Positions 1 through 64,000 of a stretch of 64,000 bases of DNA are shown piece after piece. This DNA comes from Microbacterium sp. YJN-G. GTDB taxonomy: Bacteria; Actinomycetota; Actinomycetes; Actinomycetales; Microbacteriaceae. Positions within the stretch are counted from its first letter, which is position 1, and every line of letters starts with the position of its first letter. The position numbers and the translations under genes are program-made. Under the pieces are notes generated by a model that made no database searches, was not told where the DNA came from, and saw only the letters and a program-made list of their open reading frames with translations. The stretch lies in assembly GCF_015040615.1 (NCBI RefSeq), contig NZ_CP060402.1:1860001-1924000 (forward strand), in the 5' to 3' direction.

Positions 1-1456
1 CGCGTTCGATCGCGACGTCGGCTGTGCGAGGCAGATCGGCGAGCCGCACGCGGGTCGCGGTCTGGCCGTCGCCGGCATCCGCGGCGGGATGCTGCGCACG
101 CTGCGGCTCGCGCGCATCGCGAGCGGAGTCGGATGCTCCGCGCGCGGCGCGCTGCACCTGCTGATGCACGGCGGTGGGGTCCATGCCCAGACGCCGCGCG
201 AGGACGCGCTCGTAGCCCGGCCGCAGCAGCTCGTCGCGGATCTCGGCCACGATGGGCGCGGCGGCGCGCAGCGCGCCCACCTGCCCTTCGACGGTCGACA
301 GGTCGTAGCCTGCGAGCTTGCGGTCGATCGCGAACTCGAACATCGGCACCTTGGCGTCCATCAGCCCGCGCACGGCCGCATCACCGCGTGTGAGGCGCAG
401 GTCGCAGGGGTCGAGGCCGTCCGGGGCCACCGCGACGAAGGTCTGTGCGGTGAACCGCGAGTCCTCGGAGAACGCTCGCAGCGCCGCCTTCTGCCCCGCC
501 TCGTCGCCGTCGAAGGTGAAGACCACCTCGCCGGCCGCCGAGTCGTCGCCCATCACGCGGCGCAGCACCTTGATGTGCTCGGCGGCGAACGCCGTGCCGC
601 AGGTCGCGATCGCCGTGGTCACCCCGGCCAGGTGGCAGGCCATCACATCCGTGTACCCCTCGACGACGACGACCCGCCGCGGGTCGCCGCGGGCGATGTC
701 GCGCTTGGCGAGGTCGAGCCCGTAGAGCACCTGCGTCTTCTTGTACAGCGGCGTCTCGGGGGTGTTCAGGTACTTCGGCCCCTGATCGTCGTCGTAGAGC
801 TTGCGTGCCCCGAAGCCGATGGTCTGCCCGGTGACATCGCGGATCGGCCAGATCAGGCGTCCGCGGAAGCGGTCGTACACCCCGCGCTGTCCCGTCGAGA
901 CGAGGCCCGCCGTGCTGAGCTCGTCGCGCGTGAAGCCCTGTGCGTTCAGCGCCTTGAGCATGTTGTCCCAGCCGCGCGGCGCGTAGCCGACGCCGAAGTG
1001 CGCAGCGGCTCCCGCGTCGAAGCCCCGCTCGCCGAGGAAGCGCCGCGCCGTCTCGGCCTCAGGGCTGAGCAGCTGCCCGCGGAAGTACTCGGCCGCCGCG
1101 GTGTTCGCCGCGTACAGGCGGCTGCGGCCGCTCGTCTCGGGGGCGGCGCCGCCGTCCTCGTAGTGCAGCGCGTAGCCGATGCGGCCCGCGAGGCGCTCGA
1201 CGGCCTCGGTGAAGCTGACATGGTCGAGCTCACGCAGGAACGAGTAGACGTCGCCGGAGGCACCGCATCCGAAGCAGTGGTAGAAGCCCACCTGCGGGCG
1301 GACGTGGAAGCTCGGGCTCTTCTCGTCGTGGAAGGGGCACAGCCCCTTCATCGACCCGACGCCGGCGGACTTCAGCGCCACGCGCTCGCCGACGATGTCG
1401 GCGATGTTCGTGCGGGATTTGACCTCTTCGACGTCGGACTGCCGGATGCGGGGCAT
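1..1456 (-). CDS. dnaG: DNA primase DnaG (3' end beyond the window)
   Basis: DnaG makes the RNA primers for lagging-strand synthesis at the replication fork. About 485 residues are visible; the family is usually 600-650, so the C-terminal helicase-binding part lies outside the left edge. The N-terminal CHC2 zinc finger is intact, with ligands C40, H43 (CPFH) and C61, C64 (CFGC). The Toprim core shows VVVVEGYTDVMA followed by FDGDEAGQ, the acidic metal-binding residues. The ATG at 1456 overlaps the stop of dgt as TGATG, so the two genes are probably translationally coupled. The dgt-dnaG order is common in actinobacteria. Confidence 0.95.
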   Translation of the reverse strand, partial: MPRIRQSDVEEVKSRTNIADIVGERVALKSAGVGSMKGLCPFHDEKSPSFHVRPQVGFYHCFGCGASGDVYSFLRELDHVSFTEAVERLAGRIGYALHYEDGGAAPETSGRSRLYAANTAAAEYFRGQLLSPEAETARRFLGERGFDAGAAAHFGVGYAPRGWDNMLKALNAQGFTRDELSTAGLVSTGQRGVYDRFRGRLIWPIRDVTGQTIGFGARKLYDDDQGPKYLNTPETPLYKKTQVLYGLDLAKRDIARGDPRRVVVVEGYTDVMACHLAGVTTAIATCGTAFAAEHIKVLRRVMGDDSAAGEVVFTFDGDEAGQKAALRAFSEDSRFTAQTFVAVAPDGLDPCDLRLTRGDAAVRGLMDAKVPMFEFAIDRKLAGYDLSTVEGQVGALRAAAPIVAEIRDELLRPGYERVLARRLGMDPTAVHQQVQRAARGASDSARDAREPQRAQHPAADAGDGQTATRVRLADLPRTADVAIER

Positions 1457-2838
1457 CAGACGGCCCCTTCGACGGGCACGCGGGTCGCCGGGCGACGGTG
1501 TGCGCCGGGGCGCACGTGGCGGGGCGTCCAGATGCCGACCTCAGCGGGGTCGATCTCGCCCACCAGGCGGTTGTGCCAGTCGACGGCGGTCTGGTCGGTG
1601 AGGCTGGCGACCTGGTCGACGACCACGCGGGCGCGTTCGGCATCCGTCGTCGCGGCGACGAAGTCGGCGGCGAATGCGGGCTCGAGCACGTCGGCGCCGG
1701 CCGACCACAGCGCGTCCGTCGACCACAGGGCGTCCGCGAGCCGGGTGAGCACGCGGCGCTGCTCCTTGTAGACGCCCTTGCGGGCGTCGATGGTCACGAT
1801 GGCCTGCCCCATGATGCCCTTGAGCACGGCGATCTCGGACTCGACCACGCGGGGCACGACGACGTGGCCGTGATAGCGGGCGAGGGACGGCCCCGGGTAC
1901 GCCTCCCGGGTCGCTGCGACCGAGGCGCGGGCGAAGCGGCCGATGAGGTCGCTGGTGAGGTTCTTCAGGCGTGCCAGGTCGCGGCGCGAACGGTCGAAGG
2001 TGTTCAGCCACATCGGCTGCCGGGTGAGCCGGTACAGCGCGTCGGCGAGTTCCTCGCGGGTGAAGTCGTAGCCCACCCACTGCTGGATGCGGCTGACCAG
2101 GGCGTCGTGCTCGGCGGGGTCGGAGAGGTGGGCGATGTCGAGGTAGCCGTTGACGATGGCGTCCTCGAAGTCGTGCACCGAGTATCCGATGTCGTCGGAG
2201 AGGTCCATGATCTCGGCCTCGATGCAGCGCAGCCGGCCGGGTGCGCCGTCGCGCATCCACCGGAAGACCGGCTCGTCGTCGGGGTACACGCCGAACTTCA
2301 GCCGTCCACCCGGGTCGGGCAGCGGGCTGTCGACGGTCCACGGGTACTTGCAGGTCGCATCCAGGCTCGCCCTGGTGAGGTTCAGCCCGACGGAGTGGTC
2401 GCTGTCGTCGAGCACCTTCGCCTCGAGGCGCGTGAGGATGCGCAGCGACTGCGCGTTGCCCTCGAACCCGCCGATGTCGGCGGCCCAGTCGTTCAGCGCC
2501 CGCTCGCCGTTGTGCCCGAACGGCGGATGGCCGAGGTCGTGGCTGAGGCAGGCGGTGTCGACGACATCGGCCGAGACACCGAGGGCGCTCGCGAGCTCGC
2601 GGCCGACCTGCGCGACCTCGAGAGAATGCGTGAGCCGGTTGCGGGCGAAGTCGGCGGTACTGGCGGGGCTGAGCACCTGGGTCTTCGCAGCGAGGCGCCG
2701 CAGCGCGGCCGAATGCAGCACGCGGGCGCGGTCGCGCGAGAAGTCGTCGCGCTCGGAGCGGTGGGTCTCTGAGAAGAAGCGTTCCGCGTCGTGCTGGTCG
2801 TATCCCGCCGGCACGCGGGCGGAAGGCTCAGCCACCAC
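1456..2838 (-). CDS. dgt: dGTPase-like HD-domain triphosphohydrolase
   Basis: Members of this family hydrolyse dNTPs, classically dGTP, to the deoxynucleoside and triphosphate, and so adjust nucleotide pools. The 460-residue protein has the HD signature: H71 in LTHSLEVAQVG, then H100-D101 in LSHDLGHPPFGH, and a later DDIGYSVHD metal site. The start is GTG at 2838, overlapping the end of dusB by 11 bases. The dusB-dgt-dnaG run on one strand looks like a single operon. Substrate choice (dGTP or all dNTPs) cannot be read from sequence. Confidence 0.93.
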   Translation of the reverse strand: MVAEPSARVPAGYDQHDAERFFSETHRSERDDFSRDRARVLHSAALRRLAAKTQVLSPASTADFARNRLTHSLEVAQVGRELASALGVSADVVDTACLSHDLGHPPFGHNGERALNDWAADIGGFEGNAQSLRILTRLEAKVLDDSDHSVGLNLTRASLDATCKYPWTVDSPLPDPGGRLKFGVYPDDEPVFRWMRDGAPGRLRCIEAEIMDLSDDIGYSVHDFEDAIVNGYLDIAHLSDPAEHDALVSRIQQWVGYDFTREELADALYRLTRQPMWLNTFDRSRRDLARLKNLTSDLIGRFARASVAATREAYPGPSLARYHGHVVVPRVVESEIAVLKGIMGQAIVTIDARKGVYKEQRRVLTRLADALWSTDALWSAGADVLEPAFAADFVAATTDAERARVVVDQVASLTDQTAVDWHNRLVGEIDPAEVGIWTPRHVRPGAHRRPATRVPVEGAV

Positions 2839-3991
2839 TGTTCTCGATCTCCGCTCCGCGCATCATCGCGCCGACGCCCTCGCCGATCTCGCGGGAGTCG
2901 AGCCACCCCTCGGGCAGGGCGGTGCGCTTGGGCGAGCCCGCGCGTCCGCGCTGTCCCTCGGCGCCGACACCGGGGTAGGGCGCGTCGCCCAGGGTGCCGA
3001 GCAGGTCGTCGATCTCCTGCAGCGTCGAGGCGCGGGCCAGTGCCGCGCGCAGCTCGCCGCCGACCGGATAGCCCTTGAAGTACCAGGCGACGTGCTTGCG
3101 GATGTCCTTGCATCCGCGGTCCTCGTCCTCGAAGAACTCCACCAGCAGCTCGGCGTGGCGACGGAACGCCTGCGCGACGAACTGCAGGGTCGCGTCGACC
3201 TTCGGGCCGGCCGGCGCCTCGCCCGGGCCGAGGGCGTCGGCGAGCTCGCCGAACAGCCAGGGGCGCCCCAGGCATCCGCGGCCGACGACGACGCCGTCGC
3301 AGCCGGTCTCGTCCATCATCCGCACCGCGTCGTCGGCCGACCAGATGTCGCCGTTCCCGAGCACGGGGATGCTGGTGACCGCCTGCTTCAGCTCGCCGAT
3401 CGCGCTCCAGTCGGCGTGGCCCGAGTAGTACTCGGATGCCGTGCGCGCGTGCAGCGCGACCGCTGCCGCACCCGCGTCCTCGGCGGCGCGGCCGGCGTCG
3501 AGGAAGGTGAGGTGGTCGCGGTTGATGCCCTTGCGCATCTTGACCGTCAGCGGCACATCGCCCGCAGCCTTGACCGCACGGTCGACGATGTCGGCGAACA
3601 GGCCGATCTTCCACGGAAGAGCCGCTCCCCCGCCCTTGCGGGTGACCTTGGGCACGGGGCATCCGAAGTTCAGGTCGATGTGGTCGGCGCGGTCCTCGGC
3701 GACGATGATGCGCACCGCCTCGGCGATGGTCGCCGGGTCGACTCCGTACAGCTGGATCGAGCGCGGGGTCTCGCTCTCGTGGTGCTGGATGAGCCGCATC
3801 GTGATCGCGTTGCGCTCGACCAGTGCGCGCGAGGTGATCATCTCGCTGACGTACAGGCCGGCGCCGTACTCGCGGCACAGGCGGCGGAAGGCGGTGTTGG
3901 TGATGCCCGCCATGGGAGCGAGCACGACGGGCACGTCGAGGTCGATCGGTCCGATGCGCAGCGCGGGCGCGGATGCAGTGGCGAGAGTCAT
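2828..3991 (-). CDS. dusB: tRNA-dihydrouridine synthase (DusB type)
   Basis: FMN-dependent reductase that converts uridine to dihydrouridine in the D-loop of tRNAs. The TIM-barrel N-terminus shows VVLAPMAGITNTAFRRL, and the catalytic cysteine is C111 in NFGCPVPKVTRKGGG. At 387 residues it is somewhat longer than E. coli DusB, as is usual in actinobacteria. The ATG at 3991 follows GGAGGGG. A GAGAAT box at 4001-4006 lies nine bases upstream, which suggests a very short leader. It is the first gene of the dusB-dgt-dnaG operon and diverges from the peroxidase gene. Confidence 0.93.
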   Translation of the reverse strand: MTLATASAPALRIGPIDLDVPVVLAPMAGITNTAFRRLCREYGAGLYVSEMITSRALVERNAITMRLIQHHESETPRSIQLYGVDPATIAEAVRIIVAEDRADHIDLNFGCPVPKVTRKGGGAALPWKIGLFADIVDRAVKAAGDVPLTVKMRKGINRDHLTFLDAGRAAEDAGAAAVALHARTASEYYSGHADWSAIGELKQAVTSIPVLGNGDIWSADDAVRMMDETGCDGVVVGRGCLGRPWLFGELADALGPGEAPAGPKVDATLQFVAQAFRRHAELLVEFFEDEDRGCKDIRKHVAWYFKGYPVGGELRAALARASTLQEIDDLLGTLGDAPYPGVGAEGQRGRAGSPKRTALPEGWLDSREIGEGVGAMMRGAEIENSGG

Positions 3992-4038
3992 GTCCCCTCC
4001 ATTCTCCCAGACGACGGCCGAGCGGGGGCTCAGCGACC

Positions 4039-4044
4039 TAGGCT
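4039..4044 (+). promoter_or_regulatory. -10 box TAGGCT, leaderless start
   Basis: TAGGCT ends exactly six bases before the ATG at 4051, and no ribosome-binding site is present. This favours ATG 4051 over the in-frame GTG at 4045, which would fall in the -10/start spacer. Confidence 0.6.
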
Positions 4045-4050
4045 GTGGAT

Positions 4051-4554
4051 ATGACCGACTCGACGATCCGTCAGATCCCGTTCTCAGACGCCTCCGGCGC
4101 GCAGAAGACCCTCGACGACTACGGCTCCGGAGCGGTGCTCATCGTCAACGTCGCCTCGCGCTGCGGCAACACCCCGCAGTACGAGCAGCTCGAGCAGCTG
4201 CAGCGCGCCTACGGCGAGCGGGGCCTGACGGTGCTGGGCTTCCCGTGCAACCAGTTCATGGGCCAGGAGCCGGGGACGATGGCCGAGATCCTCGAGTTCT
4301 GCTCGACGACGTACGGGGTGACCTTCCCGGTGAACGACAAGGTCAAGGTCAACGGCCGCAACGCCCACGAGCTGTTCAAGGCGCTCAAGCAGACGCCGGA
4401 TGCCCAGGGCAAGGCCGGCCGCGTGGAGTGGAACTTCGAAAAGTTCCTCGTCGGCCCCGACGGTTCGGTGCAGCGCTTCCGTCCCAAGCAGCTTCCCGAC
4501 GCTCCCGAGGTCGTCTCGGCGATCGAGGATGCACTGACCGCATCCGGCCGCTGA
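4051..4554 (+). CDS. Glutathione peroxidase family (thiol peroxidase)
   Basis: Reduces hydrogen peroxide or lipid hydroperoxides. In bacteria the electron donor is usually thioredoxin, or mycothiol in actinobacteria (inference). Length is 167 residues, normal for the family. The catalytic tetrad positions are visible: C38 in NVASRCGNT (cysteine in place of selenocysteine), the glutamine in GFPCNQFMGQEPG, and the tryptophan and asparagine of WNFEKF. A second cysteine in FPCNQ is the usual resolving residue of thioredoxin-type members. The transcript appears leaderless. The gene stands alone, divergent from dusB. Confidence 0.92.
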   Translation: MTDSTIRQIPFSDASGAQKTLDDYGSGAVLIVNVASRCGNTPQYEQLEQLQRAYGERGLTVLGFPCNQFMGQEPGTMAEILEFCSTTYGVTFPVNDKVKVNGRNAHELFKALKQTPDAQGKAGRVEWNFEKFLVGPDGSVQRFRPKQLPDAPEVVSAIEDALTASGR

Positions 4555-4682
4555 ACGGCATCCGGATCCGTTTGCGCGCCAACCGGCGCGTGTCGTTCAT
4601 CCATGCGTCGATCGCACGCCACCTCGGCTTCCTAGGGTCACCGCCGGCGGACTTCCAGCCACCGCCGTACAGGAGAACCAGG

Positions 4683-5891
4683 ATGCCTGACCGTATGCCC
4701 ATGAGCCGACGTGCCGTGATCACCGCCGGCGCGCTCGGCGCCGTCGCAGCCGCACTGCCGCTCGGCGCCCACGCCGCAGCCGCGAGCGACGCCTCCCTGT
4801 CCACCCCCGTCTCGGGGCGTCCGGGACCGCAGGCGCCGCGTCTGCGCTTCCGCTCCGACGGGACCTTCAAGGTCGTGCAGTTCAACGACACACAGGATGA
4901 CGAGCGCACCGACCGGCGCACCGTCGAGCTGATGGAGAAGGTGCTCGACCAGGAGAAGCCCGATTTCGTCGTCATCAACGGCGATGTCATCACGGGCGGC
5001 TGCGAGACCCGTCTCGCGGTCAAGCAGGCGATCAACAACGTGGTCTGGCCGATGGAGTCGCGCGGCATCCCGTGGGCGGTCACCTACGGCAACCACGACG
5101 AGGACTCCCTGCCGCAGTCCGGCGTCGATGAGGCCGGGATGCTCGAGATCTACCGGTCGTACGAGTACAACGTGAACGCCGAGAGCACGCGCGGTCTGAC
5201 CGGAACCGGCAACACGATCGTGCCGATCGCGTCGGCGCAGACCAAGCGCGACGCGTTCGAGCTGTGGCTGATCGACTCGGGGCGCTACGCTCCCGGCGCG
5301 ATCAACGGGCAGAACTTCGACGGCTACCCGACCTGGGACTGGCTGCGGATGGACCAGGTCGCCTGGTACCGCGAGCAGTCGCAGCGCCTCGAGAAGCAGC
5401 AGGGACGCAAGGTTCCCGGACTGATGTTCATCCACATCGCCCTCTGGGAGCACCGCTTCATGTGGTGGGGCGGGGTGGACACCCGCACGGCGGCCGACGC
5501 CGCTCGGGGCAAGGCCCGGCACGGCATCGTCGGTGAGCGCAACGAGGACGAGTGCCCCGGCCCGATCAACTCGGGAATGTTCAACGCGATCCTCGAGCGC
5601 GGTGATGTGAAGGGCGTCTTCGTCGGCCACGATCACATCAACGACTACGTGGGCGACTACTACGGCGTCAAGCTCGGCTACGCCCCTGGCACCGGATTCG
5701 GCGCCTACGGCCTTTCGGGTGCGGAGCGCAACCGCATGCGCGGTGGCCGGGTGTTCGAGCTCACCGAGGCGGGCGACGACGTCGCCATCGCGACCCGCGT
5801 CGTGTACGCGCGTGACCTCGGAATCGACCTGACGGCGAACGACCAGCCGATGGAGCCGCTGCCGCTGGCACCGCAGCAGCAGGAGCTCTGA
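4683..5891 (+). CDS. Exported calcineurin-like metallophosphoesterase
   Basis: A 402-residue exported phosphohydrolase. The N-terminus MSRRAVITAGALGAVAAAL, ending in GAHAAAA, is a Tat-type signal with a probable Ala-X-Ala cleavage site near residue 35. The metallophosphatase core shows VVQFNDTQ, VVINGDVITGG, YGNHDED, FIHIALWEH and FVGHDHIND, which together give the dinuclear metal ligands (Asp, Asp, Asn-His, His, His). The aspartate of the first motif sits in FNDTQD rather than the usual DxH. ATG 4683 has AGGAG seven bases upstream. Such proteins are often annotated as purple-acid-phosphatase-like; the substrate is unknown. A strong hairpin follows. Confidence 0.88.
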   Translation: MPDRMPMSRRAVITAGALGAVAAALPLGAHAAAASDASLSTPVSGRPGPQAPRLRFRSDGTFKVVQFNDTQDDERTDRRTVELMEKVLDQEKPDFVVINGDVITGGCETRLAVKQAINNVVWPMESRGIPWAVTYGNHDEDSLPQSGVDEAGMLEIYRSYEYNVNAESTRGLTGTGNTIVPIASAQTKRDAFELWLIDSGRYAPGAINGQNFDGYPTWDWLRMDQVAWYREQSQRLEKQQGRKVPGLMFIHIALWEHRFMWWGGVDTRTAADAARGKARHGIVGERNEDECPGPINSGMFNAILERGDVKGVFVGHDHINDYVGDYYGVKLGYAPGTGFGAYGLSGAERNRMRGGRVFELTEAGDDVAIATRVVYARDLGIDLTANDQPMEPLPLAPQQQEL

Positions 5892-5913
5892 GCGGAGCAC
5901 GCTCCGATATACG

Positions 5914-5948
5914 GACGCGGCAGGATCGGTGGACGATCCTGCCGCGTC
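5914..5948. terminator. Perfect 15-bp hairpin terminator
   Basis: GACGCGGCAGGATCG and its exact complement flank the loop GTGGA. It lies between the convergent phosphoesterase and oxidoreductase genes and could serve both. There is no long T tract, as is common in high-GC genomes. Confidence 0.75.
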
Positions 5949-5971
5949 TGTGATTGCGCGTCTGTGATTGC
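5944..5971. repeat. 14-bp tandem duplication
   Basis: GCGTCTGTGATTGC occurs twice in direct succession, the first copy overlapping the right arm of the hairpin at 5914-5948. It looks like a local slippage duplication. Confidence 0.7.
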
Positions 5972-5981
5972 GCTGTCCTGC

Positions 5982-6656
5982 TCAGGCCTCGGCGGGCTGC
6001 TGCTTCTTCGCCCAGACGTCGCGGATGACGTTCTCGAACGCCTCCGGCGGCTGGGCGCCGCTGACGCCGTACTGTCCATCGATGACGAAGAACGGCACGC
6101 CGTTGATGCCGTAGGCGCGTGCCTGCGCCTGGTCGGCGCGCACGGCCTCGAGGTACTGGGCGGATTCGAGAGCCGAGCGGGTCTCGTCGGGCTCGAGGCC
6201 GATCTCGGCGGCGAGGGCGACGAGGTCGTCGATACGGCCGACGTGCTTGCCCTCGGTGAAGTAGGCGGACATGAGCCGCTCCTCCATCTCGTGCTGCAGG
6301 CCCTTGGCCTTCGCGAAGTGCAGCAGCTCGTGCGCCTTGACCGTGTTGGTGTGCTGCAGCAGGTCGAAGCGGTACTCCAGCCCTGCACCGGCGGCGACGT
6401 TCGTGACGTGGGCGAGCATCTGCTCGACCTGCTCGCGCGGCATCCGCTTGTGACCGGCGAGGAAGTCGACCTCGTCGCCGTCGAAGTCCACCGGGGTGTC
6501 GGGAGACAGCTCGAACGAGTGGAAGGTGATGTCGACCTGCGGTGCGTCGGCGTCAGTGGCGAGTGCCGAGAGACCGGCTTCGAGGTTGCGCTTGCCGATG
6601 TAGCACCAGGGGCAGGCGATGTCGGACCAGATGTCGATCGAGATGGGTTGGCTCAC
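5982..6656 (-). CDS. DsbA-family oxidoreductase (FrnE-like)
   Basis: Thioredoxin-fold protein of the cytosolic FrnE / 2-hydroxychromene-2-carboxylate isomerase branch, predicted to handle disulfides or glutathione-like thiol substrates. The active site is DIACPWCYIGKRN, with CPWC near residues 15-18 from the chosen start. The late VPFFVIDGQYGVSGAQPPE carries the cis-proline loop and the typical FrnE tail. No signal peptide is present, so it acts in the cytoplasm. I prefer GTG 6656 (VSQPISIDIW) to the upstream in-frame TTG 6668. Neither has a clear ribosome-binding site, so the start is uncertain. It converges on the phosphoesterase. Confidence 0.88.
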   Translation of the reverse strand: MSQPISIDIWSDIACPWCYIGKRNLEAGLSALATDADAPQVDITFHSFELSPDTPVDFDGDEVDFLAGHKRMPREQVEQMLAHVTNVAAGAGLEYRFDLLQHTNTVKAHELLHFAKAKGLQHEMEERLMSAYFTEGKHVGRIDDLVALAAEIGLEPDETRSALESAQYLEAVRADQAQARAYGINGVPFFVIDGQYGVSGAQPPEAFENVIRDVWAKKQQPAEA

Positions 6657-6697
6657 ACTCTGTGCCAACCGACGCGATCGCGGATGTATTCCGCTGT

Positions 6698-6703
6698 TAG
6701 CAT
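6698..6703 (+). promoter_or_regulatory. -10 box TAGCAT, leaderless start
   Basis: TAGCAT lies exactly six bases before the GTG at 6710, with no Shine-Dalgarno sequence between. Confidence 0.55.
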
Positions 6704-6709
6704 CTTCGG

Positions 6710-7273
6710 GTGCTCACCGCCGACGATCCCCTGCCGCACCGGCCGGAGCGGATCCTGATCGCGGGGGTGACCGGAGCGGGCAAGACCACGCTGGCTGTGC
6801 GACTCGCCGAGCGCTGGGATCTGGCGCACCACGAGCTGGACGCGCTGCATCACGGGCCAGGATGGACGCCGCGCCCGCAGTTCCTCGATGACGTGCGCGC
6901 CTTCGCCGCCACCGACCGCTGGGTGACCGAGTGGCAGTACACGAGCAAGGGCACGAACGACGTCCTGCCCGGACGGGCCGACCTGCTGGTGTGGCTCGAC
7001 TATCCGTATCCGCTGGTGCGACGCCGGCTGCTGCGCCGTACCTGGCGGCGCCGCATCCTGCGCACGAAGCTGTGGAACGGCAACGTCGAGCCGACGCTCT
7101 GGCAGGCGCTGACGGTGCGCGGCGACGAGAACATCCTCGACTGGCAGAGGCGCACCCGTCACAAGTGGACGGAGCGGATGCCGTCGATCGAGACCGGCTT
7201 CCCCGGTCTGACGATCGTGCGCCTGCGGCATCCGCGCGAGACCGAGCGCTGGCTGAGGGCATCCGTCACATGA
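6710..7273 (+). CDS. P-loop adenylate-kinase-like protein, copy A
   Basis: A 187-residue P-loop NTPase resembling the topology-modulation (FlaR)/adenylate-kinase-like group. The Walker A motif GVTGAGKTT is at residues 19-27. It is followed by the conserved HHELDALHHGPGW and the WVTEWQYTSKG segments, and then by VWLDYPYPLVRRRLLRRT, which is rich in arginines like a kinase lid. Substrate unknown. The stop overlaps the ATG of a close paralogue (ATGA at 7270-7273), so the two are co-translated. Start GTG 6710 is set by the -10 box six bases upstream. Confidence 0.8.
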   Translation: MLTADDPLPHRPERILIAGVTGAGKTTLAVRLAERWDLAHHELDALHHGPGWTPRPQFLDDVRAFAATDRWVTEWQYTSKGTNDVLPGRADLLVWLDYPYPLVRRRLLRRTWRRRILRTKLWNGNVEPTLWQALTVRGDENILDWQRRTRHKWTERMPSIETGFPGLTIVRLRHPRETERWLRASVT

Positions 7274-7845
7274 CCGGGCGGATGCTGGGGGCCGACGACC
7301 CGGTGCCCTTCCGGCCCGCGCGCGTGCTGATCGCCGGTGTCACCCGCTCGGGCAAGACCACGCTCGCTCGGCGCCTCGCGGAACTGTGGGATCTGGATGC
7401 GCACGAGCTGGATGCACTGCACCATGGCCCCGGCTGGCAGCCGCGGCCGGAGTTCCTCGAGGAGGTGCGCGCCTTCGCCGCTGCGGATCGCTGGGTGACC
7501 GAATGGCAGTACACCAGCAAGGGCACCGACGACATCCTCACGCCCCGCGCGCAGCTCGCCGTCTGGCTGGACTATCCGTGGCCGGTGGTGCGGCGCCGGC
7601 TGCTGGCGCGCACGCTGCGCCGCAGCATCCTGCGCACCCGGATGTACAACGGCAACGTCGAAAAGCCGCTGTGGCGGCTGCTGGCCACGCGAGATCCCTA
7701 CGAGAACATCCTCGCGTGGCAGAGTCGCACGCGCGGCTTCTGGACCGAGCGGATGCCGCAGAAGCTCGACCTCTTCCCCCACCTCGTCGTCGTGCGCCTG
7801 CGCCACCCCCGCGAGCTCGACCGCTGGCTCCGCCGGGTCCGCTGA
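7270..7845 (+). CDS. P-loop adenylate-kinase-like protein, copy B
   Basis: A 191-residue paralogue of the preceding gene, clearly a tandem duplicate: nearly every conserved block is shared (ELDALHHGPGW, WVTEWQYTSKGT, VWLDYP, GNVE, TERMP, VVRLRHPRE). Walker A is GVTRSGKTT, with arginine where copy A has glycine. It starts at ATG 7270 inside the stop of copy A. The closely related overlapping pair could form a heterodimer or process two related substrates (inference). Three copies of the 25-bp interspersed repeat follow it. Confidence 0.8.
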   Translation: MTGRMLGADDPVPFRPARVLIAGVTRSGKTTLARRLAELWDLDAHELDALHHGPGWQPRPEFLEEVRAFAAADRWVTEWQYTSKGTDDILTPRAQLAVWLDYPWPVVRRRLLARTLRRSILRTRMYNGNVEKPLWRLLATRDPYENILAWQSRTRGFWTERMPQKLDLFPHLVVVRLRHPRELDRWLRRVR

Positions 7846-7851
7846 CGCACT

Positions 7852-7958
7852 TGGCTCTCTGAGGCTCTCGAAGGGCCAGCACACGCCCGCCCGCTGGGTC
7901 CCTGAGCCTGTCGAAGGGCTGCCCCCTCCCGCTGGGTCCCGGAGCCTGTCGAAGGGCC
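7852..7958. repeat. Three copies of the 25-bp interspersed repeat
   Basis: Copies at 7852-7876 (degenerate), 7895-7919 (consensus) and 7933-7958 (one change) carry TGGGTCCCTGAGCCTGTCG followed by AAGGGC, all in the same orientation, separated by 14-18 bases of unrelated GC-rich spacer. The same element recurs at 11087, 11262, 13597, 27992, 35417 and 39556. It fills the gap between the kinase pair and the HNH gene. Confidence 0.85.
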
Positions 7959-8025
7959 GAGCTGCGCCCCGGAAGTTTCCCGAACTTCTTCTCCCGAACT
8001 CCTACCCTAATTCGAACATCTGTAC

Positions 8026-8031
8026 TACACT
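8026..8031 (+). promoter_or_regulatory. -10 box TACACT before the HNH gene
   Basis: TACACT is six bases upstream of ATG 8038. The spacer GGAGTC could also act as a weak ribosome-binding site, so leaderless and short-leader starts are both possible. Confidence 0.5.
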
Positions 8032-8037
8032 GGAGTC

Positions 8038-9612
8038 ATGTCCACCGCCCCTCTCCCTCGCCACGTCGAGAAGGAAGCCCTGCTCGACGAGTGGCTCGAA
8101 GCGCGCCGTCAGGTCGCGGCGTGGGAGGCGAAAGCAGCCGCGGTCCTGGCGCGGCGGGCGGAGCTGGCTGATGCCGATGCGGCCGACGCCCCGATGCACC
8201 GCGAGACGATCCGCCGCAGCATGGTGGCGGAGTTCTCCTCGGCGGGCCGCGTCGCGAAAGGCACCGTGGAGCAGGCGTTCGGCGACGCCCGGACCCTGCA
8301 TGACGAGTTCCCAACGCTGCGTGCCGCGTTCGAGGCCGGAACCGTTTCGGCGGCGCACGTCCGGGAGATCCTGCGCGCCGCCCGCCCGCTGACCCAGGCG
8401 ATCCACGCCGGCACTCTCGATGACGGTGTGCGGGCGCTGTTCGAAGCGGCGGCGCTGGAGTTCGCGACCGCCGAGGCACCCGCCCGCACTCGCGCCCACG
8501 TCAGGGAGCTGGCTGCGGCCCTGGCGCCCCAGACCATCACCGACCGGCACGAGGAGGCGCTGGATGATCAGTACATCACCGTCCGCCCCTACGATGACGA
8601 GCTGTCATTCCTGAGCGCACTGCTGCCCACCCACATCGCCGTGGCGATCATGGACCGTCTCACCCAGAAGGCCACCCATCTGCGCGAGCACCCCGAAGAC
8701 CGCACTCCCGTCCTCCCTGTCGACGAACCCGACCTTCTCCCTGACGGAACCCCCGCCGACTCGGTGATCTTCGGCGTCGCCGACACCTTCACCAGGGACC
8801 CATTCACCCCCGGCGAACCGGGCGTCGTCGGGAGCTGGATCCCCGAACCGGGGCCGCTGGAAGACCCTGAGGCGGCTGCAGCATACGACGCCGCGGTCGA
8901 CCGGATCATCGCCGCCGGACCTCAGCCGATCCAGATCCCCGCCGACACCCGCTCCCTCGACCGGATTCGCGCCGAACTGTTCACCGACCTGCTCCTGGCT
9001 GCCTCCCCGTCCGAGGTGTTCGGCGACGGACTGCACAACATCACCGCCCACATCCAGGTCACCATCGACGCGAGCACCCTCACGGGCGTCGACGACCGTC
9101 CTGCACAGCTGGATGGACACGGGGCCCTCCACCCCGCCGTCGCCCGCAGCCTCGGCGGCACCGCGACCAGCTGGACGCGCCTTTTCCTGGATCCCGAAGG
9201 ATTCGTCACCCAGACCGACACCTACACCCCCACCGCCGCCATGCGCCGGCACCTCCGCGCCCGGGACCAGCACTGCCGCTTCCCCGGATGCCGCATGCCC
9301 GTCCACCGCTGCGAACTCGACCACACCCTGGACTGGGCCAAGGGCGGCAAGACCTCGCTGGACAACCTCGCCTACCTCTGCAAGACGCACCATGCGCTCA
9401 AGCACCCCGACATCCCGGACGAGCACCGCTGGAGCGCCCGTCAGCTTCCCGACTGGTCCATCCAATGGACCAGTCCGACCGGACGCACGCACACTGACAC
9501 CCCGCCCCGTCGCGTGATGTTCGTCCCGACCGGACCGCCCGGCCGTGATCCCGGCCCCTCCTCTGGAGCCGGCATCGACTGGACGCCGTCATCTGAACAC
9601 ACCCCGTTCTGA
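8038..9612 (+). CDS. DUF222 / 13E12-type HNH endonuclease
   Basis: A 524-residue member of the actinobacterial DUF222-HNH family, often present in several copies per genome. The long N-terminal helical DUF222 region (about 1-370) precedes an HNH nuclease domain at about 405-460. That domain shows HCRFPGCRMPVHRCELDH, then WAKGG, NLAYLCKTHH and HALKHP, with the Cys pairs of a structural zinc site and the catalytic ELDH histidine. The biological role is not established; links to mobile DNA or recombination are suspected for the family. Nothing nearby identifies a partner. Confidence 0.9.
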   Translation: MSTAPLPRHVEKEALLDEWLEARRQVAAWEAKAAAVLARRAELADADAADAPMHRETIRRSMVAEFSSAGRVAKGTVEQAFGDARTLHDEFPTLRAAFEAGTVSAAHVREILRAARPLTQAIHAGTLDDGVRALFEAAALEFATAEAPARTRAHVRELAAALAPQTITDRHEEALDDQYITVRPYDDELSFLSALLPTHIAVAIMDRLTQKATHLREHPEDRTPVLPVDEPDLLPDGTPADSVIFGVADTFTRDPFTPGEPGVVGSWIPEPGPLEDPEAAAAYDAAVDRIIAAGPQPIQIPADTRSLDRIRAELFTDLLLAASPSEVFGDGLHNITAHIQVTIDASTLTGVDDRPAQLDGHGALHPAVARSLGGTATSWTRLFLDPEGFVTQTDTYTPTAAMRRHLRARDQHCRFPGCRMPVHRCELDHTLDWAKGGKTSLDNLAYLCKTHHALKHPDIPDEHRWSARQLPDWSIQWTSPTGRTHTDTPPRRVMFVPTGPPGRDPGPSSGAGIDWTPSSEHTPF

Positions 9613-9662
9613 CGGGGCCGACTACCTGTGGATAAGTCCTGCGCGCACAGGGTGGTTCGGGC

Positions 9663-9668
9663 TACCGT
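9663..9668 (+). promoter_or_regulatory. -10 box TACCGT, leaderless start
   Basis: TACCGT ends six bases before GTG 9675, with no ribosome-binding site. Confidence 0.5.
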
Positions 9669-9674
9669 GGCCGG

Positions 9675-10232
9675 GTGACCCACGCCGCATCGTCCGTCCG
9701 CGCCCTCGGTGCTCTGTCCGCCGGCCTGCTCAGCCTCGGGATGCTCGCCGCGTGCACACCGGCCTCCGAGCCTGAGCCGGAACCGACAGAGACCGCACTG
9801 TTCTCGTCCGACGAGGAAGCATTCGCTGCGGCAGAAGAGACGTACAGGGAGTATCTTGCCGTTTACAACGCCATCGACCTCGCGGACGGATCGGCGCTCG
9901 ATGCCACGCGTGACTATGTCACCGGTCGATATGCGGCATCGGAGCGCGAATCGATTTCGCGACTGCAGGCAGAGGAGTTGTCCCGCCACGGGGCATCGAA
10001 GCTGGTCAGTTTCGAAGGGCAGTCTTACGAGCGCCCCGACCGGATAAATGCACGCATCTGCAGCGATGTGAGCGAAACGGACATCGTCGACGTCAACGGG
10101 AAGTCCGTCGTCTCGCCGACCCGCCCGGATCGCTACGCGCTCGACGTGACCTTCATCATCGATGGCGAAGCAATCCTGCTTGCCGAATCGCAGGCAGTAG
10201 AGGACGAGTCATGCGCATCAGCAGAGTCGTAA
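9675..10232 (+). CDS. Predicted lipoprotein, unknown function
   Basis: A 185-residue protein with a lipoprotein signal: hydrophobic ALGALSAGLLSLGMLAAC, lipobox LAAC with the lipidated cysteine at residue 27. A Pro/Glu-rich linker (SEPEPEPTE) follows. The mature part is an acidic alpha/beta domain with EETYREYLAVYNAIDLADG and a late YALDVTFIIDGEAILLAESQ, the pattern of small extracytoplasmic lipoproteins related to the NTF2/SnoaL shape (weak inference). The gene overlaps the next one by 22 bases, so the two exported proteins are made together. Confidence 0.75.
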   Translation: MTHAASSVRALGALSAGLLSLGMLAACTPASEPEPEPTETALFSSDEEAFAAAEETYREYLAVYNAIDLADGSALDATRDYVTGRYAASERESISRLQAEELSRHGASKLVSFEGQSYERPDRINARICSDVSETDIVDVNGKSVVSPTRPDRYALDVTFIIDGEAILLAESQAVEDESCASAES

Positions 10233-11071
10233 CCGGGCTGATCTGCGCTGTCGCAGTCGTGGCGATGGGAGCACCGGCCACCGCCAGTGACTCCAAGCCG
10301 TGCTCTTTGCTGGAGCAGGAACTCGGAGAGTGCACGGTCAAGAAGACCGACGAATCAGTAGAGGCATCGGGAACCTGGAAGAAACCTGGTTCGTCCAACG
10401 AGCCCCGAGAGTCGAGCTCCGACGATGCCGAGCCGGACAACAGCACGGACGACGCGACTCCCGTGGTCAACATCCAGCCCCGACCCGACCCATTCACGCA
10501 GTGCGACGATGACTGGAATCTCATGATGCGGTGTGTGGACGCACTGAACCGCGTCGACCCCGAAGACGACGAACCGGCCCCTTCGATCCCGCCGATCACG
10601 ATCACCGACCTCGCATCCTTCGCCCCAGACCCGAGCTCCCTTGCGGGTGAGCCCGACAATCTCGGCGTGGCTGGACTGCCCACCAACTTCGTCACGGCCG
10701 CCACCACTCACACTCAGACGGGCGAGCTGTTCGGTTACCCGATCACCGTGCGCTTCACCCCGGCGTCCTTCACCTTCCACTACGGCGACGGCCAGACGAC
10801 ACGGACCACCACCGGCGGACAGAGCTGGGAAGCGCTCCGCCTTCCGCAGTTCTCTCCCACCGACACCAGCCACACCTACACCGAACGCGGCACCTACACA
10901 GCTCGCGTCGACGTCGCCTACACCGCAGAGATCGACCTCGGCGGTGGCTGGTTCTCCATCACCGGTGAACTCACCACGACCGGCGCCGGCCAGGACATCC
11001 GCATCTACGAAGCGCACACTGCGCTCGTCGCGCACACCTGCACGGAAGATCCCGACGGACCCGGCTGCTGA
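10211..11071 (+). CDS. Secreted protein with a PKD-like domain
   Basis: A 286-residue secreted protein of unknown function. The signal peptide MRISRVVTGLICAVAVVAMG ends APATAS, with cleavage near residue 26. A Ser/Asp/Glu-rich low-complexity stretch (about 50-85) has cysteines on both sides. The C-terminal 110 residues form a PKD-like beta-sandwich: FTFHYGDGQTTRTTTGG, then HTYTERGTYTARVDVAYTAE. There is no anchor, so it is probably released or held by the co-expressed lipoprotein. The ATG lies inside the 3' end of that lipoprotein gene. Similar pairs occur in multiple copies in Microbacteriaceae (from memory). Confidence 0.75.
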   Translation: MRISRVVTGLICAVAVVAMGAPATASDSKPCSLLEQELGECTVKKTDESVEASGTWKKPGSSNEPRESSSDDAEPDNSTDDATPVVNIQPRPDPFTQCDDDWNLMMRCVDALNRVDPEDDEPAPSIPPITITDLASFAPDPSSLAGEPDNLGVAGLPTNFVTAATTHTQTGELFGYPITVRFTPASFTFHYGDGQTTRTTTGGQSWEALRLPQFSPTDTSHTYTERGTYTARVDVAYTAEIDLGGGWFSITGELTTTGAGQDIRIYEAHTALVAHTCTEDPDGPGC

Positions 11072-11086
11072 ACGTTAGGGCTTGGG

Positions 11087-11286
11087 GCCCTTCGACAGGC
11101 TCAGGGACCCAAGCGGCACAGCGACCCAGCCTGAGCACACGACGAGGGCGGAGTGAGGTCTCCCGGAGTGAGCATCGGGAGGGGCCCGCGCAGCGGGAAG
11201 GAGCCCGCTCTGCGAACGAAGGGAGACCTCACGCAGCCCGGGCACTCACCAGAAACCAGCGGCCCTTCGACAGGCTCAGGGACCCA
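11087..11286. repeat. Two 25-bp repeats flanking a long inverted repeat
   Basis: Two identical, same-orientation copies of the interspersed repeat (11087-11111 and 11262-11286) bracket about 150 bp. Inside, GTGAGGTCTCCC (11153-11164) is exactly complementary to GGGAGACCTCAC (11221-11232). The stretch between contains a further smaller hairpin (AGCGGG/CCCGCT). It fills the convergent gap between the PKD protein gene and uppS. No open frame with coding character is visible. It could be a small non-autonomous element and may also terminate transcription. Confidence 0.7.
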
Positions 11287-11313
11287 GCGGAAGACATGCC
11301 CCTGCGACAGGGG

Positions 11314-12117
11314 TCAGACGGACGCGTCGGGCGCGTCGATCGCACCGCCGAAGCGGCGGTCGCGGGAGAGGTAGATCCCGATCGCGCGCCACAGCTCCTC
11401 GCGGGAGAAGTCCGGCCAGAGCGTGTCGAGGAAGACCATCTCGGCGTAGGCCGACTGCCACAGCAGGAAGTTCGAGGTGCGCTGCTCCCCCGAGCTGCGC
11501 AGGAACAGGTCCACATCCGGCATGTCCGGCACGTACAGGTTCCGGCGGATCTGCTTCTCGGTGATCGCGCTCGGCTTCATCCGGCCGGCCTTCACCTCTT
11601 CGGCGAGGGCGCGCACCGCGTCGACGAGCTCCACCCGTCCGCCGTAGTTCACGCACATCGTCAGCGTCAGCACATCGTTGTCGCGGGTGAGCTGCTCGGC
11701 GAACTGCAGTTCCTTGATCACCGAACCCCACAGCCGCGGCTTGCGCCCGGCCCACCGCACCCGCACGCCCCACTCGTTCAGCTGATCGCGCCGGCGGTGC
11801 AGCACATCGCGGTTGTAACCCATGAGGAAGCGCACCTCCTCGGGAGAGCGCGCCCAGTTCTCGGTCGAGAACGCGTACACCGACAGGTGCTTCACCCCCG
11901 CCTGGATCGCCCCGGCGACGACGTCGAGCAGCACCTCCTCGCCCGCCTTGTGCCCCTCGATGCGGTTCAGGCCCCGGCGGTTCGCCCACCGTCCGTTACC
12001 GTCCATGACGATCGCGACATGATTGGGCACCGCCGGGAACGCCGGCGGCGTCTTGCCCGTCCAGTCGAGCGGGCGGAACGGCACCGCATCCTTGTGGGTG
12101 TAGGGCTTCGGGGTCAC
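11314..12117 (-). CDS. uppS: Isoprenyl (undecaprenyl-type) diphosphate synthase
   Basis: A cis-prenyltransferase that condenses isopentenyl diphosphate onto an allylic primer to make the lipid carrier of cell-wall synthesis. The signature [18 protein letters not shown] carries the catalytic Asp, and the N-terminal half also shows GHKAG and [11 protein letters not shown]. The C-terminal motif [20 protein letters not shown] and the final catalytic region are complete. Length is 267 residues. GTG 12117 overlaps the recO stop as GTGA, which fixes the start; the open frame extends further upstream without homology. The recO-uppS order is typical of actinobacteria. Confidence 0.93.
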
Positions 12118-12857
12118 CGTGCTCCTTGTCGTCCGGGGGCGGCCACGTGCTCGAGCGAGCGGATGCCGCGCTCCAGATGCCATTGCGCGTACGCGGCGAC
12201 GGTACCCGACGCCGCAGCGAGGTCGGCGGGCGGCGCAGCATCCACCACATCCCAGTCGCCGCCGATCAGCGCCCGCAGCAGCGCGAGCGTCGATGCCGAG
12301 ATGCGCGGGCTTCCGGCCGGAGCGCACTCGGTGCACACCGTGCCGCCGAGCTGCGCACCGAAATGCGTGTGCGGCCCCGCCGCACCGCACCGGGCGCAGT
12401 CATTGAGCGCCGGCGCCCATCCCGACAGCGACATGACCCGCAGCAGATAAGAATCCAGGATGCTGCGCGCGGCATGCTCGCCGCGCGAGAGCGAACGCAG
12501 CCCTCCGACCAGCAGCAGATACTGCTCGGGCGTCGCCTCGGCCTCGTTCAGCCTGTCAGCGGTCTCGACCATCGCGTTCGCGGCCGTGAACCGCTCGTAG
12601 TCGACGGCGATGTCCGCGCCGTACGCGCCCAGCGACTCCGCCTGCTGCACGATGTCGAGCGAGCGGCCCTGATACAGCTGCACATCGGCGACCATGAACG
12701 GCTCGAGCCGCGACCCGAACTTCGACGAGGTGCGTCGCACGCCCTTGGCGACCGCCCGGATCTTGCCGTTGCGCCTCGAGAGCATGGTGACGATGCGATC
12801 CGCCTCACCCAGCTTGTGGGTGCGCAGGATCACTGCTTCGTCTCGATACGTGGGCAC
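12114..12857 (-). CDS. recO: DNA repair protein RecO
   Basis: RecO anneals single strands and loads RecA with RecR in gap repair. The 247-residue protein has the N-terminal OB fold ([21 protein letters not shown], then [17 protein letters not shown]). It also has a C-terminal zinc-binding region with C-x2-C pairs in CARCGAAG and CTECA. The GTG 12857 start follows a GATAAT -10 box by six bases, so the transcript is probably leaderless. The downstream uppS is coupled through GTGA. The promoter is back-to-back with that of the TRIC-type gene. Confidence 0.92.
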
Positions 12858-12863
12858 GCATCG

Positions 12864-12869
12864 ATTATC
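12864..12869 (-). promoter_or_regulatory. -10 box GATAAT for recO-uppS
   Basis: GATAAT read on the minus strand ends six bases before GTG 12857, in a 36-bp divergent promoter region. Confidence 0.6.
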
Positions 12870-12881
12870 CCCCGCGCGCGT

Positions 12882-12887
12882 GACAAT
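12882..12887 (+). promoter_or_regulatory. -10 box GACAAT for the TRIC-type gene
   Basis: GACAAT ends six bases before GTG 12894. It and the recO -10 box are only 12 bp apart, so the two promoters may interfere with each other. Confidence 0.55.
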
Positions 12888-12893
12888 GGATGG

Positions 12894-13580
12894 GTGACCG
12901 AACCGCTCTTCACCATCCCGCTGTGGGCCGATCTGCTCGGCGTCGCTCTGGGCGGCATCCAGGGTGCCATGTTCGCCTCAGGATTCCAGGGCCAGCGCCG
13001 CCTGGACTGGCTGGGCGTCGCCATCATCGGCGTCATGATCGGAATGGGCGGCGGACTCATCCGCGACCTGCTCATCGGACAGCCACCAGCCACCCTGCAG
13101 AGCGACTGGTATCTGGTCACCGCCGCCGGTGCGGCGCTGTTCGGGATGCTGCTCGCCGGGGTGTTCAACCGGATCAACACGTTCATCGTCGTGCTCGACG
13201 CCGTCGTGATCGGCATGTTCGGTGCCTTCGGCGTCAGCAAGGCCATCGCCTTCGGCATCCCGCCCGTTCCCGCCGTGTTCATCGGTGTCTGCGCGGCCGT
13301 CGGCGGCGGCATGCTGCGTGACGTGCTGCTGGGGCTGCCCGTCGCCATCATGCACGTCGGCTCGCTCTACGCGGTCGCTGCGGGGGTCGGCTGCACCTTC
13401 ATCGTCGTCGCCCACGCCTTCGGCATGGGGATCACCGCTGCCGCGGTCATCGGGATCGTCGTGACCGCGATCATCCGGGTGCTCGCGGTGGTCTTCGACG
13501 TCTCGCTGCCCGAGCAGCGGCGCCTGCACCGCCGGAAGGTGGCGGCGGAGACCGGGATCATCCCGATCATCAAGCCCTGA
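12894..13580 (+). CDS. TRIC-family (UPF0126) cation channel protein
   Basis: A 228-residue integral membrane protein with two repeats of the UPF0126/TRIC fold. Each carries a glycine-rich motif followed by [18 protein letters not shown] and [14 protein letters not shown], the paired signature of bacterial TRIC trimeric channels that conduct monovalent cations. Seven membrane segments are predicted by eye. The C-terminal tail is basic and cytoplasmic. It is a single gene between the divergent recO promoter and a bidirectional hairpin. Start GTG 12894 is set by the -10 box. Confidence 0.85.
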
Positions 13581-13584
13581 CGTG

Positions 13585-13629
13585 TTCCGGCCTGGGGCCC
13601 TTCAAAAGCCTCAGGGGCCCAGACCGGAA
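13585..13629. terminator. Imperfect 16-bp hairpin between convergent genes
   Basis: TTCCGGCCTGGGGCCC pairs with GGGGCCCAGACCGGAA across a 13-base loop. The hairpin contains a degenerate copy of the 25-bp interspersed repeat (13597-13621), so the repeat has been absorbed into a terminator for the TRIC-type gene and leuA. Confidence 0.65.
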
Positions 13630-13648
13630 GTCAGTCCCAGCGAAACGA

Positions 13649-15482
<1,834 letters not shown>

Positions 15483-15499
<17 letters not shown>

Positions 15500-15530
15500 A
15501 GCTAAGAAGAAGCAGTCCGCCCAGAGGCAT
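15483..15530 (-). CDS. leuL: Leucine leader peptide of leuA
   Basis: A 15-codon open frame, MPLGGLLLLSCRDES, ends 73 bases upstream of the leuA start. Five of its 15 codons are leucine, four in a row (CTG CTT CTT CTT), and the CTT codons are rare in this GC-rich genome. The run sits immediately before a perfect 11-bp hairpin, the standard layout of ribosome-mediated attenuation. A TAGCAT -10 box lies six bases upstream of the ATG, so the messenger would begin at the leader peptide's own start codon. Confidence 0.8.
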
Positions 15531-15536
15531 ACTTCG

Positions 15537-15542
15537 ATGCTA
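15537..15542 (-). promoter_or_regulatory. -10 box TAGCAT for leuL-leuA
   Basis: TAGCAT on the minus strand is six bases from ATG 15530, giving a leaderless leader peptide. The same hexamer and spacing occur before the gene at 6710. Confidence 0.6.
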
Positions 15543-15607
15543 ACAGCTTCCGAAGACCCGCTGCGCACATCGTGAGACGATCGACCTGTTCACGACACTG
15601 TCGAAGT

Positions 15608-16279
15608 ATGAGCACATCGCGCAGTCTCGTTCCCGCCTGCATCATCGGTCTTGTCGGACTGCTCAGTCTGGGTGCCTGCGCCGCCGACCCCGGCGGCCGC
15701 GCCCCGGCGAGCTCGGATACCCCGGTCGGCCAGTCCCTGGGGTCTCTGATGCCCGCCCCTCCGGCCGGTGAGGTGACCGGCCAGGGCACGGTCATGGGTG
15801 CCGGCGGCGAGGTCGAGTTCTGCCTCGGCCCGGTCGCCGAGTCCTATCCCCCGCAGTGCTCCGGCGTGCCGCTGGAGGACTGGACGTGGGAAGGGATGGA
15901 CGGCTCGGAGATTGTGGAAGGCGGGACCAGCGGGGACGTGCGCTGGGGCACCTACGCCGTGACCGGCACGTACGACGGCGCGAGCCTCACCGTGACCCGG
16001 CCGCCCGTGCCGCTCGCACTGTACGACCCGATGCCGTTCGACGACCCGAGCGACGGAAGCACGGGCGACGCCACCGAGGCGAGGCTGATGGCGATCCAGA
16101 GTCAGCTGCCCGAACTGCTGGGCACCGACGGCACCGTCTATCTCGACTCGTACCCGGCACGCGGATACCTCTGGGTCGACGTCGTCTGGGACGACGGCAC
16201 CCTGCAGAGGGCCGCCGACGAGGACTTCGGCGAGGGCGTCGTCTTCATCCGCTCGGTACTGCGCGGCGTCGAGGGCTGA
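15608..16279 (+). CDS. Predicted lipoprotein, unknown function
   Basis: A 223-residue exported lipoprotein: the signal segment LVPACIIGLVGLLSLGAC ends in lipobox LGAC, followed by a Gly/Ser/Pro linker. The mature domain contains VEFCLGPVAESYPPQC, with two cysteines that may form a disulfide, and then EDWTWEGMDGSE. The C-terminal part (VYLDSYPARGYLWVDVVWDDG) looks like a beta-rich domain. Family not recognised with certainty; similar lipoproteins are common in Microbacteriaceae. It diverges from leuL-leuA. A GACACT box eight bases upstream of ATG 15608 may be its promoter. Confidence 0.7.
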   Translation: MSTSRSLVPACIIGLVGLLSLGACAADPGGRAPASSDTPVGQSLGSLMPAPPAGEVTGQGTVMGAGGEVEFCLGPVAESYPPQCSGVPLEDWTWEGMDGSEIVEGGTSGDVRWGTYAVTGTYDGASLTVTRPPVPLALYDPMPFDDPSDGSTGDATEARLMAIQSQLPELLGTDGTVYLDSYPARGYLWVDVVWDDGTLQRAADEDFGEGVVFIRSVLRGVEG

Positions 16280-16298
16280 GTCAGAGGCGAGGGCCGGC

Positions 16299-17246
16299 TC
16301 AGGGGATCAGCGCGATCTTCCCGCCCGGATGCCCTCCGGCCAGCATCGCGTGCGCCTGCGGCGCCTGATCGAGCGGGAACTCGAGCGCCATCGGGACGAC
16401 GAGCAGGCCGCGTTCGGCGAGGTCCACGAGATCGATCCGCGCAGCGTCACGGAACGCGGCGCTGGCGGGCTGGGATCCGGCGATCGCCCGGAACCCGTGT
16501 TCGGCCGCAGCACCGGATGCCGCGATCGTGACGATCCGCGCCCGGTCGGCGACCAGGGCGAGCGACGTGTCGACCGCCTCGGCCGTCCCGACGGCATCCA
16601 GGGCCGCGTCGATCCGGTCGGCGCCGAGGGCAGCCAGCGCCTCGTCGACGCGCGTCGAGAGCCCCGGTCCGTACGCCACCGGGATGCCGCCGTACCGGCG
16701 CACCTCTTCGAAGCGGGCCGGGCTCGCGGTGCCGATCACGCGGATGCCGCGTAGCGCGGCCTGCTGCAGCAGGCTCAGACCGACGGCGCCGGACGCGCCG
16801 TGCAGCAGCAGCGTCTGGCCGGCCTCGGCTCCGACGACGTGGAGCATCTCGGCGGCGGTGGTCCCGGCCAGCAGCAGGTTGGCGGCTTCGGGATGTGTCA
16901 GCGGCGCGGGCTTGCGCAGCACCTTCTGCGCGGGGACGGTCAGCGCGGTGGCGTACCCGCCGCGGACGCGGAACGCGATCACCTCATCGCCGACAGCGGC
17001 GGCGCCCGTGACGATCCCGGTGTCCGGTCCGATCGCCGTGACCACCCCCGACACCTCGTACCCGATCGGCACCGGCGGCTCGACCCCGGGCCTGGGCGCG
17101 GCCACGTGCTTGGCATCCGCCGGATTCACGCCGGCGGCGTGCACGCGGATCGTCACCTCGCCCGGACCGGGCGCGGGCGGCTCGTAGTCCTCGAATCGCC
17201 ACTCCGCCGGCGCGCCCCAGGAAGGGGCGACCCAGCGCATCGCCAT
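16299..17246 (-). CDS. NADP-dependent quinone oxidoreductase (zeta-crystallin-like)
   Basis: Medium-chain dehydrogenase/reductase without the structural zinc cysteines, so of the quinone reductase type. The N-terminal GroES-like domain includes VTIRVHAAGVNPADAKH. The Rossmann domain has the nucleotide motif LLLHGASGAVGLSLLQQA. Length is 315 residues. It begins at ATG 17246, two bases after the stop of era (TGAC ATG), so it is the last gene of the era operon; an in-frame ATG at 17240 is an alternative. Physiological substrate unknown. Confidence 0.85.
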   Translation of the reverse strand: MAMRWVAPSWGAPAEWRFEDYEPPAPGPGEVTIRVHAAGVNPADAKHVAAPRPGVEPPVPIGYEVSGVVTAIGPDTGIVTGAAAVGDEVIAFRVRGGYATALTVPAQKVLRKPAPLTHPEAANLLLAGTTAAEMLHVVGAEAGQTLLLHGASGAVGLSLLQQAALRGIRVIGTASPARFEEVRRYGGIPVAYGPGLSTRVDEALAALGADRIDAALDAVGTAEAVDTSLALVADRARIVTIAASGAAAEHGFRAIAGSQPASAAFRDAARIDLVDLAERGLLVVPMALEFPLDQAPQAHAMLAGGHPGGKIALIP

Positions 17247-17247
17247 G

Positions 17248-18180
17248 TCAGAAGCCCAGCCGGCCGAGCTGCTTCGGGTCGCGCTGCCACTCCTTCGCCA
17301 CGCGCACGTGCAGCTTGAGGAACACCCGCGTTCCCAGCAGCTCCTCGATGCCCGCACGCGCGGCCGCGCCGACATCGCGCAGGCGTGCGCCCTTGCGGCC
17401 GATGATGATCGCCTTCTGGCTGTCTCGCTCGACGACGATCGATGCGTACACATCGGTCAGGTCGCTGTCCTCGCGCGGCTCGACGTCGTCGACGACCACG
17501 GCAATCGAGTGCGGCAGCTCGTCGCGCACGCCCTCCAGCGCCGCCTCGCGGATGATCTCGGCGATGCGGTCCTCGGTCGACTCGTCGGTGACGATGCCGT
17601 CCTCGTACAGCCGGGGCCCTTCGGGCATGAGCTGCAGCATCTCGTCGGCCAGCACGTCCAGCTGCTCGCGGGTGAGCGCCGAGAGCGGGATGACCGCCGC
17701 CCAGTCCTCGCGCAGCGAATCCACCTCCATGAGCCGCTCGACGATCTCGTCCTTGTCCGCAGCATCCGTCTTCGTGACGATGGCGACCTTCTTCGCGCGC
17801 GGGTAGCCGTCCAGCGAGGCGGCGATCCGCCGGTCTCCCGGACCGACCTTCTCGGTCGCCGGCACGCAGAACCCGATCACGTCGACGTCGCCGAGCACCT
17901 GCTCGACGAGGTCGTTGAGCCGCTCGCCGAGCAGCGTGCGGGGCTTGTGGATGCCGGGGGTGTCGACGATCACGAGCTGCCCGTCCGGGCGGTTCAGGAT
18001 GCCGCGGATCGCCCGTCTGGTCGTCTGCGGCTTCTCGCTCGTGATCGCGATCTTCTCGCCGACCAGCGCGTTGGTCAGCGTCGACTTGCCGACATTCGGC
18101 CGGCCCACGAACGTCACGAATCCGCTGCGCGTCTGCCCAGCCCTCCCAGTGTCGTCAGTCATCCCGGTGTCGTCAGTCAT
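17248..18180 (-). CDS. era: GTPase Era, ribosome assembly factor
   Basis: Era binds the 3' end of 16S rRNA and assists small-subunit maturation. G motifs are GRPNVGKS (G1), VDTPGIHKP (G3) and TKTD (G4). The C-terminal KH domain shows KAIIIGRKGARLRDVG, and the protein ends in the Era-type KLHVRVAKEWQRD. Three in-frame ATGs (18198, 18180, 18162) each begin an 18-base tandem repeat encoding MTEDSG, MTDDTG, MTDDTG. I choose 18180 because GGAGG lies eight bases upstream; the others lack good spacing. The start overlaps the 3' end of the corC-type gene, giving coupled translation. Confidence 0.93.
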   Translation of the reverse strand: MTDDTGMTDDTGRAGQTRSGFVTFVGRPNVGKSTLTNALVGEKIAITSEKPQTTRRAIRGILNRPDGQLVIVDTPGIHKPRTLLGERLNDLVEQVLGDVDVIGFCVPATEKVGPGDRRIAASLDGYPRAKKVAIVTKTDAADKDEIVERLMEVDSLREDWAAVIPLSALTREQLDVLADEMLQLMPEGPRLYEDGIVTDESTEDRIAEIIREAALEGVRDELPHSIAVVVDDVEPREDSDLTDVYASIVVERDSQKAIIIGRKGARLRDVGAAARAGIEELLGTRVFLKLHVRVAKEWQRDPKQLGRLGF

Positions 18181-19471
18181 CCCGCTGTCCTCCGTCATCG
18201 TCCCTCTTCTGCCCATCCTCGTCCGGCGCGCGCTCGACGAACACCGTCGCGATGCCCCTGCCGCGTCCGCGCGATGCGCCGCCGGTGAGCACCAGCCCGT
18301 CGACGGTCGCCATCGCACCGGGCTGCGGGATCTGCCCGAGCGCCTTGCCCAGCAGCCCGCCGATCGAGTCGACGTCCTCGTCCTCGAGCTGCAGCCCGAA
18401 CAGATCGCCGACATCCTCCAGCGGCAGACGCGAGTTGACCCGGTACCGTCCGGCCCCCAGTTCGACGACCTCGGCAGGGTTGCGGTCGTACTCGTCCGCG
18501 ATCTCGCCGACGAGCTCCTCGATGAGGTCCTCGAGGGTGACCAGGCCCGAGATCCCGCCGTGCTCGTCGACGACGATGCACACGTGCACGGCATCCCGCT
18601 TCATCTGCTGCAGCAGCGTCTCGGCGCGCATCGACTCGGGGACGAACACCGCCGGCCGCGCGATCGGCCGCACCGGCGCACCGCGCCAGGAGCTCTCGTC
18701 GCGGTACGCGAACTGCACGAGGTCCTTCAGGTACAGCACTCCCACGACGTCGTCGGCCTCGTCGTCGACGACCGGCATCCGCGAGACTCCGCTGCGCAGG
18801 AACAGATCCATCGCCTCGGTCGTGGTCGCCGTCGCATCGACCGCGAGCATCTCGGTGCGGGGCACCATGACGGCGCGCACGAACTGGTCGGTGAAGTCGA
18901 ACACCGAGTGGATGAGGTCGCGGTCGTCCTCCTCGATGAGGTCGTTCGACGCCGCCTCGTCGACCATGCTCAGCAGCTGCTCCTCCGAGGCGAAGCTGCT
19001 GCGTCCGGTGCCGGGCGTCACCCGGCGTCCGGCGCTGACCAGTGCCTGGGCGAGCGGGCCGAGCAGAATTCGCACGCCGCGCACGGTGGGCGACCACGCC
19101 TGCAGCATCGTCGCCGCGTGCAGCCGGCCGAACGAGCGCGGGCTCGCCCCGACCAGCACGAAGGTGATGGCCGTCATCAGCAGCGCGGCGGCCAGCATGG
19201 CCCACCAGATGCTCGGCAGCAGCGAGTCGAGTGCGACCGTGACGAGCACCGCCGCGGTGGTCTCGGACAGCACGCGCATGAACGCCACGGCGTTGACGTG
19301 CGGGTCGGGGTCCGCCGCGATCGTGCGCAGCGCCTTGGCGTTGCGTCCCTCGGCGGCCAGCTCTTCGATACCCGAGCGCGAGGTCACCGAGAACGCCGCG
19401 TCCACGGCGGCCATGAGGCCGCCGAAGGCGACCAGCAGCACGGCCGCCGCGAGGAGTATCGCCGGTGTCAT
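18173..19471 (-). CDS. CNNM/CorC-type CBS-domain membrane protein
   Basis: A 432-residue protein of the HlyC/CorC (CNNM) family, linked to Mg2+ or Co2+ export. The N-terminal DUF21 domain has about four membrane segments (MTPAILLAAAVLLVAFGG onward). A cytosolic pair of CBS domains follows (VRAVMVPRTEMLAV, SRMPVVDDEADDVVGVLYLKD, and VCIVVDEHGGISGLVTLED). A CorC_HlyC transporter-associated domain (RYRVNSRLPLEDVGDLFGL) closes it. ATG 19471 overlaps the ybeY stop as ATGA. The phoH-ybeY-corC-era order is a conserved RNA-metabolism cluster. Confidence 0.92.
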   Translation of the reverse strand: MTPAILLAAAVLLVAFGGLMAAVDAAFSVTSRSGIEELAAEGRNAKALRTIAADPDPHVNAVAFMRVLSETTAAVLVTVALDSLLPSIWWAMLAAALLMTAITFVLVGASPRSFGRLHAATMLQAWSPTVRGVRILLGPLAQALVSAGRRVTPGTGRSSFASEEQLLSMVDEAASNDLIEEDDRDLIHSVFDFTDQFVRAVMVPRTEMLAVDATATTTEAMDLFLRSGVSRMPVVDDEADDVVGVLYLKDLVQFAYRDESSWRGAPVRPIARPAVFVPESMRAETLLQQMKRDAVHVCIVVDEHGGISGLVTLEDLIEELVGEIADEYDRNPAEVVELGAGRYRVNSRLPLEDVGDLFGLQLEDEDVDSIGGLLGKALGQIPQPGAMATVDGLVLTGGASRGRGRGIATVFVERAPDEDGQKRDDDGGQRDD

Positions 19472-19926
19472 CGACGGCGCTCGGCCTGTGCGAACGCCTC
19501 GATCAGCGACTTCTGCAGTCCGAACATCTCGCGCTCGTCCTCGGGCTCGGCGTGGTCGAAGCCCAGCAGGTGCAGCAGTCCGTGGGTGGTCAGCAGGATG
19601 AGCTCGTCCATCAGCGTGTGCCCGGCAGTCTGCGCCTGGGCCTCGGCCACCTGCGGGCACAGCACGATGTCACCGAGCAGGCCGGGGGCCGTCGGGCGAT
19701 CGGGGGTGCCGGGGCGCAGCTCGTCCATCGGGAAGCTCAGCACGTCGGTGGGGCCGGGCTCGTCCATCCACTGCACGTGCAGCGACTCCATCGCACCCTC
19801 GTCGACGAGCACGATCGCGACCTCGGCATCCGGGCTGACATGCAGCTGCGCGAGGTTGAAGTCGGTCAGCCGCTGCAGCACCGTCTCGTCGACGTCGACC
19901 GCCGACTCGTTGTTGATCTCGATCAT
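19468..19926 (-). CDS. ybeY: Endoribonuclease YbeY, rRNA maturation factor
   Basis: Zinc-dependent single-strand endoribonuclease involved in 16S rRNA 3'-end processing and ribosome quality control. The metal site HGLLHLLGFDH matches the H-x3-H-x5-H family signature exactly. The upstream conserved DEPGPTDVLSFPMDE loop and GDIVLCPQ are present. Length is 152 residues, normal. It is linked by ATGA overlaps to phoH upstream and to the corC-type gene downstream. Confidence 0.95.
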   Translation of the reverse strand: MIEINNESAVDVDETVLQRLTDFNLAQLHVSPDAEVAIVLVDEGAMESLHVQWMDEPGPTDVLSFPMDELRPGTPDRPTAPGLLGDIVLCPQVAEAQAQTAGHTLMDELILLTTHGLLHLLGFDHAEPEDEREMFGLQKSLIEAFAQAERRR

Positions 19927-21026
19927 TCCAGGCCCCGTCTCGGCTTGCGGTCTCTCAGATTGGGGCGCATGCCCGCGCGCCGGTCGGCGCGGTTGGCGAA
20001 CTCGTGCGCCTGCTCGCGCTCCACACGGGCTGCGGTGCGCTTCTCGTCGTACTCGCTGTAGGCGTCGACGATGCGCCCGACGAGCGAGTGGCGCACGACA
20101 TCGTCGCTGGTCAGGCGCGAGAAGTGGATGTCGTCGATGTCGCCGAGCACCCGGGTGACCAGTCGCAGGCCCGAGGCGCCGGTGGGCAGGTCGACCTGGG
20201 TGATGTCGCCGGTGACCACCATCTTCGTGCCGAAGCCGAGCCGGGTCAGGAACATCTTCATCTGCTCGGGCGTGGTGTTCTGCGCCTCGTCGAGCACGAC
20301 GAACGAGTCGTTCAGGGTGCGTCCGCGCATGTACGCGAGCGGGGCGACCTCGATGGTGCCCGTCGCCATCAGGCGGGGCACGACCTCGGGGTCCATCATC
20401 TCGTTGAGCGCGTCGTACAGCGGGCGCAGGTACGGGTCGATCTTGTCGGTGAGCGAGCCGGGCAGGAAGCCGAGCCGCTCCCCCGCCTCGACAGCCGGCC
20501 GGGTCAGGATGATGCGCTGCACCTCTTTGCGCTGCAGCGCCTGCACGGCCTTGGCCATCGCGAGATAGGTCTTGCCTGTTCCCGCAGGGCCGATACCGAA
20601 GACGATCGTGTTCTGCTCGATCGCGTCGACGTACTCCTTCTGCCCGAGGGTCTTGGGGCGGATGACGCGGCCGCGGGTGGAGAGGATCGCCTCGCCGAGC
20701 ACCTCGCTGGGGCGGGGCCCGTCGTCGCGGCGCAGCATCTTCGCCGAGTGCTCGACATCGCTGGGCAGCAGGTCGTGGCCCGAGCGGGTCATCTCGAGCA
20801 GCTCTTCGACGAGCTTCATGGCCGCCTCGACGTCGGCATCCGAACCGCCGAGGTTGATCTCGTTGCCGCGGACCAGCACCTGCACCCGGGGGTGCTGCTT
20901 CTCGAGCATGCGCAGCAGCCGGTCCTGCGGGCCGAGCAGCTGCACCATGGCGACCCCGTCGGCGTAGATGCGCTCGGTGCGTTCAGGCTGAGCGGGGAAC
21001 TGCGGGGCGGGTGCGTCAGAAGCCAA
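19923..21026 (-). CDS. phoH: PhoH-like ATPase (PhoL/YbeZ)
   Basis: Predicted RNA helicase-like P-loop ATPase that works with YbeY. Walker A is FGIGPAGTGKTYLAMA; Walker B is SFVVLDEAQNTTPEQM, followed by TKMVVTGDITQVDLP. Length is 367 residues. The N-terminal portion (RVQVLVRGNEINLGGSD) is the small domain of the PhoL branch. The C-terminal tail is strongly basic, as expected for RNA contact. The start is TTG 21026, inside the 3' end of the HIT gene, with GGAGG nine bases upstream. Confidence 0.93.
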   Translation of the reverse strand: MASDAPAPQFPAQPERTERIYADGVAMVQLLGPQDRLLRMLEKQHPRVQVLVRGNEINLGGSDADVEAAMKLVEELLEMTRSGHDLLPSDVEHSAKMLRRDDGPRPSEVLGEAILSTRGRVIRPKTLGQKEYVDAIEQNTIVFGIGPAGTGKTYLAMAKAVQALQRKEVQRIILTRPAVEAGERLGFLPGSLTDKIDPYLRPLYDALNEMMDPEVVPRLMATGTIEVAPLAYMRGRTLNDSFVVLDEAQNTTPEQMKMFLTRLGFGTKMVVTGDITQVDLPTGASGLRLVTRVLGDIDDIHFSRLTSDDVVRHSLVGRIVDAYSEYDEKRTAARVEREQAHEFANRADRRAGMRPNLRDRKPRRGLE

Positions 21027-21363
21027 CGAGCTTGCCCTCCTCGATGTCGGCGAGCACGTGCGCGTGCACGTGGAAGACGGACTGTCCGGCGCTGGGGCCG
21101 TTGTTGAAGATCAGACGATACTCCCCGTTGGAGTGCTCGGCGGCGATCTCCTTGGCCATCGCGACCATCTCGGCCATCAGGCCCGGGTCACCGGCGGCGA
21201 GCTCGGTGACGTCGCGGTACTGCTCGGTGACCGGGATGATCAGCACGTGCACGGGTGCCTGCGGGTTGATGTCGCGGATGGCGAAGACCCGCTCGGTCCG
21301 GGCGACGAAGTCGCCCGGGATCTCGCCGTTCAGGATCCGGGTGAAGATCGAGGGTTCGGTCAT
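21016..21363 (-). CDS. HIT-family nucleotide hydrolase/transferase
   Basis: A 115-residue Hint-type histidine triad protein. The active-site triad is in QSVFHVHAHVL; the N-terminal FTRILNGEIPGDFV and the conserved HVLIIPVTEQYRDV are typical. Such proteins hydrolyse AMP-lysine or other nucleoside phosphoramidates. It sits between rsmE and phoH, overlapping phoH by 11 bases, a frequent actinobacterial arrangement. Confidence 0.92.
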   Translation of the reverse strand: MTEPSIFTRILNGEIPGDFVARTERVFAIRDINPQAPVHVLIIPVTEQYRDVTELAAGDPGLMAEMVAMAKEIAAEHSNGEYRLIFNNGPSAGQSVFHVHAHVLADIEEGKLVGF

Positions 21364-21428
21364 GCGTTCAGTCTACTGAGCGGATGCCGCGCCCGGCCGG
21401 GCACGGTCTTCCATCGTCCGGGTACGGC

Positions 21429-22157
21429 TCACCAGCGCCCGATGGCTCCGGACAGCACGGCGATCGCCGCGGGACCGGCGGTCGAGGTGCGCAGCACGGT
21501 GTCGCCCAGGCGCACGCGCTCGGCTCCGGCCTCCTCGAGCCTCTCCAGCTCCTCGGAGGCGATGCCGCCCTCGGGTCCGACGACCAGCACGATGTCACGT
21601 CCGTCGGAGCGGATGCCGGTCAGTCGGGTCTCGGTCCACGGGTCGAGCACGAGCATCCTGGCATCCTCGGCCCGCTTCGCGAGCTGGGCGGTGGACTCCA
21701 CCGGCGCGACGGAGGGCACCCACGCGCGGTGCGCCTGCTTGGCGGCCTCGCGGACGATGCTCGCCCACCGCTCGCGCCCCTTGGCGGCCTTGGGGCCGTC
21801 CCAGCGCGAGACGCTGCGCGCCGCCTGCCAGGGGACGATCTCGTCGGCGCCCAGTTCGCAGGCCGCCTGGATGGCGAGCTCGTCGCGGTCACCCTTCGCG
21901 AGGGCCTGCACGAGCACGATCCGCGAGGACGGACGCTCCTGCACGCTGCGGGCGCCGATGCGCACGGTCACCCGCGACGCCGACACATCCTCGACGGCGC
22001 CCTCCAGCCAGGTGCCGGTGCCGTCGCCGAGGGTGATGGTCTCTCCCAGCCGCACCCGCCTGACGGTCGAGGCGTGCTTGGCCTCGGTGCCGGTGAGGGC
22101 GATGACGTCGCCGACCGCGGCATCCGTGCAGTCGGGGACGATGAAGTGCAGCGCCAT
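21429..22157 (-). CDS. rsmE: 16S rRNA (uracil(1498)-N3)-methyltransferase
   Basis: SPOUT-class methyltransferase that modifies U1498 in helix 44 of 16S rRNA. The N-terminal PUA-like part shows EAKHASTVRRVRLGE. The SAM-binding trefoil knot is visible in IVLVVGPEGGIASEELERLEEAG and RLGDTVLRTSTAGPAAIAVL. Length is 242 residues. The gene lies 26 bases after dnaJ in the heat-shock operon, as in many Gram-positives. Confidence 0.94.
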   Translation of the reverse strand: MALHFIVPDCTDAAVGDVIALTGTEAKHASTVRRVRLGETITLGDGTGTWLEGAVEDVSASRVTVRIGARSVQERPSSRIVLVQALAKGDRDELAIQAACELGADEIVPWQAARSVSRWDGPKAAKGRERWASIVREAAKQAHRAWVPSVAPVESTAQLAKRAEDARMLVLDPWTETRLTGIRSDGRDIVLVVGPEGGIASEELERLEEAGAERVRLGDTVLRTSTAGPAAIAVLSGAIGRW

Positions 22158-22183
22158 GTCGGATCCGATCGTCGAGAGGGCGG

Positions 22184-23290
22184 TCAGTGGCTGCGGAACC
22201 GGTCGCGCAGCTTCGAGAACAGCCCCTGCTGGAACTGCGCGAGCTGCGGCGCCGGAGCCTTCGCCTTCTTGGCGAATTCCTCGATGAGCTTGCGCTGCGC
22301 CGAGTCGAGGCGGGTGGGGGTGACCACCTGCACGCCCACGCGCAGATCCCCACGCTGGCTGCCGCGCAGCGGCGTCACGCCGCGACCGGCGATGGTGAGC
22401 ACGTCGCCGGACTGCACGCCGGCGCGCAGCTCGAGGTCGACCGTGCCGTCGAGCCCGTCGATGGTGGTGGTCGCGCCGAGGATGGCATCCGTCATCGACA
22501 CCTCCAGCGTCGCGAGCAGATCGTCGCCCTCACGGCTGAACACCGGGTGGGGCGCGACCGTGACCTCGACGTAGAGGTCGCCGTTCGGGCCGCCCGCGCG
22601 GCCGACGGCGCCGGAGCCGGGCAGCTGCAGGCGCAGGCCGGTCTCGACGCCCGCGGGGATGTCGAGCGACACCGTGCGCCGGGTGCGCACGCGACCCTGG
22701 CCGGCGCATCCGCCGCAGGGGTAGGCGATGGTCGTGCCGAAGCCCTCGCACGAGCCGCACGGCTGGGTGGTGATGACGTTGCCGAGAAGGCTGCGCACCT
22801 GACGCTGCACGTGGCCGGTGCCGCCGCAGACGTCGCACGTCACCGGCGAAGTGCCCGGCTGGCAGCAGCTGCCCTGACAGGTCTCGCAGAGCACGGCCGT
22901 GTCGACCTCGATGTCGCGGTGCACGCCGAAGACGACGTCGCCGAGCTCGAGGCCGACCCGCACGAGGGCATCCTCGCCGCGCTCCCGCCGCGACCGCGGG
23001 CGCGCCGTCCGCCCTCCGCCGCCCGCACCGAAGAAGGTCTCGAAGATGTCGCCGAAGCCCCCGAAGCCGCCGAAGCCGCCGTTCTCGTCGCCGCCCATGT
23101 CGTAGCGGCGCCGCGAGTCCTCGTCGCTGAGCACGTCGTATGCGTGCGTCACCAGCTTGAACCGCTCGGCGGCATCCTCCCCCGGGTTCACATCGGGGTG
23201 CAGCTGCCGCGCGAGCTTGCGGTAGGCCTTCTTGATCTCGTCCTGGGAGGCGTCGCGGGACACCCCGAGGACCTCATAATGATCCGCCAC
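22184..23290 (-). CDS. dnaJ: Chaperone DnaJ (second actinobacterial type)
   Basis: Hsp40 co-chaperone that stimulates DnaK. The J domain begins [14 protein letters not shown] and has the HPD motif in [11 protein letters not shown] Gly/Phe-rich linker ([18 protein letters not shown]) follows, then four zinc repeats: [32 protein letters not shown]. The first deviates from C-x2-C-x-G-x-G by a cysteine in the last position. I choose GTG 23290, with AAAGG five bases upstream, over GTG 23296, which lies on that site. Length is 368 residues. It lies downstream of hrcA and under CIRCE control. Confidence 0.93.
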
Positions 23291-23335
23291 GTTCACCTTT
23301 CTGCGTGTGTGTGCGTGCGTCTTCGACGGAGCGCG

Positions 23336-24373
23336 TCAGTGGGCGCTGCCGTCCTCCTCGAGCATCCGCGACAGGTAGCGGGCCACGGCGCGGGCCGCGG
23401 CGAGGTTGCTCGGATAGTCCATGCGCGTGGGACCCATCACGCCCACGCGCGCCATGCCGCCGGGGGCGGCGTAGTTGCTGGCCACGATCGACGCCTCGCC
23501 GAGGCCGAACGGGGCGTTCTCGGTGCCGATGCTCGTCGCGAGGCCGTGCTCGTCGGTGACCATCTCACTCATCAGCCGCAGCAGCGTGACCTGCTCCTCG
23601 ATGGCCTCCAGCAGCGGATGGATGCTGCCGCGGAAGTCGTGCTCGCGACGCGCGAGCGTCGCCGCTCCCGCCATCACCAGCCGCTCCTGGCGGAACTCGG
23701 CGAGTTCCTCGGAGATCACGGCGGCGAGGGTGTCCAGCGCCGGCTGCAGGCGCATCGCTGCGGCATCCGCACCGCCCAGGGTGAGGATGCGCTCGGTCGC
23801 CTCGCTCACCGCGCGGCCGGTGATCAGCGCCGAGATCCGTGCGCGCATGACCGCCACGTCGGCCTCGTCGATGTCCAGCGGCAGCGGTGCGATGCGCTGC
23901 GACACACCACCCGCGTCGGTCACCATCACCACCAGCACGCGGTTCGGGGAGAGCGCGACCAGTTCGATGTGGGTGATGCTGGCGCGCGCGAACGACGGGT
24001 ACTGTGCCAGGGCCACCTGCCCGGTGAGCTGCGTGAGCACGCGCACGGTGCGGGCCATGAGGTCGTCGAGATCGGAGGGATCGGCGAGGAACGATTCGAT
24101 CGCACTGCGCTGCGGACCCGACAGCGGCCGCAGCTGGGCGAGATGGTTCACGAACACCCGGTAGCCCTTGTCCGTGGGCACGCGACCGGATGAGGTGTGC
24201 GGCGCGGCGATCAGCTCTTCGTCCTCGAGCTGCGCCATGTCGTTGCGGATGGTCGCCGCCGACACCCCGAAGGCGTGCCGCTCGACGATCGACTTGCTGC
24301 CGACGGGCTCGTGGGTGGCGACATAGTCCTGCACGATCGCACGGAGAACCTCGAGTCCTCGTTCCGTGACCAT
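23336..24373 (-). CDS. hrcA: Heat-inducible transcription repressor HrcA
   Basis: Repressor of class I heat-shock genes, binding CIRCE. The N-terminal winged helix has RGLEVLRAIVQDYVATHEPVG and FGVSAATIRNDMAQLEDEEL, with the wing HTSSGRVPTDKGYR. The large GAF-like effector part follows. The best start is ATG 24373 (MVTERGLE), with AAGGGAG upstream, giving 345 residues; an in-frame ATG 18 bases earlier would place the start inside the CIRCE region. Autoregulation is expected because CIRCE lies directly upstream. Confidence 0.95.
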   Translation of the reverse strand: MVTERGLEVLRAIVQDYVATHEPVGSKSIVERHAFGVSAATIRNDMAQLEDEELIAAPHTSSGRVPTDKGYRVFVNHLAQLRPLSGPQRSAIESFLADPSDLDDLMARTVRVLTQLTGQVALAQYPSFARASITHIELVALSPNRVLVVMVTDAGGVSQRIAPLPLDIDEADVAVMRARISALITGRAVSEATERILTLGGADAAAMRLQPALDTLAAVISEELAEFRQERLVMAGAATLARREHDFRGSIHPLLEAIEEQVTLLRLMSEMVTDEHGLATSIGTENAPFGLGEASIVASNYAAPGGMARVGVMGPTRMDYPSNLAAARAVARYLSRMLEEDGSAH

Positions 24374-24384
24374 GTCGCTCCCTT

Positions 24385-24411
24385 CTGGCACTCCCCCGGT
24401 CTGAGTGCCAA
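24385..24411 (-). promoter_or_regulatory. CIRCE operator
   Basis: The minus strand reads TTGGCACTC, nine bases, GAGTGCCAG. This matches the HrcA operator TTAGCACTC-N9-GAGTGCTAA with compensated changes (eight of nine arm positions complementary). It overlaps the expected start of transcription of hrcA-dnaJ. Confidence 0.88.
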
Positions 24412-24416
24412 TTCTA
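24411..24416 (-). promoter_or_regulatory. -10 box TAGAAT for hrcA-dnaJ
   Basis: TAGAAT abuts the left arm of CIRCE on the minus strand, so HrcA bound to CIRCE would block initiation. I could not identify a convincing -35. Confidence 0.6.
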
Positions 24417-24430
24417 CCCCGGGACCCAGG

Positions 24431-25651
24431 TCAGTCGGTGAGGGCGCGGACGACCGCGTCGGCGAGCAGCCGGCCGCGCAGGGTGAGGCGCACCCGGCGG
24501 TCGCGCAGCGCGGATGCCGCATCGACGAGCCCGTCCGAGATGAGCTCGGCGACGCGATCACGACGGGTCGGCTCGATGTCGGCGATCGGCAGTCCCTCGG
24601 CAAGACGACTCTGCAGCAGCACCCGCTCGAGGGTGCGCGCCTGAGCATCCGGGCGCTCGCGGCCCGCGGCCGGCGACTCCCCCGACGCCAGGCGCTGCGC
24701 GTACGCGGCGGGATGCTTCACGTTCCACCACCGCAGGCCCGCGACATGACTGTGCGCACCGGGACCGAACCCCCACCAGTCCGAACCGCGCCAGTACGCC
24801 AGGTTGTGCCGTGAGCGGTTGCGGTCCTCGCGCGCCCAGTTGCTCACCTCGTACCAGGCGAACCCGGCCTCGGCCAGCCGCCGGTCGGCGGTCTCGTACA
24901 TGTCGGCCTGCAGGTCGTCGTCCGGGGTCGGAACCTCGCCGCGGCGGATCTGCCTGGCCAGCTTCGTGCCGTCCTCGATGATGAGCGCGTAGGCCGAGAT
25001 GTGGTCGGGCTGCAGCCCGATCGCCTCGTCCAGCGATCGCTCCCAGTCCGCCGGCGACTCGCCCGGCGCGCCGTAGATGAGGTCGACGCTGACGTCGAGC
25101 CCGGCCTCCCGCGCCGCGCGGACGGCCGTGGCGACGTTCTCGGGGCGGTGCGTGCGATCCAGCGCCGCCAGCACGTGCGGCACGGCCGACTGCATCCCGA
25201 TCGAGAGGCGGGTCACCCCCGCCTCCCTCAGCGTGTCGACAACCGCCGGCGTCACGGTGTCGGGGTTCGCCTCGACGGTCACCTCGGCGCCGTCACGGAT
25301 GCCGAAGGCGTCGGATGCCGCGTGCAGCATCCGCGCCAGGTCACCAGGCGGCAGCAGCGTCGGCGTGCCGCCGCCGAAGAAGACCGTGTCGAGCGGGCGC
25401 ACGGCATCCGCCTCGCCGAGCACCTCACGGGCCAGGGCGATCTCTCGGATCAGCGTGTCGGCGTACTCGTCCTGCCGCGCGCCGCGCAGCTCACTGGACG
25501 TATAGGTGTTGAAGTCGCAGTACCCGCACCGCACCCGGCAGAACGGCACGTGCAGATACGCCGACAGCGGCATCGACGCATCGACATCGAGATCCTGGGG
25601 CAGCCGGCCGTCGGGCGGCGCCGGATCCCCCACGGGAAGCGGTCCTGCCAT
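24431..25651 (-). CDS. hemW: Radical SAM heme chaperone HemW
   Basis: HemW carries heme to target proteins; older names call it a coproporphyrinogen III oxidase homologue. The radical SAM cluster motif is CRVRCGYC (C38, C42, C45), inside AYLHVPFCRVRCGYCDFN. VFFGGGTPTLL and the HemW-type RHNLAYWRGSDWWGFGPGAHSH support assignment to HemW rather than HemN. Length is 406 residues. ATG 25651 overlaps the DUF1990 stop as TGATG. In Gram-positives hemW usually sits beside lepA and hrcA, as here. Confidence 0.93.
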   Translation of the reverse strand: MAGPLPVGDPAPPDGRLPQDLDVDASMPLSAYLHVPFCRVRCGYCDFNTYTSSELRGARQDEYADTLIREIALAREVLGEADAVRPLDTVFFGGGTPTLLPPGDLARMLHAASDAFGIRDGAEVTVEANPDTVTPAVVDTLREAGVTRLSIGMQSAVPHVLAALDRTHRPENVATAVRAAREAGLDVSVDLIYGAPGESPADWERSLDEAIGLQPDHISAYALIIEDGTKLARQIRRGEVPTPDDDLQADMYETADRRLAEAGFAWYEVSNWAREDRNRSRHNLAYWRGSDWWGFGPGAHSHVAGLRWWNVKHPAAYAQRLASGESPAAGRERPDAQARTLERVLLQSRLAEGLPIADIEPTRRDRVAELISDGLVDAASALRDRRVRLTLRGRLLADAVVRALTD

Positions 25652-26301
25652 CAGATGGGCGTGGTGTACAGCGGCGAGATCGCCCGCAGGTAGCGCGCGA
25701 ACAGCTCACGGCGACGGCGACGCACCATGCCGGGCAGGCGGTAGAGCAGCGAGACGGGTGCGTCGAAGGCACGCACGGTGAACCAGACCTCGTCGGTGTC
25801 GTCACGCCAGTCGATGTCGAACGACTCCTCGCCGCTGACCACCGATCCGCGGACGGTGCCCAGCACGAAGCCGATCCGGCGGCGCTCCTCGGTGACCGAG
25901 ATGACGCGCAGCTCGGCATCCGCGCGCATCCCGTTGACGCGCCCGCGCAGCTTCAGGGTCATCCCCGGCGCGACGTACGGCGTGCCCTCGGAGTCGAAGC
26001 GCTGCTCGACCTGGCTGCGGTTCGGGGCGATGGGAGCGCCCTCGGCGTCGAAGCTGACACCCGTGTACGCGGTGCCAGATTCGGGCCGCACGTCCGAGAG
26101 CTCGAGCCCGGCGGCGCGCTGCGCCGTCCACGACAGCAGTGCCTCGCCGGCGGAGCGGAACCGCTCCTCGCCGCTGCCGATGCGCCAGGTCTCCTCGGCC
26201 GGGATGCTGTGCTCCGGCGGATACTGCATGAGATCCGGGGCGTGCGTCGCCCCGACCGCGGCATAGTCGACCGTGCCTTCTCGGAATGTCCCGCGACGCA
26301 T
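25651..26301 (-). CDS. DUF1990 family protein
   Basis: A 216-residue member of the DUF1990 family, which has no established function and occurs in actinobacteria and plants. Recognisable segments are WRIGSGEERFRSAGEALLSW near the N-terminus, and GFVLGTVRGSVVSGEESFDI with VRAFDAPVSLLYRLPG toward the C-terminus. It resembles a lipid-binding START-like fold (inference). ATG 26301 lies seven bases after TAGGGT (26309-26314, minus strand), which suggests a leaderless start. It is translationally coupled to hemW. Confidence 0.8.
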   Translation of the reverse strand: MRRGTFREGTVDYAAVGATHAPDLMQYPPEHSIPAEETWRIGSGEERFRSAGEALLSWTAQRAAGLELSDVRPESGTAYTGVSFDAEGAPIAPNRSQVEQRFDSEGTPYVAPGMTLKLRGRVNGMRADAELRVISVTEERRRIGFVLGTVRGSVVSGEESFDIDWRDDTDEVWFTVRAFDAPVSLLYRLPGMVRRRRRELFARYLRAISPLYTTPI

Positions 26302-26308
26302 GTGCACA

Positions 26309-26314
26309 ACCCTA
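26309..26314 (-). promoter_or_regulatory. -10 box TAGGGT for DUF1990-hemW
   Basis: TAGGGT on the minus strand is seven bases from ATG 26301, marking a promoter between lepA and the DUF1990 gene. Confidence 0.5.
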
Positions 26315-26387
26315 CGTGACGCGCCTGGACGGCGCCCTGATGCCCTCCGCCGTTTCGCGAAAGGGCCCGACCGGTCCTGCGGACCGC

Positions 26388-28250
<1,863 letters not shown>

Positions 28251-28283
28251 GGGGTCCTTGGTGGGGCCGGAAGCGTTCTGACG

Positions 28284-28318
28284 ATTCTACGTTCAGCGGC
28301 CCGGAATCCCCATTCCGG
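28284..28318. promoter_or_regulatory. lepA promoter and a palindromic operator candidate
   Basis: TAGAAT on the minus strand (28284-28289) is the probable lepA -10, giving a leader of about 27 bases. Immediately upstream, CCGGAAT-CCCC-ATTCCGG (28301-28318) is a perfect 7-bp inverted repeat between lepA and the divergent transporter operon, whose candidate -10 (GATAGT, 28328-28333) lies just beyond. No regulator gene is adjacent. Confidence 0.45.
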
Positions 28319-28507
28319 AGAACCGATGATAGTCTCGCGAAGTTGCCCTCGAGCGTCTGACACCGGATGCCATGGAGCACAGGACTCCGTCACAGCCGCC
28401 CACGCTGTCGATGTGCGCCGCGGCGTGGATGATGCTTGAATGACTTCCCGACCCAGCGCTGCGTCGGCAGATCCCGCGCGCGCTGTAGAAGAGAAAGAAT
28501 CACCACC

Positions 28508-29491
28508 TTGATCAAGTATCTCGTGCGCCGGACGATCGGCTGGCTGCTCATGATCGTGGTCGCGACCAACATCACCTATTTCCTGGCCTGGTCCTTCCTC
28601 GATCCGCGCAGCAACTACGTGGCCCGACGTCCCCCGCTCAGCCCGGAGCAGATCGAGAATCTGCTCGGACCGCGCAATCTCAGTGAGAGCACTCCGCTGA
28701 TCGAGAGGTGGTGGACCTGGTTCTCCGGAATCCTGTTCCGCTGGGACTGGGGGGTGAGCCCCACCGGGGGCTCGGTGAACGAGCAGATCGGCTTCCGCAT
28801 GTGGGTCAGCGCCGAGCTGGTGCTCGGTGCGACGATCATCATGACGGTGCTCGGCATCTGGATCGGCGTCTACACCGCCTCGCGCCAGTACAAGCTCGGT
28901 GACCGCATCTGGCAGGCCGTGTCGATCGTCACGATGAACATCAACATCATCGTCGCGGGCCTGGCCGTGGTGATCCTCGCGATCAACTTCAACAACTGGG
29001 TCGGCGAGCGGGTGTTCTTCGTCACCGGTTCCTCGAGTGAGGGAGTGACCGGCTTCTTCCCCGTGATCATCGATGCGCTGCAGCATCTGATCCTGCCGAC
29101 GGTCGCCCTCGTGATCACCGGGTACGCGGCGACGCACTTCCTGCAGCGCTCGCTGCTGCTCGACAACATCAAGGCCGACTACGTGCGCACCGCGCGGGCG
29201 AAGGGCCTCACCAAGCAGCAGGCGATCCGCCGTCACGCGCTGCGCACCGCCCTCATCCCCGTCTCGACCCAGGTCGCCTTCGCGATCCCCGGCATCTTCA
29301 CCGGCGCGATCCTGACCGAGACGATCTTCGCCTGGCAGGGCATGGGCCGCTACTTCCTGACCACCATCAACGGCAACGACGTGCACGGCGTCGTGGCCGT
29401 CGCGGCGTTCGGCGCCGTGCTGACCGCGATCGGCGCCCTGCTCGCCGACATCGCCGTCGTGGTCCTCGACCCGCGAGTGAGGGTGAGCTGA
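28508..29491 (+). CDS. Peptide ABC transporter permease (DppB type)
   Basis: First membrane subunit of an oligopeptide/nickel-type importer. The 327-residue protein starts IKYLVRRTIGWLLMIVVATN, the usual first membrane helix. The large external loop follows, then five further helices. The EAA loop that contacts the ATPase reads DYVRTARAKGLTKQQAIRRHALRTALIP. I choose TTG 28508, directly before that conserved N-terminus, with GAAAG upstream; an open frame from further left has no homology. It is the first gene of a four-gene operon (two permeases, fused ATPase, binding protein). Confidence 0.92.
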   Translation: MIKYLVRRTIGWLLMIVVATNITYFLAWSFLDPRSNYVARRPPLSPEQIENLLGPRNLSESTPLIERWWTWFSGILFRWDWGVSPTGGSVNEQIGFRMWVSAELVLGATIIMTVLGIWIGVYTASRQYKLGDRIWQAVSIVTMNINIIVAGLAVVILAINFNNWVGERVFFVTGSSSEGVTGFFPVIIDALQHLILPTVALVITGYAATHFLQRSLLLDNIKADYVRTARAKGLTKQQAIRRHALRTALIPVSTQVAFAIPGIFTGAILTETIFAWQGMGRYFLTTINGNDVHGVVAVAAFGAVLTAIGALLADIAVVVLDPRVRVS

Positions 29492-29493
29492 AC

Positions 29494-30426
29494 ATGAGCA
29501 CCGAGATGATCGACCCCACGGTGCAGCCCGCAGTGGGCCCCGAGACCACCGCAGAGCGCATTCCCGCGAAGCAGCTGAGCAAGTGGACGCTGTACCGCCG
29601 CCGCTTCATGCGCAACAAGCCCGCCGTCGCCGGCATCGTGATCTTCGGGCTGATGGTGGTGTACTCCATCGTCGTGCCGCTCACCTCGCCGTACACGATC
29701 GAGGACATGGACTTCCTGGCCCTCAGCGCCGGTCCGTCGGCCGAGCACTGGTTCGGCACGAACGCCTCCGGCAACGACACGTGGACCCAGACCGCGGTGG
29801 GCCTGCAGCGCTCGCTGATGATCGCCGTCACCGTGTCTGTCGGCGTCACGATCCTCTCCGCCGTCGTCGGCGCAGCCGCCGCGTACTTCCGCGGCCGCAT
29901 CGAGAAGGTCACGCTGCTGGTCATCCACTTCCTGATGGTCGTGCCGACGTTCCTCATCCTCGCGCTGGTCTCCAACGACGCCGGCGGCGACTGGCGGGTG
30001 ATCTCGCTCGCGATGATCTTCGTCAGCTGGTTCTTCCCCGCCCGCGTGATCTGGACGATGGCGCTCTCGCTGCGCGAGCGCGAGTACGTCGACGCGGCGC
30101 GCTACATGGGCGTGAGCGGCATGCGCATCGTGCTGCGTCACCTGGTGCCCAACATCGGGTCGCTGCTGGTGATCAACTTCACCCTCGGCGTCGTCACCGC
30201 GGTGATGACCGAGACCGGCCTGTCGTTCATCGGCTTCGGCGTGAAGATCCCCGACGTGTCGCTGGGCTCGCTGATCGGCATCGGCGCGGCGAGCGTGACC
30301 AGCGCCCCGTGGCTGTTCTACTTCCCCGCCCTGGCACTCACCCTGCTCACCGTCTCGATGGCGCTGGTCGCCGACGGTCTGCGCGACGCCCTCGATCCCA
30401 CCTCGGCGGCAGGAGGCCGCGCATGA
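29494..30426 (+). CDS. Peptide ABC transporter permease (DppC type)
   Basis: Second permease subunit, 310 residues. After a soluble N-terminus of about 40 residues comes the first helix (AVAGIVIFGLMVVYSIVVPL), then the periplasmic loop with HWFGTNASGND, typical of DppC/OppC. The EAA loop is EYVDAARYMGVSGMRIVLRHLVPN. ATG 29494 comes two bases after the dppB-type stop, and its own stop overlaps the ATPase start as ATGA. Confidence 0.92.
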   Translation: MSTEMIDPTVQPAVGPETTAERIPAKQLSKWTLYRRRFMRNKPAVAGIVIFGLMVVYSIVVPLTSPYTIEDMDFLALSAGPSAEHWFGTNASGNDTWTQTAVGLQRSLMIAVTVSVGVTILSAVVGAAAAYFRGRIEKVTLLVIHFLMVVPTFLILALVSNDAGGDWRVISLAMIFVSWFFPARVIWTMALSLREREYVDAARYMGVSGMRIVLRHLVPNIGSLLVINFTLGVVTAVMTETGLSFIGFGVKIPDVSLGSLIGIGAASVTSAPWLFYFPALALTLLTVSMALVADGLRDALDPTSAAGGRA

Positions 30427-32366
30427 GCACTCCGACCTCGAAGACCATCCTGTCCGTCCGCGACCTGAAGGTCAGCTTCCCCTCCGAGGCTGGCCGTGTC
30501 GATGCCGTGCGCGGTGTCTCGTTCGACCTCGAGGCGGGCCGCACCCTCGGCATCGTCGGCGAGTCGGGCTCGGGCAAGTCGGTGACGTCGCTGGCGATCA
30601 TGGGCCTGCTCGATGAGAGCGCCAAGGTCACCGGTTCGGTGCAGTTCGACGGCCAGGAGCTGCTCGGCAAGACCGACAAGCAGATGTCGATGATCCGCGG
30701 CAACGGGATCGCCATGATCTTCCAGGATCCGCTGACCTCGCTCACCCCGGTGTTCACGATCGGCGATCAGCTCGTCGAGGCGCTCACCGTGCATCGCAGC
30801 CTTTCCAAGCAGGCCGCGTGGGAGCGTGCGCTCGAACTGCTCACGCTGGTCGGCATCACCGATCCCGAGAAGCGGATGAAGTCGTTCCCGCACGAGTTCT
30901 CGGGCGGCATGCGCCAGCGCGTGGTGATCGCCATCGCCATGGCGAACAACCCGAAGCTGATCATCTGCGATGAGCCCACCACGGCCCTCGACGTAACCAT
31001 CCAGGCGCAGATCCTCGATCTGATCGAGAAGGCGCAGCAGGAGACCGGCGCGGCGGTGATCATGATCACCCACGACATGGGCGTGGTCGCCCGCACCGCT
31101 GACGATGTCATGGTGATGTACGCGGGCAAGCCCGTCGAGCACGCCCCGGCGCACGAGCTGTTCCACAACACCCGGATGCCGTACTCCATCGGCCTGCTCG
31201 GGGCGATCCCCCGTGTCGACAAGGTGAAGAAGGAGCCCCTGATCCCGATCAAGGGCAACCCGCCGCTGCTGATCAACCTGCCCGACGCCTGCCCGTTCGC
31301 GGCGCGCTGCCCGATCGCGATCGACGCCTGCGTCAAGCGCGAGCCCGATCTGCTCCCCGTCGAGGCACAGTCCGGTGACAGCCACCTGGCTGCCTGCATC
31401 CGTGCGGACGAGATCGACTCCGATGGGCTCATCGGGGGTCTGCCCGTCTATCCGGCCATCCAGGTGCCCGAGAGCGACCTGACCCGCACTCCCCGCGAGG
31501 AGCGCCCGGTCACCCTCGAGGTGCGGAACATGGTCAAGACGTTCCCGCTGCTGAAGGGCGCCTTGTTCAAGCGCAAGGTCGGCGAGGTGCACGCGGTCAA
31601 GGGCATCAGCTTCGACGTGCGCGAGGGCGAGACGATGGCGATCGTCGGCGAGTCCGGTTCGGGCAAGACGACGACCCTGCTGCAGATCATGGACTTCGAG
31701 AAGCAGGAGGACGGCGACATCGTCATCGCCGGCACGAGCGTCAACGAGCTGCACGACCGCAAGCTCGAGCGCCGGCTCCGCCGCGACATCCAGATCGTGT
31801 TCCAGGACCCGATGGGCGCGCTCGACCCGCGCATGACGGTGGCCGACATCATCGCCGAGCCGCTGTTCGCCATCGGCACGCCCAAGACCGAGGCGTTCGC
31901 CAGAGTCGAGGAGCTGATGGACCTGGTCGGCCTGAACCCCGCGCACCGCGACCGGTTCCCCGGCGCGTTCTCGGGCGGTCAGCGCCAGCGCATCGGCATC
32001 GCCCGCGCCCTGTCGACGAACCCGAAGATCGTCGTGCTCGACGAGCCGGTCTCGGCGCTGGACGTGTCGATCCAGGCCGGCGTGATCAACCTGCTCGACG
32101 AGCTGAAGGTCAAGCTCGGACTGTCGTACCTGTTCGTGGCGCACGATCTGTCGGTGATCCGGCACATCGCCGACCGCGTGGCCGTCATGTACCTCGGCGA
32201 GTTCGTCGAGCACGGTGACGTCGACGAGGTCTTCGACAACCCGCAGCATCCGTACACGCAGGCGCTGCTGTCGGCCATCCCGGTTCCCGACCCCGACATC
32301 GAGCGCACCCGTCAGCGGGTGGTGTTCGACGCCGAGACGATGTCGACCCGTCCGGCGACGGTCTGA
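30423..32366 (+). CDS. Fused double ATPase of the peptide ABC importer
   Basis: A 647-residue protein that joins the DppD-like and DppF-like ATPases in one chain. First cassette: Walker A GESGSGKS (46-53), signature FSGGMRQRV, Walker B LIICDEPTTALD. It ends with the oligopeptide-type cysteine cluster ACPFAARCPIAIDAC. Second cassette: Walker A GESGSGKT (from 409), signature FSGGQRQRIGIARAL, Walker B IVVLDEPVSALD, ending GEFVEHGDVDEVFDNPQHPY. Both nucleotide sites look intact. Fusion fixes the stoichiometry of the two halves and is common in actinobacteria. Confidence 0.94.
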   Translation: MSTPTSKTILSVRDLKVSFPSEAGRVDAVRGVSFDLEAGRTLGIVGESGSGKSVTSLAIMGLLDESAKVTGSVQFDGQELLGKTDKQMSMIRGNGIAMIFQDPLTSLTPVFTIGDQLVEALTVHRSLSKQAAWERALELLTLVGITDPEKRMKSFPHEFSGGMRQRVVIAIAMANNPKLIICDEPTTALDVTIQAQILDLIEKAQQETGAAVIMITHDMGVVARTADDVMVMYAGKPVEHAPAHELFHNTRMPYSIGLLGAIPRVDKVKKEPLIPIKGNPPLLINLPDACPFAARCPIAIDACVKREPDLLPVEAQSGDSHLAACIRADEIDSDGLIGGLPVYPAIQVPESDLTRTPREERPVTLEVRNMVKTFPLLKGALFKRKVGEVHAVKGISFDVREGETMAIVGESGSGKTTTLLQIMDFEKQEDGDIVIAGTSVNELHDRKLERRLRRDIQIVFQDPMGALDPRMTVADIIAEPLFAIGTPKTEAFARVEELMDLVGLNPAHRDRFPGAFSGGQRQRIGIARALSTNPKIVVLDEPVSALDVSIQAGVINLLDELKVKLGLSYLFVAHDLSVIRHIADRVAVMYLGEFVEHGDVDEVFDNPQHPYTQALLSAIPVPDPDIERTRQRVVFDAETMSTRPATV

Positions 32367-32419
32367 CCATAACCTTCTTGTCACTGTCCGATAACGGTTA
32401 GTCACGATTCACTGCGCCC

Positions 32420-32442
32420 GTCGGCGCCTGGGTCGCGCCGAC
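32420..32442 (+). other. Stem-loop between ATPase and binding-protein genes
   Basis: GTCGGCGC and GCGCCGAC flank a 7-base loop. There is no T tract. It probably attenuates read-through, or protects the 3' end of the upstream transcript, so that the binding protein and transporter are made in different amounts. Confidence 0.5.
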
Positions 32443-32486
32443 AACTAATCTCCCCTTATGACACGCCGAAAGGCGAAAGGAGCACC

Positions 32487-34202
32487 ATGAAGCAGCACAA
32501 GCTGATGGGAGCGCTGGCACTCACCGGCGCTTTCGCACTCGTTCTCAGCGGGTGCGCGTCCAACACCGGCAACAACGGTGATGGAGGCGACAACGGCGAC
32601 GGCGAAGCAGCTGGCGTCGAGGCGGCGGACTACAACCCGCAGCCCCGCGAGAACCTGAAGGAGGGTGGCGTCGCCAACTTCCCGATCAACGAGATCCCGG
32701 AGCAGCTGAACGCGTTCCACGGAGACGGCAGCGCCGACACCGCACGCGTGGCAGCGTGGTACATGCCCCAGATCCTGCTGCAGAAGCCGGACGGCACGCC
32801 GTACAAGCACGACGCGTACCTCGACGAGTGGAAGATCGACACGGTCGACGGCAAGACCCAGATCACCTTCACCTTCACGGAGGAGGCGACCTGGAACGAC
32901 GGCACCCCGATGGACTGGACCGCCATCGACGCCACCTGGAAGGCCAACCGCTCGAACGACGAGGGCTTCGTCCCGAACGCGATCGACGGCTACAAGGAGA
33001 TCGAGTCGGTCGAGCAGGGCGACAGCCCCAAGACCGCGATCGTCACCTTCAAGAGCGAGTTCGCCTGGCCGCAGATGCCGTTCCTGACGGGCGTCATCCA
33101 CCCGGCTCTCGCCGACCCCGAGACGTTCAACACGGCGTTCATCGACAACCCGCACCCCGAGTGGGGCGCCGGTCCGTACACGATCGACTCGTTCGACGCG
33201 AACACCGACTTCGTCTCGTTCAAGCCGAACGACAAGTGGTGGGGCGACAAGCCGCTGCTCGAGAAGGTCACCTTCACGGGCATGGACTCGCAGGCCTCGA
33301 TCAACGCGTTCAAGAACGGCGAGATCGACACCGTCGGCGTCGGCACCAAGGACCGCCTCGCGCAGGTCGCCGACATGGAGGACATCGAGATCTACCGTGC
33401 GATGCAGACGGCGAACACGCTGCTCGAGGTGGACGCCGAGAAGCCGCAGTTCGCCGACGTCGAGGTGCGCAAGGCCTTCTTCATGGGCATCAACATCGAC
33501 CAGCAGAAGAAGATCGCCTGGAACGGCCTGGACTACACCGAGGAGCCCGCCGGTTCCTTCACGCTGTTCTCGTTCCAGCCGGGCTACAGCAACTCGCTTG
33601 AGAAGGCGGGCTGGAAGTACGACCCCGAGGCCGCGAACAAGATCCTCGACGACGCCGGCTGGGAGGCCGGTGCCGACGGCATCCGCGAGAAGGACGGCGT
33701 GAAGCTGTCGGTCACCTACCCGATCTTCAACGACGACCCGACGCAGGCGGCACTCGCCCAGTCGATCCAGGCGTCGCTGAAGGAGATCGGCTTCGAGGTG
33801 AAGGTGGACGTGCGTCCGCCGAACAAGTTCGCCGAGGACTACAACAACAAGAACTGGGACATCATGAGCCTCCGGTTCACCTCGTCCGACCCGTTCGGTG
33901 CGGCGTGGTTCTTCCAGCTGTACGGCCAGGACCAGGGCCTGAACCTGTCCGGCGTGCAGAACGCCGAGACCGACCAGCGGATCCACGACGAGGTCGAGTC
34001 GATCAAGGACCCGGTCAAGCAGACCGAGGCTGCGATGGAGCTCGAGGCTGAGATCTTCCAGGAGTGGGGCCTCATCCCGCTCTACAACGGACCGTCGATC
34101 TCGGCTGCCAAGAAGGGTCTGGCCAACCTGACCCCCGAGCCCTACGTGGGTCTCGACCTCTTCGGCGTGCAGCCGGTGGAGAACGTGGGCTGGGAGAAGT
34201 AA
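32487..34202 (+). CDS. Peptide-binding lipoprotein (SBP family 5)
   Basis: A 571-residue extracellular solute-binding protein, the ligand-capturing part of the importer encoded upstream. The signal MKQHKLMGALALTGAFALVL ends in lipobox LSGC, with the lipid-bearing cysteine at residue 23. A Gly/Asn/Asp-rich linker follows. The SBP_bac_5 fold is recognisable by FTFTEEATWNDGTPMDWTAI, GAGPYTIDSFD and DVEVRKAFFMGINIDQ. AAAGGAG lies four bases before ATG 32487. Peptide is the default guess for the ligand; the pocket residues cannot be read by eye. Confidence 0.92.
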   Translation: MKQHKLMGALALTGAFALVLSGCASNTGNNGDGGDNGDGEAAGVEAADYNPQPRENLKEGGVANFPINEIPEQLNAFHGDGSADTARVAAWYMPQILLQKPDGTPYKHDAYLDEWKIDTVDGKTQITFTFTEEATWNDGTPMDWTAIDATWKANRSNDEGFVPNAIDGYKEIESVEQGDSPKTAIVTFKSEFAWPQMPFLTGVIHPALADPETFNTAFIDNPHPEWGAGPYTIDSFDANTDFVSFKPNDKWWGDKPLLEKVTFTGMDSQASINAFKNGEIDTVGVGTKDRLAQVADMEDIEIYRAMQTANTLLEVDAEKPQFADVEVRKAFFMGINIDQQKKIAWNGLDYTEEPAGSFTLFSFQPGYSNSLEKAGWKYDPEAANKILDDAGWEAGADGIREKDGVKLSVTYPIFNDDPTQAALAQSIQASLKEIGFEVKVDVRPPNKFAEDYNNKNWDIMSLRFTSSDPFGAAWFFQLYGQDQGLNLSGVQNAETDQRIHDEVESIKDPVKQTEAAMELEAEIFQEWGLIPLYNGPSISAAKKGLANLTPEPYVGLDLFGVQPVENVGWEK

Positions 34203-34239
34203 TCCCAGGTGATCCGCTGCGCTCCGGCGCGACGATCTG

Positions 34240-34275
34240 AGCGGGGCCGGTGGTTCATCCACCGGCCCCGCTTTC
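34240..34275 (+). terminator. Strong 14-bp hairpin terminator
   Basis: AGCGGGGCCGGTGG, loop TTCAT, CCACCGGCCCCGCT, then TTTCC: a perfect stem with a short T run, ending the transporter operon. Confidence 0.85.
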
Positions 34276-34276
34276 C

Positions 34277-34282
34277 TATGCT
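34277..34282 (+). promoter_or_regulatory. -10 box TATGCT before the hydrolase gene
   Basis: TATGCT is six bases from ATG 34289. It begins two bases after the upstream terminator, so the two signals are packed together. GGAGG in the spacer is too close to act as a normal ribosome-binding site. Confidence 0.6.
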
Positions 34283-34288
34283 GGAGGC

Positions 34289-35014
34289 ATGACCCCCCAG
34301 GTGGTGCTCGTGCACGGCATCCGCACCTCCGCCACCATGTGGCGCTCCCAGGTCGAGCACCTGACCTCGCGCGGCATCGCGGTGACCGCGGTGAATCTTC
34401 CGGGGCACGGCACGCGCATGGCCGAGCCGTTCACGCTCGAGGAGGCCTTCCGCACGGTCGACACGGCCGTGCGCGAGGCTGCCGAACGCGGACCGGTGCT
34501 GCTGGCGGGGCACTCCATGGGCGGGCTGCTGTCGCTGGAGTACGTCGGCTCGGAGGATCCACCTCCGGTCGCCGCTCTCATCGCGGCATCCTGCACGTCA
34601 CTCCCCCGCGGCGCCGCGCTGCTGACGTACCGGGCTCTCGCGGGCGCGTTCGATCGCCTCCCCGATCGGGGGCGATGGCTCACCGAGCGGGTGCTCGCGG
34701 CGACCATCCCGATCGAGAACCGGGCCGACTTCGCCGCAGGCGGTTACGCCCTCGACGCGCAGTCGGTCGTGCTGCGGAGCCTGTCGACGCTCGACCTGAT
34801 GGCGGCGGTGCGCCGCATCCAGGCCCCGCTGTGGTTCGTGAACGGCCAGTTCGACCAGCTGCGTGCGCATGAGACGCTGTTCCGCCGGCTCGCCCCTCAT
34901 GCCGAGCTGATCGTGGTGCCCCGCACCTCGCATCTGGTGACGGCGATGCGACCGAGGGTGTTCAACGCGGTGCTGGATCTCGCCCTGGCGACCCTCGACG
35001 CGCGCGAGGCGTGA
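34289..35014 (+). CDS. Alpha/beta-hydrolase
   Basis: A 241-residue serine hydrolase of the alpha/beta fold. The oxyanion-hole motif is VVLVHGIRT. The nucleophile elbow LLAGHSMGGLLS carries S76. The acid is likely the aspartate of FVNGQFDQLRAHE and the histidine that of PRTSHLVTAM. All three are present, so it should be active. Substrate not predictable; an esterase or lipase-like role is possible. Single gene with its own promoter, ahead of rpsT. Confidence 0.85.
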   Translation: MTPQVVLVHGIRTSATMWRSQVEHLTSRGIAVTAVNLPGHGTRMAEPFTLEEAFRTVDTAVREAAERGPVLLAGHSMGGLLSLEYVGSEDPPPVAALIAASCTSLPRGAALLTYRALAGAFDRLPDRGRWLTERVLAATIPIENRADFAAGGYALDAQSVVLRSLSTLDLMAAVRRIQAPLWFVNGQFDQLRAHETLFRRLAPHAELIVVPRTSHLVTAMRPRVFNAVLDLALATLDAREA

Positions 35015-35048
35015 GAGCGGCGCGTTCCGCGTGACGGCCCGATGCTGG

Positions 35049-35054
35049 TAACAT
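35049..35054 (+). promoter_or_regulatory. -10 box TAACAT for rpsT
   Basis: TAACAT lies about 100 bases upstream of rpsT, giving it a long leader, unlike most genes here. S20 synthesis is regulated at translation in E. coli, so a structured leader would fit. Confidence 0.45.
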
Positions 35055-35155
35055 TGACTCTTGGCTTGCGTGTGGGTTCGTCCCTCACGACCGCTGTCGA
35101 CGCCCCTCTCCCGTCTGCAGCATCCGATCACCATCCAGACAGAAAGCGTCCACAC

Positions 35156-35416
35156 GTGGCAAACATCAAGTCGCAGATCAAGCGCAACAAGACCAACCTG
35201 AAGGCGCAGGAGCGCAACAAGGCCGTCAAGAGCGAGCTGAAGACGTTCGTCCGCAAGACCCGCGAGGCCGTCGTCGCCGGTGACAAGGAGGCCGCTGAGG
35301 CCGCCCTCAAGGTCGCCTCCGTCAAGCTCGACAAGGCCGTCAGCAAGGGCGTCGTGCACAAGAACCAGGCGAAGAACCGCAAGTCGGCCATCGCCAAGCA
35401 GGTCGCCGCTCTCTGA
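35156..35416 (+). CDS. rpsT: 30S ribosomal protein S20
   Basis: Binds 16S rRNA early in small-subunit assembly. An 86-residue, very basic, alpha-helical protein, [13 protein letters not shown] at the N-terminus and [13 protein letters not shown] at the end, the full normal length. The start is GTG 35156 with AGAAAG upstream. It converges on holA, the classical actinobacterial neighbour, with a shared terminator between. Confidence 0.97.
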
Positions 35417-35441
35417 GTCCTTCGACAGGCTCAGGAACCCA
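35417..35441. repeat. 25-bp interspersed repeat after rpsT
   Basis: GTCCTTCGACAGGCTCAGG then AACCCA, two changes from consensus, starting right after the rpsT stop and before the terminator. Confidence 0.85.
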
Positions 35442-35449
35442 GGTCCTGA

Positions 35450-35483
35450 CAGAAGGCCGTCCCGTTCGCGGGGCGGCCTTCTG
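35450..35483. terminator. 14-bp bidirectional hairpin (rpsT/holA)
   Basis: CAGAAGGCCGTCCC pairs with GGGGCGGCCTTCTG (one G-T pair) across GTTCGC, between two convergent genes. Confidence 0.8.
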
Positions 35484-35488
35484 CTGTG

Positions 35489-36535
35489 TCAGGCGCCGAA
35501 GGCGTCGCGGGTGGCGACGACGGTGACCATCCGCTCGAGCGCGAAGATCGGGTCGCGGGCGGCGCCCTTGACCTCGGCATCCGCGCGGGCGGTGGCCTGG
35601 ATCGCCATGCCCAGGGAGCGCTCGTTCCAGCCGGAGAGGTCGCGCCGTGCCCGGTCGACCTGCCAGTCCTTCATGCCGAGCCGCTGCGCGAGCTGACGGC
35701 TGGGCTCACGGTTGCCGGCGACGCGCGCCATGGTGCGCAGCTTCATCGCGAAGGCGGCGACCATGGGCACCGGGTCGGCACCGGATGCGAGCGCGTGCCG
35801 CAGGGCGATCAGCGCCTCGCCGTACTTGCCGGCGATGGCCGTGTCGGCGACGACGAAGGCCGACACCTCGACCCGCCCGCCGTAGTACTTGCTGATGGTG
35901 TCGTCGGTGATGTCGCCCTCGACGTCGGCGATCAGCTGCTGGCAGGCGGCGGCGAGCTCGGTGAGGTCGTCGGCGAAGGCCGAGACGAGAGCACGCAGCG
36001 CGGTGGGGGCGATGCGCTTCTTCGCCGCCTTGAACTCCCCGGCCGCGAAGTCGACGCGGTCGCCGTCGCGCTTGACGGCCGCGCAGGGGATCTCGATGCC
36101 GTTGCCCGTGCCGGCGCGCACGGCATCCAGCAGCTTCTTGCCCCGCACGCTGGCACCGGTGTGCCGCAGGATGACGGTGGCGCCCTCCTGCGGGTTCTCG
36201 ACGTACTTGACGGCCTCGAGCAGGAAGGCGTCCGAGCACTTCTCGACCCCCGCGACGCGGACCAGCCGCGGCTCGCCGAACAGCGACGGCGAGGTCACCG
36301 CCAGCAGGGTGCCTGCCGCGTAGTCGTCGGCCCGGATGTCGGTGACCTCCAGCGCCGGGTCCTCGGCGCGCAGGTAGTCGCGGACGCCGGCGATCGCGCG
36401 CTCGGCCAGCACCTCCTCGGGCCCCGAGACGAGCACGATCGGCGCCGGCCGCGGCTCGCGCCAGGCGACCTGCGGGATCTTGACGCCCTTCGCCGCGGCG
36501 CCGCCTGCGCGGGAGTTGGATCGGGGGGCAGCCAT
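35489..36535 (-). CDS. holA: DNA polymerase III delta subunit
   Basis: The delta subunit opens the sliding clamp within the clamp loader. The 348-residue protein has the inactive AAA+ fold: IVLVSGPEEVLAERAIAGVRD at the N-terminus, without a proper P-loop, and then LFGEPRLVRVAGVE. The collar domain occupies the C-terminal third. I choose ATG 36535 because a TAGGCT -10 box is exactly six bases upstream; GTG 36538 would leave only three. Confidence 0.92.
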   Translation of the reverse strand: MAAPRSNSRAGGAAAKGVKIPQVAWREPRPAPIVLVSGPEEVLAERAIAGVRDYLRAEDPALEVTDIRADDYAAGTLLAVTSPSLFGEPRLVRVAGVEKCSDAFLLEAVKYVENPQEGATVILRHTGASVRGKKLLDAVRAGTGNGIEIPCAAVKRDGDRVDFAAGEFKAAKKRIAPTALRALVSAFADDLTELAAACQQLIADVEGDITDDTISKYYGGRVEVSAFVVADTAIAGKYGEALIALRHALASGADPVPMVAAFAMKLRTMARVAGNREPSRQLAQRLGMKDWQVDRARRDLSGWNERSLGMAIQATARADAEVKGAARDPIFALERMVTVVATRDAFGA

Positions 36536-36541
36536 CACCCC

Positions 36542-36547
36542 AGCCTA
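36542..36547 (-). promoter_or_regulatory. -10 box TAGGCT for holA
   Basis: Minus-strand TAGGCT, spacer GGGGTG, then ATG 36535: leaderless spacing that decides the holA start. Confidence 0.6.
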
Positions 36548-36566
36548 CCGGCGGCCACCGACGGAC

Positions 36567-38846
36567 TCACCGCGCAGCTGCCGGTGTGCGGTCCGACCAG
36601 ACCAGCAGCTTCCGGTCCTGCATCCCGAGCAGGATGAGTCCGCGCAGGTCGGTGCGCAGCACGCGCGACCCGGCCGCCTCCAGCATGCTGAGCGCCTCCT
36701 CCCTGGGGTGCCCGTAGTCGTTGTCCTCCCCCACCCCGATCAGCGCGACCGGGGCGCGCACGGCGTCGTACAGGGCCGGCTCCTGGTCGCGGCTGCCGTG
36801 GTGGGCGACCTTGACGACCGCGTACCCGCCGCGCACCCGTCCGGAGGCGAGCAGGCGCCGCTGCGGCGCCGCGGACAGATCGCCCAGCAGCAGGGTGCGC
36901 GGGATGCCGCCCCCGGCGATCTCGAGCACGACGCTGGCGTCGTTGCCGGCCGGGAAGACCACCGAGTCGGGTTCGGGCCAGAGCACCGCCCACTGCGCCT
37001 CGCCCAGCGTGCCGCGCATCCCGGTGTGCGCCTGGACGAGGCGTGCCCCGGCATCTGCCAGCCGGGCGAGGATGCGGCGGTCCGCCTCCTCCTCCGCCGG
37101 CCCGTGCAGCACCGTTCCCACTCGGCCCCGCACGGCGGACCAGCCGCCGACGTGATCGAGGTCGAAGTGCGTCAGCACGAGCAGGTCGACTCGGCCTGTC
37201 GCGGTCTGCGCCAGGCACTCGGCCAGCGCGTCCGGATCCGGTCCCGCGTCGACCAGCGCGGTGCGGCCGGCCGATCTCAGCAGCACTGCATCCCCCTGGC
37301 CCACATCGCATGCGGCGACCGACCAGCGCTCGGGGACGGTCAGGGGTGCGAGCGGCCCGCTGAGCAGCATCCGCCCGCCCGTGACGGCCAGCGCGATGAC
37401 GATCACCGCCGCCGAGGCGGACCGCAGCCACGCGTTCTGCGGGCGCGCCAGCACCACCGTCACCGCGATGCTGAGGATGCCGACGACGAGGGCGGTGACG
37501 GGGCCGGCGACCACCTCGATCGTCGCCCCGGGCAGGGATGCCGTCACCGTCGCGGTCGTGTCGATCCAGGCGGCCGGCAGCCAGGCCGCGGCGGCGAGCA
37601 GGTCTGCGGCCGGTGGCACGGGAGCGGCCAGGCAGGCGAGCAGCCCGATCACCGTCGCGACGGGCGCCGCCGGGGCGGCGACGAGGTTCGCGACGACCCC
37701 GACGACGGACTGCTGGTCGGAGAACAGCGCGATGATCGGGCCGCACACGACCTGCGCCGCCAGGGGCACCGACAGCGCGAGCGCGAGCGGCTGCGGCATC
37801 CACCGTCCGAGACCGCGCAGCAGCGGACGCGACAGCACCAGCAGGGCGGCCGTCGCGGCCGCCGACAGCGTGAATCCCGGGGATGCCGCGAACCAGGGAT
37901 CCGAGATCAGCAGTCCGCACACCGCCAGCGACAGCATGGCAAGGCCCGCGCTCGGCCGCCCGATCAGCACGCTCAGCATCGCCAACGACGCCATCACCGA
38001 GGCGCGCACCACGCTCGGCTCGGGCGTGACCAGCACAACGAACGCGGCCAGGGCCAGCAGAGACAGGATCACCCGCAGCCGGCGTCCTCCGCCCGCGAGA
38101 GCGACGAGGCCGAACACCGCAGCGACCACGATCATGCAGTTCGCGCCGGACACCGCGGTGAGGTGGCTGAGCCCCGACGCCAGCATCGCCTGGTTCAGCT
38201 CGTCGGAGACGGCACGCGTGTCGCCCACGGCGAGGCCGGGCAGCAGGCCGGCGCCGGGTTCGGGCAGCTTCGTCGCGCGGGCGACGAAGTCGGCCCTGGT
38301 CGCGGCGGCGATCGCGAACACACCCTCCGCGGGCCGCTCGACCTGCGCCCTGGTGCCGAAGATCACGAGCCCGGCGCGCTCGGCTGGGCCGGTCGCCTTC
38401 GCCTGACCCGCGACCCGCAGCCGCGCCCCGAGATCCACCCCGGCGATCGGTTCGATGCCGACGCGCACGGGCGCCGAGAGCGGATCGAGTGCACCCGGAG
38501 CGCCGATCGCGACGGTCTGCGCGTCGAACCAGAGTCTGCCGTCGGCTCCGGAGGATGCCGATGAGCTGACCACGACGACGGCCTCCACGGCCCGCCCGTC
38601 GGATGCCGCGAGCAGCGCGCGCTGCGGCTGCGCCGCAGCCACCGTCACCCCCACGGCGGCGCAGCTCAGCAGCACGAGGACGGCCAGTCCGCCACCGGTT
38701 CTCCCCGGCATCCACCGGATCAGGATGGCGAGCACGGCAGCCGCGGATGCTCCGGCGAGCGGGACGGCGACGACGGGCAGCGCGATGCACACCAGCGCCG
38801 CAGCCCACAGGATGCCGGCCAGCAGGCTCGTGCGCAGATCCTTCAC
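36567..38846 (-). CDS. comEC: ComEC/Rec2-type DNA uptake channel
   Basis: Predicted membrane channel for single-stranded DNA import in natural transformation. The 759-residue protein has N-terminal membrane helices, an extracellular OB-like domain, and a Competence membrane domain (GLLPGLAVGDTRAVSDEL and LSHLTAVSGANCMIVVA). Its C-terminal metallo-beta-lactamase-like domain retains the metal site THFDLDHVGGW plus VKVAHHGSRDQ. All domains appear intact. GTG 38846 overlaps the comEA stop as GTGA. Actinobacteria often keep comEA-comEC next to holA, although transformation is rarely shown in Microbacteriaceae. Confidence 0.92.
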   Translation of the reverse strand: MKDLRTSLLAGILWAAALVCIALPVVAVPLAGASAAAVLAILIRWMPGRTGGGLAVLVLLSCAAVGVTVAAAQPQRALLAASDGRAVEAVVVVSSSASSGADGRLWFDAQTVAIGAPGALDPLSAPVRVGIEPIAGVDLGARLRVAGQAKATGPAERAGLVIFGTRAQVERPAEGVFAIAAATRADFVARATKLPEPGAGLLPGLAVGDTRAVSDELNQAMLASGLSHLTAVSGANCMIVVAAVFGLVALAGGGRRLRVILSLLALAAFVVLVTPEPSVVRASVMASLAMLSVLIGRPSAGLAMLSLAVCGLLISDPWFAASPGFTLSAAATAALLVLSRPLLRGLGRWMPQPLALALSVPLAAQVVCGPIIALFSDQQSVVGVVANLVAAPAAPVATVIGLLACLAAPVPPAADLLAAAAWLPAAWIDTTATVTASLPGATIEVVAGPVTALVVGILSIAVTVVLARPQNAWLRSASAAVIVIALAVTGGRMLLSGPLAPLTVPERWSVAACDVGQGDAVLLRSAGRTALVDAGPDPDALAECLAQTATGRVDLLVLTHFDLDHVGGWSAVRGRVGTVLHGPAEEEADRRILARLADAGARLVQAHTGMRGTLGEAQWAVLWPEPDSVVFPAGNDASVVLEIAGGGIPRTLLLGDLSAAPQRRLLASGRVRGGYAVVKVAHHGSRDQEPALYDAVRAPVALIGVGEDNDYGHPREEALSMLEAAGSRVLRTDLRGLILLGMQDRKLLVWSDRTPAAAR

Positions 38847-39466
38847 ACCCGCACCTTCTCGCGCACGCCGGCGAGCAGCTTCTCGCCGATCCCCGGCACC
38901 GCCATCAGGTCGTCGACCGACCGGAACCGGCCGTTCTCCTCCCGCCACTCCAGGATCCGCTGCGCCAGCGCGGGACCGATCCGCGGCAGGGTCTCCAGAT
39001 CCTCCTGGGTCGCCGCATTCAGGTCGATCACACCGTCGGGGCCGACAGCCGAGGGCCCGCCGCCCTCGGGCGACGACGCCTCCCCCTGCACGGGGACGAT
39101 GATCTGCTCGCCGTCGCTGAGCGCACGGGCGAGGTTCACGGCCCGCAGATCGGCGGTGTCGAGCGTGCCGCCCGCAGCGGCCAGAGCATCGACCAGGCGC
39201 GCGTCGGGCTCGAGGATGTACAGCCCGGGATGGGCGACCTCGCCGAGCACGTGCACGTACAGTCCCTCGGCGCCCTGCGGACCCGTGACCTCCGTCGCCG
39301 GCGCGTCGAGCGCGACACTGTCCATCGGGGTCGCCTGCCCGCGCAGGATCCCCCAGCCGACTGCGGCCGACAGCACGATCAGGCCCAGGGTGACCGCTGC
39401 GCCGATGCCGAGCTTCAGGCGCGGACGCGCTGCGGCATCCTGACCTGGCGAATCCGAAGCGGGCAC
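38843..39466 (-). CDS. comEA: ComEA-type DNA-binding protein
   Basis: Membrane-anchored double-stranded DNA receptor for ComEC. The 207-residue protein has one N-terminal membrane helix (GIGAAVTLGLIVLSAAVGWG). An SLBB domain follows (VHVLGEVAHPGLYILEPDA). Two helix-hairpin-helix motifs come last: IDLNAATQEDLETLPRIGPALAQRI and DDLMAVPGIGEKLLAGV. The GTG 39466 start is six bases from a TAGCGT -10 box. It is translationally coupled to comEC. Confidence 0.92.
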   Translation of the reverse strand: MPASDSPGQDAAARPRLKLGIGAAVTLGLIVLSAAVGWGILRGQATPMDSVALDAPATEVTGPQGAEGLYVHVLGEVAHPGLYILEPDARLVDALAAAGGTLDTADLRAVNLARALSDGEQIIVPVQGEASSPEGGGPSAVGPDGVIDLNAATQEDLETLPRIGPALAQRILEWREENGRFRSVDDLMAVPGIGEKLLAGVREKVRV

Positions 39467-39472
39467 TCCGCC

Positions 39473-39478
39473 ACGCTA
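39473..39478 (-). promoter_or_regulatory. -10 box TAGCGT for comEA-comEC
   Basis: Minus-strand TAGCGT followed by GGCGGA and the GTG at 39466, six-base spacing. Confidence 0.55.
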
Positions 39479-39555
39479 GGCATCCGGCGCACCGTGCGGA
39501 CCGTCGCACCCCGGCGGATGTGGAGAACTCCCGCACGCCGGACGGATGTGCAGGA

Positions 39556-39634
39556 GCACTTCGACAGGCTCAGTGACCCAGGCCTCCGGCGGCGTCAGCC
39601 CCCGAGTGACCCAGGCCTGCGGCGGCGTCAGCCC
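39556..39634. repeat. 25-bp repeat copy plus 30-bp tandem duplication
   Basis: A repeat copy (39556-39580, two changes) runs into a 30-bp unit, 39572-39601, that is repeated at 39605-39634 with one mismatch. The second unit includes the leuS stop codon, so the duplication either created or copied the end of leuS and part of the intergenic repeat. Confidence 0.8.
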
Positions 39635-42204
39635 TTGACGGCGAAGTTCACGATCTTCGGCGCCCGGACGATCACGCGGATGATCTCCTTGCCCTCCAGG
39701 GCACGTTGCACGCGCTCGTCGGAGCGTGCCAAGGCCTCCAGCTCGGCCTCGGAGATCTTCGCGGGCACCTCGAGGGTGGCGCGCACCTTGCCGCCGATCT
39801 GCACGGCGGTGGTCACGGTGTCCTCCACCAGCAGCGCGGGATCGGCCGGCTGCCACTGCACCAGTCCGACCGACGGCTCGTGGCCCAGCAGCTCCCACAT
39901 CTCCTCCGCGGTGTGCGGGGCGATCAGGTCGAGCATGACCGCGACGGTCTCGGTCGCCTCGCGGACTGCCGGGTCGCCGGCGCCCGCGCCGGAGTCGATG
40001 GTCTTGCGGATGGCGTTGACGAGCTCCATCAGACGCGCGACGAGCACGTTGAACTTCGTCTGCTCGACCAGGCCGGGCGCCTCGGCGAGCAGGTGGTGGG
40101 TGGCGCGGCGCAGCACGGCATCCCCGCCGTCGAAGCCGATGCCCGCCTCGCTGGTGACCTCACCGGCGATGCGCATCGCACGGGAGAGGAACTTCTGCGC
40201 GCCGGTGGTCGACACGTCGGCCCAGTCCTTGTCATCCTCAACCGGGCCGGCGAAGGCCAGGCCCACGCGCAGCGCGTCGGCGCCGTGCGCGTCGAGCTCC
40301 TCCTGGAAGAGCACGAGGTTGCCCTTGGACTTCGACATCTTCGCGCCGTCGAGGATCACCATGCCCTGGTTGATCAGGCTCGAGAACGGCTCGGTGAAGT
40401 CGACCAGGCCCATGTCGAACAGCACCTTGGTGATGAACCGCGCGTACAGCAGGTGCAGGATCGCGTGCTCGACGCCGCCGATGTACGAGTCGATCGGCGC
40501 CCAGCGCTTGGCCTCGTCCTCGTCGAAGGCGAACTCCGAGCTGTTCGGCGAGAGGAAGCGCAGGTAGTACCAGGAGCTGTCTACGAACGTGTCCATGGTG
40601 TCGGGGTCGCGCAGCGCCGGCTCACCGGTGGAGGGGACGACCGTGCGCACCCACGACTCGGCCGCGCCCAGCGGCGAGGTGCCCTTGGGCGAGAGGTCGA
40701 GACCCTCGATACTCGGCAGCGTGACCGGCAGCTGCTCCTCGGCGACGGGCACGATGCCGCCGTCCTCGGTGTGCAGCATCGGGATGGGCGTGCCCCAGAA
40801 GCGCTGGCGCGAGATCAGCCAGTCGCGCAGGCGGTAGTTCTTGGCAGCGCGGCCCAGGCCGTCCTTCTCGAGCTTCTCGATCTGGCGGGCGATGGCGTTG
40901 CGCTTGGACAGCCCGTCCAGGTCGCCGGAGTTGATCATCCGGCCCTCGCCGGTCAGCGCGATGCCGGTCCTGGCCGGATGCTGGTCATCCAGCGTCTCGG
41001 TGACGATGGGCACGCCGTCCTCGTCGGTGGGGATCACCGGCACCGCACCGGTCAGCGGCGCGGTCGTGTCGACGACGACCTTGACGGGCAGGTCGAAGGC
41101 GCGGGCGAAGTCGAGGTCGCGCTGGTCGTGGGCTGGCACCGCCATGACGGCGCCGTGACCGTAGTCGGCAAGCACGTAGTCGGCGGCCCAGATCGGCAGG
41201 CGCTCGCCGTTGACCGGGTTGATCGCGTAGCGCTCCAGGAACACACCGGTCTTCGGGCGGTCGGTGGACTGCCGCTCGATGTCGGTCTCCTTCTGCGTCT
41301 TCTCCAGGTACTCCTGGAAGCGCATCCGCACCTCGTCCGGCGCATCCGCAGCCAGCTCGGCTGCGAGGTCGGCGTCGGGGGCGACGACGAAGAAGGTCGC
41401 ACCGTGCAGGGTGTCGGGGCGGGTGGAGAACACCGTGACCGGCTCGTCGCGGCCCTCGATGCGGAAGTCGACGTCGGCGCCGATGGAGCGGCCGATCCAG
41501 TTGCGCTGCATCTGCAGCACCTTGTGCGGCCAGAAGCCTTCGAGCTGGTTCAGGTCATCCAGCAGGCGGTCGGCGTACTCGGTGATCCGGAAGTACCACT
41601 GGGTGAGCTTCTTCTTGACGACCTCGGCGCCGCAGCGCTCGCAGCGGCCGTCGACGACCTGCTCGTTGGCCAGCACCGTCTGGTCGTTGGGGCACCAGTT
41701 GACCGGGCTCTTCTTGCGGTAGGCCAGGCCCCGCTCGTACATCTTCAGGAACAGCCACTGGTTCCAGCGGTAGTACTCGGGGTCGGAGGTGTGCAGCACG
41801 CGCGACCAGTCGAACGAGACGCCGTAGGCACGGAACCCGGCCTTCTGCTGCTCGATGTTCTTGTAGGTCCACTCGCGCGGGTCGGCGCCGCGGCGGATTG
41901 CGGCGTTCTCGGCGGGCAGGCCGAACGAGTCCCAGCCGATCGGGTTGAGAACGTTGTGGCCGCGGTGGCGCCAGAACCGCGCGACGATGTCGCTGTAGAG
42001 GTAGTTCTCGGCGTGCCCCATGTGCAGATCGCCCGAGGGGTACGGGAACATCGCCAGCACGTACTTGCGGGGCCGGTTGTCGTCCGCACCGCCCGCGAGG
42101 AACGTGTCGTTCTCAGCCCAGTACTGCTGCCACTTGCTCTGGATGTCGTGCGCGGACATCGCTTCCGTGGTCTCGGCGTTGGATGCTGACGAGTGCTCGG
42201 ACAA
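39628..42204 (-). CDS. leuS: Leucyl-tRNA synthetase
   Basis: Charges tRNA-Leu. The 858-residue class I synthetase has the HIGH region [16 protein letters not shown], a zinc-ribbon-like part ([14 protein letters not shown], then CERCGAEV), an editing domain, and the KMSKS motif in [11 protein letters not shown]. The C-terminal anticodon-binding part ends [14 protein letters not shown] choose TTG 42204, giving [13 protein letters not shown] before [15 protein letters not shown] 42159 is possible and would remove 15 residues outside the conserved core. Neither has an ideal ribosome-binding site. It is downstream of pabB on the same strand. Confidence 0.95.
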
Positions 42205-42262
42205 GGAACGACCAATCTGAAGATGCGGGACGACCCGGAAATCGGGCCCCTCCAGGGTATCG

Positions 42263-43588
42263 CTAGTCGACGACGGCCGCCCACTCGGCGGGCACCGTCG
42301 CGCCCAGCGCCGCCAGCGGCGCCCGCGCCTTCGTCGCGACCTCGGCGGCCTCGGCCACGGGGCGCGAGAGCCAGGTGATCCCGCCGCCGGCCCCGACGTA
42401 CGTCGCGTCGTCGTCGACCATGATCGAGCGGATGACCATGGCGAGATCCACCCGCCCGTCGAGCCCGACATGCCCGAAGCACCCGGAGTAGACGCCCCTG
42501 GGCGCCCCTTCCAAGGCGTGCAGGATGGTCATCGCGGACAGCTTGGGGGCGCCGGTCATGCTGCCTGCGGGGAACGCGGCATCCATCAGGTCGCCGGCCG
42601 TGACACCCTCGCGCAGCCGCACGCTGACCGTGCTGACCAGCTGGTGCACGGCCGGATAGGTCTCCACCTGCCACAGCCGCTCGACGCGGACGCTTCCCGG
42701 CACGCCGACGTGCGAGAGGTCGTTGCGCATGAGGTCGACGATCATGACGTTCTCGGCGCGCTCCTTGACATCCGTGCGCAGCTCCTCGGCCAACCGGGCG
42801 TCCTCGTCCGCCGAAGCCCCGCGCGGCCGGGTGCCCTTGATCGGGCTGGTCGAGGCGATGCCGCCCGCGGCGGCGAGGAACTGCTCGGGGCTCGCGCTGA
42901 GCAGATGCCGCCTGCCGACGCGGATGCAGCCGCCGTGGTGGGCGGGGGTCGCTCGTCGCAGCCGGCGGTAGACGGCCAGCGGGTCGTCGGGGCGGGGCAC
43001 GGTGAACCGGGTGGTCAGGCACAGCTGGTAGGCGTCGCCGCGCTCGATGGCGGCCCGGCACTGCTCGACGAGGTCGATGTAGCCGGTGACGGTGTGCCGT
43101 GCGGCCGCGGCTCCGGCGTCCACGGCAGGGACCGGCGCCGGCAGCGGTGCGGCAGCCGCGAGCGCCGCGTCCACCTCGTCCCGCCAGCGTGAGGCGCCGG
43201 ATGCTTCGGCGAGGGCATACGCCTGCCCCGCGGCGTGGTCGACGGCGATCGCGCGGGTCACGCCGATCCAGGCACCGTCCGCGACCGCGGCATGCGGTGC
43301 GCCCATGGCCGCAGCGCCCTGCTCGTAGCCGGCCCAGCCCACCCAGCCGCCGTGGAACGGCGGGCCGTCCACGGCATCCGTGGCCGTGCCGGTCAGCGTG
43401 ACGGCGCGGACGGCATCCGCATCTCGCTCGATGGCACCCGTGCCCAGCAGGCTCCATCCTGCGGCGGCATCCGCACCGGCATCCAGCCAGAACGCGGCCT
43501 CCTCACCGGCGAACAGCAGCAGGAAGGCGTTCTCGGGATCGACGCGGCCGGGCAGCGGCAGCGCGACGAGCGGACGGGGGGCGGACAC
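42263..43588 (-). CDS. pabB: Aminodeoxychorismate synthase component I (PabB/TrpE family)
   Basis: Chorismate-using enzyme of the anthranilate/aminodeoxychorismate synthase component I family. The active-site core shows [53 protein letters not shown] and [12 protein letters not shown]. No glutaminase partner lies nearby, and the 441-residue length and single N-terminal domain suggest PabB (folate) rather than TrpE (inference). GTG 43588 is six bases from a TACGCT -10 box; upstream in-frame starts at 43594 and 43627 would lie in or before that box. Confidence 0.85.
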
Positions 43589-43594
43589 GTTCAC

Positions 43595-43600
43595 AGCGTA
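43595..43600 (-). promoter_or_regulatory. -10 box TACGCT for pabB
   Basis: Minus-strand TACGCT with six bases to GTG 43588. It faces an identical hexamer on the other strand at 43619-43624. Confidence 0.55.
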
Positions 43601-43618
43601 TGGCCCCGGCGCAGGCTT

Positions 43619-43624
43619 TACGCT
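43619..43624 (+). promoter_or_regulatory. -10 box TACGCT for dedA
   Basis: Plus-strand TACGCT with six bases to GTG 43631. The pair of back-to-back leaderless promoters fits into about 43 bp. Confidence 0.6.
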
Positions 43625-43630
43625 CATGGG

Positions 43631-44287
43631 GTGAACGACTTCGTGCTCTGGGCGATCGAGATGGTGCAGTCCGTCGATCCCGTCCTGCGCACGGTGCTGG
43701 CCGGCATCGCGATCATGCTCGAGACCAGCATCCTCATCGGGCTGATCATGCCGGGCGACACGATCGTGCTGGTGGCGGCGATCGGCGTCACCTCGTGGCC
43801 GCAGGGCCTCGCGCTCGGAGCCACGGTGGTCGTCGGCGCCCTGCTGGGCGAGTCGTTCGGCTTCTGGCTGGGCCGGTGGGCGGGTCCGCACATCCGCACC
43901 TCATGGCTGGGCCGGCGCATCGGCGAACGCAACTGGGTGCGCTCGGAGCGGTACCTGCGCCGCCGCGGAGGCATCGCGATCTTCCTCTCGCGGTTCCTGC
44001 CCGTGCTGCACTCGCTGGTGCCGCTCACGGTCGGGATGAGCGGCTACGCCTACCGCCGCTTCATCGCCTGGACGCTGCCGGCCTGCGTGCTGTGGGCCGC
44101 GATCTACGTCAGCCTCGCCGCCGGCGCGGCCGGCAGCTACATGCAGCTCTCGCAGCGCGTGCACTACGCCGGCTACTTCTTCGTCGGCGGCATCCTGGTG
44201 CTGCTCATCGCGCTGGCCGTGGGGAAGAAGGTCATCGCCAAGCGCGAGGAACGCCACATGGCGGACGAGACCGACACGGAAGCGTGA
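43631..44287 (+). CDS. DedA-family membrane protein
   Basis: A 218-residue member of the DedA/VTT family, now thought to include flippases for undecaprenyl phosphate or phospholipids. The conserved motifs are ETSILIGLIMPGDTIVLVA near the start, and GESFGFWLGRWAG, then FLSRFLPVLHSLVPLTVGMSGYAYRRF with the essential arginines. Five or six membrane segments; a basic and then acidic cytoplasmic tail. It is 13 bases ahead of the App1-type phosphatase, and the pair may work together on membrane lipids (inference). Confidence 0.88.
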   Translation: MNDFVLWAIEMVQSVDPVLRTVLAGIAIMLETSILIGLIMPGDTIVLVAAIGVTSWPQGLALGATVVVGALLGESFGFWLGRWAGPHIRTSWLGRRIGERNWVRSERYLRRRGGIAIFLSRFLPVLHSLVPLTVGMSGYAYRRFIAWTLPACVLWAAIYVSLAAGAAGSYMQLSQRVHYAGYFFVGGILVLLIALAVGKKVIAKREERHMADETDTEA

Positions 44288-44300
44288 AAGACTGGAGACG

Positions 44301-45326
44301 ATGTCCCCAGCCTCAGCGGCCAAGATCCACTGGTTCGCTCGACTCGAGCACCGATTCCACGTCTGGCGCGAGCGCCGCGCCCGCCGACGGGGGCGTTCGG
44401 CGACCGTCGTCCCGTTCCCCGGCTACGGCGGCACCGGCTGGGTGCGCGTCGTCGGTCGAGCGCTCATCGTCCCCCCGCCGCTGAAGCGCTCCCGCGGTGA
44501 GGGCACCGGCGTGCGCGGCTGGCGCGCGTTCGTCAGCATCCCGGTCAGTTTCGCCGCCGTGCAGGTGCACGTCGGCGGGCGCACCCACGACGTCGTCGCC
44601 GACCGCGGCGGTGTCATCGACACGGTCATCGAGGCCGAGCTGGAGCCCGGCTGGCAGACGCTCACCATGTCCGTCGAGGGCCAGGATCCCGTGGAGGCGA
44701 CCGTGTTCATCGTCGCCGACGACGTGCGCTTCGGCGTGATCTGCGACGTCGACGACACCGTCATGGTCACCGCCCTCCCCCGGCCGTTCATCGCCGCCTG
44801 GAACTCCTTCGTGCTCGACGAGCACGCCCGCACCCCTGTTCCCGGCATGGCCGTGCTGCTCGAGCAGCTGCGGCGCGAGTACCCCAGCGCGCCGATGATC
44901 TACCTGTCGACAGGGGCCTGGAACGTCGCACCCACACTGCGCCGGTTCCTCAGCCGCAATCTGTTCCCCGCCGGGGCCATGCTGCTCACCGACTGGGGCC
45001 CCACGCACGACCGCTGGTTCCGCAGCGGCCGCGAGCACAAGACCACCAACCTGCGGCGCCTGGCCCGTGAGTTCCCCGAGGTGCGCTGGCTGCTGATCGG
45101 CGATGACGGGCAGCACGACGAGGCGATCTACTCGCAGTTCCTCGACGAACATCCCGGCTCGGTGGCCGGCGTCGCGATCCGCCGCCTGCTGCCCGCCGAG
45201 GCGGTGCTGGCCGGTGGACGCGCCTCGGCCGAGCACGACCCCGCCAAGGCGCCGTGGGTCAGTGCCGAGGACGGCGCGGGCCTGCGCGACCGGCTCAGCG
45301 ACGTCGGCCTGATCGACCCGCGCTGA
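44301..45326 (+). CDS. App1-type (DUF2183) phosphatidate phosphatase family
   Basis: A 341-residue cytosolic protein with the App1 catalytic domain, HAD-like. The nucleophile motif is VICDVDDTVMVT (D149-x-D151-D152-T153). The family motif YLSTGAWNVAPTL and the late WLLIGDDGQHDEAIY are also present. Yeast App1 is a phosphatidate phosphatase; bacterial members are untested as far as I know. A basic N-terminus (RERRARRRGRS) suits membrane contact. Its start is 13 bases after dedA, with GGAGA upstream. Confidence 0.85.
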   Translation: MSPASAAKIHWFARLEHRFHVWRERRARRRGRSATVVPFPGYGGTGWVRVVGRALIVPPPLKRSRGEGTGVRGWRAFVSIPVSFAAVQVHVGGRTHDVVADRGGVIDTVIEAELEPGWQTLTMSVEGQDPVEATVFIVADDVRFGVICDVDDTVMVTALPRPFIAAWNSFVLDEHARTPVPGMAVLLEQLRREYPSAPMIYLSTGAWNVAPTLRRFLSRNLFPAGAMLLTDWGPTHDRWFRSGREHKTTNLRRLAREFPEVRWLLIGDDGQHDEAIYSQFLDEHPGSVAGVAIRRLLPAEAVLAGGRASAEHDPAKAPWVSAEDGAGLRDRLSDVGLIDPR

Positions 45327-45350
45327 ACCGGCTGTCGACCCGCGCTGAGC

Positions 45351-46628
45351 TCAGCGCGAGACGGTCGTCGGCGGTACGGTCAGCGTGCCGTAGCGCTGCA
45401 TGCGATGCCAGCGCAGGCGCGTGCCCGACAGGGCGGTGAACACCGACTGGATCACCACGAGGTACATGAGCTGACGGTAGACGACCTGCTGCAGCGGCAG
45501 GGTCCACAGCGGCCGCAGCCTCTCGCCGTCCATCCGGAACGCGTACACCGCCATCCCCAGCTGCAGGCCGAGGAACGCCAGCCACAGCGCGATGATCCGC
45601 AGCGGGTCCAGGAACAACAGCCCGTACACGGCGAACACGTCCACGACAGGGGCGAACAGCGGCAGCAGCACCTGCAGCACCAGCAGGTAGCCGAGGCCCC
45701 GGCGGCCGAGCTTGCCGGCCGCACCGCCCTGCACGACCGCACCGCGGTGCTTCCACATCGCTTGCAGCGTGCCGTAGCACCAGCGGTAGCGCTGCCGCCA
45801 CAGCGCGCCGAGGCTGGCGGGCGCCTCGGTCCACGCCAGCGCGTCCTCCCGGTACACGACCCGCCAGCCGTCCCGGCAGATCGCCATGGTGAGATCGGTG
45901 TCCTCTGCGAGCGTGTCGTCGCTGATCCCGCCGACACGGCGCAGGGTCTCGGCGCGGAACGCGCCGATGGCTCCGGGCACGGTGGGCATGCACTCGGCGA
46001 CGTCGAAGAGCCGGCGGTCGAGGTTGAACCCGACCACGTACTCGATGTGCTGCCAGGCGCCCAGCACGCCGCCGCGGTTGGCGACCTTCGTGTTGCCCGA
46101 GACCGCACCGACGGCCGGGTCGGCGAACGGCTGGATCAGGCGCGAGACGGTGTCCTCCTCGAAGACGGTGTCGCCGTCGACCATGACGATGATCTCGCCG
46201 CGGGCGGCGGCGATCCCGGTGTTCAGGGCTGAGGGCTTGCCGCCGTTCTCCTGGCGGATGACCGTGACCTGCTCGAGCGCGAGACTCTCGACGATGTCGG
46301 CCGTGCCGTCGGTGGAGCCGTCGTCGACGACGATGATCTCGACCGGCAGCCGTGAGGCCGCGATCGACCGCACCGCCGCCTCGATGCCCGCGGCCTCGTT
46401 GTGGGCGGGCACGATGACCGAGACGGTGCCGTCATGGATCCAGGTGCGACGGCGCGCGGCCTCCTTCGCCTGACGCCGGTGCCGTGAGGCGGCTGCCAGC
46501 ACGAGCACGGCGCGGGCGAGCATGATGATGCCGCTGAGCACGAGGGCGATGCTGATCGCCGCGACGATGACCCGGCTGCCCCACAGGGTCGCGACCAGGG
46601 CGATGCCGCTGGCGTGCTCGGCGGTCAT
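45351..46628 (-). CDS. Membrane glycosyltransferase, GT2 family
   Basis: A processive beta-glycosyltransferase of the cellulose synthase/poly-N-acetylglucosamine synthase (IcaA/PgaC) type. One N-terminal helix is followed by the catalytic domain with VSVIVPAHNEAAGIE, EIIVVDDGSTDGT, VMVDGDTVFEED (DxD), AEDTDLTMAI and the product-binding QRYRW. Three or four C-terminal helices form the export channel. Length is 425 residues. The sugar is unknown. ATG 46628 is chosen where homology starts; no clear ribosome-binding site is visible. No PgaB-like partner is adjacent. Confidence 0.88.
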   Translation of the reverse strand: MTAEHASGIALVATLWGSRVIVAAISIALVLSGIIMLARAVLVLAAASRHRRQAKEAARRRTWIHDGTVSVIVPAHNEAAGIEAAVRSIAASRLPVEIIVVDDGSTDGTADIVESLALEQVTVIRQENGGKPSALNTGIAAARGEIIVMVDGDTVFEEDTVSRLIQPFADPAVGAVSGNTKVANRGGVLGAWQHIEYVVGFNLDRRLFDVAECMPTVPGAIGAFRAETLRRVGGISDDTLAEDTDLTMAICRDGWRVVYREDALAWTEAPASLGALWRQRYRWCYGTLQAMWKHRGAVVQGGAAGKLGRRGLGYLLVLQVLLPLFAPVVDVFAVYGLLFLDPLRIIALWLAFLGLQLGMAVYAFRMDGERLRPLWTLPLQQVVYRQLMYLVVIQSVFTALSGTRLRWHRMQRYGTLTVPPTTVSR

Positions 46629-46647
46629 CCCAGTCAGGCATCCCGCG

Positions 46648-46653
46648 TATCCT
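46648..46653 (+). promoter_or_regulatory. -10 box TATCCT, leaderless start
   Basis: TATCCT then CGTCTG then GTG 46660: six-base spacing, which selects GTG 46660 in an open frame that extends far upstream. Confidence 0.6.
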
Positions 46654-46659
46654 CGTCTG

Positions 46660-47535
46660 GTGTCCGCCGTCATCCTCCCCCGCGCCGAATGGGCGCAGCG
46701 TGCCGCCGCGCACGAGCGACGTGCGGATGAGCTGACGGCGGCGCATCGCGAGCGGGCGGCCCGGGGTGAGAAGCATCCGGTGTGGGACTTCCTGTTCACC
46801 TACTACGCGTACAAGCCGGCGCTGCTGCGTCGCTGGCATCCCGGTGCCGGGGTCGTGCTCGAGGACGCACCGGAGCGCGCGGGGTGGCGCTGGTACTCCC
46901 GCGGCGAGCGCGCCGGAGAGGTCGTGCCCGACGCGACGCTGTTCCGCGCAGAGAAGCCGGCGCTGGCCGATCTCGTGGAGCGGATGCTGCGCCGCACGGC
47001 CTCGCGTCCGGGCCAGTTCGGCTGCTTCGGGCTGCACGAGTGGGCGATGGTGTACCGCGAGGATGAGCATCGTCATCCGGTGCCGCTGCGGCTCGGGCAG
47101 GAGGGTACGGATGCCGTCGTCGAGGCGCACGAGCTGCGCTGCACGCACTTCGATGCGTTCCGGTTCTTCACCGAAGATGCCGTCCCGCGCAACCGCCTGC
47201 AGCTCGCCCGTGACTCGCAGCCCGACCTCGAGCAGCCCGGCTGCCTGCATGCCGGGATGGATCTGTACAAGTGGGCGGTCAAGCTGGGGCCGCTCATCCC
47301 CGGTGAGCTGCTGCTGGACTGCTTCGAGCTCGCCCGTGACATCCGGCTGCTCGACATGGAGGCCGCCCCGTACGATCTGGCGGCCTGGGATGTGCAGCCG
47401 GTGCGCATCGAGACGGCCGACGGCAAGGCCGTGTACGTGCGCCGGCAGCGCGGCTTCGCCGAGCGCGGTGCCGTGCTGCGCGAGCGGATGCTGAGCGCCT
47501 GGATGCCGCACAGCGCGGCGTCGCACACCGTCTGA
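46660..47535 (+). CDS. Uncharacterised actinobacterial protein, often called 3-methyladenine glycosylase
   Basis: A 291-residue soluble protein. I recognise it as the conserved actinobacterial family frequently labelled 3-methyladenine DNA glycosylase, but I see no AlkA, Tag or Mpg glycosylase motif. Conserved-looking segments are HPVWDFLFTYYAYKPALLRRWHPG, FGCFGLHEWAMVYR, LRCTHFDAFRFFT and CLHAGMDLYKWAVKLGPLIP, rich in aromatic and His residues. Such a pattern suggests a metal- or nucleotide-binding enzyme (inference). It stands alone with its own promoter and converges on the GH3 lipoprotein. Confidence 0.65.
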   Translation: MSAVILPRAEWAQRAAAHERRADELTAAHRERAARGEKHPVWDFLFTYYAYKPALLRRWHPGAGVVLEDAPERAGWRWYSRGERAGEVVPDATLFRAEKPALADLVERMLRRTASRPGQFGCFGLHEWAMVYREDEHRHPVPLRLGQEGTDAVVEAHELRCTHFDAFRFFTEDAVPRNRLQLARDSQPDLEQPGCLHAGMDLYKWAVKLGPLIPGELLLDCFELARDIRLLDMEAAPYDLAAWDVQPVRIETADGKAVYVRRQRGFAERGAVLRERMLSAWMPHSAASHTV

Positions 47536-47555
47536 GGTCTGATGCCGTCTGACGC

Positions 47556-48722
47556 CTACGGCGTCGTCTGCTCTGCGACCTTCATGCGGAGCGTCATGAC
47601 GTGCACGGCGGCGTCCTCGAGGCGTTCGGCGGGCAGGGTGCCGTCGGTGACGGCCTGCGCGATGCCCGCGGCCATGGCCGGTGCGGTCGCGGGCGTGGAT
47701 CCGGCGATCATGAGCACCATGTCGCTGCCGGCGGTGACCGCCGCGACGGCGTTCGCGACGGGATCGCGGTACGCGGTGATGCCGGAGGAGCCGAGCATCC
47801 CCAGGTCGTCGGTGATCAGCACGCCGTCGAAGCCGAGGTCATCGCGGGCGATCCGGTGCCAGCGCGGTGAGAGCGAGGCGGGAGCGGCGTCGACGGCGGT
47901 GTAGGCGAGGTGGCCGAGCATGAGCAGCTCGGCTCCGGCGGCGATGCCGGCTTCGAACGGCTTCGCGTCGGTGGCACGCCACTGCTGCAGGCTCATCGGC
48001 GTGGAGGGGATGCCGTGATGCGAGTCGCCCGGGGCCGCGCCGTGACCGGGGAAGTGCTTGAGCGTCGAGAGTACGACGCCCTGCTCGCCCTGCACGGCTG
48101 CCGAGACACGGTCGGCCGCAGCGTCCGGATCGGCGCCCAGGGCACGCGAGGAGATGAACGATCCCGCATCCGCCGGCACGTCGGCCACGATGCCGAAGTT
48201 GACGTTCACGCCGGTCTGGGCGACGAGCCCGGCACGGTCGGCGAACACGTCGCGCACCCGGGCTGCGTCATCCGCCTGCAGCCGGCGTCCCCCGGGGAGG
48301 GCATCCCAGGGCAGACGGGAGACGACCCCGCCCTCCTGGTCGACCGCGATCAGCGGAGGCAGCTCGGGATCCAGGGTGAGCGCGGAGGTCACGGCGCGCA
48401 CCTGGGCCGCATCGCCGCCGATGTTCGAGCCCATCAGGATGAACCCGCCCAGCGGCGCTCCCTCGGGCCCCGAGGCCATGTAGGTCTTCAGAGCGGCGGC
48501 ATCCGTCGTCGGCACGTGCCCCATGACGACGCTGGCCGCCTGCTCGGCCGTGCTCATCTGCCGCACCGCGGCGACCGCCGGATCCACGGTCGGCGTGGGT
48601 GAGGGCGAAGGTGCGGGGGTCGAGGTCGCCGGGCGCGGTGCGGCGGACGGGGCGGGCGCGCAGCCGCCCGCGATCGTGACGATCAGCGCGGCGACCAGAG
48701 TTGCTCGCAGTGCTCGGCGCAT
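47556..48722 (-). CDS. Lipoprotein glycoside hydrolase family 3 (NagZ-like)
   Basis: A 388-residue exported beta-N-acetylhexosaminidase-like enzyme of GH3. The signal segment LRATLVAALIVTIAGGC gives a lipidated cysteine, followed by a Pro/Thr/Ser-rich linker. The barrel shows PLIAVDQEGGVVSRL, the substrate-binding KHFPGHG, the NagZ general acid/base in GDSHHGIP, and the nucleophile aspartate in GVLITDDLGMLG. It probably trims muropeptides or glycans at the cell surface. ATG 48722 is seven bases from TAGCCT (48730-48735) and has AGGA upstream. Confidence 0.9.
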   Translation of the reverse strand: MRRALRATLVAALIVTIAGGCAPAPSAAPRPATSTPAPSPSPTPTVDPAVAAVRQMSTAEQAASVVMGHVPTTDAAALKTYMASGPEGAPLGGFILMGSNIGGDAAQVRAVTSALTLDPELPPLIAVDQEGGVVSRLPWDALPGGRRLQADDAARVRDVFADRAGLVAQTGVNVNFGIVADVPADAGSFISSRALGADPDAAADRVSAAVQGEQGVVLSTLKHFPGHGAAPGDSHHGIPSTPMSLQQWRATDAKPFEAGIAAGAELLMLGHLAYTAVDAAPASLSPRWHRIARDDLGFDGVLITDDLGMLGSSGITAYRDPVANAVAAVTAGSDMVLMIAGSTPATAPAMAAGIAQAVTDGTLPAERLEDAAVHVMTLRMKVAEQTTP

Positions 48723-48729
48723 TCCTGCA

Positions 48730-48735
48730 AGGCTA
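48730..48735 (-). promoter_or_regulatory. -10 box TAGCCT for the GH3 gene
   Basis: Minus-strand TAGCCT, seven bases to ATG 48722; it overlaps the last bases of the upstream monooxygenase gene. Confidence 0.45.
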
Positions 48736-49803
48736 CGCGACGGCGACGGGCTCCTCGCTGAGAGCGAGCTGACGCCTCACGCCCTGCGCGGCGGTGCGGC
48801 CGGCGCGGTTGGCGCCGATCGTGCTCGCCGACGGCCCGTACCCGGCCATCTGGATACGCGGGTCGGCGATGGCCGTCGTGCCTCGTCCCTCACGGTCGAG
48901 CCGGATGCCGCCCTGCGGGCTGCGCAGGTGCAGCGGGGCCAGGTGGTTGATGGCGGGACGGAAGCCGGTCGCCCAGAGGATGACGTCGACCGGTTCGAAG
49001 GTGCCGTCGGCCCAGCGCACCCCGTCGGGTTCGATGCGCTCGAACATCGGGCGGCGCGCCGCGTAGGCGCCGAGCCGCTCGGCCTCGCGCTCCTGCGGGC
49101 GCACGACGAGGCCGGTGACGCTCACGACGCTCTCGGGCGGCAGCCCCTGGGCGACGCGCTGCTCGACGAGGGCCACCGCGGCGGTGCCGGCCTCGGGGGT
49201 GAAGTCGTCGTCGCGCCACACCGGCGGACGCCGGGTCGCCCAGAGCGTCTCGGTGATCGGGGCGAGGGCGCCGAGGAACTGCACGGCGGATGCTCCGCCG
49301 CCGACGACGAGCACCCGCTTGTCGCGGAAGTGCTCGGGCCCCGGGTAGTCGACGGTGTGCAGCTGCTCACCGAGGAAGGTCTCCATGCCGGGGTAGTGCG
49401 GCAGGAACGGCGAGGTCCACGTGCCGGTGGCGTTCACCAGCGTGCGGGTGCGCCACTCCCCCGTGTCGGTGTGCACGACCAGGATGCCGTCGTCGTCGCT
49501 TACCTGCCGCACGGTCACCGGGCGGATGACGGGCAGGTCGAACCGCTGCTCGTAGTCGGCGAAGTAGCCGGGCACCACGACGTTCGCGCGGCGTGAGCTG
49601 TGCGCGGGCGGAACGTCACCGGGCAGTTCGGCGACGTTGTGCACGTCGTGCATGGTCAGGGCGTCCCAGCGGTGCTGCCACGCCCCGCCCGGGCGTTCGT
49701 TCGCGTCGAGGACGACATGATCGATGCCCAGTCGCTTCAGGTGGTACGACGCCGACAAGCCGGCCTGGCCCGCTCCGATCACGACGCTCTGCAGAATGCT
49801 CAC
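48733..49803 (-). CDS. Flavin-dependent monooxygenase / NAD(P)-binding oxidoreductase
   Basis: A 356-residue two-dinucleotide-binding flavoprotein of the CzcO-like/flavin monooxygenase group. The FAD site is SVVIGAGQAGLSASYHLKRLG, and a GGAWQHRWD segment follows. The NAD(P) site is KRVLVVGGGASAVQFLG. The late DVILWATGFRPAINHL is the conserved ATG motif. The canonical FxGxxxHxxx(Y/F) signature is represented only loosely (EQLHTVDYPGPE). Substrate unknown. GTG 49803 starts directly at the Rossmann fold. Confidence 0.87.
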   Translation of the reverse strand: MSILQSVVIGAGQAGLSASYHLKRLGIDHVVLDANERPGGAWQHRWDALTMHDVHNVAELPGDVPPAHSSRRANVVVPGYFADYEQRFDLPVIRPVTVRQVSDDDGILVVHTDTGEWRTRTLVNATGTWTSPFLPHYPGMETFLGEQLHTVDYPGPEHFRDKRVLVVGGGASAVQFLGALAPITETLWATRRPPVWRDDDFTPEAGTAAVALVEQRVAQGLPPESVVSVTGLVVRPQEREAERLGAYAARRPMFERIEPDGVRWADGTFEPVDVILWATGFRPAINHLAPLHLRSPQGGIRLDREGRGTTAIADPRIQMAGYGPSASTIGANRAGRTAAQGVRRQLALSEEPVAVA

Positions 49804-49932
49804 ATCCGGGATGAACGCTCCCGCCCGCCGGGTTGTTCCGCCCGGTCGGTTAGGCTGGCGGCAAGCGACCGGCGGGACGACCCGGCGGAGAGACCACACG
49901 CGGGGACGGCCCTGCAGAATCGGCATCCGTCC

Positions 49933-51147
49933 GTGCGTCGCTCCACCCCCCGCCTTCCTGCCCTCGTCTCCTCCGGCCTGATTCGTTCCGTGCTCACCCC
50001 GGTGGCGATCGTCCGCCTGCTGCTCGGCTGGGGAGCGTTCCTGCTGCTCCAGGCACTCGGCCCTGTCCTCGCGACTCCCCTGCCGACGTGGCTGCTCTGG
50101 GCGCTGCTCGGCGGAATCGTCGTCGTGATCACCGCCTGCGCCTTCGGCGTGGTGACCGAGGCCGAGCATCTCGCCCGCCGGCTCGGCGACCCGTACGGCA
50201 CGCTGGTGCTCACCCTGTCGATCGCCGGCATCGAGGTCATCCTCATCGCCGCGGTGATGCTCGGCCCGGGTGAGCACGCCACCATCGCACGCGATTCGGT
50301 GATGGCCGTGTCGATGATCATCCTCAATCTCGTCATCGGGGCGGCCCTCGTGGCGGGAGGGCTGCGGCACCGGCGGCTGCGCGCGAACCGCACCGGCGTC
50401 TCGCTGTACCTCGGGATGCTGATCGCCCTGCTCACCGTGGCGTTCGCCCTTCCCGGGCTCATCGGCGACGCCGGCTCGTACACGCCGGGGCAGGCGGTGG
50501 TCATGATCACGCTCACGGCGGGTCTGTACGTGTTCTTCCTCGTGCGCCAGCTGGGCGCGCAGCGCGCGGACTTCCAGGAGGTGCAGGATGCCGCGCCATC
50601 GGCATCCGCTCTGTCCGAGTCCGGGCTGTCGGCATCCGCTCTGTCGGCGTCAGGTGCGGCGCACCCGTCTGTCGCAGCCGTGCTGCGACGGCACCGTGCG
50701 GAGCTCGTCGCCCGCGTGATCCTGCTGCTCGCCCTCGTGCTGCCGATCGTGCTGCTCTCGCAGCACATGGCGGCCATGCTCGATGCCGGACTCGGCGCGA
50801 TCGGTGCACCGGTGGCGCTGTCGGGCATCCTCATCGCGATGATCGTCTTCCTGCCCGAGACGATCACCACGATCCGTGCGGCGCTTGCCGGTGAGATGCA
50901 GCGGGTCAGCAACCTCTGCCACGGCGCCCTGGTCTCCACCGCCGGGATCACCATCCCCGCCGTCCTGACGATCGGGCTGCTGACCGGGCAGCCGGTGCTG
51001 CTCGCCGAGACGCCGGTGAACCTGCTGCTGCTCGCCATCACCCTGCTGCTCACGCTCACCACGTTCACGAGCCGGCGCCTGACCGCCCTGCACGGCGCCG
51101 CGCACCTGTTCCTGTTCGTGATCTACGGGCTGAGCGTGTTCTCCTGA
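49933..51147 (+). CDS. chaA: Calcium:proton antiporter (ChaA type)
   Basis: A 404-residue CaCA-superfamily antiporter. The two signature repeats are visible: GVVTEAEHLARRLGDPYGTLVLTLSI with IEVILIA, and MIVFLPETITTIRAALAGEMQRV with NLCHGALVSTAGI. The acidic residues in both are the ion ligands. About ten membrane segments. The central cytoplasmic loop holds a short internal duplication (SASALSESGLSASALSASG), also visible in the DNA. GTG 49933 is preferred; GTG 49990 is possible. It diverges from the monooxygenase. Confidence 0.85.
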   Translation: MRRSTPRLPALVSSGLIRSVLTPVAIVRLLLGWGAFLLLQALGPVLATPLPTWLLWALLGGIVVVITACAFGVVTEAEHLARRLGDPYGTLVLTLSIAGIEVILIAAVMLGPGEHATIARDSVMAVSMIILNLVIGAALVAGGLRHRRLRANRTGVSLYLGMLIALLTVAFALPGLIGDAGSYTPGQAVVMITLTAGLYVFFLVRQLGAQRADFQEVQDAAPSASALSESGLSASALSASGAAHPSVAAVLRRHRAELVARVILLLALVLPIVLLSQHMAAMLDAGLGAIGAPVALSGILIAMIVFLPETITTIRAALAGEMQRVSNLCHGALVSTAGITIPAVLTIGLLTGQPVLLAETPVNLLLLAITLLLTLTTFTSRRLTALHGAAHLFLFVIYGLSVFS

Positions 51148-51169
51148 TCCCGACGGGCCGGCAAGCTCG

Positions 51170-51847
51170 TCAGGGACGCGCGCGCAGCACGCCGTCGTGC
51201 AGGTCGAGCACGCGATCGGCGCGCGCGATCATGGCCGGGTCGTGCGTCGCGACGACCGCTGCCGTGCCGCGGTGATGCACCAGCCGTGCGACCAGGTCCA
51301 TGATCTGCGCGCCCGTCTCGCTGTCGAGCTGCGCGGTCGGCTCGTCCGCGAGCAGGATGCCCGGGTCCATCACGAGCGCCCGGGCGATGCCCACCCGCTG
51401 CTGCTGTCCGCCCGACAACTCGCCCGGCCGCTGCCGGGCGTGCGCCTCCAGGCCCACGTCGCGCAGCGCCGTGGCGACCCGCTGATCGCGCTCGCGTGGA
51501 TCGACACGGCGGATGCGCAGCGGCACCTCGACGTTCTCGGCCGCGGAGAGCACGGGCAGCAGCCCCGCGGTCTGGAAGATCGACGCGATGCGGGTGCCCC
51601 GCAGCCCCGCCACGTCCGTGGCGGGATCGGCGAGATCGGCGTCGTCGACGAGCACGCGCCCCGAGGTGGGGCGATCGAGCCCGCCGAGCATCGTCAGCAG
51701 CGTGGTCTTGCCCGCCCCCGACCGGCCGGCGACCACGACCAGCTCACCGGCGTGGACGGTCAGCCCGGCATCCCGCACGGCGACGACGTCACCGCCGGGA
51801 CTCGGGAAGACCCTCGTGAGGGATTCGGCCCGCAGCACCGCGCTCAT
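51170..51847 (-). CDS. ABC transporter ATPase (LolD/MacB type)
   Basis: A 225-residue ATPase. Walker A GRSGAGKT (41-48), Q-loop IFQTAGLLPVLSAAENV, signature LSGGQQQRVGIARAL, Walker B ILLADEPTAQLD and the H-loop THDP are all intact. Its class normally works with FtsX/MacB-like permeases in lipoprotein or antimicrobial export. ATG overlaps the stop of the second ATPase (ATGA at 51844-51847). No intact permease lies nearby: only a 63-residue remnant is left upstream, so this pair is orphaned unless a permease elsewhere takes over. Confidence 0.9.
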   Translation of the reverse strand: MSAVLRAESLTRVFPSPGGDVVAVRDAGLTVHAGELVVVAGRSGAGKTTLLTMLGGLDRPTSGRVLVDDADLADPATDVAGLRGTRIASIFQTAGLLPVLSAAENVEVPLRIRRVDPRERDQRVATALRDVGLEAHARQRPGELSGGQQQRVGIARALVMDPGILLADEPTAQLDSETGAQIMDLVARLVHHRGTAAVVATHDPAMIARADRVLDLHDGVLRARP

Positions 51848-52767
51848 GATCCGTCCCCTGCCTGCTCACCGGACTCGTCGTCGGCATCCGCCGGTCTGTA
51901 GTGTCCGGGGGCGACGCGCACGTGGTCGGGCTCCAGGCTCAGCCGCACGCGTTCGCGCAGCTCGAGGGCTGCGACGAAGTCGGCGGGCAGCTGCATGCGG
52001 CCGGCCTTGTCGAGTACGGCGTACTCACGGGCCGTGCGCACCGCCCGCCCCTCGTCGTCGGTGCCGGTACGGCGCAGCGTCTCGGTCGCGGTGCGTCCGT
52101 CGCGGATGCGGACGGTGCGCTCGACGTGCTCGGTGACACCGGCGTCATGGGTGACGATCAGGGTCGTCACCCCGCGCTCGCGGTTGGCCGCCTCCATGGC
52201 GGCGAGCACCTCGGCGCTGGTGTGCTCGTCGAGTTCGCCGGTCGGCTCGTCGGCCAGCAGCACCCGCGGGCGGTTCGCGAGCGCCACGGCGAGCGCGACA
52301 CGCTGCCGCTGACCGCCGGACATCTCGCCGGGCCGCTTGCCGGCGACCTCCGCCGCACCCAGCTGCTCGAGCAGCTCGTCGGCCGTGGCGGTGCGCTCGG
52401 AGCGTGGCACGACCCCGGCGACCTCATGCACCATCGCGATGTTCTCGCGCGCCGACAGGTAGGGCAGCAGGTTCCGCGCCGACTGCTGCCACACGAATCC
52501 CACGCTGCGACGGCGGAACTCCCGGCGCTCCGCGCCCTTCATGGTGATCAGGTCGTGCCCGGCGACGCGCGCCGAACCGGCGGTGGGCCGGTCGAGTCCG
52601 GCGAGGATCCCCAGCAGCGTGCTCTTGCCCGACCCGGATGCACCGACCACGGCGACCATCTCGCCCGTGCCCACCCGCAGCTCCAGCCCCTGCAGTGCCT
52701 GCACCTCGACGCCCTGTGCGGTGAAGATCCGCACGAGCCCCTCGCAGACGATCGCCCCGTCAGCCAT
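51844..52767 (-). CDS. ABC ATPase with an AbrB-like C-terminal tail
   Basis: A 307-residue ATPase of the same MacB-like class: Walker A GASGSGKS (42-49), signature MSGGQRQRVALAVAL, Walker B VLLADEPTGELD, H-loop THDA. About 70 extra residues follow the ATPase. They contain EYAVLDKAGRMQLPADFVA, then ALELRERVRLSLEPDHVRV, which reads like a swapped-hairpin AbrB/MazE DNA- or protein-binding module (inference from pattern). I choose ATG 52767; ATG 52776 is an alternative. It lies 26 bases after the stop of the truncated permease. Confidence 0.88.
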   Translation of the reverse strand: MADGAIVCEGLVRIFTAQGVEVQALQGLELRVGTGEMVAVVGASGSGKSTLLGILAGLDRPTAGSARVAGHDLITMKGAERREFRRRSVGFVWQQSARNLLPYLSARENIAMVHEVAGVVPRSERTATADELLEQLGAAEVAGKRPGEMSGGQRQRVALAVALANRPRVLLADEPTGELDEHTSAEVLAAMEAANRERGVTTLIVTHDAGVTEHVERTVRIRDGRTATETLRRTGTDDEGRAVRTAREYAVLDKAGRMQLPADFVAALELRERVRLSLEPDHVRVAPGHYRPADADDESGEQAGDGS

Positions 52768-52793
52768 GTCTCCCATCCTCTCCCGTTCCCCCG

Positions 52794-52985
52794 TCACGGC
52801 GTGTGCTCGTCATCCGTGCGCACGGCGACCGACGCATCCAGCCGAGATGCGATCGTCGAGGCCACCACGACCGCCACCGCGGCGGCGACCGCGAAGCCTG
52901 CGATCGCCACGAGCAGCGGCAGCGCCTCCAGCACCACGGGCGGCTGCACCTGGGCACCCACGAATCCGCGCAGATCCAGCTGATA
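52794..52985 (-). pseudogene. C-terminal remnant of an FtsX/MacB-like permease
   Basis: An open frame of 63 codons ends at 52794 and reads LDLRGFVGAQVQPPVVLEAL, then a membrane helix (LPLLVAIAGFAVAAAVAVVVAS), and a charged tail ending RTDDEHTP. It is in the right place and strand to be the permease of the two ATPases. Everything upstream is missing: at about 52985 the sequence switches to an IS5-type transposase remnant. No start codon or promoter serves the fragment. Confidence 0.75.
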
Positions 52986-53235
52986 CCGCGGTCGCGTAGG
53001 TGCGAGCGGATCGCGCGAGACGAGTGCGCCTTGTCACCGCGAACGGAGACGGGTGTCGGGCGCGAGGTCGACAGACAGGACGGGTCACACGGAACTGATC
53101 CAGCGGGGCAGCAGTATCGGCGAGTCACCGGCCTGACCGGGCGTGATCACCGTGTCAAGCGGCAGCCCGTTCCCGTCGACGAGCTGTTGGACCTTCGTCG
53201 ACAGGCCGCCTCGTGAGCGACCGGTTCGCGGCGTA
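52986..53235 (-). mobile_element. Decayed IS5-family transposase fragment
   Basis: The minus strand encodes TGRSRGGLSTKVQQLVDGNG, then LPLDTVITPGQAGDSPILLP, and, after frameshifts and a stop, RGDKAHSSRAIRSHLRDRGI. These are the conserved blocks of IS5-group DDE transposases in the correct order. Both ends of the gene are missing and no terminal repeats are visible. Its 3' end is fused to the permease remnant, so insertion and later deletion probably destroyed the permease. Confidence 0.8.
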
Positions 53236-53286
53236 GTAAGTGGTGGGGACCCAGCGACCGACTGAAACCGGTCGAGGCCGGTACTG

Positions 53287-53733
53287 CTAGGCGCGGATCT
53301 GGGCGATGACTTCGCCGTATTCCGTCTCGCCGATCGGTTCGAAACCAACGCGGCGGAAGAATGCTTCGGGGCCGCTCTCGCCGGGTTCGTAGATGACGTT
53401 GACGTGGTCGAAACCGCGGCGGCGTGCTTCTTCCCGTAGATGCTCTACTGCGAAACGTCCGATTCCGCGGTCTTGGTCGATCCCTTCCACATTGATGCGC
53501 CAGAGGACGGAGCGGAACTCTTCTCGCGGCGCTTCGGGGTCGAAGTTCGCGCTGATGAACGCGACGACTCTGTCATCGTCACGCACGACGCGCTGCCACG
53601 AGGTCTTCGGGTCCACCACTGCGGTGGCCAGACCGTAGCTCACCGGAGCAAGGAACTCTTCTTGCCCGGGCTTCAAGGACATCGTGTTGACCTCGACGAT
53701 CGTCGAGGCGGAAAGCTCTTCCAATTTGAGCAC
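53287..53733 (-). CDS. GNAT-family N-acetyltransferase
   Basis: A 148-residue acetyltransferase. The core shows DRVVAFISANFD, then WRINVEGIDQDRGIGRFAVEHL (the acetyl-CoA pyrophosphate loop, with Q-x2-G-I-G), and YEPGESGPEAFFRRVGFEPIG. The order matches spermidine/diamine-acetyltransferase-like GNAT proteins, but the substrate is unknown. GTG 53733 has AGGAG eight bases upstream and lies four bases after the stop of the MerR-like regulator, so the two share a transcript. Confidence 0.85.
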   Translation of the reverse strand: MLKLEELSASTIVEVNTMSLKPGQEEFLAPVSYGLATAVVDPKTSWQRVVRDDDRVVAFISANFDPEAPREEFRSVLWRINVEGIDQDRGIGRFAVEHLREEARRRGFDHVNVIYEPGESGPEAFFRRVGFEPIGETEYGEVIAQIRA

Positions 53734-53737
53734 GAGC

Positions 53738-54031
53738 TTATCTCCTCTCTCGTTGTGCCCGTAGGAGGGTGTTCTCGTCCTGTAGCGAGATCACCATGGC
53801 GATGCCGGCGAGGTTGAGCCCGGCATCGAGCAGGTCGCCGATGCGGCGCAGCCGATCCAGGTCGTCTTCGCTGTACCGACGGGTGCCGCCCTCGGTCCGT
53901 TCAGGTTCCAACAGGCCGCGCGCTTCGTACGCGCGCAGGTTCTGCACCCCGGTACCGACCAGTTCCGCGGCCACCGAGATGCCGTACACCGCCCGCGCTC
54001 GGTCCGGCCTCCCACCCGTCACTCCATCCAC
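53738..54031 (-). CDS. HspR-like MerR-family regulator
   Basis: A 97-residue protein with one MerR-type winged helix: AVYGISVAAELVGTGVQNLR, then AYEARGLLEPERTEGGTRRYSEDDLDRL, and a short coiled coil (NLAGIAMVISLQDENTLLRAQ). The VYGISVAAEL and INLAGI-like segments resemble HspR, the repressor of dnaK and small heat-shock genes in actinobacteria. It diverges from hsp20 across 153 bases holding inverted repeats, so control of hsp20 and of itself is likely. GTG 54031 is used, with GAGG six bases upstream; GTG 54022 is an alternative. Confidence 0.8.
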   Translation of the reverse strand: MDGVTGGRPDRARAVYGISVAAELVGTGVQNLRAYEARGLLEPERTEGGTRRYSEDDLDRLRRIGDLLDAGLNLAGIAMVISLQDENTLLRAQRERR

Positions 54032-54064
54032 ACCCTTCCTCAGACAACTTCCAGACGATTCCCT

Positions 54065-54118
54065 CTTGCACTAGCTTCACACGTGTGCTACAAAAAATCT
54101 ATAGCGCAAGCCATAGAT
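54065..54118. promoter_or_regulatory. hsp20/MerR divergent control region
   Basis: Three inverted repeats overlap: CTTGCACTA (54065-54073) with TAGCGCAAG (54102-54110), one mismatch; the palindrome CACACGTGTG (54078-54087); and ATCTAT-N10-ATAGAT (54097-54118). TTGCAC (54066-54071) and TACAAA (54089-54094) are 17 bases apart and could be -35 and -10 for hsp20. The usual HspR site CTTGAGT-N7-ACTCAAG is not present, so a different operator is implied. Confidence 0.5.
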
Positions 54119-54184
54119 CCAAAGTAAATCCGTGGCTCAGACACCGGAGCATCCGAGAGAACAGGAGTGATGGAGGTGGAGACG

Positions 54185-54616
54185 ATGCTGATGCGCACCG
54201 ACCCGTTCCGTGAATTGGACCGGCTCACCCAACAGATGCTGGGTACCAGCGGCACCTTGGCCCGCCCCTCGGCCATGCCGATGGACGCCTGGCGTGACGG
54301 GGATACCTTCCGTGTCGAGTTCGACCTTCCGGGGATCGACCCGGACTCGATCGATCTGGACGTCGAACGCAATGTGGTCACCGTCAAGGCGGAGCGCCCG
54401 CCGCGGGCAGAGGACACCGAGATGCTCGCTGCCGAACGACCCCGCGGGGTCTTCAGCAGGCAACTGGTCCTGGGCGACAACCTAGACACCGAGAAGATCA
54501 GCGCCAGTTACGAGGCGGGTGTGCTGACGCTGCTGATCCCCGTCGCCGAGCAGGCCAAGCCCCGCAAGATCGCCATCGCCAGCAAGGGCGAGGACCGGCA
54601 GGCTATCAACGCCTGA
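54185..54616 (+). CDS. Small heat-shock protein Hsp20
   Basis: ATP-independent holdase chaperone. The 143-residue protein has a short N-terminus ([19 protein letters not shown]). The alpha-crystallin domain runs from about 35 to 130 ([20 protein letters not shown], then [11 protein letters not shown], then [16 protein letters not shown]). The C-terminal tail has PRKIAI, the I-x-I-like anchoring motif. ATG 54185 has GGAGG eight bases upstream and is preferred over GTG 54167 and ATG 54170, which sit on another AGGAG. Divergent HspR-like gene and downstream J-domain gene suggest a stress cassette. Confidence 0.92.
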
Positions 54617-54638
54617 CCGCGACGTGAGGCAAGCGATC

Positions 54639-54947
54639 ATGTCCACGACACCGCTGAGCGACGGCACCACGGCGTCGACACTCGACGAGCAGTTCCTCGA
54701 CCTCGTCTACAGCGACCCGCAACTGCTGGCCGCCGAATTCGAGGAAATCATCGCCGCCGAATGGAGCCAGCCGCCAGCTGATCGGCCTGGGCTTCCTAGT
54801 TTCCTTGTGCCGTCGCCAGGTCGCGCCGCCGGGCGCACACCCGTGCGGTCTCGCGTCCCGACCGATCCCCGGCCAGGGTGCCTAGGGGCGTGTGGATGGT
54901 CGCGGCAGCGCTCACCCCCGCAGGCCCCGATGCCCTCATCCAGGTGA
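54639..54947 (+). CDS. Hypothetical acidic protein downstream of hsp20
   Basis: A 102-residue open frame 22 bases after hsp20 with GAGG upstream of ATG 54639. The first 50 residues are acidic and helical (TLDEQFLDLVYSDPQLLAAE, then FEEIIAAEW), and similar short proteins accompany hsp20 in related actinobacteria (from memory). After about residue 55 the composition turns Pro/Arg-rich and looks non-coding, so a frameshift may have replaced the native C-terminus. Function unknown. Confidence 0.5.
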   Translation: MSTTPLSDGTTASTLDEQFLDLVYSDPQLLAAEFEEIIAAEWSQPPADRPGLPSFLVPSPGRAAGRTPVRSRVPTDPRPGCLGACGWSRQRSPPQAPMPSSR

Positions 54948-55079
54948 TGACCCGTTCCCGAGATGACTGCTCACCCCGCCCGCAACATTTTCCTTCTCAG
55001 GCGTCCGCCGCAGAACGCGAGACGCCACCGCCCGAACGGCGCTCAAGATCCGGCGGGCCGGGCGGCAGCCGTTCTCCTG

Positions 55080-55106
55080 CCGTGGCCCCGGCTGCCGGGG
55101 CCACGG
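55080..55106. other. Perfect 12-bp hairpin upstream of the J-domain gene
   Basis: CCGTGGCCCCGG, loop CTG, CCGGGGCCACGG, with no T run on either strand. It lies 30 bases before ATG 55137, where it could hold back translation or transcription of the J-domain gene. Confidence 0.6.
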
Positions 55107-55136
55107 CGAACCCACCACATCCAAGCCGTTCCCACC

Positions 55137-55517
55137 ATGACTATTCAGCAGCCCGACTTCTACACCATCTTGAAAGTGCCATCGACAGCGACGCACACAG
55201 AGATCAGCCGCGCGTACCGGGCACTGCTGCGCCGCCACCACCCGGACACTCGCAACGACCCCCAGTCGCCGCCCGATCGATCCGACCCGGTGCTGCAGCA
55301 CCTGTTCACCGCCTACGCAGTCCTCGGTGACCCGGTGCGCCGAGCCGACTACGACCAGCGGAGAACCCCACCCGCGGCCGGTCCCGCACGTCCAGCACCA
55401 CAGCCATCACCGGCCACCTCGTCCTCCTGCAGGAAGAGTCCCATCATCGCGGGGCCCGTTCGCTGGCGCCCGAGCCCGGACAGGACCGGATCAGGGCAAC
55501 GAACAGCGGCCGGATAG
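55137..55517 (+). CDS. Small J-domain protein
   Basis: A 126-residue protein with an N-terminal J domain: DFYTILKVPSTATHTEISRA, YRALLRRHHPDTRND (HPD motif intact), then LFTAYAVLGDPVRRADYDQR. The C-terminal 45 residues are Pro/Ser/Arg-rich, with IIAGPVRWRPSP, which also ends related small J proteins. It may recruit DnaK to Hsp20-held substrates. No ribosome-binding site precedes ATG 55137, and a strong hairpin lies just upstream, so expression may be low or conditional. Confidence 0.75.
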   Translation: MTIQQPDFYTILKVPSTATHTEISRAYRALLRRHHPDTRNDPQSPPDRSDPVLQHLFTAYAVLGDPVRRADYDQRRTPPAAGPARPAPQPSPATSSSCRKSPIIAGPVRWRPSPDRTGSGQRTAAG

Positions 55518-55541
55518 CGCCTTGACCGAACTCAGCATAAA

Positions 55542-56306
55542 TCAGCTACTGGCTTCAAGCTGCTGCACGCGCACTGCCCCGGACGTCAGCCGATCACGCC
55601 ATCGGTAGAGAAGTCCGCGACGCTTCACCTCCGGCCGAATATCGCGCGGTGCCCGGAGCGCCTGAAGAGCCTGAGCACCGGCCTTCTCGTGAATCGCGGC
55701 GACTGCGGCCTGGTGATCAGCTTGGGACTGAAGCTCCGCCTCGGTCCAGTCGCCTTCGGGATCGAGACCGAGGTGCTCGGCCCAGGCTCGACGCGCTCGC
55801 CGCTCCTCTAGCGCTGCCTGAAGATCCGTCCCGGTTCGCACCATCCCGGGATCTAGACCGATTGCTTCCGCGAATGCCATAACCTGCCGCCGCTCCTCCT
55901 CTGCTTCAGCTTCCCTAGCCCACACGTCAAAGTTGGCCTGTTCCTTCGCCTTCCTTGCGGCCTTCTGCTCAGCGGTAAGCGTCATGGCGTCGATCTGTTG
56001 TTGGCGACGCCACGCTCGCGCCTGGTCTTGGGCACCTGGCTGTACTCGTTCCTCAAGTGCTTCCGATTTCATCGCCCGCGCCAGGCGTAGGTCACCGCCG
56101 CATCGCTCCCGTTGTTCTGCCGCCGGTAGTGCCCACCACTCGGTCCACGCGAGCCCGCCGAGTGCGGCCTTCGCCTTCGCAGGCCACGCATCGATCAGCG
56201 CAACCTCGTCAAGTGCTCGCTGGGCAGAAGTGTCGGGCACGCGGCGCGCCACCTGAATTCGGTTGAGATTCGTCGACGATGTTGTTTCGTGCACTTGCGC
56301 GATCAT
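55542..56306 (-). CDS. Unknown coiled-coil protein of the integrative element
   Basis: A 254-residue protein I do not recognise. It is highly charged and alanine-rich and mainly helical: RAWRRQQQIDAMTLTAEQKA, ARKAKEQANFDVWAREAEAE, EERRQVMAFAEAIGLDPGM. There are tryptophan-containing segments (IDAWPAKAKAALGGLAWTEW) and a near-duplicated LGLDPE/IGLDPG turn. No signal or membrane segment. It is the last of three overlapping genes (excisionase, 61-residue protein, this), joined by GTGA and ATGA, so it belongs to the element. It might be a replication or packaging accessory or cargo; nothing decides this. Confidence 0.65.
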   Translation of the reverse strand: MIAQVHETTSSTNLNRIQVARRVPDTSAQRALDEVALIDAWPAKAKAALGGLAWTEWWALPAAEQRERCGGDLRLARAMKSEALEERVQPGAQDQARAWRRQQQIDAMTLTAEQKAARKAKEQANFDVWAREAEAEEERRQVMAFAEAIGLDPGMVRTGTDLQAALEERRARRAWAEHLGLDPEGDWTEAELQSQADHQAAVAAIHEKAGAQALQALRAPRDIRPEVKRRGLLYRWRDRLTSGAVRVQQLEASS

Positions 56307-56488
56307 GCGATTACGTCCTTTCGTTGTTGCGCGCTACGCAGCGCCTCCAGCAGCATGCCTTCTGGCACGAGCCGGATCTGTCGACGGCTGAGGTTGATAC
56401 CGGCCTCTGCGAGCGCCGCCTTGACCCGACGAGACCCGGATTGTCCGGCGCGAATGTCGGAGGTTGCGAGGCGCAGCAATGCGTTCAC
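56303..56488 (-). CDS. Small hypothetical protein (61 residues)
   Basis: A 61-residue basic protein, NALLRLATSDIRAGQSGSRR at the N-terminus, then VKAALAEAGINLSRRQIRLV. It looks helical and could bind DNA, but no family is recognised. GTG 56488 overlaps the excisionase stop (GTGA), and its stop overlaps the ATG of the next gene (ATGA), which supports it being real. Confidence 0.6.
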   Translation of the reverse strand: MNALLRLATSDIRAGQSGSRRVKAALAEAGINLSRRQIRLVPEGMLLEALRSAQQRKDVIA

Positions 56489-56679
56489 GCGGCCACCTCC
56501 GTACGCTCATCCAGCCACGCGAGCAGGTCGCGTTCGCGGATGCGGATCGCGCTACCAATTCGGACGACAGGGAGGCCGGCGTTGTAGATCGCGCGATAGG
56601 TGGACTGCACCGACATTCCGAGTTGGGCAGCGGCATCTTTGACGGTGAAGGTTCGAAGATCGGGCGAAGAGTCAGACAT
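56485..56679 (-). CDS. Excisionase-like helix-turn-helix protein
   Basis: A 64-residue MerR-like small DNA-binding protein of the excisionase/AlpA type: FTVKDAAAQLGMSVQSTYRA, then GLPVVRIGSAIRIRERDLLAWLD. Such proteins direct tyrosine integrases toward excision. ATG 56679 has GGAGG five bases upstream. In the original element it probably lay just downstream of the integrase; the IS256-type element now separates them. Confidence 0.8.
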   Translation of the reverse strand: MSDSSPDLRTFTVKDAAAQLGMSVQSTYRAIYNAGLPVVRIGSAIRIRERDLLAWLDERTEVAA

Positions 56680-56780
56680 GGAGTCCTCCAGACATGGTCG
56701 TACTTGTCTGCGGCTCCAGGGCGTTGAACGGTCCGGCCCCAGTCGTTCCCTGTGATGCTTCACTGCTTTACCCGAGTAGT

Positions 56781-58186
56781 GCCCCTTAAGGTGGTGTAGC
56801 CCGCGGTGGCCGGCTCGTCGCTCGCGACGTAAGCGCGGTCACCGTGTGATCCTTCGAGAAGTCTCTTACCTCCACTCGAAAGGCATCATCACGATGACCG
56901 CACTTCATATTGTCGACCCTGCGAGCGTGCTCGCTGAAGCCCTGACCGACGCGTCGCCGGATCTGATGCGCAGCCTGCTGCAAACTACGATCAATGCGCT
57001 GCTGTCCGCTGACGCGGACGCCGTCGTCGGCGCGGAGTGGGGTAAGCCCTCCCCGGACCGCGTCGCGCAGCGCAACGGCTACCGGCACCGCGACCTGGAC
57101 ACCCGCGTCGGCACCATCGACGTCGCGATCCCGAAGCTGCGGGCGGGCACCTACTTCCCGGAATGGCTTCTCGAGCGCCGCAAACGAGCAGAGACAGCAC
57201 TGATCACCGTGATCGCGGACTGCTACCTCGCCGGCGTCTCCACGAGGCGGATGGACAAGCTGGTGAAGACCCTCGGGATCCACTCGTTGTCGAAGCCGCA
57301 GGTCTCGCGGATGGCGGCCGAGCTCGACGAGCACGTCGACCAGTTCCGCCACCGGCCGCTCGGCGATGCGGGTCCGTTCACGTTCGTCGCGGCCGACGCT
57401 CTGACGATGAAGGTCCGCGAAGGAGGGCGCGTGATCAACGCGGTGGTGCTGGTCGCGACCGGCGTCAACGCCGACGGACGCCGCGAAGTCCTCGGGCTTC
57501 GGGTCGCGACCTCAGAGACCACAGCGGCTTGGAACTCGTTCTTCGCCGACCTCGTCGCCCGCGGTCTGAGCGGCGTGCGGCTGGTCACCAGCGACGCCCA
57601 CGCCGGGCTGGTGGAAGCCATCGCCGCGAACCTGCCGGGCGCGGTCTGGCAGAGATGTCGTACCCATTACGCGGCGAATCTGATGTCCGTGACGCCGAAG
57701 GCCATGTGGCCGGCTGTGAAAGCGATGCTGCACTCCGTCTACGACCAACCCGACGCCGACAGCGTTCACGCACAGTTCGACCGGCTCCTAGACTACGTCG
57801 ACGACAAGCTCCCCGACGCGCACGAGCACCTCGATGCTGCCCGGGCGGACATCCTCGCCTTCACCGGGTTCCCCGAAGGGCTCTGGCAGCAGATCTGGTC
57901 CAACAACCCCAACGAGAGACTCAACCGCGAGATCCGCCGCCGCACCGACAGCGTCGGCATCTTCCCCAACCGCGACGCGATTATCCGCCTCGTCGGCGCC
58001 GTCCTCGCCGAGCAGACAGACGAATGGGCCGAAGGGCGCCGCTACCTCGGCCTCGACATCCTCGCCAAGTCCCGCCTCACCCTCGTCACCGACACCGGAC
58101 CCGAGGAGGTGAGCGACAACATCCTCGAACTCAGCGCCTGACCCAGCATCGAAGGATCACGAAACGGCTACACCACTACCGGGGAC
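56781..58186 (+). mobile_element. IS256-family insertion sequence
   Basis: About 1.4 kb with one transposase. The ends share an inverted GTGGTGTAGCC (56791-56801, and its complement at 58166-58176), and further out CCCC blocks also match, giving imperfect terminal repeats of about 21 bases. No clear target duplication is visible in the flanking eight bases, so the exact ends are uncertain by a few bases. It sits between the integrase and excisionase genes. Confidence 0.8.
56894..58141 (+). CDS. IS256-family (mutator-type) transposase
   Basis: A 415-residue DDE transposase, full length for the family. N-terminal: DAVVGAEWGKPSPDRVAQRN and GYRHRDLDTRVGTIDVAIPKLR. Catalytic residues: the first aspartate in VAADALTMKVRE, the second in VTSDAHAGLVEAI, and the glutamate in NNPNERLNREIRRRTDSVGIFPN. 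The RCRTHYAANL motif is conserved. No frameshift or stop, so it is potentially active. ATG 56894 is preferred; an open frame begins 48 bases earlier without homology. Confidence 0.93.
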   Translation: MTALHIVDPASVLAEALTDASPDLMRSLLQTTINALLSADADAVVGAEWGKPSPDRVAQRNGYRHRDLDTRVGTIDVAIPKLRAGTYFPEWLLERRKRAETALITVIADCYLAGVSTRRMDKLVKTLGIHSLSKPQVSRMAAELDEHVDQFRHRPLGDAGPFTFVAADALTMKVREGGRVINAVVLVATGVNADGRREVLGLRVATSETTAAWNSFFADLVARGLSGVRLVTSDAHAGLVEAIAANLPGAVWQRCRTHYAANLMSVTPKAMWPAVKAMLHSVYDQPDADSVHAQFDRLLDYVDDKLPDAHEHLDAARADILAFTGFPEGLWQQIWSNNPNERLNREIRRRTDSVGIFPNRDAIIRLVGAVLAEQTDEWAEGRRYLGLDILAKSRLTLVTDTGPEEVSDNILELSA

Positions 58187-58292
58187 TTGACCTTTACCCG
58201 GCGGGCAAAGCGCCTACACGTCGTGGTGGTTCGCTACTTCTTCCCCATCAACGACGTCCGGCAGGCCTCAGGGGTGCATTACTACGCTAGGT

Positions 58293-58304
58293 GTGATTAC
58301 GCAG
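58293..58304. repeat. 12-bp direct repeat, left copy
   Basis: GTGATTACGCAG lies just beyond the 3' end of the integrase gene. GTGATTACTCAG at 60121-60132, directly abutting the tRNA-Ala 3' end, differs by one base. They may be integrase binding (arm or att) sites. Confidence 0.45.
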
Positions 58305-58308
58305 CTTG

Positions 58309-59610
58309 TCACTGAGCCTCGGCATCCACTCCGAACGCCACGCTCAGGCGGTCAGCGATCTTCCTGTCAGTCTCATCGTAGGAATGCGCGTAGATCGCCG
58401 CAGCGCGCATCGTCGTGTGGCCGAGTCGCTTCTGCACGTCAGGCACCGATGCACCGACCGAGTAAGCCAGCGACGCGCCTGTATGCCGCAGATCGTGCCA
58501 ACGCAGCGCAGGAAGCCCTACCTGCTCGCGCGCTCGCCGGAACATGTCGCCGAGCCAATGCCGCGTCAGGATCGCGCCTGAAGCCGTACCGAACATGAGT
58601 TCTTCAGCACCCTGATCGACGTACTGATCGAGGTGCTTCTTCAGCACGTCGATGACGAACCCCGGCAGCGCCACTGTCCTACGGGAGCCCGCCGTCTTGG
58701 TTGGGCCGAACACGGGAGTCTTGCCATCGACTTCGACGACAGCCCGCTCCACTCGCACAGTGCCGTTCTCGAGATCGATGTGCCGACGTGCCAGCGCTCG
58801 CAGCTCGCCTGACCGCAGACCTGACCATGCAGCCAGCGTCACGGCAGCCGCATAACGGTCAGGCATGGCCTCCGCGAGTGCCCGCACTTGTTCGGCTGTC
58901 GCGGGCTTCCGGTCTATCACCGGCGAAGCGCTCGCGTTGCGCAATCGGCAGGGATTCTTGGCGATGATGTCATCGCGTTCAGCCGTCGCCAGGATCGTCT
59001 TCAGCGCCCGATATGAGGCCGCTACGGCTGCTGAGCCGTCGCCGCGATCTGAGCGCGCCTGAGAGCCTGGGAGCGGCGATCCTGCCGCCTCCCATGCGTC
59101 ACGCACCGACCGAGGAATACGCCCAGTGACGGCAACCTGGATGCCGTTGGCGAGTGCCCATCCTCGAACAGGGTTCTCCTTCGGCGGCTCCGGCTCTGCG
59201 TGCCGCTCAGCCGCCTCTCTGAGGCATTCTGCGCGCCAGGCATTTACCTTCACCGGGGTGAGCGCCGAAAGTGCGAGCGCACCGAGCTTGGGGATGATGT
59301 ACCGATCGAGCGCACCACGGTAGAACTCGACGGTTCTCGGCGCCAGGTCGGTCCTGGACCTGAGCCAGTCTTCGGCGTATCCGCCGACTGTCTCCGCGCC
59401 GAGACGAGGGTCGATCCAGACCCCGCCGCGTAGTGAGTTCTCTTGGTCTGCGAGCCATGCCCGTGCCGCCGGTCTGGAGTCGAACGTCTGCGGCGCCCGG
59501 AAGGTCTTCCCCTTGAGGCGATAGAAAGCTCTGAAGCGCTCGCCGCGTACCTCGACCGTGCCGAACTCGGCGGGATTCCGCCGAGTAAGCCCGGTCTTCC
59601 GCCTGGTCAC
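58309..59610 (-). CDS. int: Tyrosine integrase with an Lsr2-like insertion
   Basis: A 433-residue site-specific recombinase. An N-terminal arm-binding region is followed by the core-binding domain (TVEFYRGALDRYIIPKLGAL) and then the catalytic domain with R266 (SGLRSGEL), K305, H372-x-x-R375 (WHDLRH), H398 (LGHTT) and nucleophile Y407 (AAIYAHS): the full set. Residues about 146-178 (NPVRGWALANGIQVAVTGRI, then PRSVRDAWEAA) read like the DNA-binding fold of Lsr2, inserted inside the core-binding domain before AVAASYRALKTIL. GTG 59610 overlaps the upstream gene as GTGA. It probably targets the adjacent tRNA-Ala. Confidence 0.92.
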   Translation of the reverse strand: MTRRKTGLTRRNPAEFGTVEVRGERFRAFYRLKGKTFRAPQTFDSRPAARAWLADQENSLRGGVWIDPRLGAETVGGYAEDWLRSRTDLAPRTVEFYRGALDRYIIPKLGALALSALTPVKVNAWRAECLREAAERHAEPEPPKENPVRGWALANGIQVAVTGRIPRSVRDAWEAAGSPLPGSQARSDRGDGSAAVAASYRALKTILATAERDDIIAKNPCRLRNASASPVIDRKPATAEQVRALAEAMPDRYAAAVTLAAWSGLRSGELRALARRHIDLENGTVRVERAVVEVDGKTPVFGPTKTAGSRRTVALPGFVIDVLKKHLDQYVDQGAEELMFGTASGAILTRHWLGDMFRRAREQVGLPALRWHDLRHTGASLAYSVGASVPDVQKRLGHTTMRAAAIYAHSYDETDRKIADRLSVAFGVDAEAQ

Positions 59611-60017
59611 GCCGAGACCCCGAGGCCAGCGCGAGCGGCTGCGCGCAGGAAGTCGTCGGCGTCGACAGTGAACCAGGTGCTCGACATGACGACGCTGAGC
59701 TGCTCGCCATGCCTGTCGATGTGCATGACGCGCCCGCCATCGAACTCCGGAACGCGAACCACTTCCTCGCCAGCCGCGATCTGCCGGAGCGCTGCGAGGA
59801 AGTCGCCTACCTCGAACGCGTAGCAGGTGCCCTGCTTGCCGCTGTCGACGCAGACAAGGCCCGGCACCACCTGAATCTCGACGCGACGAACAGTGCCGCT
59901 CACGGTCACCCGCGCGGCTGACATCCGCTCCGGGCGGATCGACTCGACCTCGAGCATCGTTGACAGATCGGCCAGCAGGGCGTCGACCGCTTCAGGGGTG
60001 ATGTCATCGTTGAACAT
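59607..60017 (-). CDS. Hypothetical protein coupled to the integrase
   Basis: A 136-residue acidic protein, TPEAVDALLADLSTMLEVES near the start, then a beta-rich middle (VEIQVVPGLVCVDSGKQGTC) and VPEFDGGRVMHIDRHGEQLS. It ends with TWFTVDADDFLRAAARAGLG. No family recognised. Its stop overlaps the integrase GTG, so it is translated with it; a role in setting integrase level or a partner function is possible (inference). It is the gene nearest the tRNA attachment region. Confidence 0.6.
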   Translation of the reverse strand: MFNDDITPEAVDALLADLSTMLEVESIRPERMSAARVTVSGTVRRVEIQVVPGLVCVDSGKQGTCYAFEVGDFLAALRQIAAGEEVVRVPEFDGGRVMHIDRHGEQLSVVMSSTWFTVDADDFLRAAARAGLGVSA

Positions 60018-60120
60018 GAGAAAGACCTCCGCGAATCCGCGAGTCCCAAGGGTGGGACTCGGTATGGTTCCGCTGGAGGTCTCAACTCATCCAGTCGTGC
60101 GAGAAATCAGCCCTCAACAG

Positions 60121-60132
60121 GTGATTACTCAG
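60121..60132. repeat. 12-bp direct repeat, right copy
   Basis: GTGATTACTCAG ends at the base next to the tRNA-Ala 3' end (60133). See the copy at 58293-58304. Confidence 0.45.
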
Positions 60133-60205
60133 TGGACCTGAGGGGACTCGAACCCCTGACCCCCTGCATGCCATGCAGGTGCGCTACCAGCTGCGCCACA
60201 GGCCC
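60133..60205 (-). tRNA. tRNA-Ala (GGC)
   Basis: A 73-base cloverleaf on the minus strand: acceptor GGGCCTG with CAGGTCC plus discriminator A, D arm with GCGCAGCTGGTAGCGC, anticodon stem CCTGC/GCAGG with loop ATGGCAT (anticodon GGC), T arm CAGGGGTTCGAGTCCCCT. CCA is not encoded. The 3' end faces the integrase, the usual geometry for a tRNA attachment site. Confidence 0.95.
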
Positions 60206-60413
60206 ATCTGCTCCAGGGCTTGCCCCGGCAACCTGTTCAGCATACTACGGAGATCGAACCGATCGCCAATCGCGCCGCCGGGCCGGGTGTGTCGCGGCTG
60301 CGCACAGCATCCGGCCCCTCCGCTAGCGACGTTCGGCACGCCCGTCAACCCGCTCCGCACCACCCCTCGCACGGGATAGCGTCAGCGGCAATCCGATCCG
60401 AGAGGAGCTGGCC

Positions 60414-60731
60414 ATGAGCAATCCGACCCCCAACTACATCCCCGAAGACCCGGATGCGACCGACGAGGAGGCGCTCGTCACCCGCGAGGTCGACGGCGAG
60501 ACCGTGCTCGACCCTGACGCCGACCCGGCGCTGGTCAACAGCGCGGAGGCCGACCGGCTGGCAGCCGGCGTCGATGACGACGTCGACGTCGAGAACGTGC
60601 CCGCCGGTGGCGTGGGCGCCGACAGCGGAGCGGCAGACACCGTGCAGGTGGATCCGGACAGCGAGGCGGAGGTGCCAGGCGTTTCGGACGACAACGACAT
60701 CCCGGGCGTCGGAACGCGACGTCCGGACTGA
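60414..60731 (+). CDS. Acidic low-complexity hypothetical protein
   Basis: A 105-residue, strongly acidic protein dominated by Asp, Glu, Val, Ala and Gly, for example NYIPEDPDATDEEALVTREV and the VDDDVDVENVP stretch; no hydrophobic core, signal or membrane segment, so probably disordered. GAGGAG lies six bases before ATG 60414. Function unknown. Similar short acidic proteins are annotated in Microbacteriaceae (from memory). A TAGCGT box about 40 bases upstream may be the promoter. Confidence 0.65.
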   Translation: MSNPTPNYIPEDPDATDEEALVTREVDGETVLDPDADPALVNSAEADRLAAGVDDDVDVENVPAGGVGADSGAADTVQVDPDSEAEVPGVSDDNDIPGVGTRRPD

Positions 60732-60735
60732 GGGA

Positions 60736-61113
60736 CTACTCCCCCGCAGCTGCCTCGGTGAGCTCGATCGGGATCACCGGGCAGTCCTTCCAGAGGCGCT
60801 CGAGCCCGTAGTAGACGCGCTCTTCGGTGTGGAAGACGTGCACGATGAGGTCGCCGAAGTCCAGCAGCACCCAGCGGGCCTCGGCGCGGCCCTCACGGCG
60901 CACGCGCTTGTGTCCGGCTTCGTAGAGCTTGTCCTCGATCTCGTCGGCGATCGCGGCGACGTTGCGCTCGCTGTTACCGGTGACGAGCAGGAAGATGTCG
61001 ACCAGCGGCAACGGCTCGGAGACGTTGAGCGCGACGAGGTCCTCGCCGCCCTTCGACGATGCCGCGTCGGCGGCGACCTGAAGCATCTGGACAGCGTTCT
61101 CAGGGGACTGCAT
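60736..61113 (-). CDS. rsfS: Ribosome silencing factor RsfS
   Basis: Binds L14 of the large subunit and blocks subunit joining under starvation. The 125-residue protein has the RsfS/Iojap core: DIFLLVTGNSERNVAAIADEIE, then EGRAEARWVLLDFGDLIVHVF and ERVYYGLERLWKDC. ATG 61113 overlaps the upstream stop as TGATG. It is the terminal gene of the nadD cluster, as in most Gram-positives. Confidence 0.95.
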   Translation of the reverse strand: MQSPENAVQMLQVAADAASSKGGEDLVALNVSEPLPLVDIFLLVTGNSERNVAAIADEIEDKLYEAGHKRVRREGRAEARWVLLDFGDLIVHVFHTEERVYYGLERLWKDCPVIPIELTEAAAGE

Positions 61114-62183
61114 CAACCAAGGACTCCTGTGGTGAAGGCGATGATCAGGGCGGCTGCCAGCGCGAGCGCGAGACCGCCGGCGACGATCGCCAGAGTGAGC
61201 ATGAGCTTGTTGCCGGTGTCGGGTGCGGGAGGACGGATGACCTCACCTGCCGGCTTGGACGTGCTGACCGCGGAACTCGCCGCGATCGGGGTCGGCGACG
61301 AGGCGGGCGCGAGCTCGCCGTCCAGCAGCACGGCGTCGACATCCTTGCCGTCTGCGGCACCGCGCGCGTGCCCCTGCGAGCCGAGGCCCGCGGGCAGCGT
61401 GTAAGTACCCGTGATGAGCAGCTCGCCGGTGGAGGCGATCGGCCCCGACAGCGACGCCGCTCCGACGGGAGGGGTGAAGATCAGTGCGGTGGATGCTCCG
61501 TGCTGCGAGCCCGAGGTGCCCTCGAGCAGGTCGTCGAAGAGTCCTCCGGCTGCCGCCTTCTCATCGGACTTGACGCCGATGCCGAACGCCGCGCCGACCA
61601 TCGGCCGCTCCTGGGGCGCCGGCTTCTCGGGCGAATGCGGGACCGGCTTCTCGGAGGTATTCTCGGGCGCCTTCTCAACCGGAGCGCCGGGACGGCGCTC
61701 TTCGGCTCCCGGCGCCGCGAAGCGCGGCACATCGGCGGATGTCTGCTTCGAGGAGAACGAGGGCAGGCCCGATACCAGACCACCTGCGGCGGGCGCCGGT
61801 GCGGGTGCTGTTTCCGGCTTCGACTCGGCCGGCGGCTTGGATTCAGCAACCGGCTTCGACTCAGCAACCGGCTTGGATTCAGCAACCGGCTTCGGCTCTT
61901 CCGCCTTCGGCTCATCCTCGTCGGCGTGGCCATCCTGCTCGGCGCGGAGGTGCTCGAGGGCACGCATCTGCCGGCGCGTGAGCGGAGCATCCGACTCACT
62001 GACCTCGATGCTCGGCGCGGGCGCCACCTCTACGGGCTCCGCCGCGCGCGGCAGCACCGGCGCGGGCTGGGCGGCAGCGGCCGCCTGCTCGTCGGTGATG
62101 ACGGGCGTCGAACCGGTCAGGCGGATCTCACGCAGCTGCTTGCGTGTGAGCTTCGCCTCCCCGTCGTGCTCCGGTGTGCTCAT
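61113..62183 (-). CDS. Repeat-rich protein with a C-terminal membrane anchor
   Basis: A 356-residue protein between nadD and rsfS. The N-terminus carries two similar basic helices ([13 protein letters not shown] and [14 protein letters not shown]). A Pro/Ala/Glu/Lys linker with an 18-base tandem repeat, translated KPVAES about four times (around 99-123), follows. After a Ser/Thr/Gly-rich domain of about 150 residues there is one C-terminal helix ([20 protein letters not shown]), so it is a tail-anchored protein with a cytoplasmic body (topology inferred). Function unknown; a hypothetical protein at this position is usual in Microbacteriaceae. Confidence 0.75.
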
Positions 62184-62776
62184 GCGTTGCTCCGATACAG
62201 ATGATGCTTTGCGATGTACTGGACCACTCCATCCGGTACCAGATACCAGACGGGCTGCCCGTCCTCGACGCGTTCCCGGCACGCCGTCGACGAGATCGAC
62301 AGCGCCGGCACCTCCAGCTGGCTCACCTTCTCAGTAGGCAGTCCGTCCGTGCTCAGCACATGGCCGGGGCGGGAGACGGCGACGAAATGGGCGAGATCCC
62401 ACAGTTCATCATGGTCCCTCCAACTGAGAATCTGCGCTACGGCATCCGCTCCGGTGATGAAGAACAGCTCGGCATCAGGGCGCTGCGTCTTGAGATCGCG
62501 CAGCGTGTCGATCGTGTAGGTCGGCCCCGCCCGGTCGACGTCCACCCGGCTCACGGTGAAGCGGGGGTTGGATGCCGTGGCGATGACCGTCATCAGGTAC
62601 CGGTGCTCGCTGAGCGAGACGTTCTGCTTCTGCCAGGGCTGACCGGTGGGCACGAAGACGACCTCATCGAGGTCGAAGGAGTGTGCGACCTCGCTCGCCG
62701 CGACCAGGTGGCCGTGGTGGATGGGATCGAAGGTGCCACCCATCACCCCGATGCGAGGTGCCCGTGATTGCTGCAT
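62180..62776 (-). CDS. nadD: Nicotinate-nucleotide adenylyltransferase
   Basis: Transfers AMP to nicotinate mononucleotide in NAD synthesis. The 198-residue protein has the nucleotidyltransferase motif [15 protein letters not shown] and the family segments [27 protein letters not shown] and the [10 protein letters not shown] substrate-binding motif (ISST-x2-R). ATG 62776 is directly at the fold start. Its stop overlaps the ATG of the repeat-rich gene (ATGA). Confidence 0.96.
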
Positions 62777-62782
62777 GCGCGC

Positions 62783-62995
62783 CTAGTGGCCGTGGCCACC
62801 CGTGCCGTGCTTCTCGGCGTACGCCTCGGCCTTCGCGGAGTGACGGTTGGCCACGTTGCGGTACGAGAGGGTGACCAGACCCAGCGCAGCGAAGACGACG
62901 GCCGCGATGATGCCGTAGATCAGCGTCTCGGCGGCCACGTTCCCGTGGCCCTCCGTCTCCGCTGCGGCCATCGCGATCTGAGCGACGAGGTTCAT
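62783..62995 (-). CDS. Small single-pass membrane protein
   Basis: A 70-residue protein with one membrane helix (TLIYGIIAAVVFAALGLVTL), then a basic and His-rich tail ending GTGGHGH, which could bind a metal. GGAG lies five bases before ATG 62995. It sits six bases upstream of nadD and just after proA, so it is probably in the same transcript. Function unknown; conserved position in related genera (from memory). Confidence 0.75.
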   Translation of the reverse strand: MNLVAQIAMAAAETEGHGNVAAETLIYGIIAAVVFAALGLVTLSYRNVANRHSAKAEAYAEKHGTGGHGH

Positions 62996-63044
62996 TCTGG
63001 CTCCGTTTCTGGGCGGTCGGGCAAGCGCCTGACCAGTCTAGTCC

Positions 63045-64000
63045 TCAACCCCGGGTCTGACCCGAACCGCGCGCCAGCCATTTCGTGCTGGTCAGCTCGG
63101 ATACTCCCATCGGGCCACGGGTGTGCAGCTTCTGCGTCGAGATGCCGACCTCGGCGCCGAAGCCGAACTCCGCGCCGTCGGTGAAACGGGTCGAGGCGTT
63201 GGCCATCACGACCGCGGAGTCGACCTCGGCGAGGAAGCGCTCGGCGTTGCGCGAGTCGGTCGTGATGATCGACTCGGTGTGGCCGGTGCTGTACCGGCGG
63301 ATGTGGGCGAGCGCGTCGTCGAGCGTGTCGACGACCTTGATGGCGATGTCGAGGCTGAGGTACTCGGTCGACCAGTCCTCCTCGGTGGCGGGGATGACGT
63401 TCGAGACGAGCCCGGCGACCATGTCGTCGCCGTGGATGGCGACGCCCTCGCTCTGCAGCGCACTGGCCACAACCGGCACCAGCAGCGGCGCCGCCTGGCG
63501 CAGCACCAGCACCGTCTCCACCGCGTTGCACACGCTCGGCCGCTGCACCTTGGCGTTGACGACGATGTCGCGGGCCCAGTCCACCGGCGCCGACTCGTCG
63601 AGCACGATGTGCACGACCCCGGCCCCGGTCTCGATGACGGGCACGGTCGATTCGGTCACGACGGTCTCGATGAGCGAGGCGCTGCCCCGGGGCACGAGCA
63701 CGTCGATGAATCCGCGGCCGTGCATGAGCGCCTTGGCGCCCTCGCGCCCGAAGTCGTCGACGGTCTGGATCGCCTCGGGGTCGATGCCGACGGACCTCAG
63801 CGCGTCGCGCATGACCTCCACGAGCACCGTGTTCGATTCGCGGGCGGCGCTGCCGCCGCGCAGCACCACCGCGTTGCCCGCGCGCAGCGCGAGAGCGGCG
63901 ATGTCGACGGTGACGTTCGGGCGCGCCTCGTAGATGGCGCCCACGACCCCGAACGGCACCCGCACCTGCTCGAGCGCGACGCCGTTCGGCATCCGATGCC
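63045..64000 (-). CDS. proA: Gamma-glutamyl phosphate reductase (5' end beyond the window)
   Basis: Reduces glutamyl-5-phosphate to the semialdehyde in proline synthesis. About 318 of the usual 420 residues are present; the N-terminal quarter lies beyond the right edge, and the frame is open to base 64000. Visible parts: VPFGVVGAIYEARPNVTVDI, LRGGSAARESN, the catalytic cysteine in VQRPSVCNAVETVLV, VIPATEEDWSTEYLSL and the terminal GPMGVSELTSTKWLARG. It leads into the small membrane protein-nadD-rsfS cluster, a classical proA-nadD linkage. Confidence 0.96.
   Translation of the reverse strand, partial: HRMPNGVALEQVRVPFGVVGAIYEARPNVTVDIAALALRAGNAVVLRGGSAARESNTVLVEVMRDALRSVGIDPEAIQTVDDFGREGAKALMHGRGFIDVLVPRGSASLIETVVTESTVPVIETGAGVVHIVLDESAPVDWARDIVVNAKVQRPSVCNAVETVLVLRQAAPLLVPVVASALQSEGVAIHGDDMVAGLVSNVIPATEEDWSTEYLSLDIAIKVVDTLDDALAHIRRYSTGHTESIITTDSRNAERFLAEVDSAVVMANASTRFTDGAEFGFGAEVGISTQKLHTRGPMGVSELTSTKWLARGSGQTRG

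Follow-up and report, generated by a model that had tools for sequence, protein, structure and literature searches.

A tRNA-adjacent tyrosine integrase from Microbacterium with an Lsr2-type DNA-binding domain inside its core-binding domain

Bacteria such as Microbacterium use the protein Lsr2 to silence foreign DNA. Lsr2 itself combines an N-terminal dimerization domain with a DNA-binding domain (PF11774 plus PF23359; PDB 2kng, 6qkp). The nearest published case that we found to the protein described here comes from cluster J mycobacteriophages (Omega, Corndog); it is Ku-Lsr2, in which a phage DNA-handling protein carries an Lsr2 DNA-binding domain with the RGR motif as a C-terminal fusion (PMC8612146). 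A second parallel is MSMEG_1060, a free protein that has a basic tail; this Lsr2 paralogue lacks Q/RGR and is reported to bind GC-rich fragments as well (PMC8125055). The same paper reports that mutation of Q/RGR abolishes DNA binding by Lsr2 and H-NS (PMC8125055). Ler, which carries VGR, is reported to insert only its arginine. The window analysed here is a stretch of 64,000 nucleotides from Microbacterium sp. YJN-G (contig NZ_CP060402.1, positions 1,860,001 to 1,924,000), and it encodes a tyrosine integrase with an Lsr2-like domain inside its core-binding domain. Tyrosine integrases of the phage and ICE type, such as Tn1549 Int (6en2) and lambda Int (1z19), differ in this respect, and we know of none with an Lsr2 domain. 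A literature search, with subscription journals mostly outside its scope, found no published description of such an integrase, and none is named in passages of PMC7074111 and PMC8612146. Unlike the Ku-Lsr2 fusion, the domain described here is an internal insertion in a recombinase and lacks RGR, and unlike MSMEG_1060 it sits in an enzyme.

The integrase is encoded on the minus strand (59610 to 58309), which a sequence-only reading of this DNA had not stated. The features discussed below are, in window coordinates:

56846..58141, plus strand: Mutator-family transposase (PF00872), beside the 3' end of the integrase gene
58309..59610, minus strand: tyrosine integrase gene, 433 aa, GTG start (open reading frame, Pfam, PHROGs, AlphaFold model)
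58372..58899, minus strand: catalytic domain (residues 238-413) with R266, K305, H372, R375, H398 and Y407 (PF00589, near-invariant columns)
58921..59037, minus strand: helix D of the core-binding domain with the linker that leads into the catalytic domain (residues 192-230; model, fold matches)
59038..59196, minus strand: complete insertion that splits the core-binding domain (residues 139-191), with linker, Lsr2-like domain and flexible linker (insert-free alignments, model)
59083..59172, minus strand: Lsr2-like DNA-binding domain (residues 147-176), with TGR for the RGR of Lsr2 (PF23359, phrog_1223, 2kng fold, motif)
59197..59409, minus strand: helices A-C of the core-binding domain (residues 68-138; PF14659, model, fold matches)
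59425..59562, minus strand: putative arm-binding domain of three strands and a helix (residues 17-62; AlphaFold secondary structure)
59607..60017, minus strand: 136-aa open reading frame sharing 4 bases with the start of the integrase gene; its counterpart in G671, a genome of the same genus, is 87% identical
60132..60205, minus strand: tRNA-Ala (GGC), probable attachment gene, 522 bp upstream of the integrase start; the same tRNA end is duplicated in the relative G545

Apart from its insertion, the protein has the make-up of an ordinary tyrosine recombinase. Pfam matches the catalytic domain at residues 238-413 with 72.1 bits (cut-off 27.1) and the SAM-like domain PF14659 at residues 75-127. 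All six residues of the R-K-H-R-H-Y set are present, as the sequence-only reading had claimed, and in an alignment of 53 integrases each of these columns is at least 90% invariant. The core-binding folds 2kd1 (106 residues, 2.0 Å) and 3lys (97 residues, 1.5 Å) align across the insert, so that the core-binding domain appears otherwise normal. The insert-free integrases aligned with the window integrase lack the insertion and join helices C and D by a short loop.

The sequence-only reading had seen the pattern of the Lsr2 C-terminal domain at residues of about 146-178, splitting the core-binding domain, and had named an HMM search against the Lsr2 family, an AlphaFold model and a survey of integrases as checks. 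Each of these bears the reading out. PF23359 (Lsr2_DNA-bd) matches residues 147-176 with 34.1 bits (cut-off 26.9, E 1.7e-8), and the Lsr2-like phrog_1223 matches residues 138-179 (E 1.1e-7). In tblastn searches of phages and plasmids the insert region found genes annotated as Lsr2 (best E ~0.005 in phages and 0.004 in plasmids), and those in phages adjoin integrases. Since Pfam, PHROG and tblastn matches agree, the Lsr2 assignment is right and goes beyond chance. The AlphaFold model places two short helices (147-154 and 167-175) after helix C (119-138) and before helix D (193-212), at the predicted split point and apart from the ordinary core-binding helix bundle, with block pLDDT values of 84, 94, 95 and 82 over residues 141-180. 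A profile of 21 inserts compared with PDB sequences recovered Lsr2 with E 5.6e-10, the next family following at E 0.18. A model built from insert sequences alone (45 residues) reached a pLDDT of 80.6, and its best PDB match was 2kng, the Lsr2 C-domain (rmsd 0.5 Å over 30 columns, probability 0.99), a match with a Foldseek E of 0.22 for a model of only 45 residues, the third row of the list having a probability of 0.05. The dimerization domain PF11774 was not found in the window integrase by Pfam at E up to 10. The host genome encodes a full Lsr2, and PF11774 is present in that protein.

The survey returned 34 different integrases that all carry the insert at this position. They come from genomes of the window's class, from an Actinomycetales MAG (L001) and from an IMG/VR contig (L145), the last with two copies. 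We searched with the window integrase in 198 relatives, with PF23359 in 249 family genomes, with the insert region in 366 genus genomes and 394 class genomes and with the insert in 376 order genomes, and we scanned genome and viral contigs; the family searches of genomes covered the window's class, their result sets overlap, and the counts are lower bounds. The genus sample had the insert in 9 of 366 genomes at 77 bits or more, the next best match scoring 40 bits, and the class sample in 10 of 394 (7 strong, 3 at 41-46 bits). The figure for the order sample is 13 of 376, confirmed by reading the locus; 13 regions were examined in that search, 10 with insert integrases and 3 without (L286, L287, L289). 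No confirmed insert integrase came from the viral-contig scan with the window integrase alone as query. Among 21 members, PF23359 was detected in 18 (E up to 0.01) and the integrase domain in 20, and phrog_1223 matches all 21 inserts. Four loci (L278, L279, L277 and L145) each hold two insert-bearing integrases ~5 to 12 kb apart, and in L278 and L279 a single pair of tRNA attachment copies encloses the two.

Within this family the domain resembles Lsr2 in fold and sequence family, in the R-x-WA helix, the G-R loop and the second helix. It differs from Lsr2 in lacking the dimerization domain, in its position inside an enzyme, and in the loop, where the AT-hook-like motif RGR or QGR occurs in none of 34 inserts. 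The motif there is TGR in 26, the window integrase among them, TGK in 4, SGR in 2, TGQ in 1 and TGA in 1, with L284 read by eye as TGR. By comparison, the 30 true Lsr2 domains with high scores all read RGR, though as a sample they are biased, being the best-scoring PF23359 matches and all from the window's genome family. The second clamp position is R or K in 32 of the 34 inserts. None of the 21 aligned inserts departs from R149, W151, G163 or G177, R149 of the window integrase being what we take to be R84 in the numbering of Mtb Lsr2. In the second helix nearly all inserts have W where Lsr2 has Y, mostly followed by A-G-x-P. The 30-residue domain carries a mean charge of +2.3 in the inserts versus +0.6 in the 30 Lsr2 domains, and the 20 residues that precede it average +1.9 versus +3.2 in Lsr2, with -3 in the window integrase. 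Outside the integrases, the proteins L286 and L287 read KGR at the loop, and two proteins from the window's genus and family (L071:1936-4335 and L074:3616-5496, both minus strand) join an RNase_T exonuclease and a BRCT domain to an Lsr2 DNA-binding domain, which in L071 keeps RGR.

How the insert spread was addressed with a tree of 65 integrases over 295 columns outside the insert, comprising 32 insert-free rows and all insert rows except L123, which had too many gaps (33 of 34). The insert rows form one clade of 31 (ultrafast bootstrap 100, SH-aLRT 99), and two rows from another genome family (f35) stand apart from it. None of 200 bootstrap trees needs only one insert change (5-95% range 2-2), a count of changes that cannot tell gain from loss of the insert. 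Holding all insert rows together gave a p-AU of 0.0099 against a single origin, a value to be read with caution because the grouping was chosen after the first tree. An earlier tree of 52 rows had placed insert-free rows inside the main insert group, a feature that is gone with more rows. The f35 inserts bear the same TGR and A-G-x-P marks as the main clade, and hence the already altered domain seems either to have moved between integrase lineages or to have been taken twice from one source. In a single pairwise comparison with G671, dN/dS was 0.04 for helices A-C, 0.12 for the catalytic domain and 0.21 for the Lsr2-like domain; we count the value of ~0.2 against this nearest relative in favour of the clamp explanation given below.

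Read from the layout of their loci, the insert integrases integrate at tRNA 3' ends. A same-strand tRNA gene lies directly upstream in 24 of 34 cases (the window and 23 of 33 others), with its 3' end no more than ~520 bp away, or else within the N-terminal, unstarted part of the open frame; 18 of these are tRNA-Gly, 4 tRNA-Ala, 1 tRNA-Thr and 1 tRNA-Lys. Among the ten without an upstream tRNA, L246, L282, the first copy of L145 and the second copy of L277 are at contig or record edges, and the insert integrase of L231 adjoins a further attachment copy. In 13 of 29 loci an exact copy of 42-49 bp of the tRNA-Gly 3' half, starting at about the anticodon loop, is found beyond the integrase and closes elements of 2.6 to 16.4 kb (2.6 kb in L280, 9.5 kb in L236), and the fourteenth of the 29, L234 (G545), has a 48 bp duplication of tRNA-Ala ~12 kb away. 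For L230, L235, L241, L242, L243, L244, L283, L285, L288 and L001, which have an adjacent tRNA, no copy was found in the retrieved DNA, which may be too short. Several of 28 scanned insert-free integrase loci also adjoin tRNA or tmRNA genes, and tRNA targeting is therefore not special to the insert. The two elements whose gene content was examined (L236, L239) encode excisionase-like, primase and primase-helicase genes, a content like that of phage satellites or small prophage-like elements. In L231:2956-17700 three copies of the tRNA-Gly end suggest two tandem elements, the tRNA-adjacent one with an insert-free integrase. The integrase-side inner flanks of L231, L232, L236, L237, L238 and L239 share, by eye and ~60-105 bp from the tRNA end, a stretch resembling GAGTTCAGACCCTCTCG and, after it, direct repeats resembling CGTGGACTCA; these are candidates for arm-type integrase sites.

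The window's own copy of the element is less complete. Matches between window and G671 run on the left up to 51160 and on the right resume across the tRNA and beyond 60343, the tRNA, the 136-aa frame and the integrase also matching; GC falls from ~0.72 to 0.65 from ~53 kb on. Match limits and GC fall together outline an island at roughly 51-60 kb. Its genes include a GNAT acetyltransferase with a MerR regulator at 53290-54031 (minus strand) and a DnaJ-domain protein at 54963-55514 (plus strand), and the 136-aa frame between tRNA-Ala and integrase had no Pfam or PHROG match at E 0.01. The integrase lies beside a tRNA gene, and BLAST searches of the window and of its genome turned up no further copy of the tRNA-Ala end. 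Given the 48-bp copy in G545, we read the far attachment end of the window as lost. Because this second copy is missing and a transposase lies beside the integrase, the element may no longer excise. The same Mutator-type transposase region, ~85% identical, occurs at window 56775-58192 and in L292:19096-19899 with L234:1-620, near the integrase in the window and near the attachment copy in G545, and in G671 the stretches homologous to the two sides of the transposase are ~0.2 kb apart.

We favour the explanation, at a probability of about 0.56, that this is a tRNA-targeting integrase with a captured and re-tuned Lsr2 fold that serves as an accessory DNA clamp at the attachment site. The Lsr2 C-terminal fold would have been taken up in the loop between helices C and D. 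With the 3' half of the tRNA gene bound by the core-binding and catalytic domains, the module would add minor-groove or backbone contacts beside the core site, and this extra clamp could strengthen attachment-site binding or the synapse. Since the AT-selective RGR appears re-tuned to TGR or TGK, the basic face would be kept, with probably less AT preference. The invariant R149, the R or K in 32 of 34 inserts, the charge of the domain and the parallels of Ler and MSMEG_1060 count for a DNA clamp; the less basic preceding residues and a dN/dS above that of the core-binding helices count against it. The main alternative is that the module may have lost DNA binding, since mutation of Q/RGR is reported to abolish it in Lsr2 and H-NS (PMC8125055).

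Among the rival roles, the one that survives best, although we consider it unlikely, is that of a docking domain for a protein, which could be an excisionase, a further integrase subunit or a nucleoid protein of the host. E2 enzymes have a small subunit-binding domain that binds proteins, and the Lsr2 C-domain resembles it. An E2 acyltransferase domain was indeed the second-best molecule in the PDB sequence search, without significance (E 0.18), and the linkers around the module vary in length. The altered minor-groove clamp in all 34 inserts would suit docking as well, but the invariant R149, the basic second clamp position and the positive charge fit DNA better.

Less probable still is the proposal of the sequence-only reading that the module gives the integrase a preference for DNA that is AT-rich, coated by Lsr2 or silenced, or lets it compete with Lsr2. 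The module does have the Lsr2 fold, in a host with a full Lsr2, and at the integrase end the first 100 bp inside the element exceed the locus in AT content in 13 of 13 cases (mean 0.41 vs 0.32). The far-end inner flanks are likewise AT-richer in 13 of 13, with no control for that end, and 14 of 14 attachment cores lie above locus AT (mean 0.41 vs 0.32, again with no control), an excess due to the tRNA sequence; by the standard of these genomes the cores are not GC-rich. However, insert-free integrases beside tRNA or tmRNA genes also have AT-richer flanks (5 of 6, mean excess 0.07 vs 0.085), and we therefore do not count the integrase-side excess as support. With RGR absent from every insert and attachment sites at tRNA ends, steering towards AT-rich or Lsr2-like DNA is not supported and the case for targeting of AT-rich or silenced DNA is weak, although AT reading by the insert keeps a small probability. 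The least probable of these views is that the integrase tolerates the insert as a passenger that plays no part in recombination, as the insert is kept across a clade of 31 and present in a second lineage, has four invariant residues and a dN/dS well below 1, even though that value exceeds the one for the flanking helices in the one pair compared and 32 related integrases in the tree do without it.

Returning to the clamp reading, we put forward more tentatively a broader view, which we hold to be somewhat less likely than not to be correct in full, that the DNA-binding domain of a silencer was captured in the integrase core-binding domain apparently twice and re-tuned into a clamp for attachment sites or junctions, and that it may be a general DNA-reading module of mobile elements distinct from Lsr2. 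The last point is raised because the TGR-type domain also occurs in tandem in a neighbouring protein. This is a 392-aa non-integrase frame beside an insert integrase (L277:7768-8943, minus strand) with two Lsr2-like domains, reading TGR and VGR, and a cysteine-rich part after them that matches phrog_4160 of unknown function. The integrases described here offer a natural case of a small, independently folding DNA-binding domain inside the integrase core-binding domain, in one tolerated loop and apparently acquired more than once. The case is informative about the ways in which integrases acquire contacts to their targets, and it points to a loop that can take up a DNA-binding domain of foreign origin. 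The Lsr2 fold is re-used on mobile elements in a form without its signature AT clamp, and if the clamp reading is true, part of the host's own xenogeneic silencer would have been turned into a part of the integration machinery.
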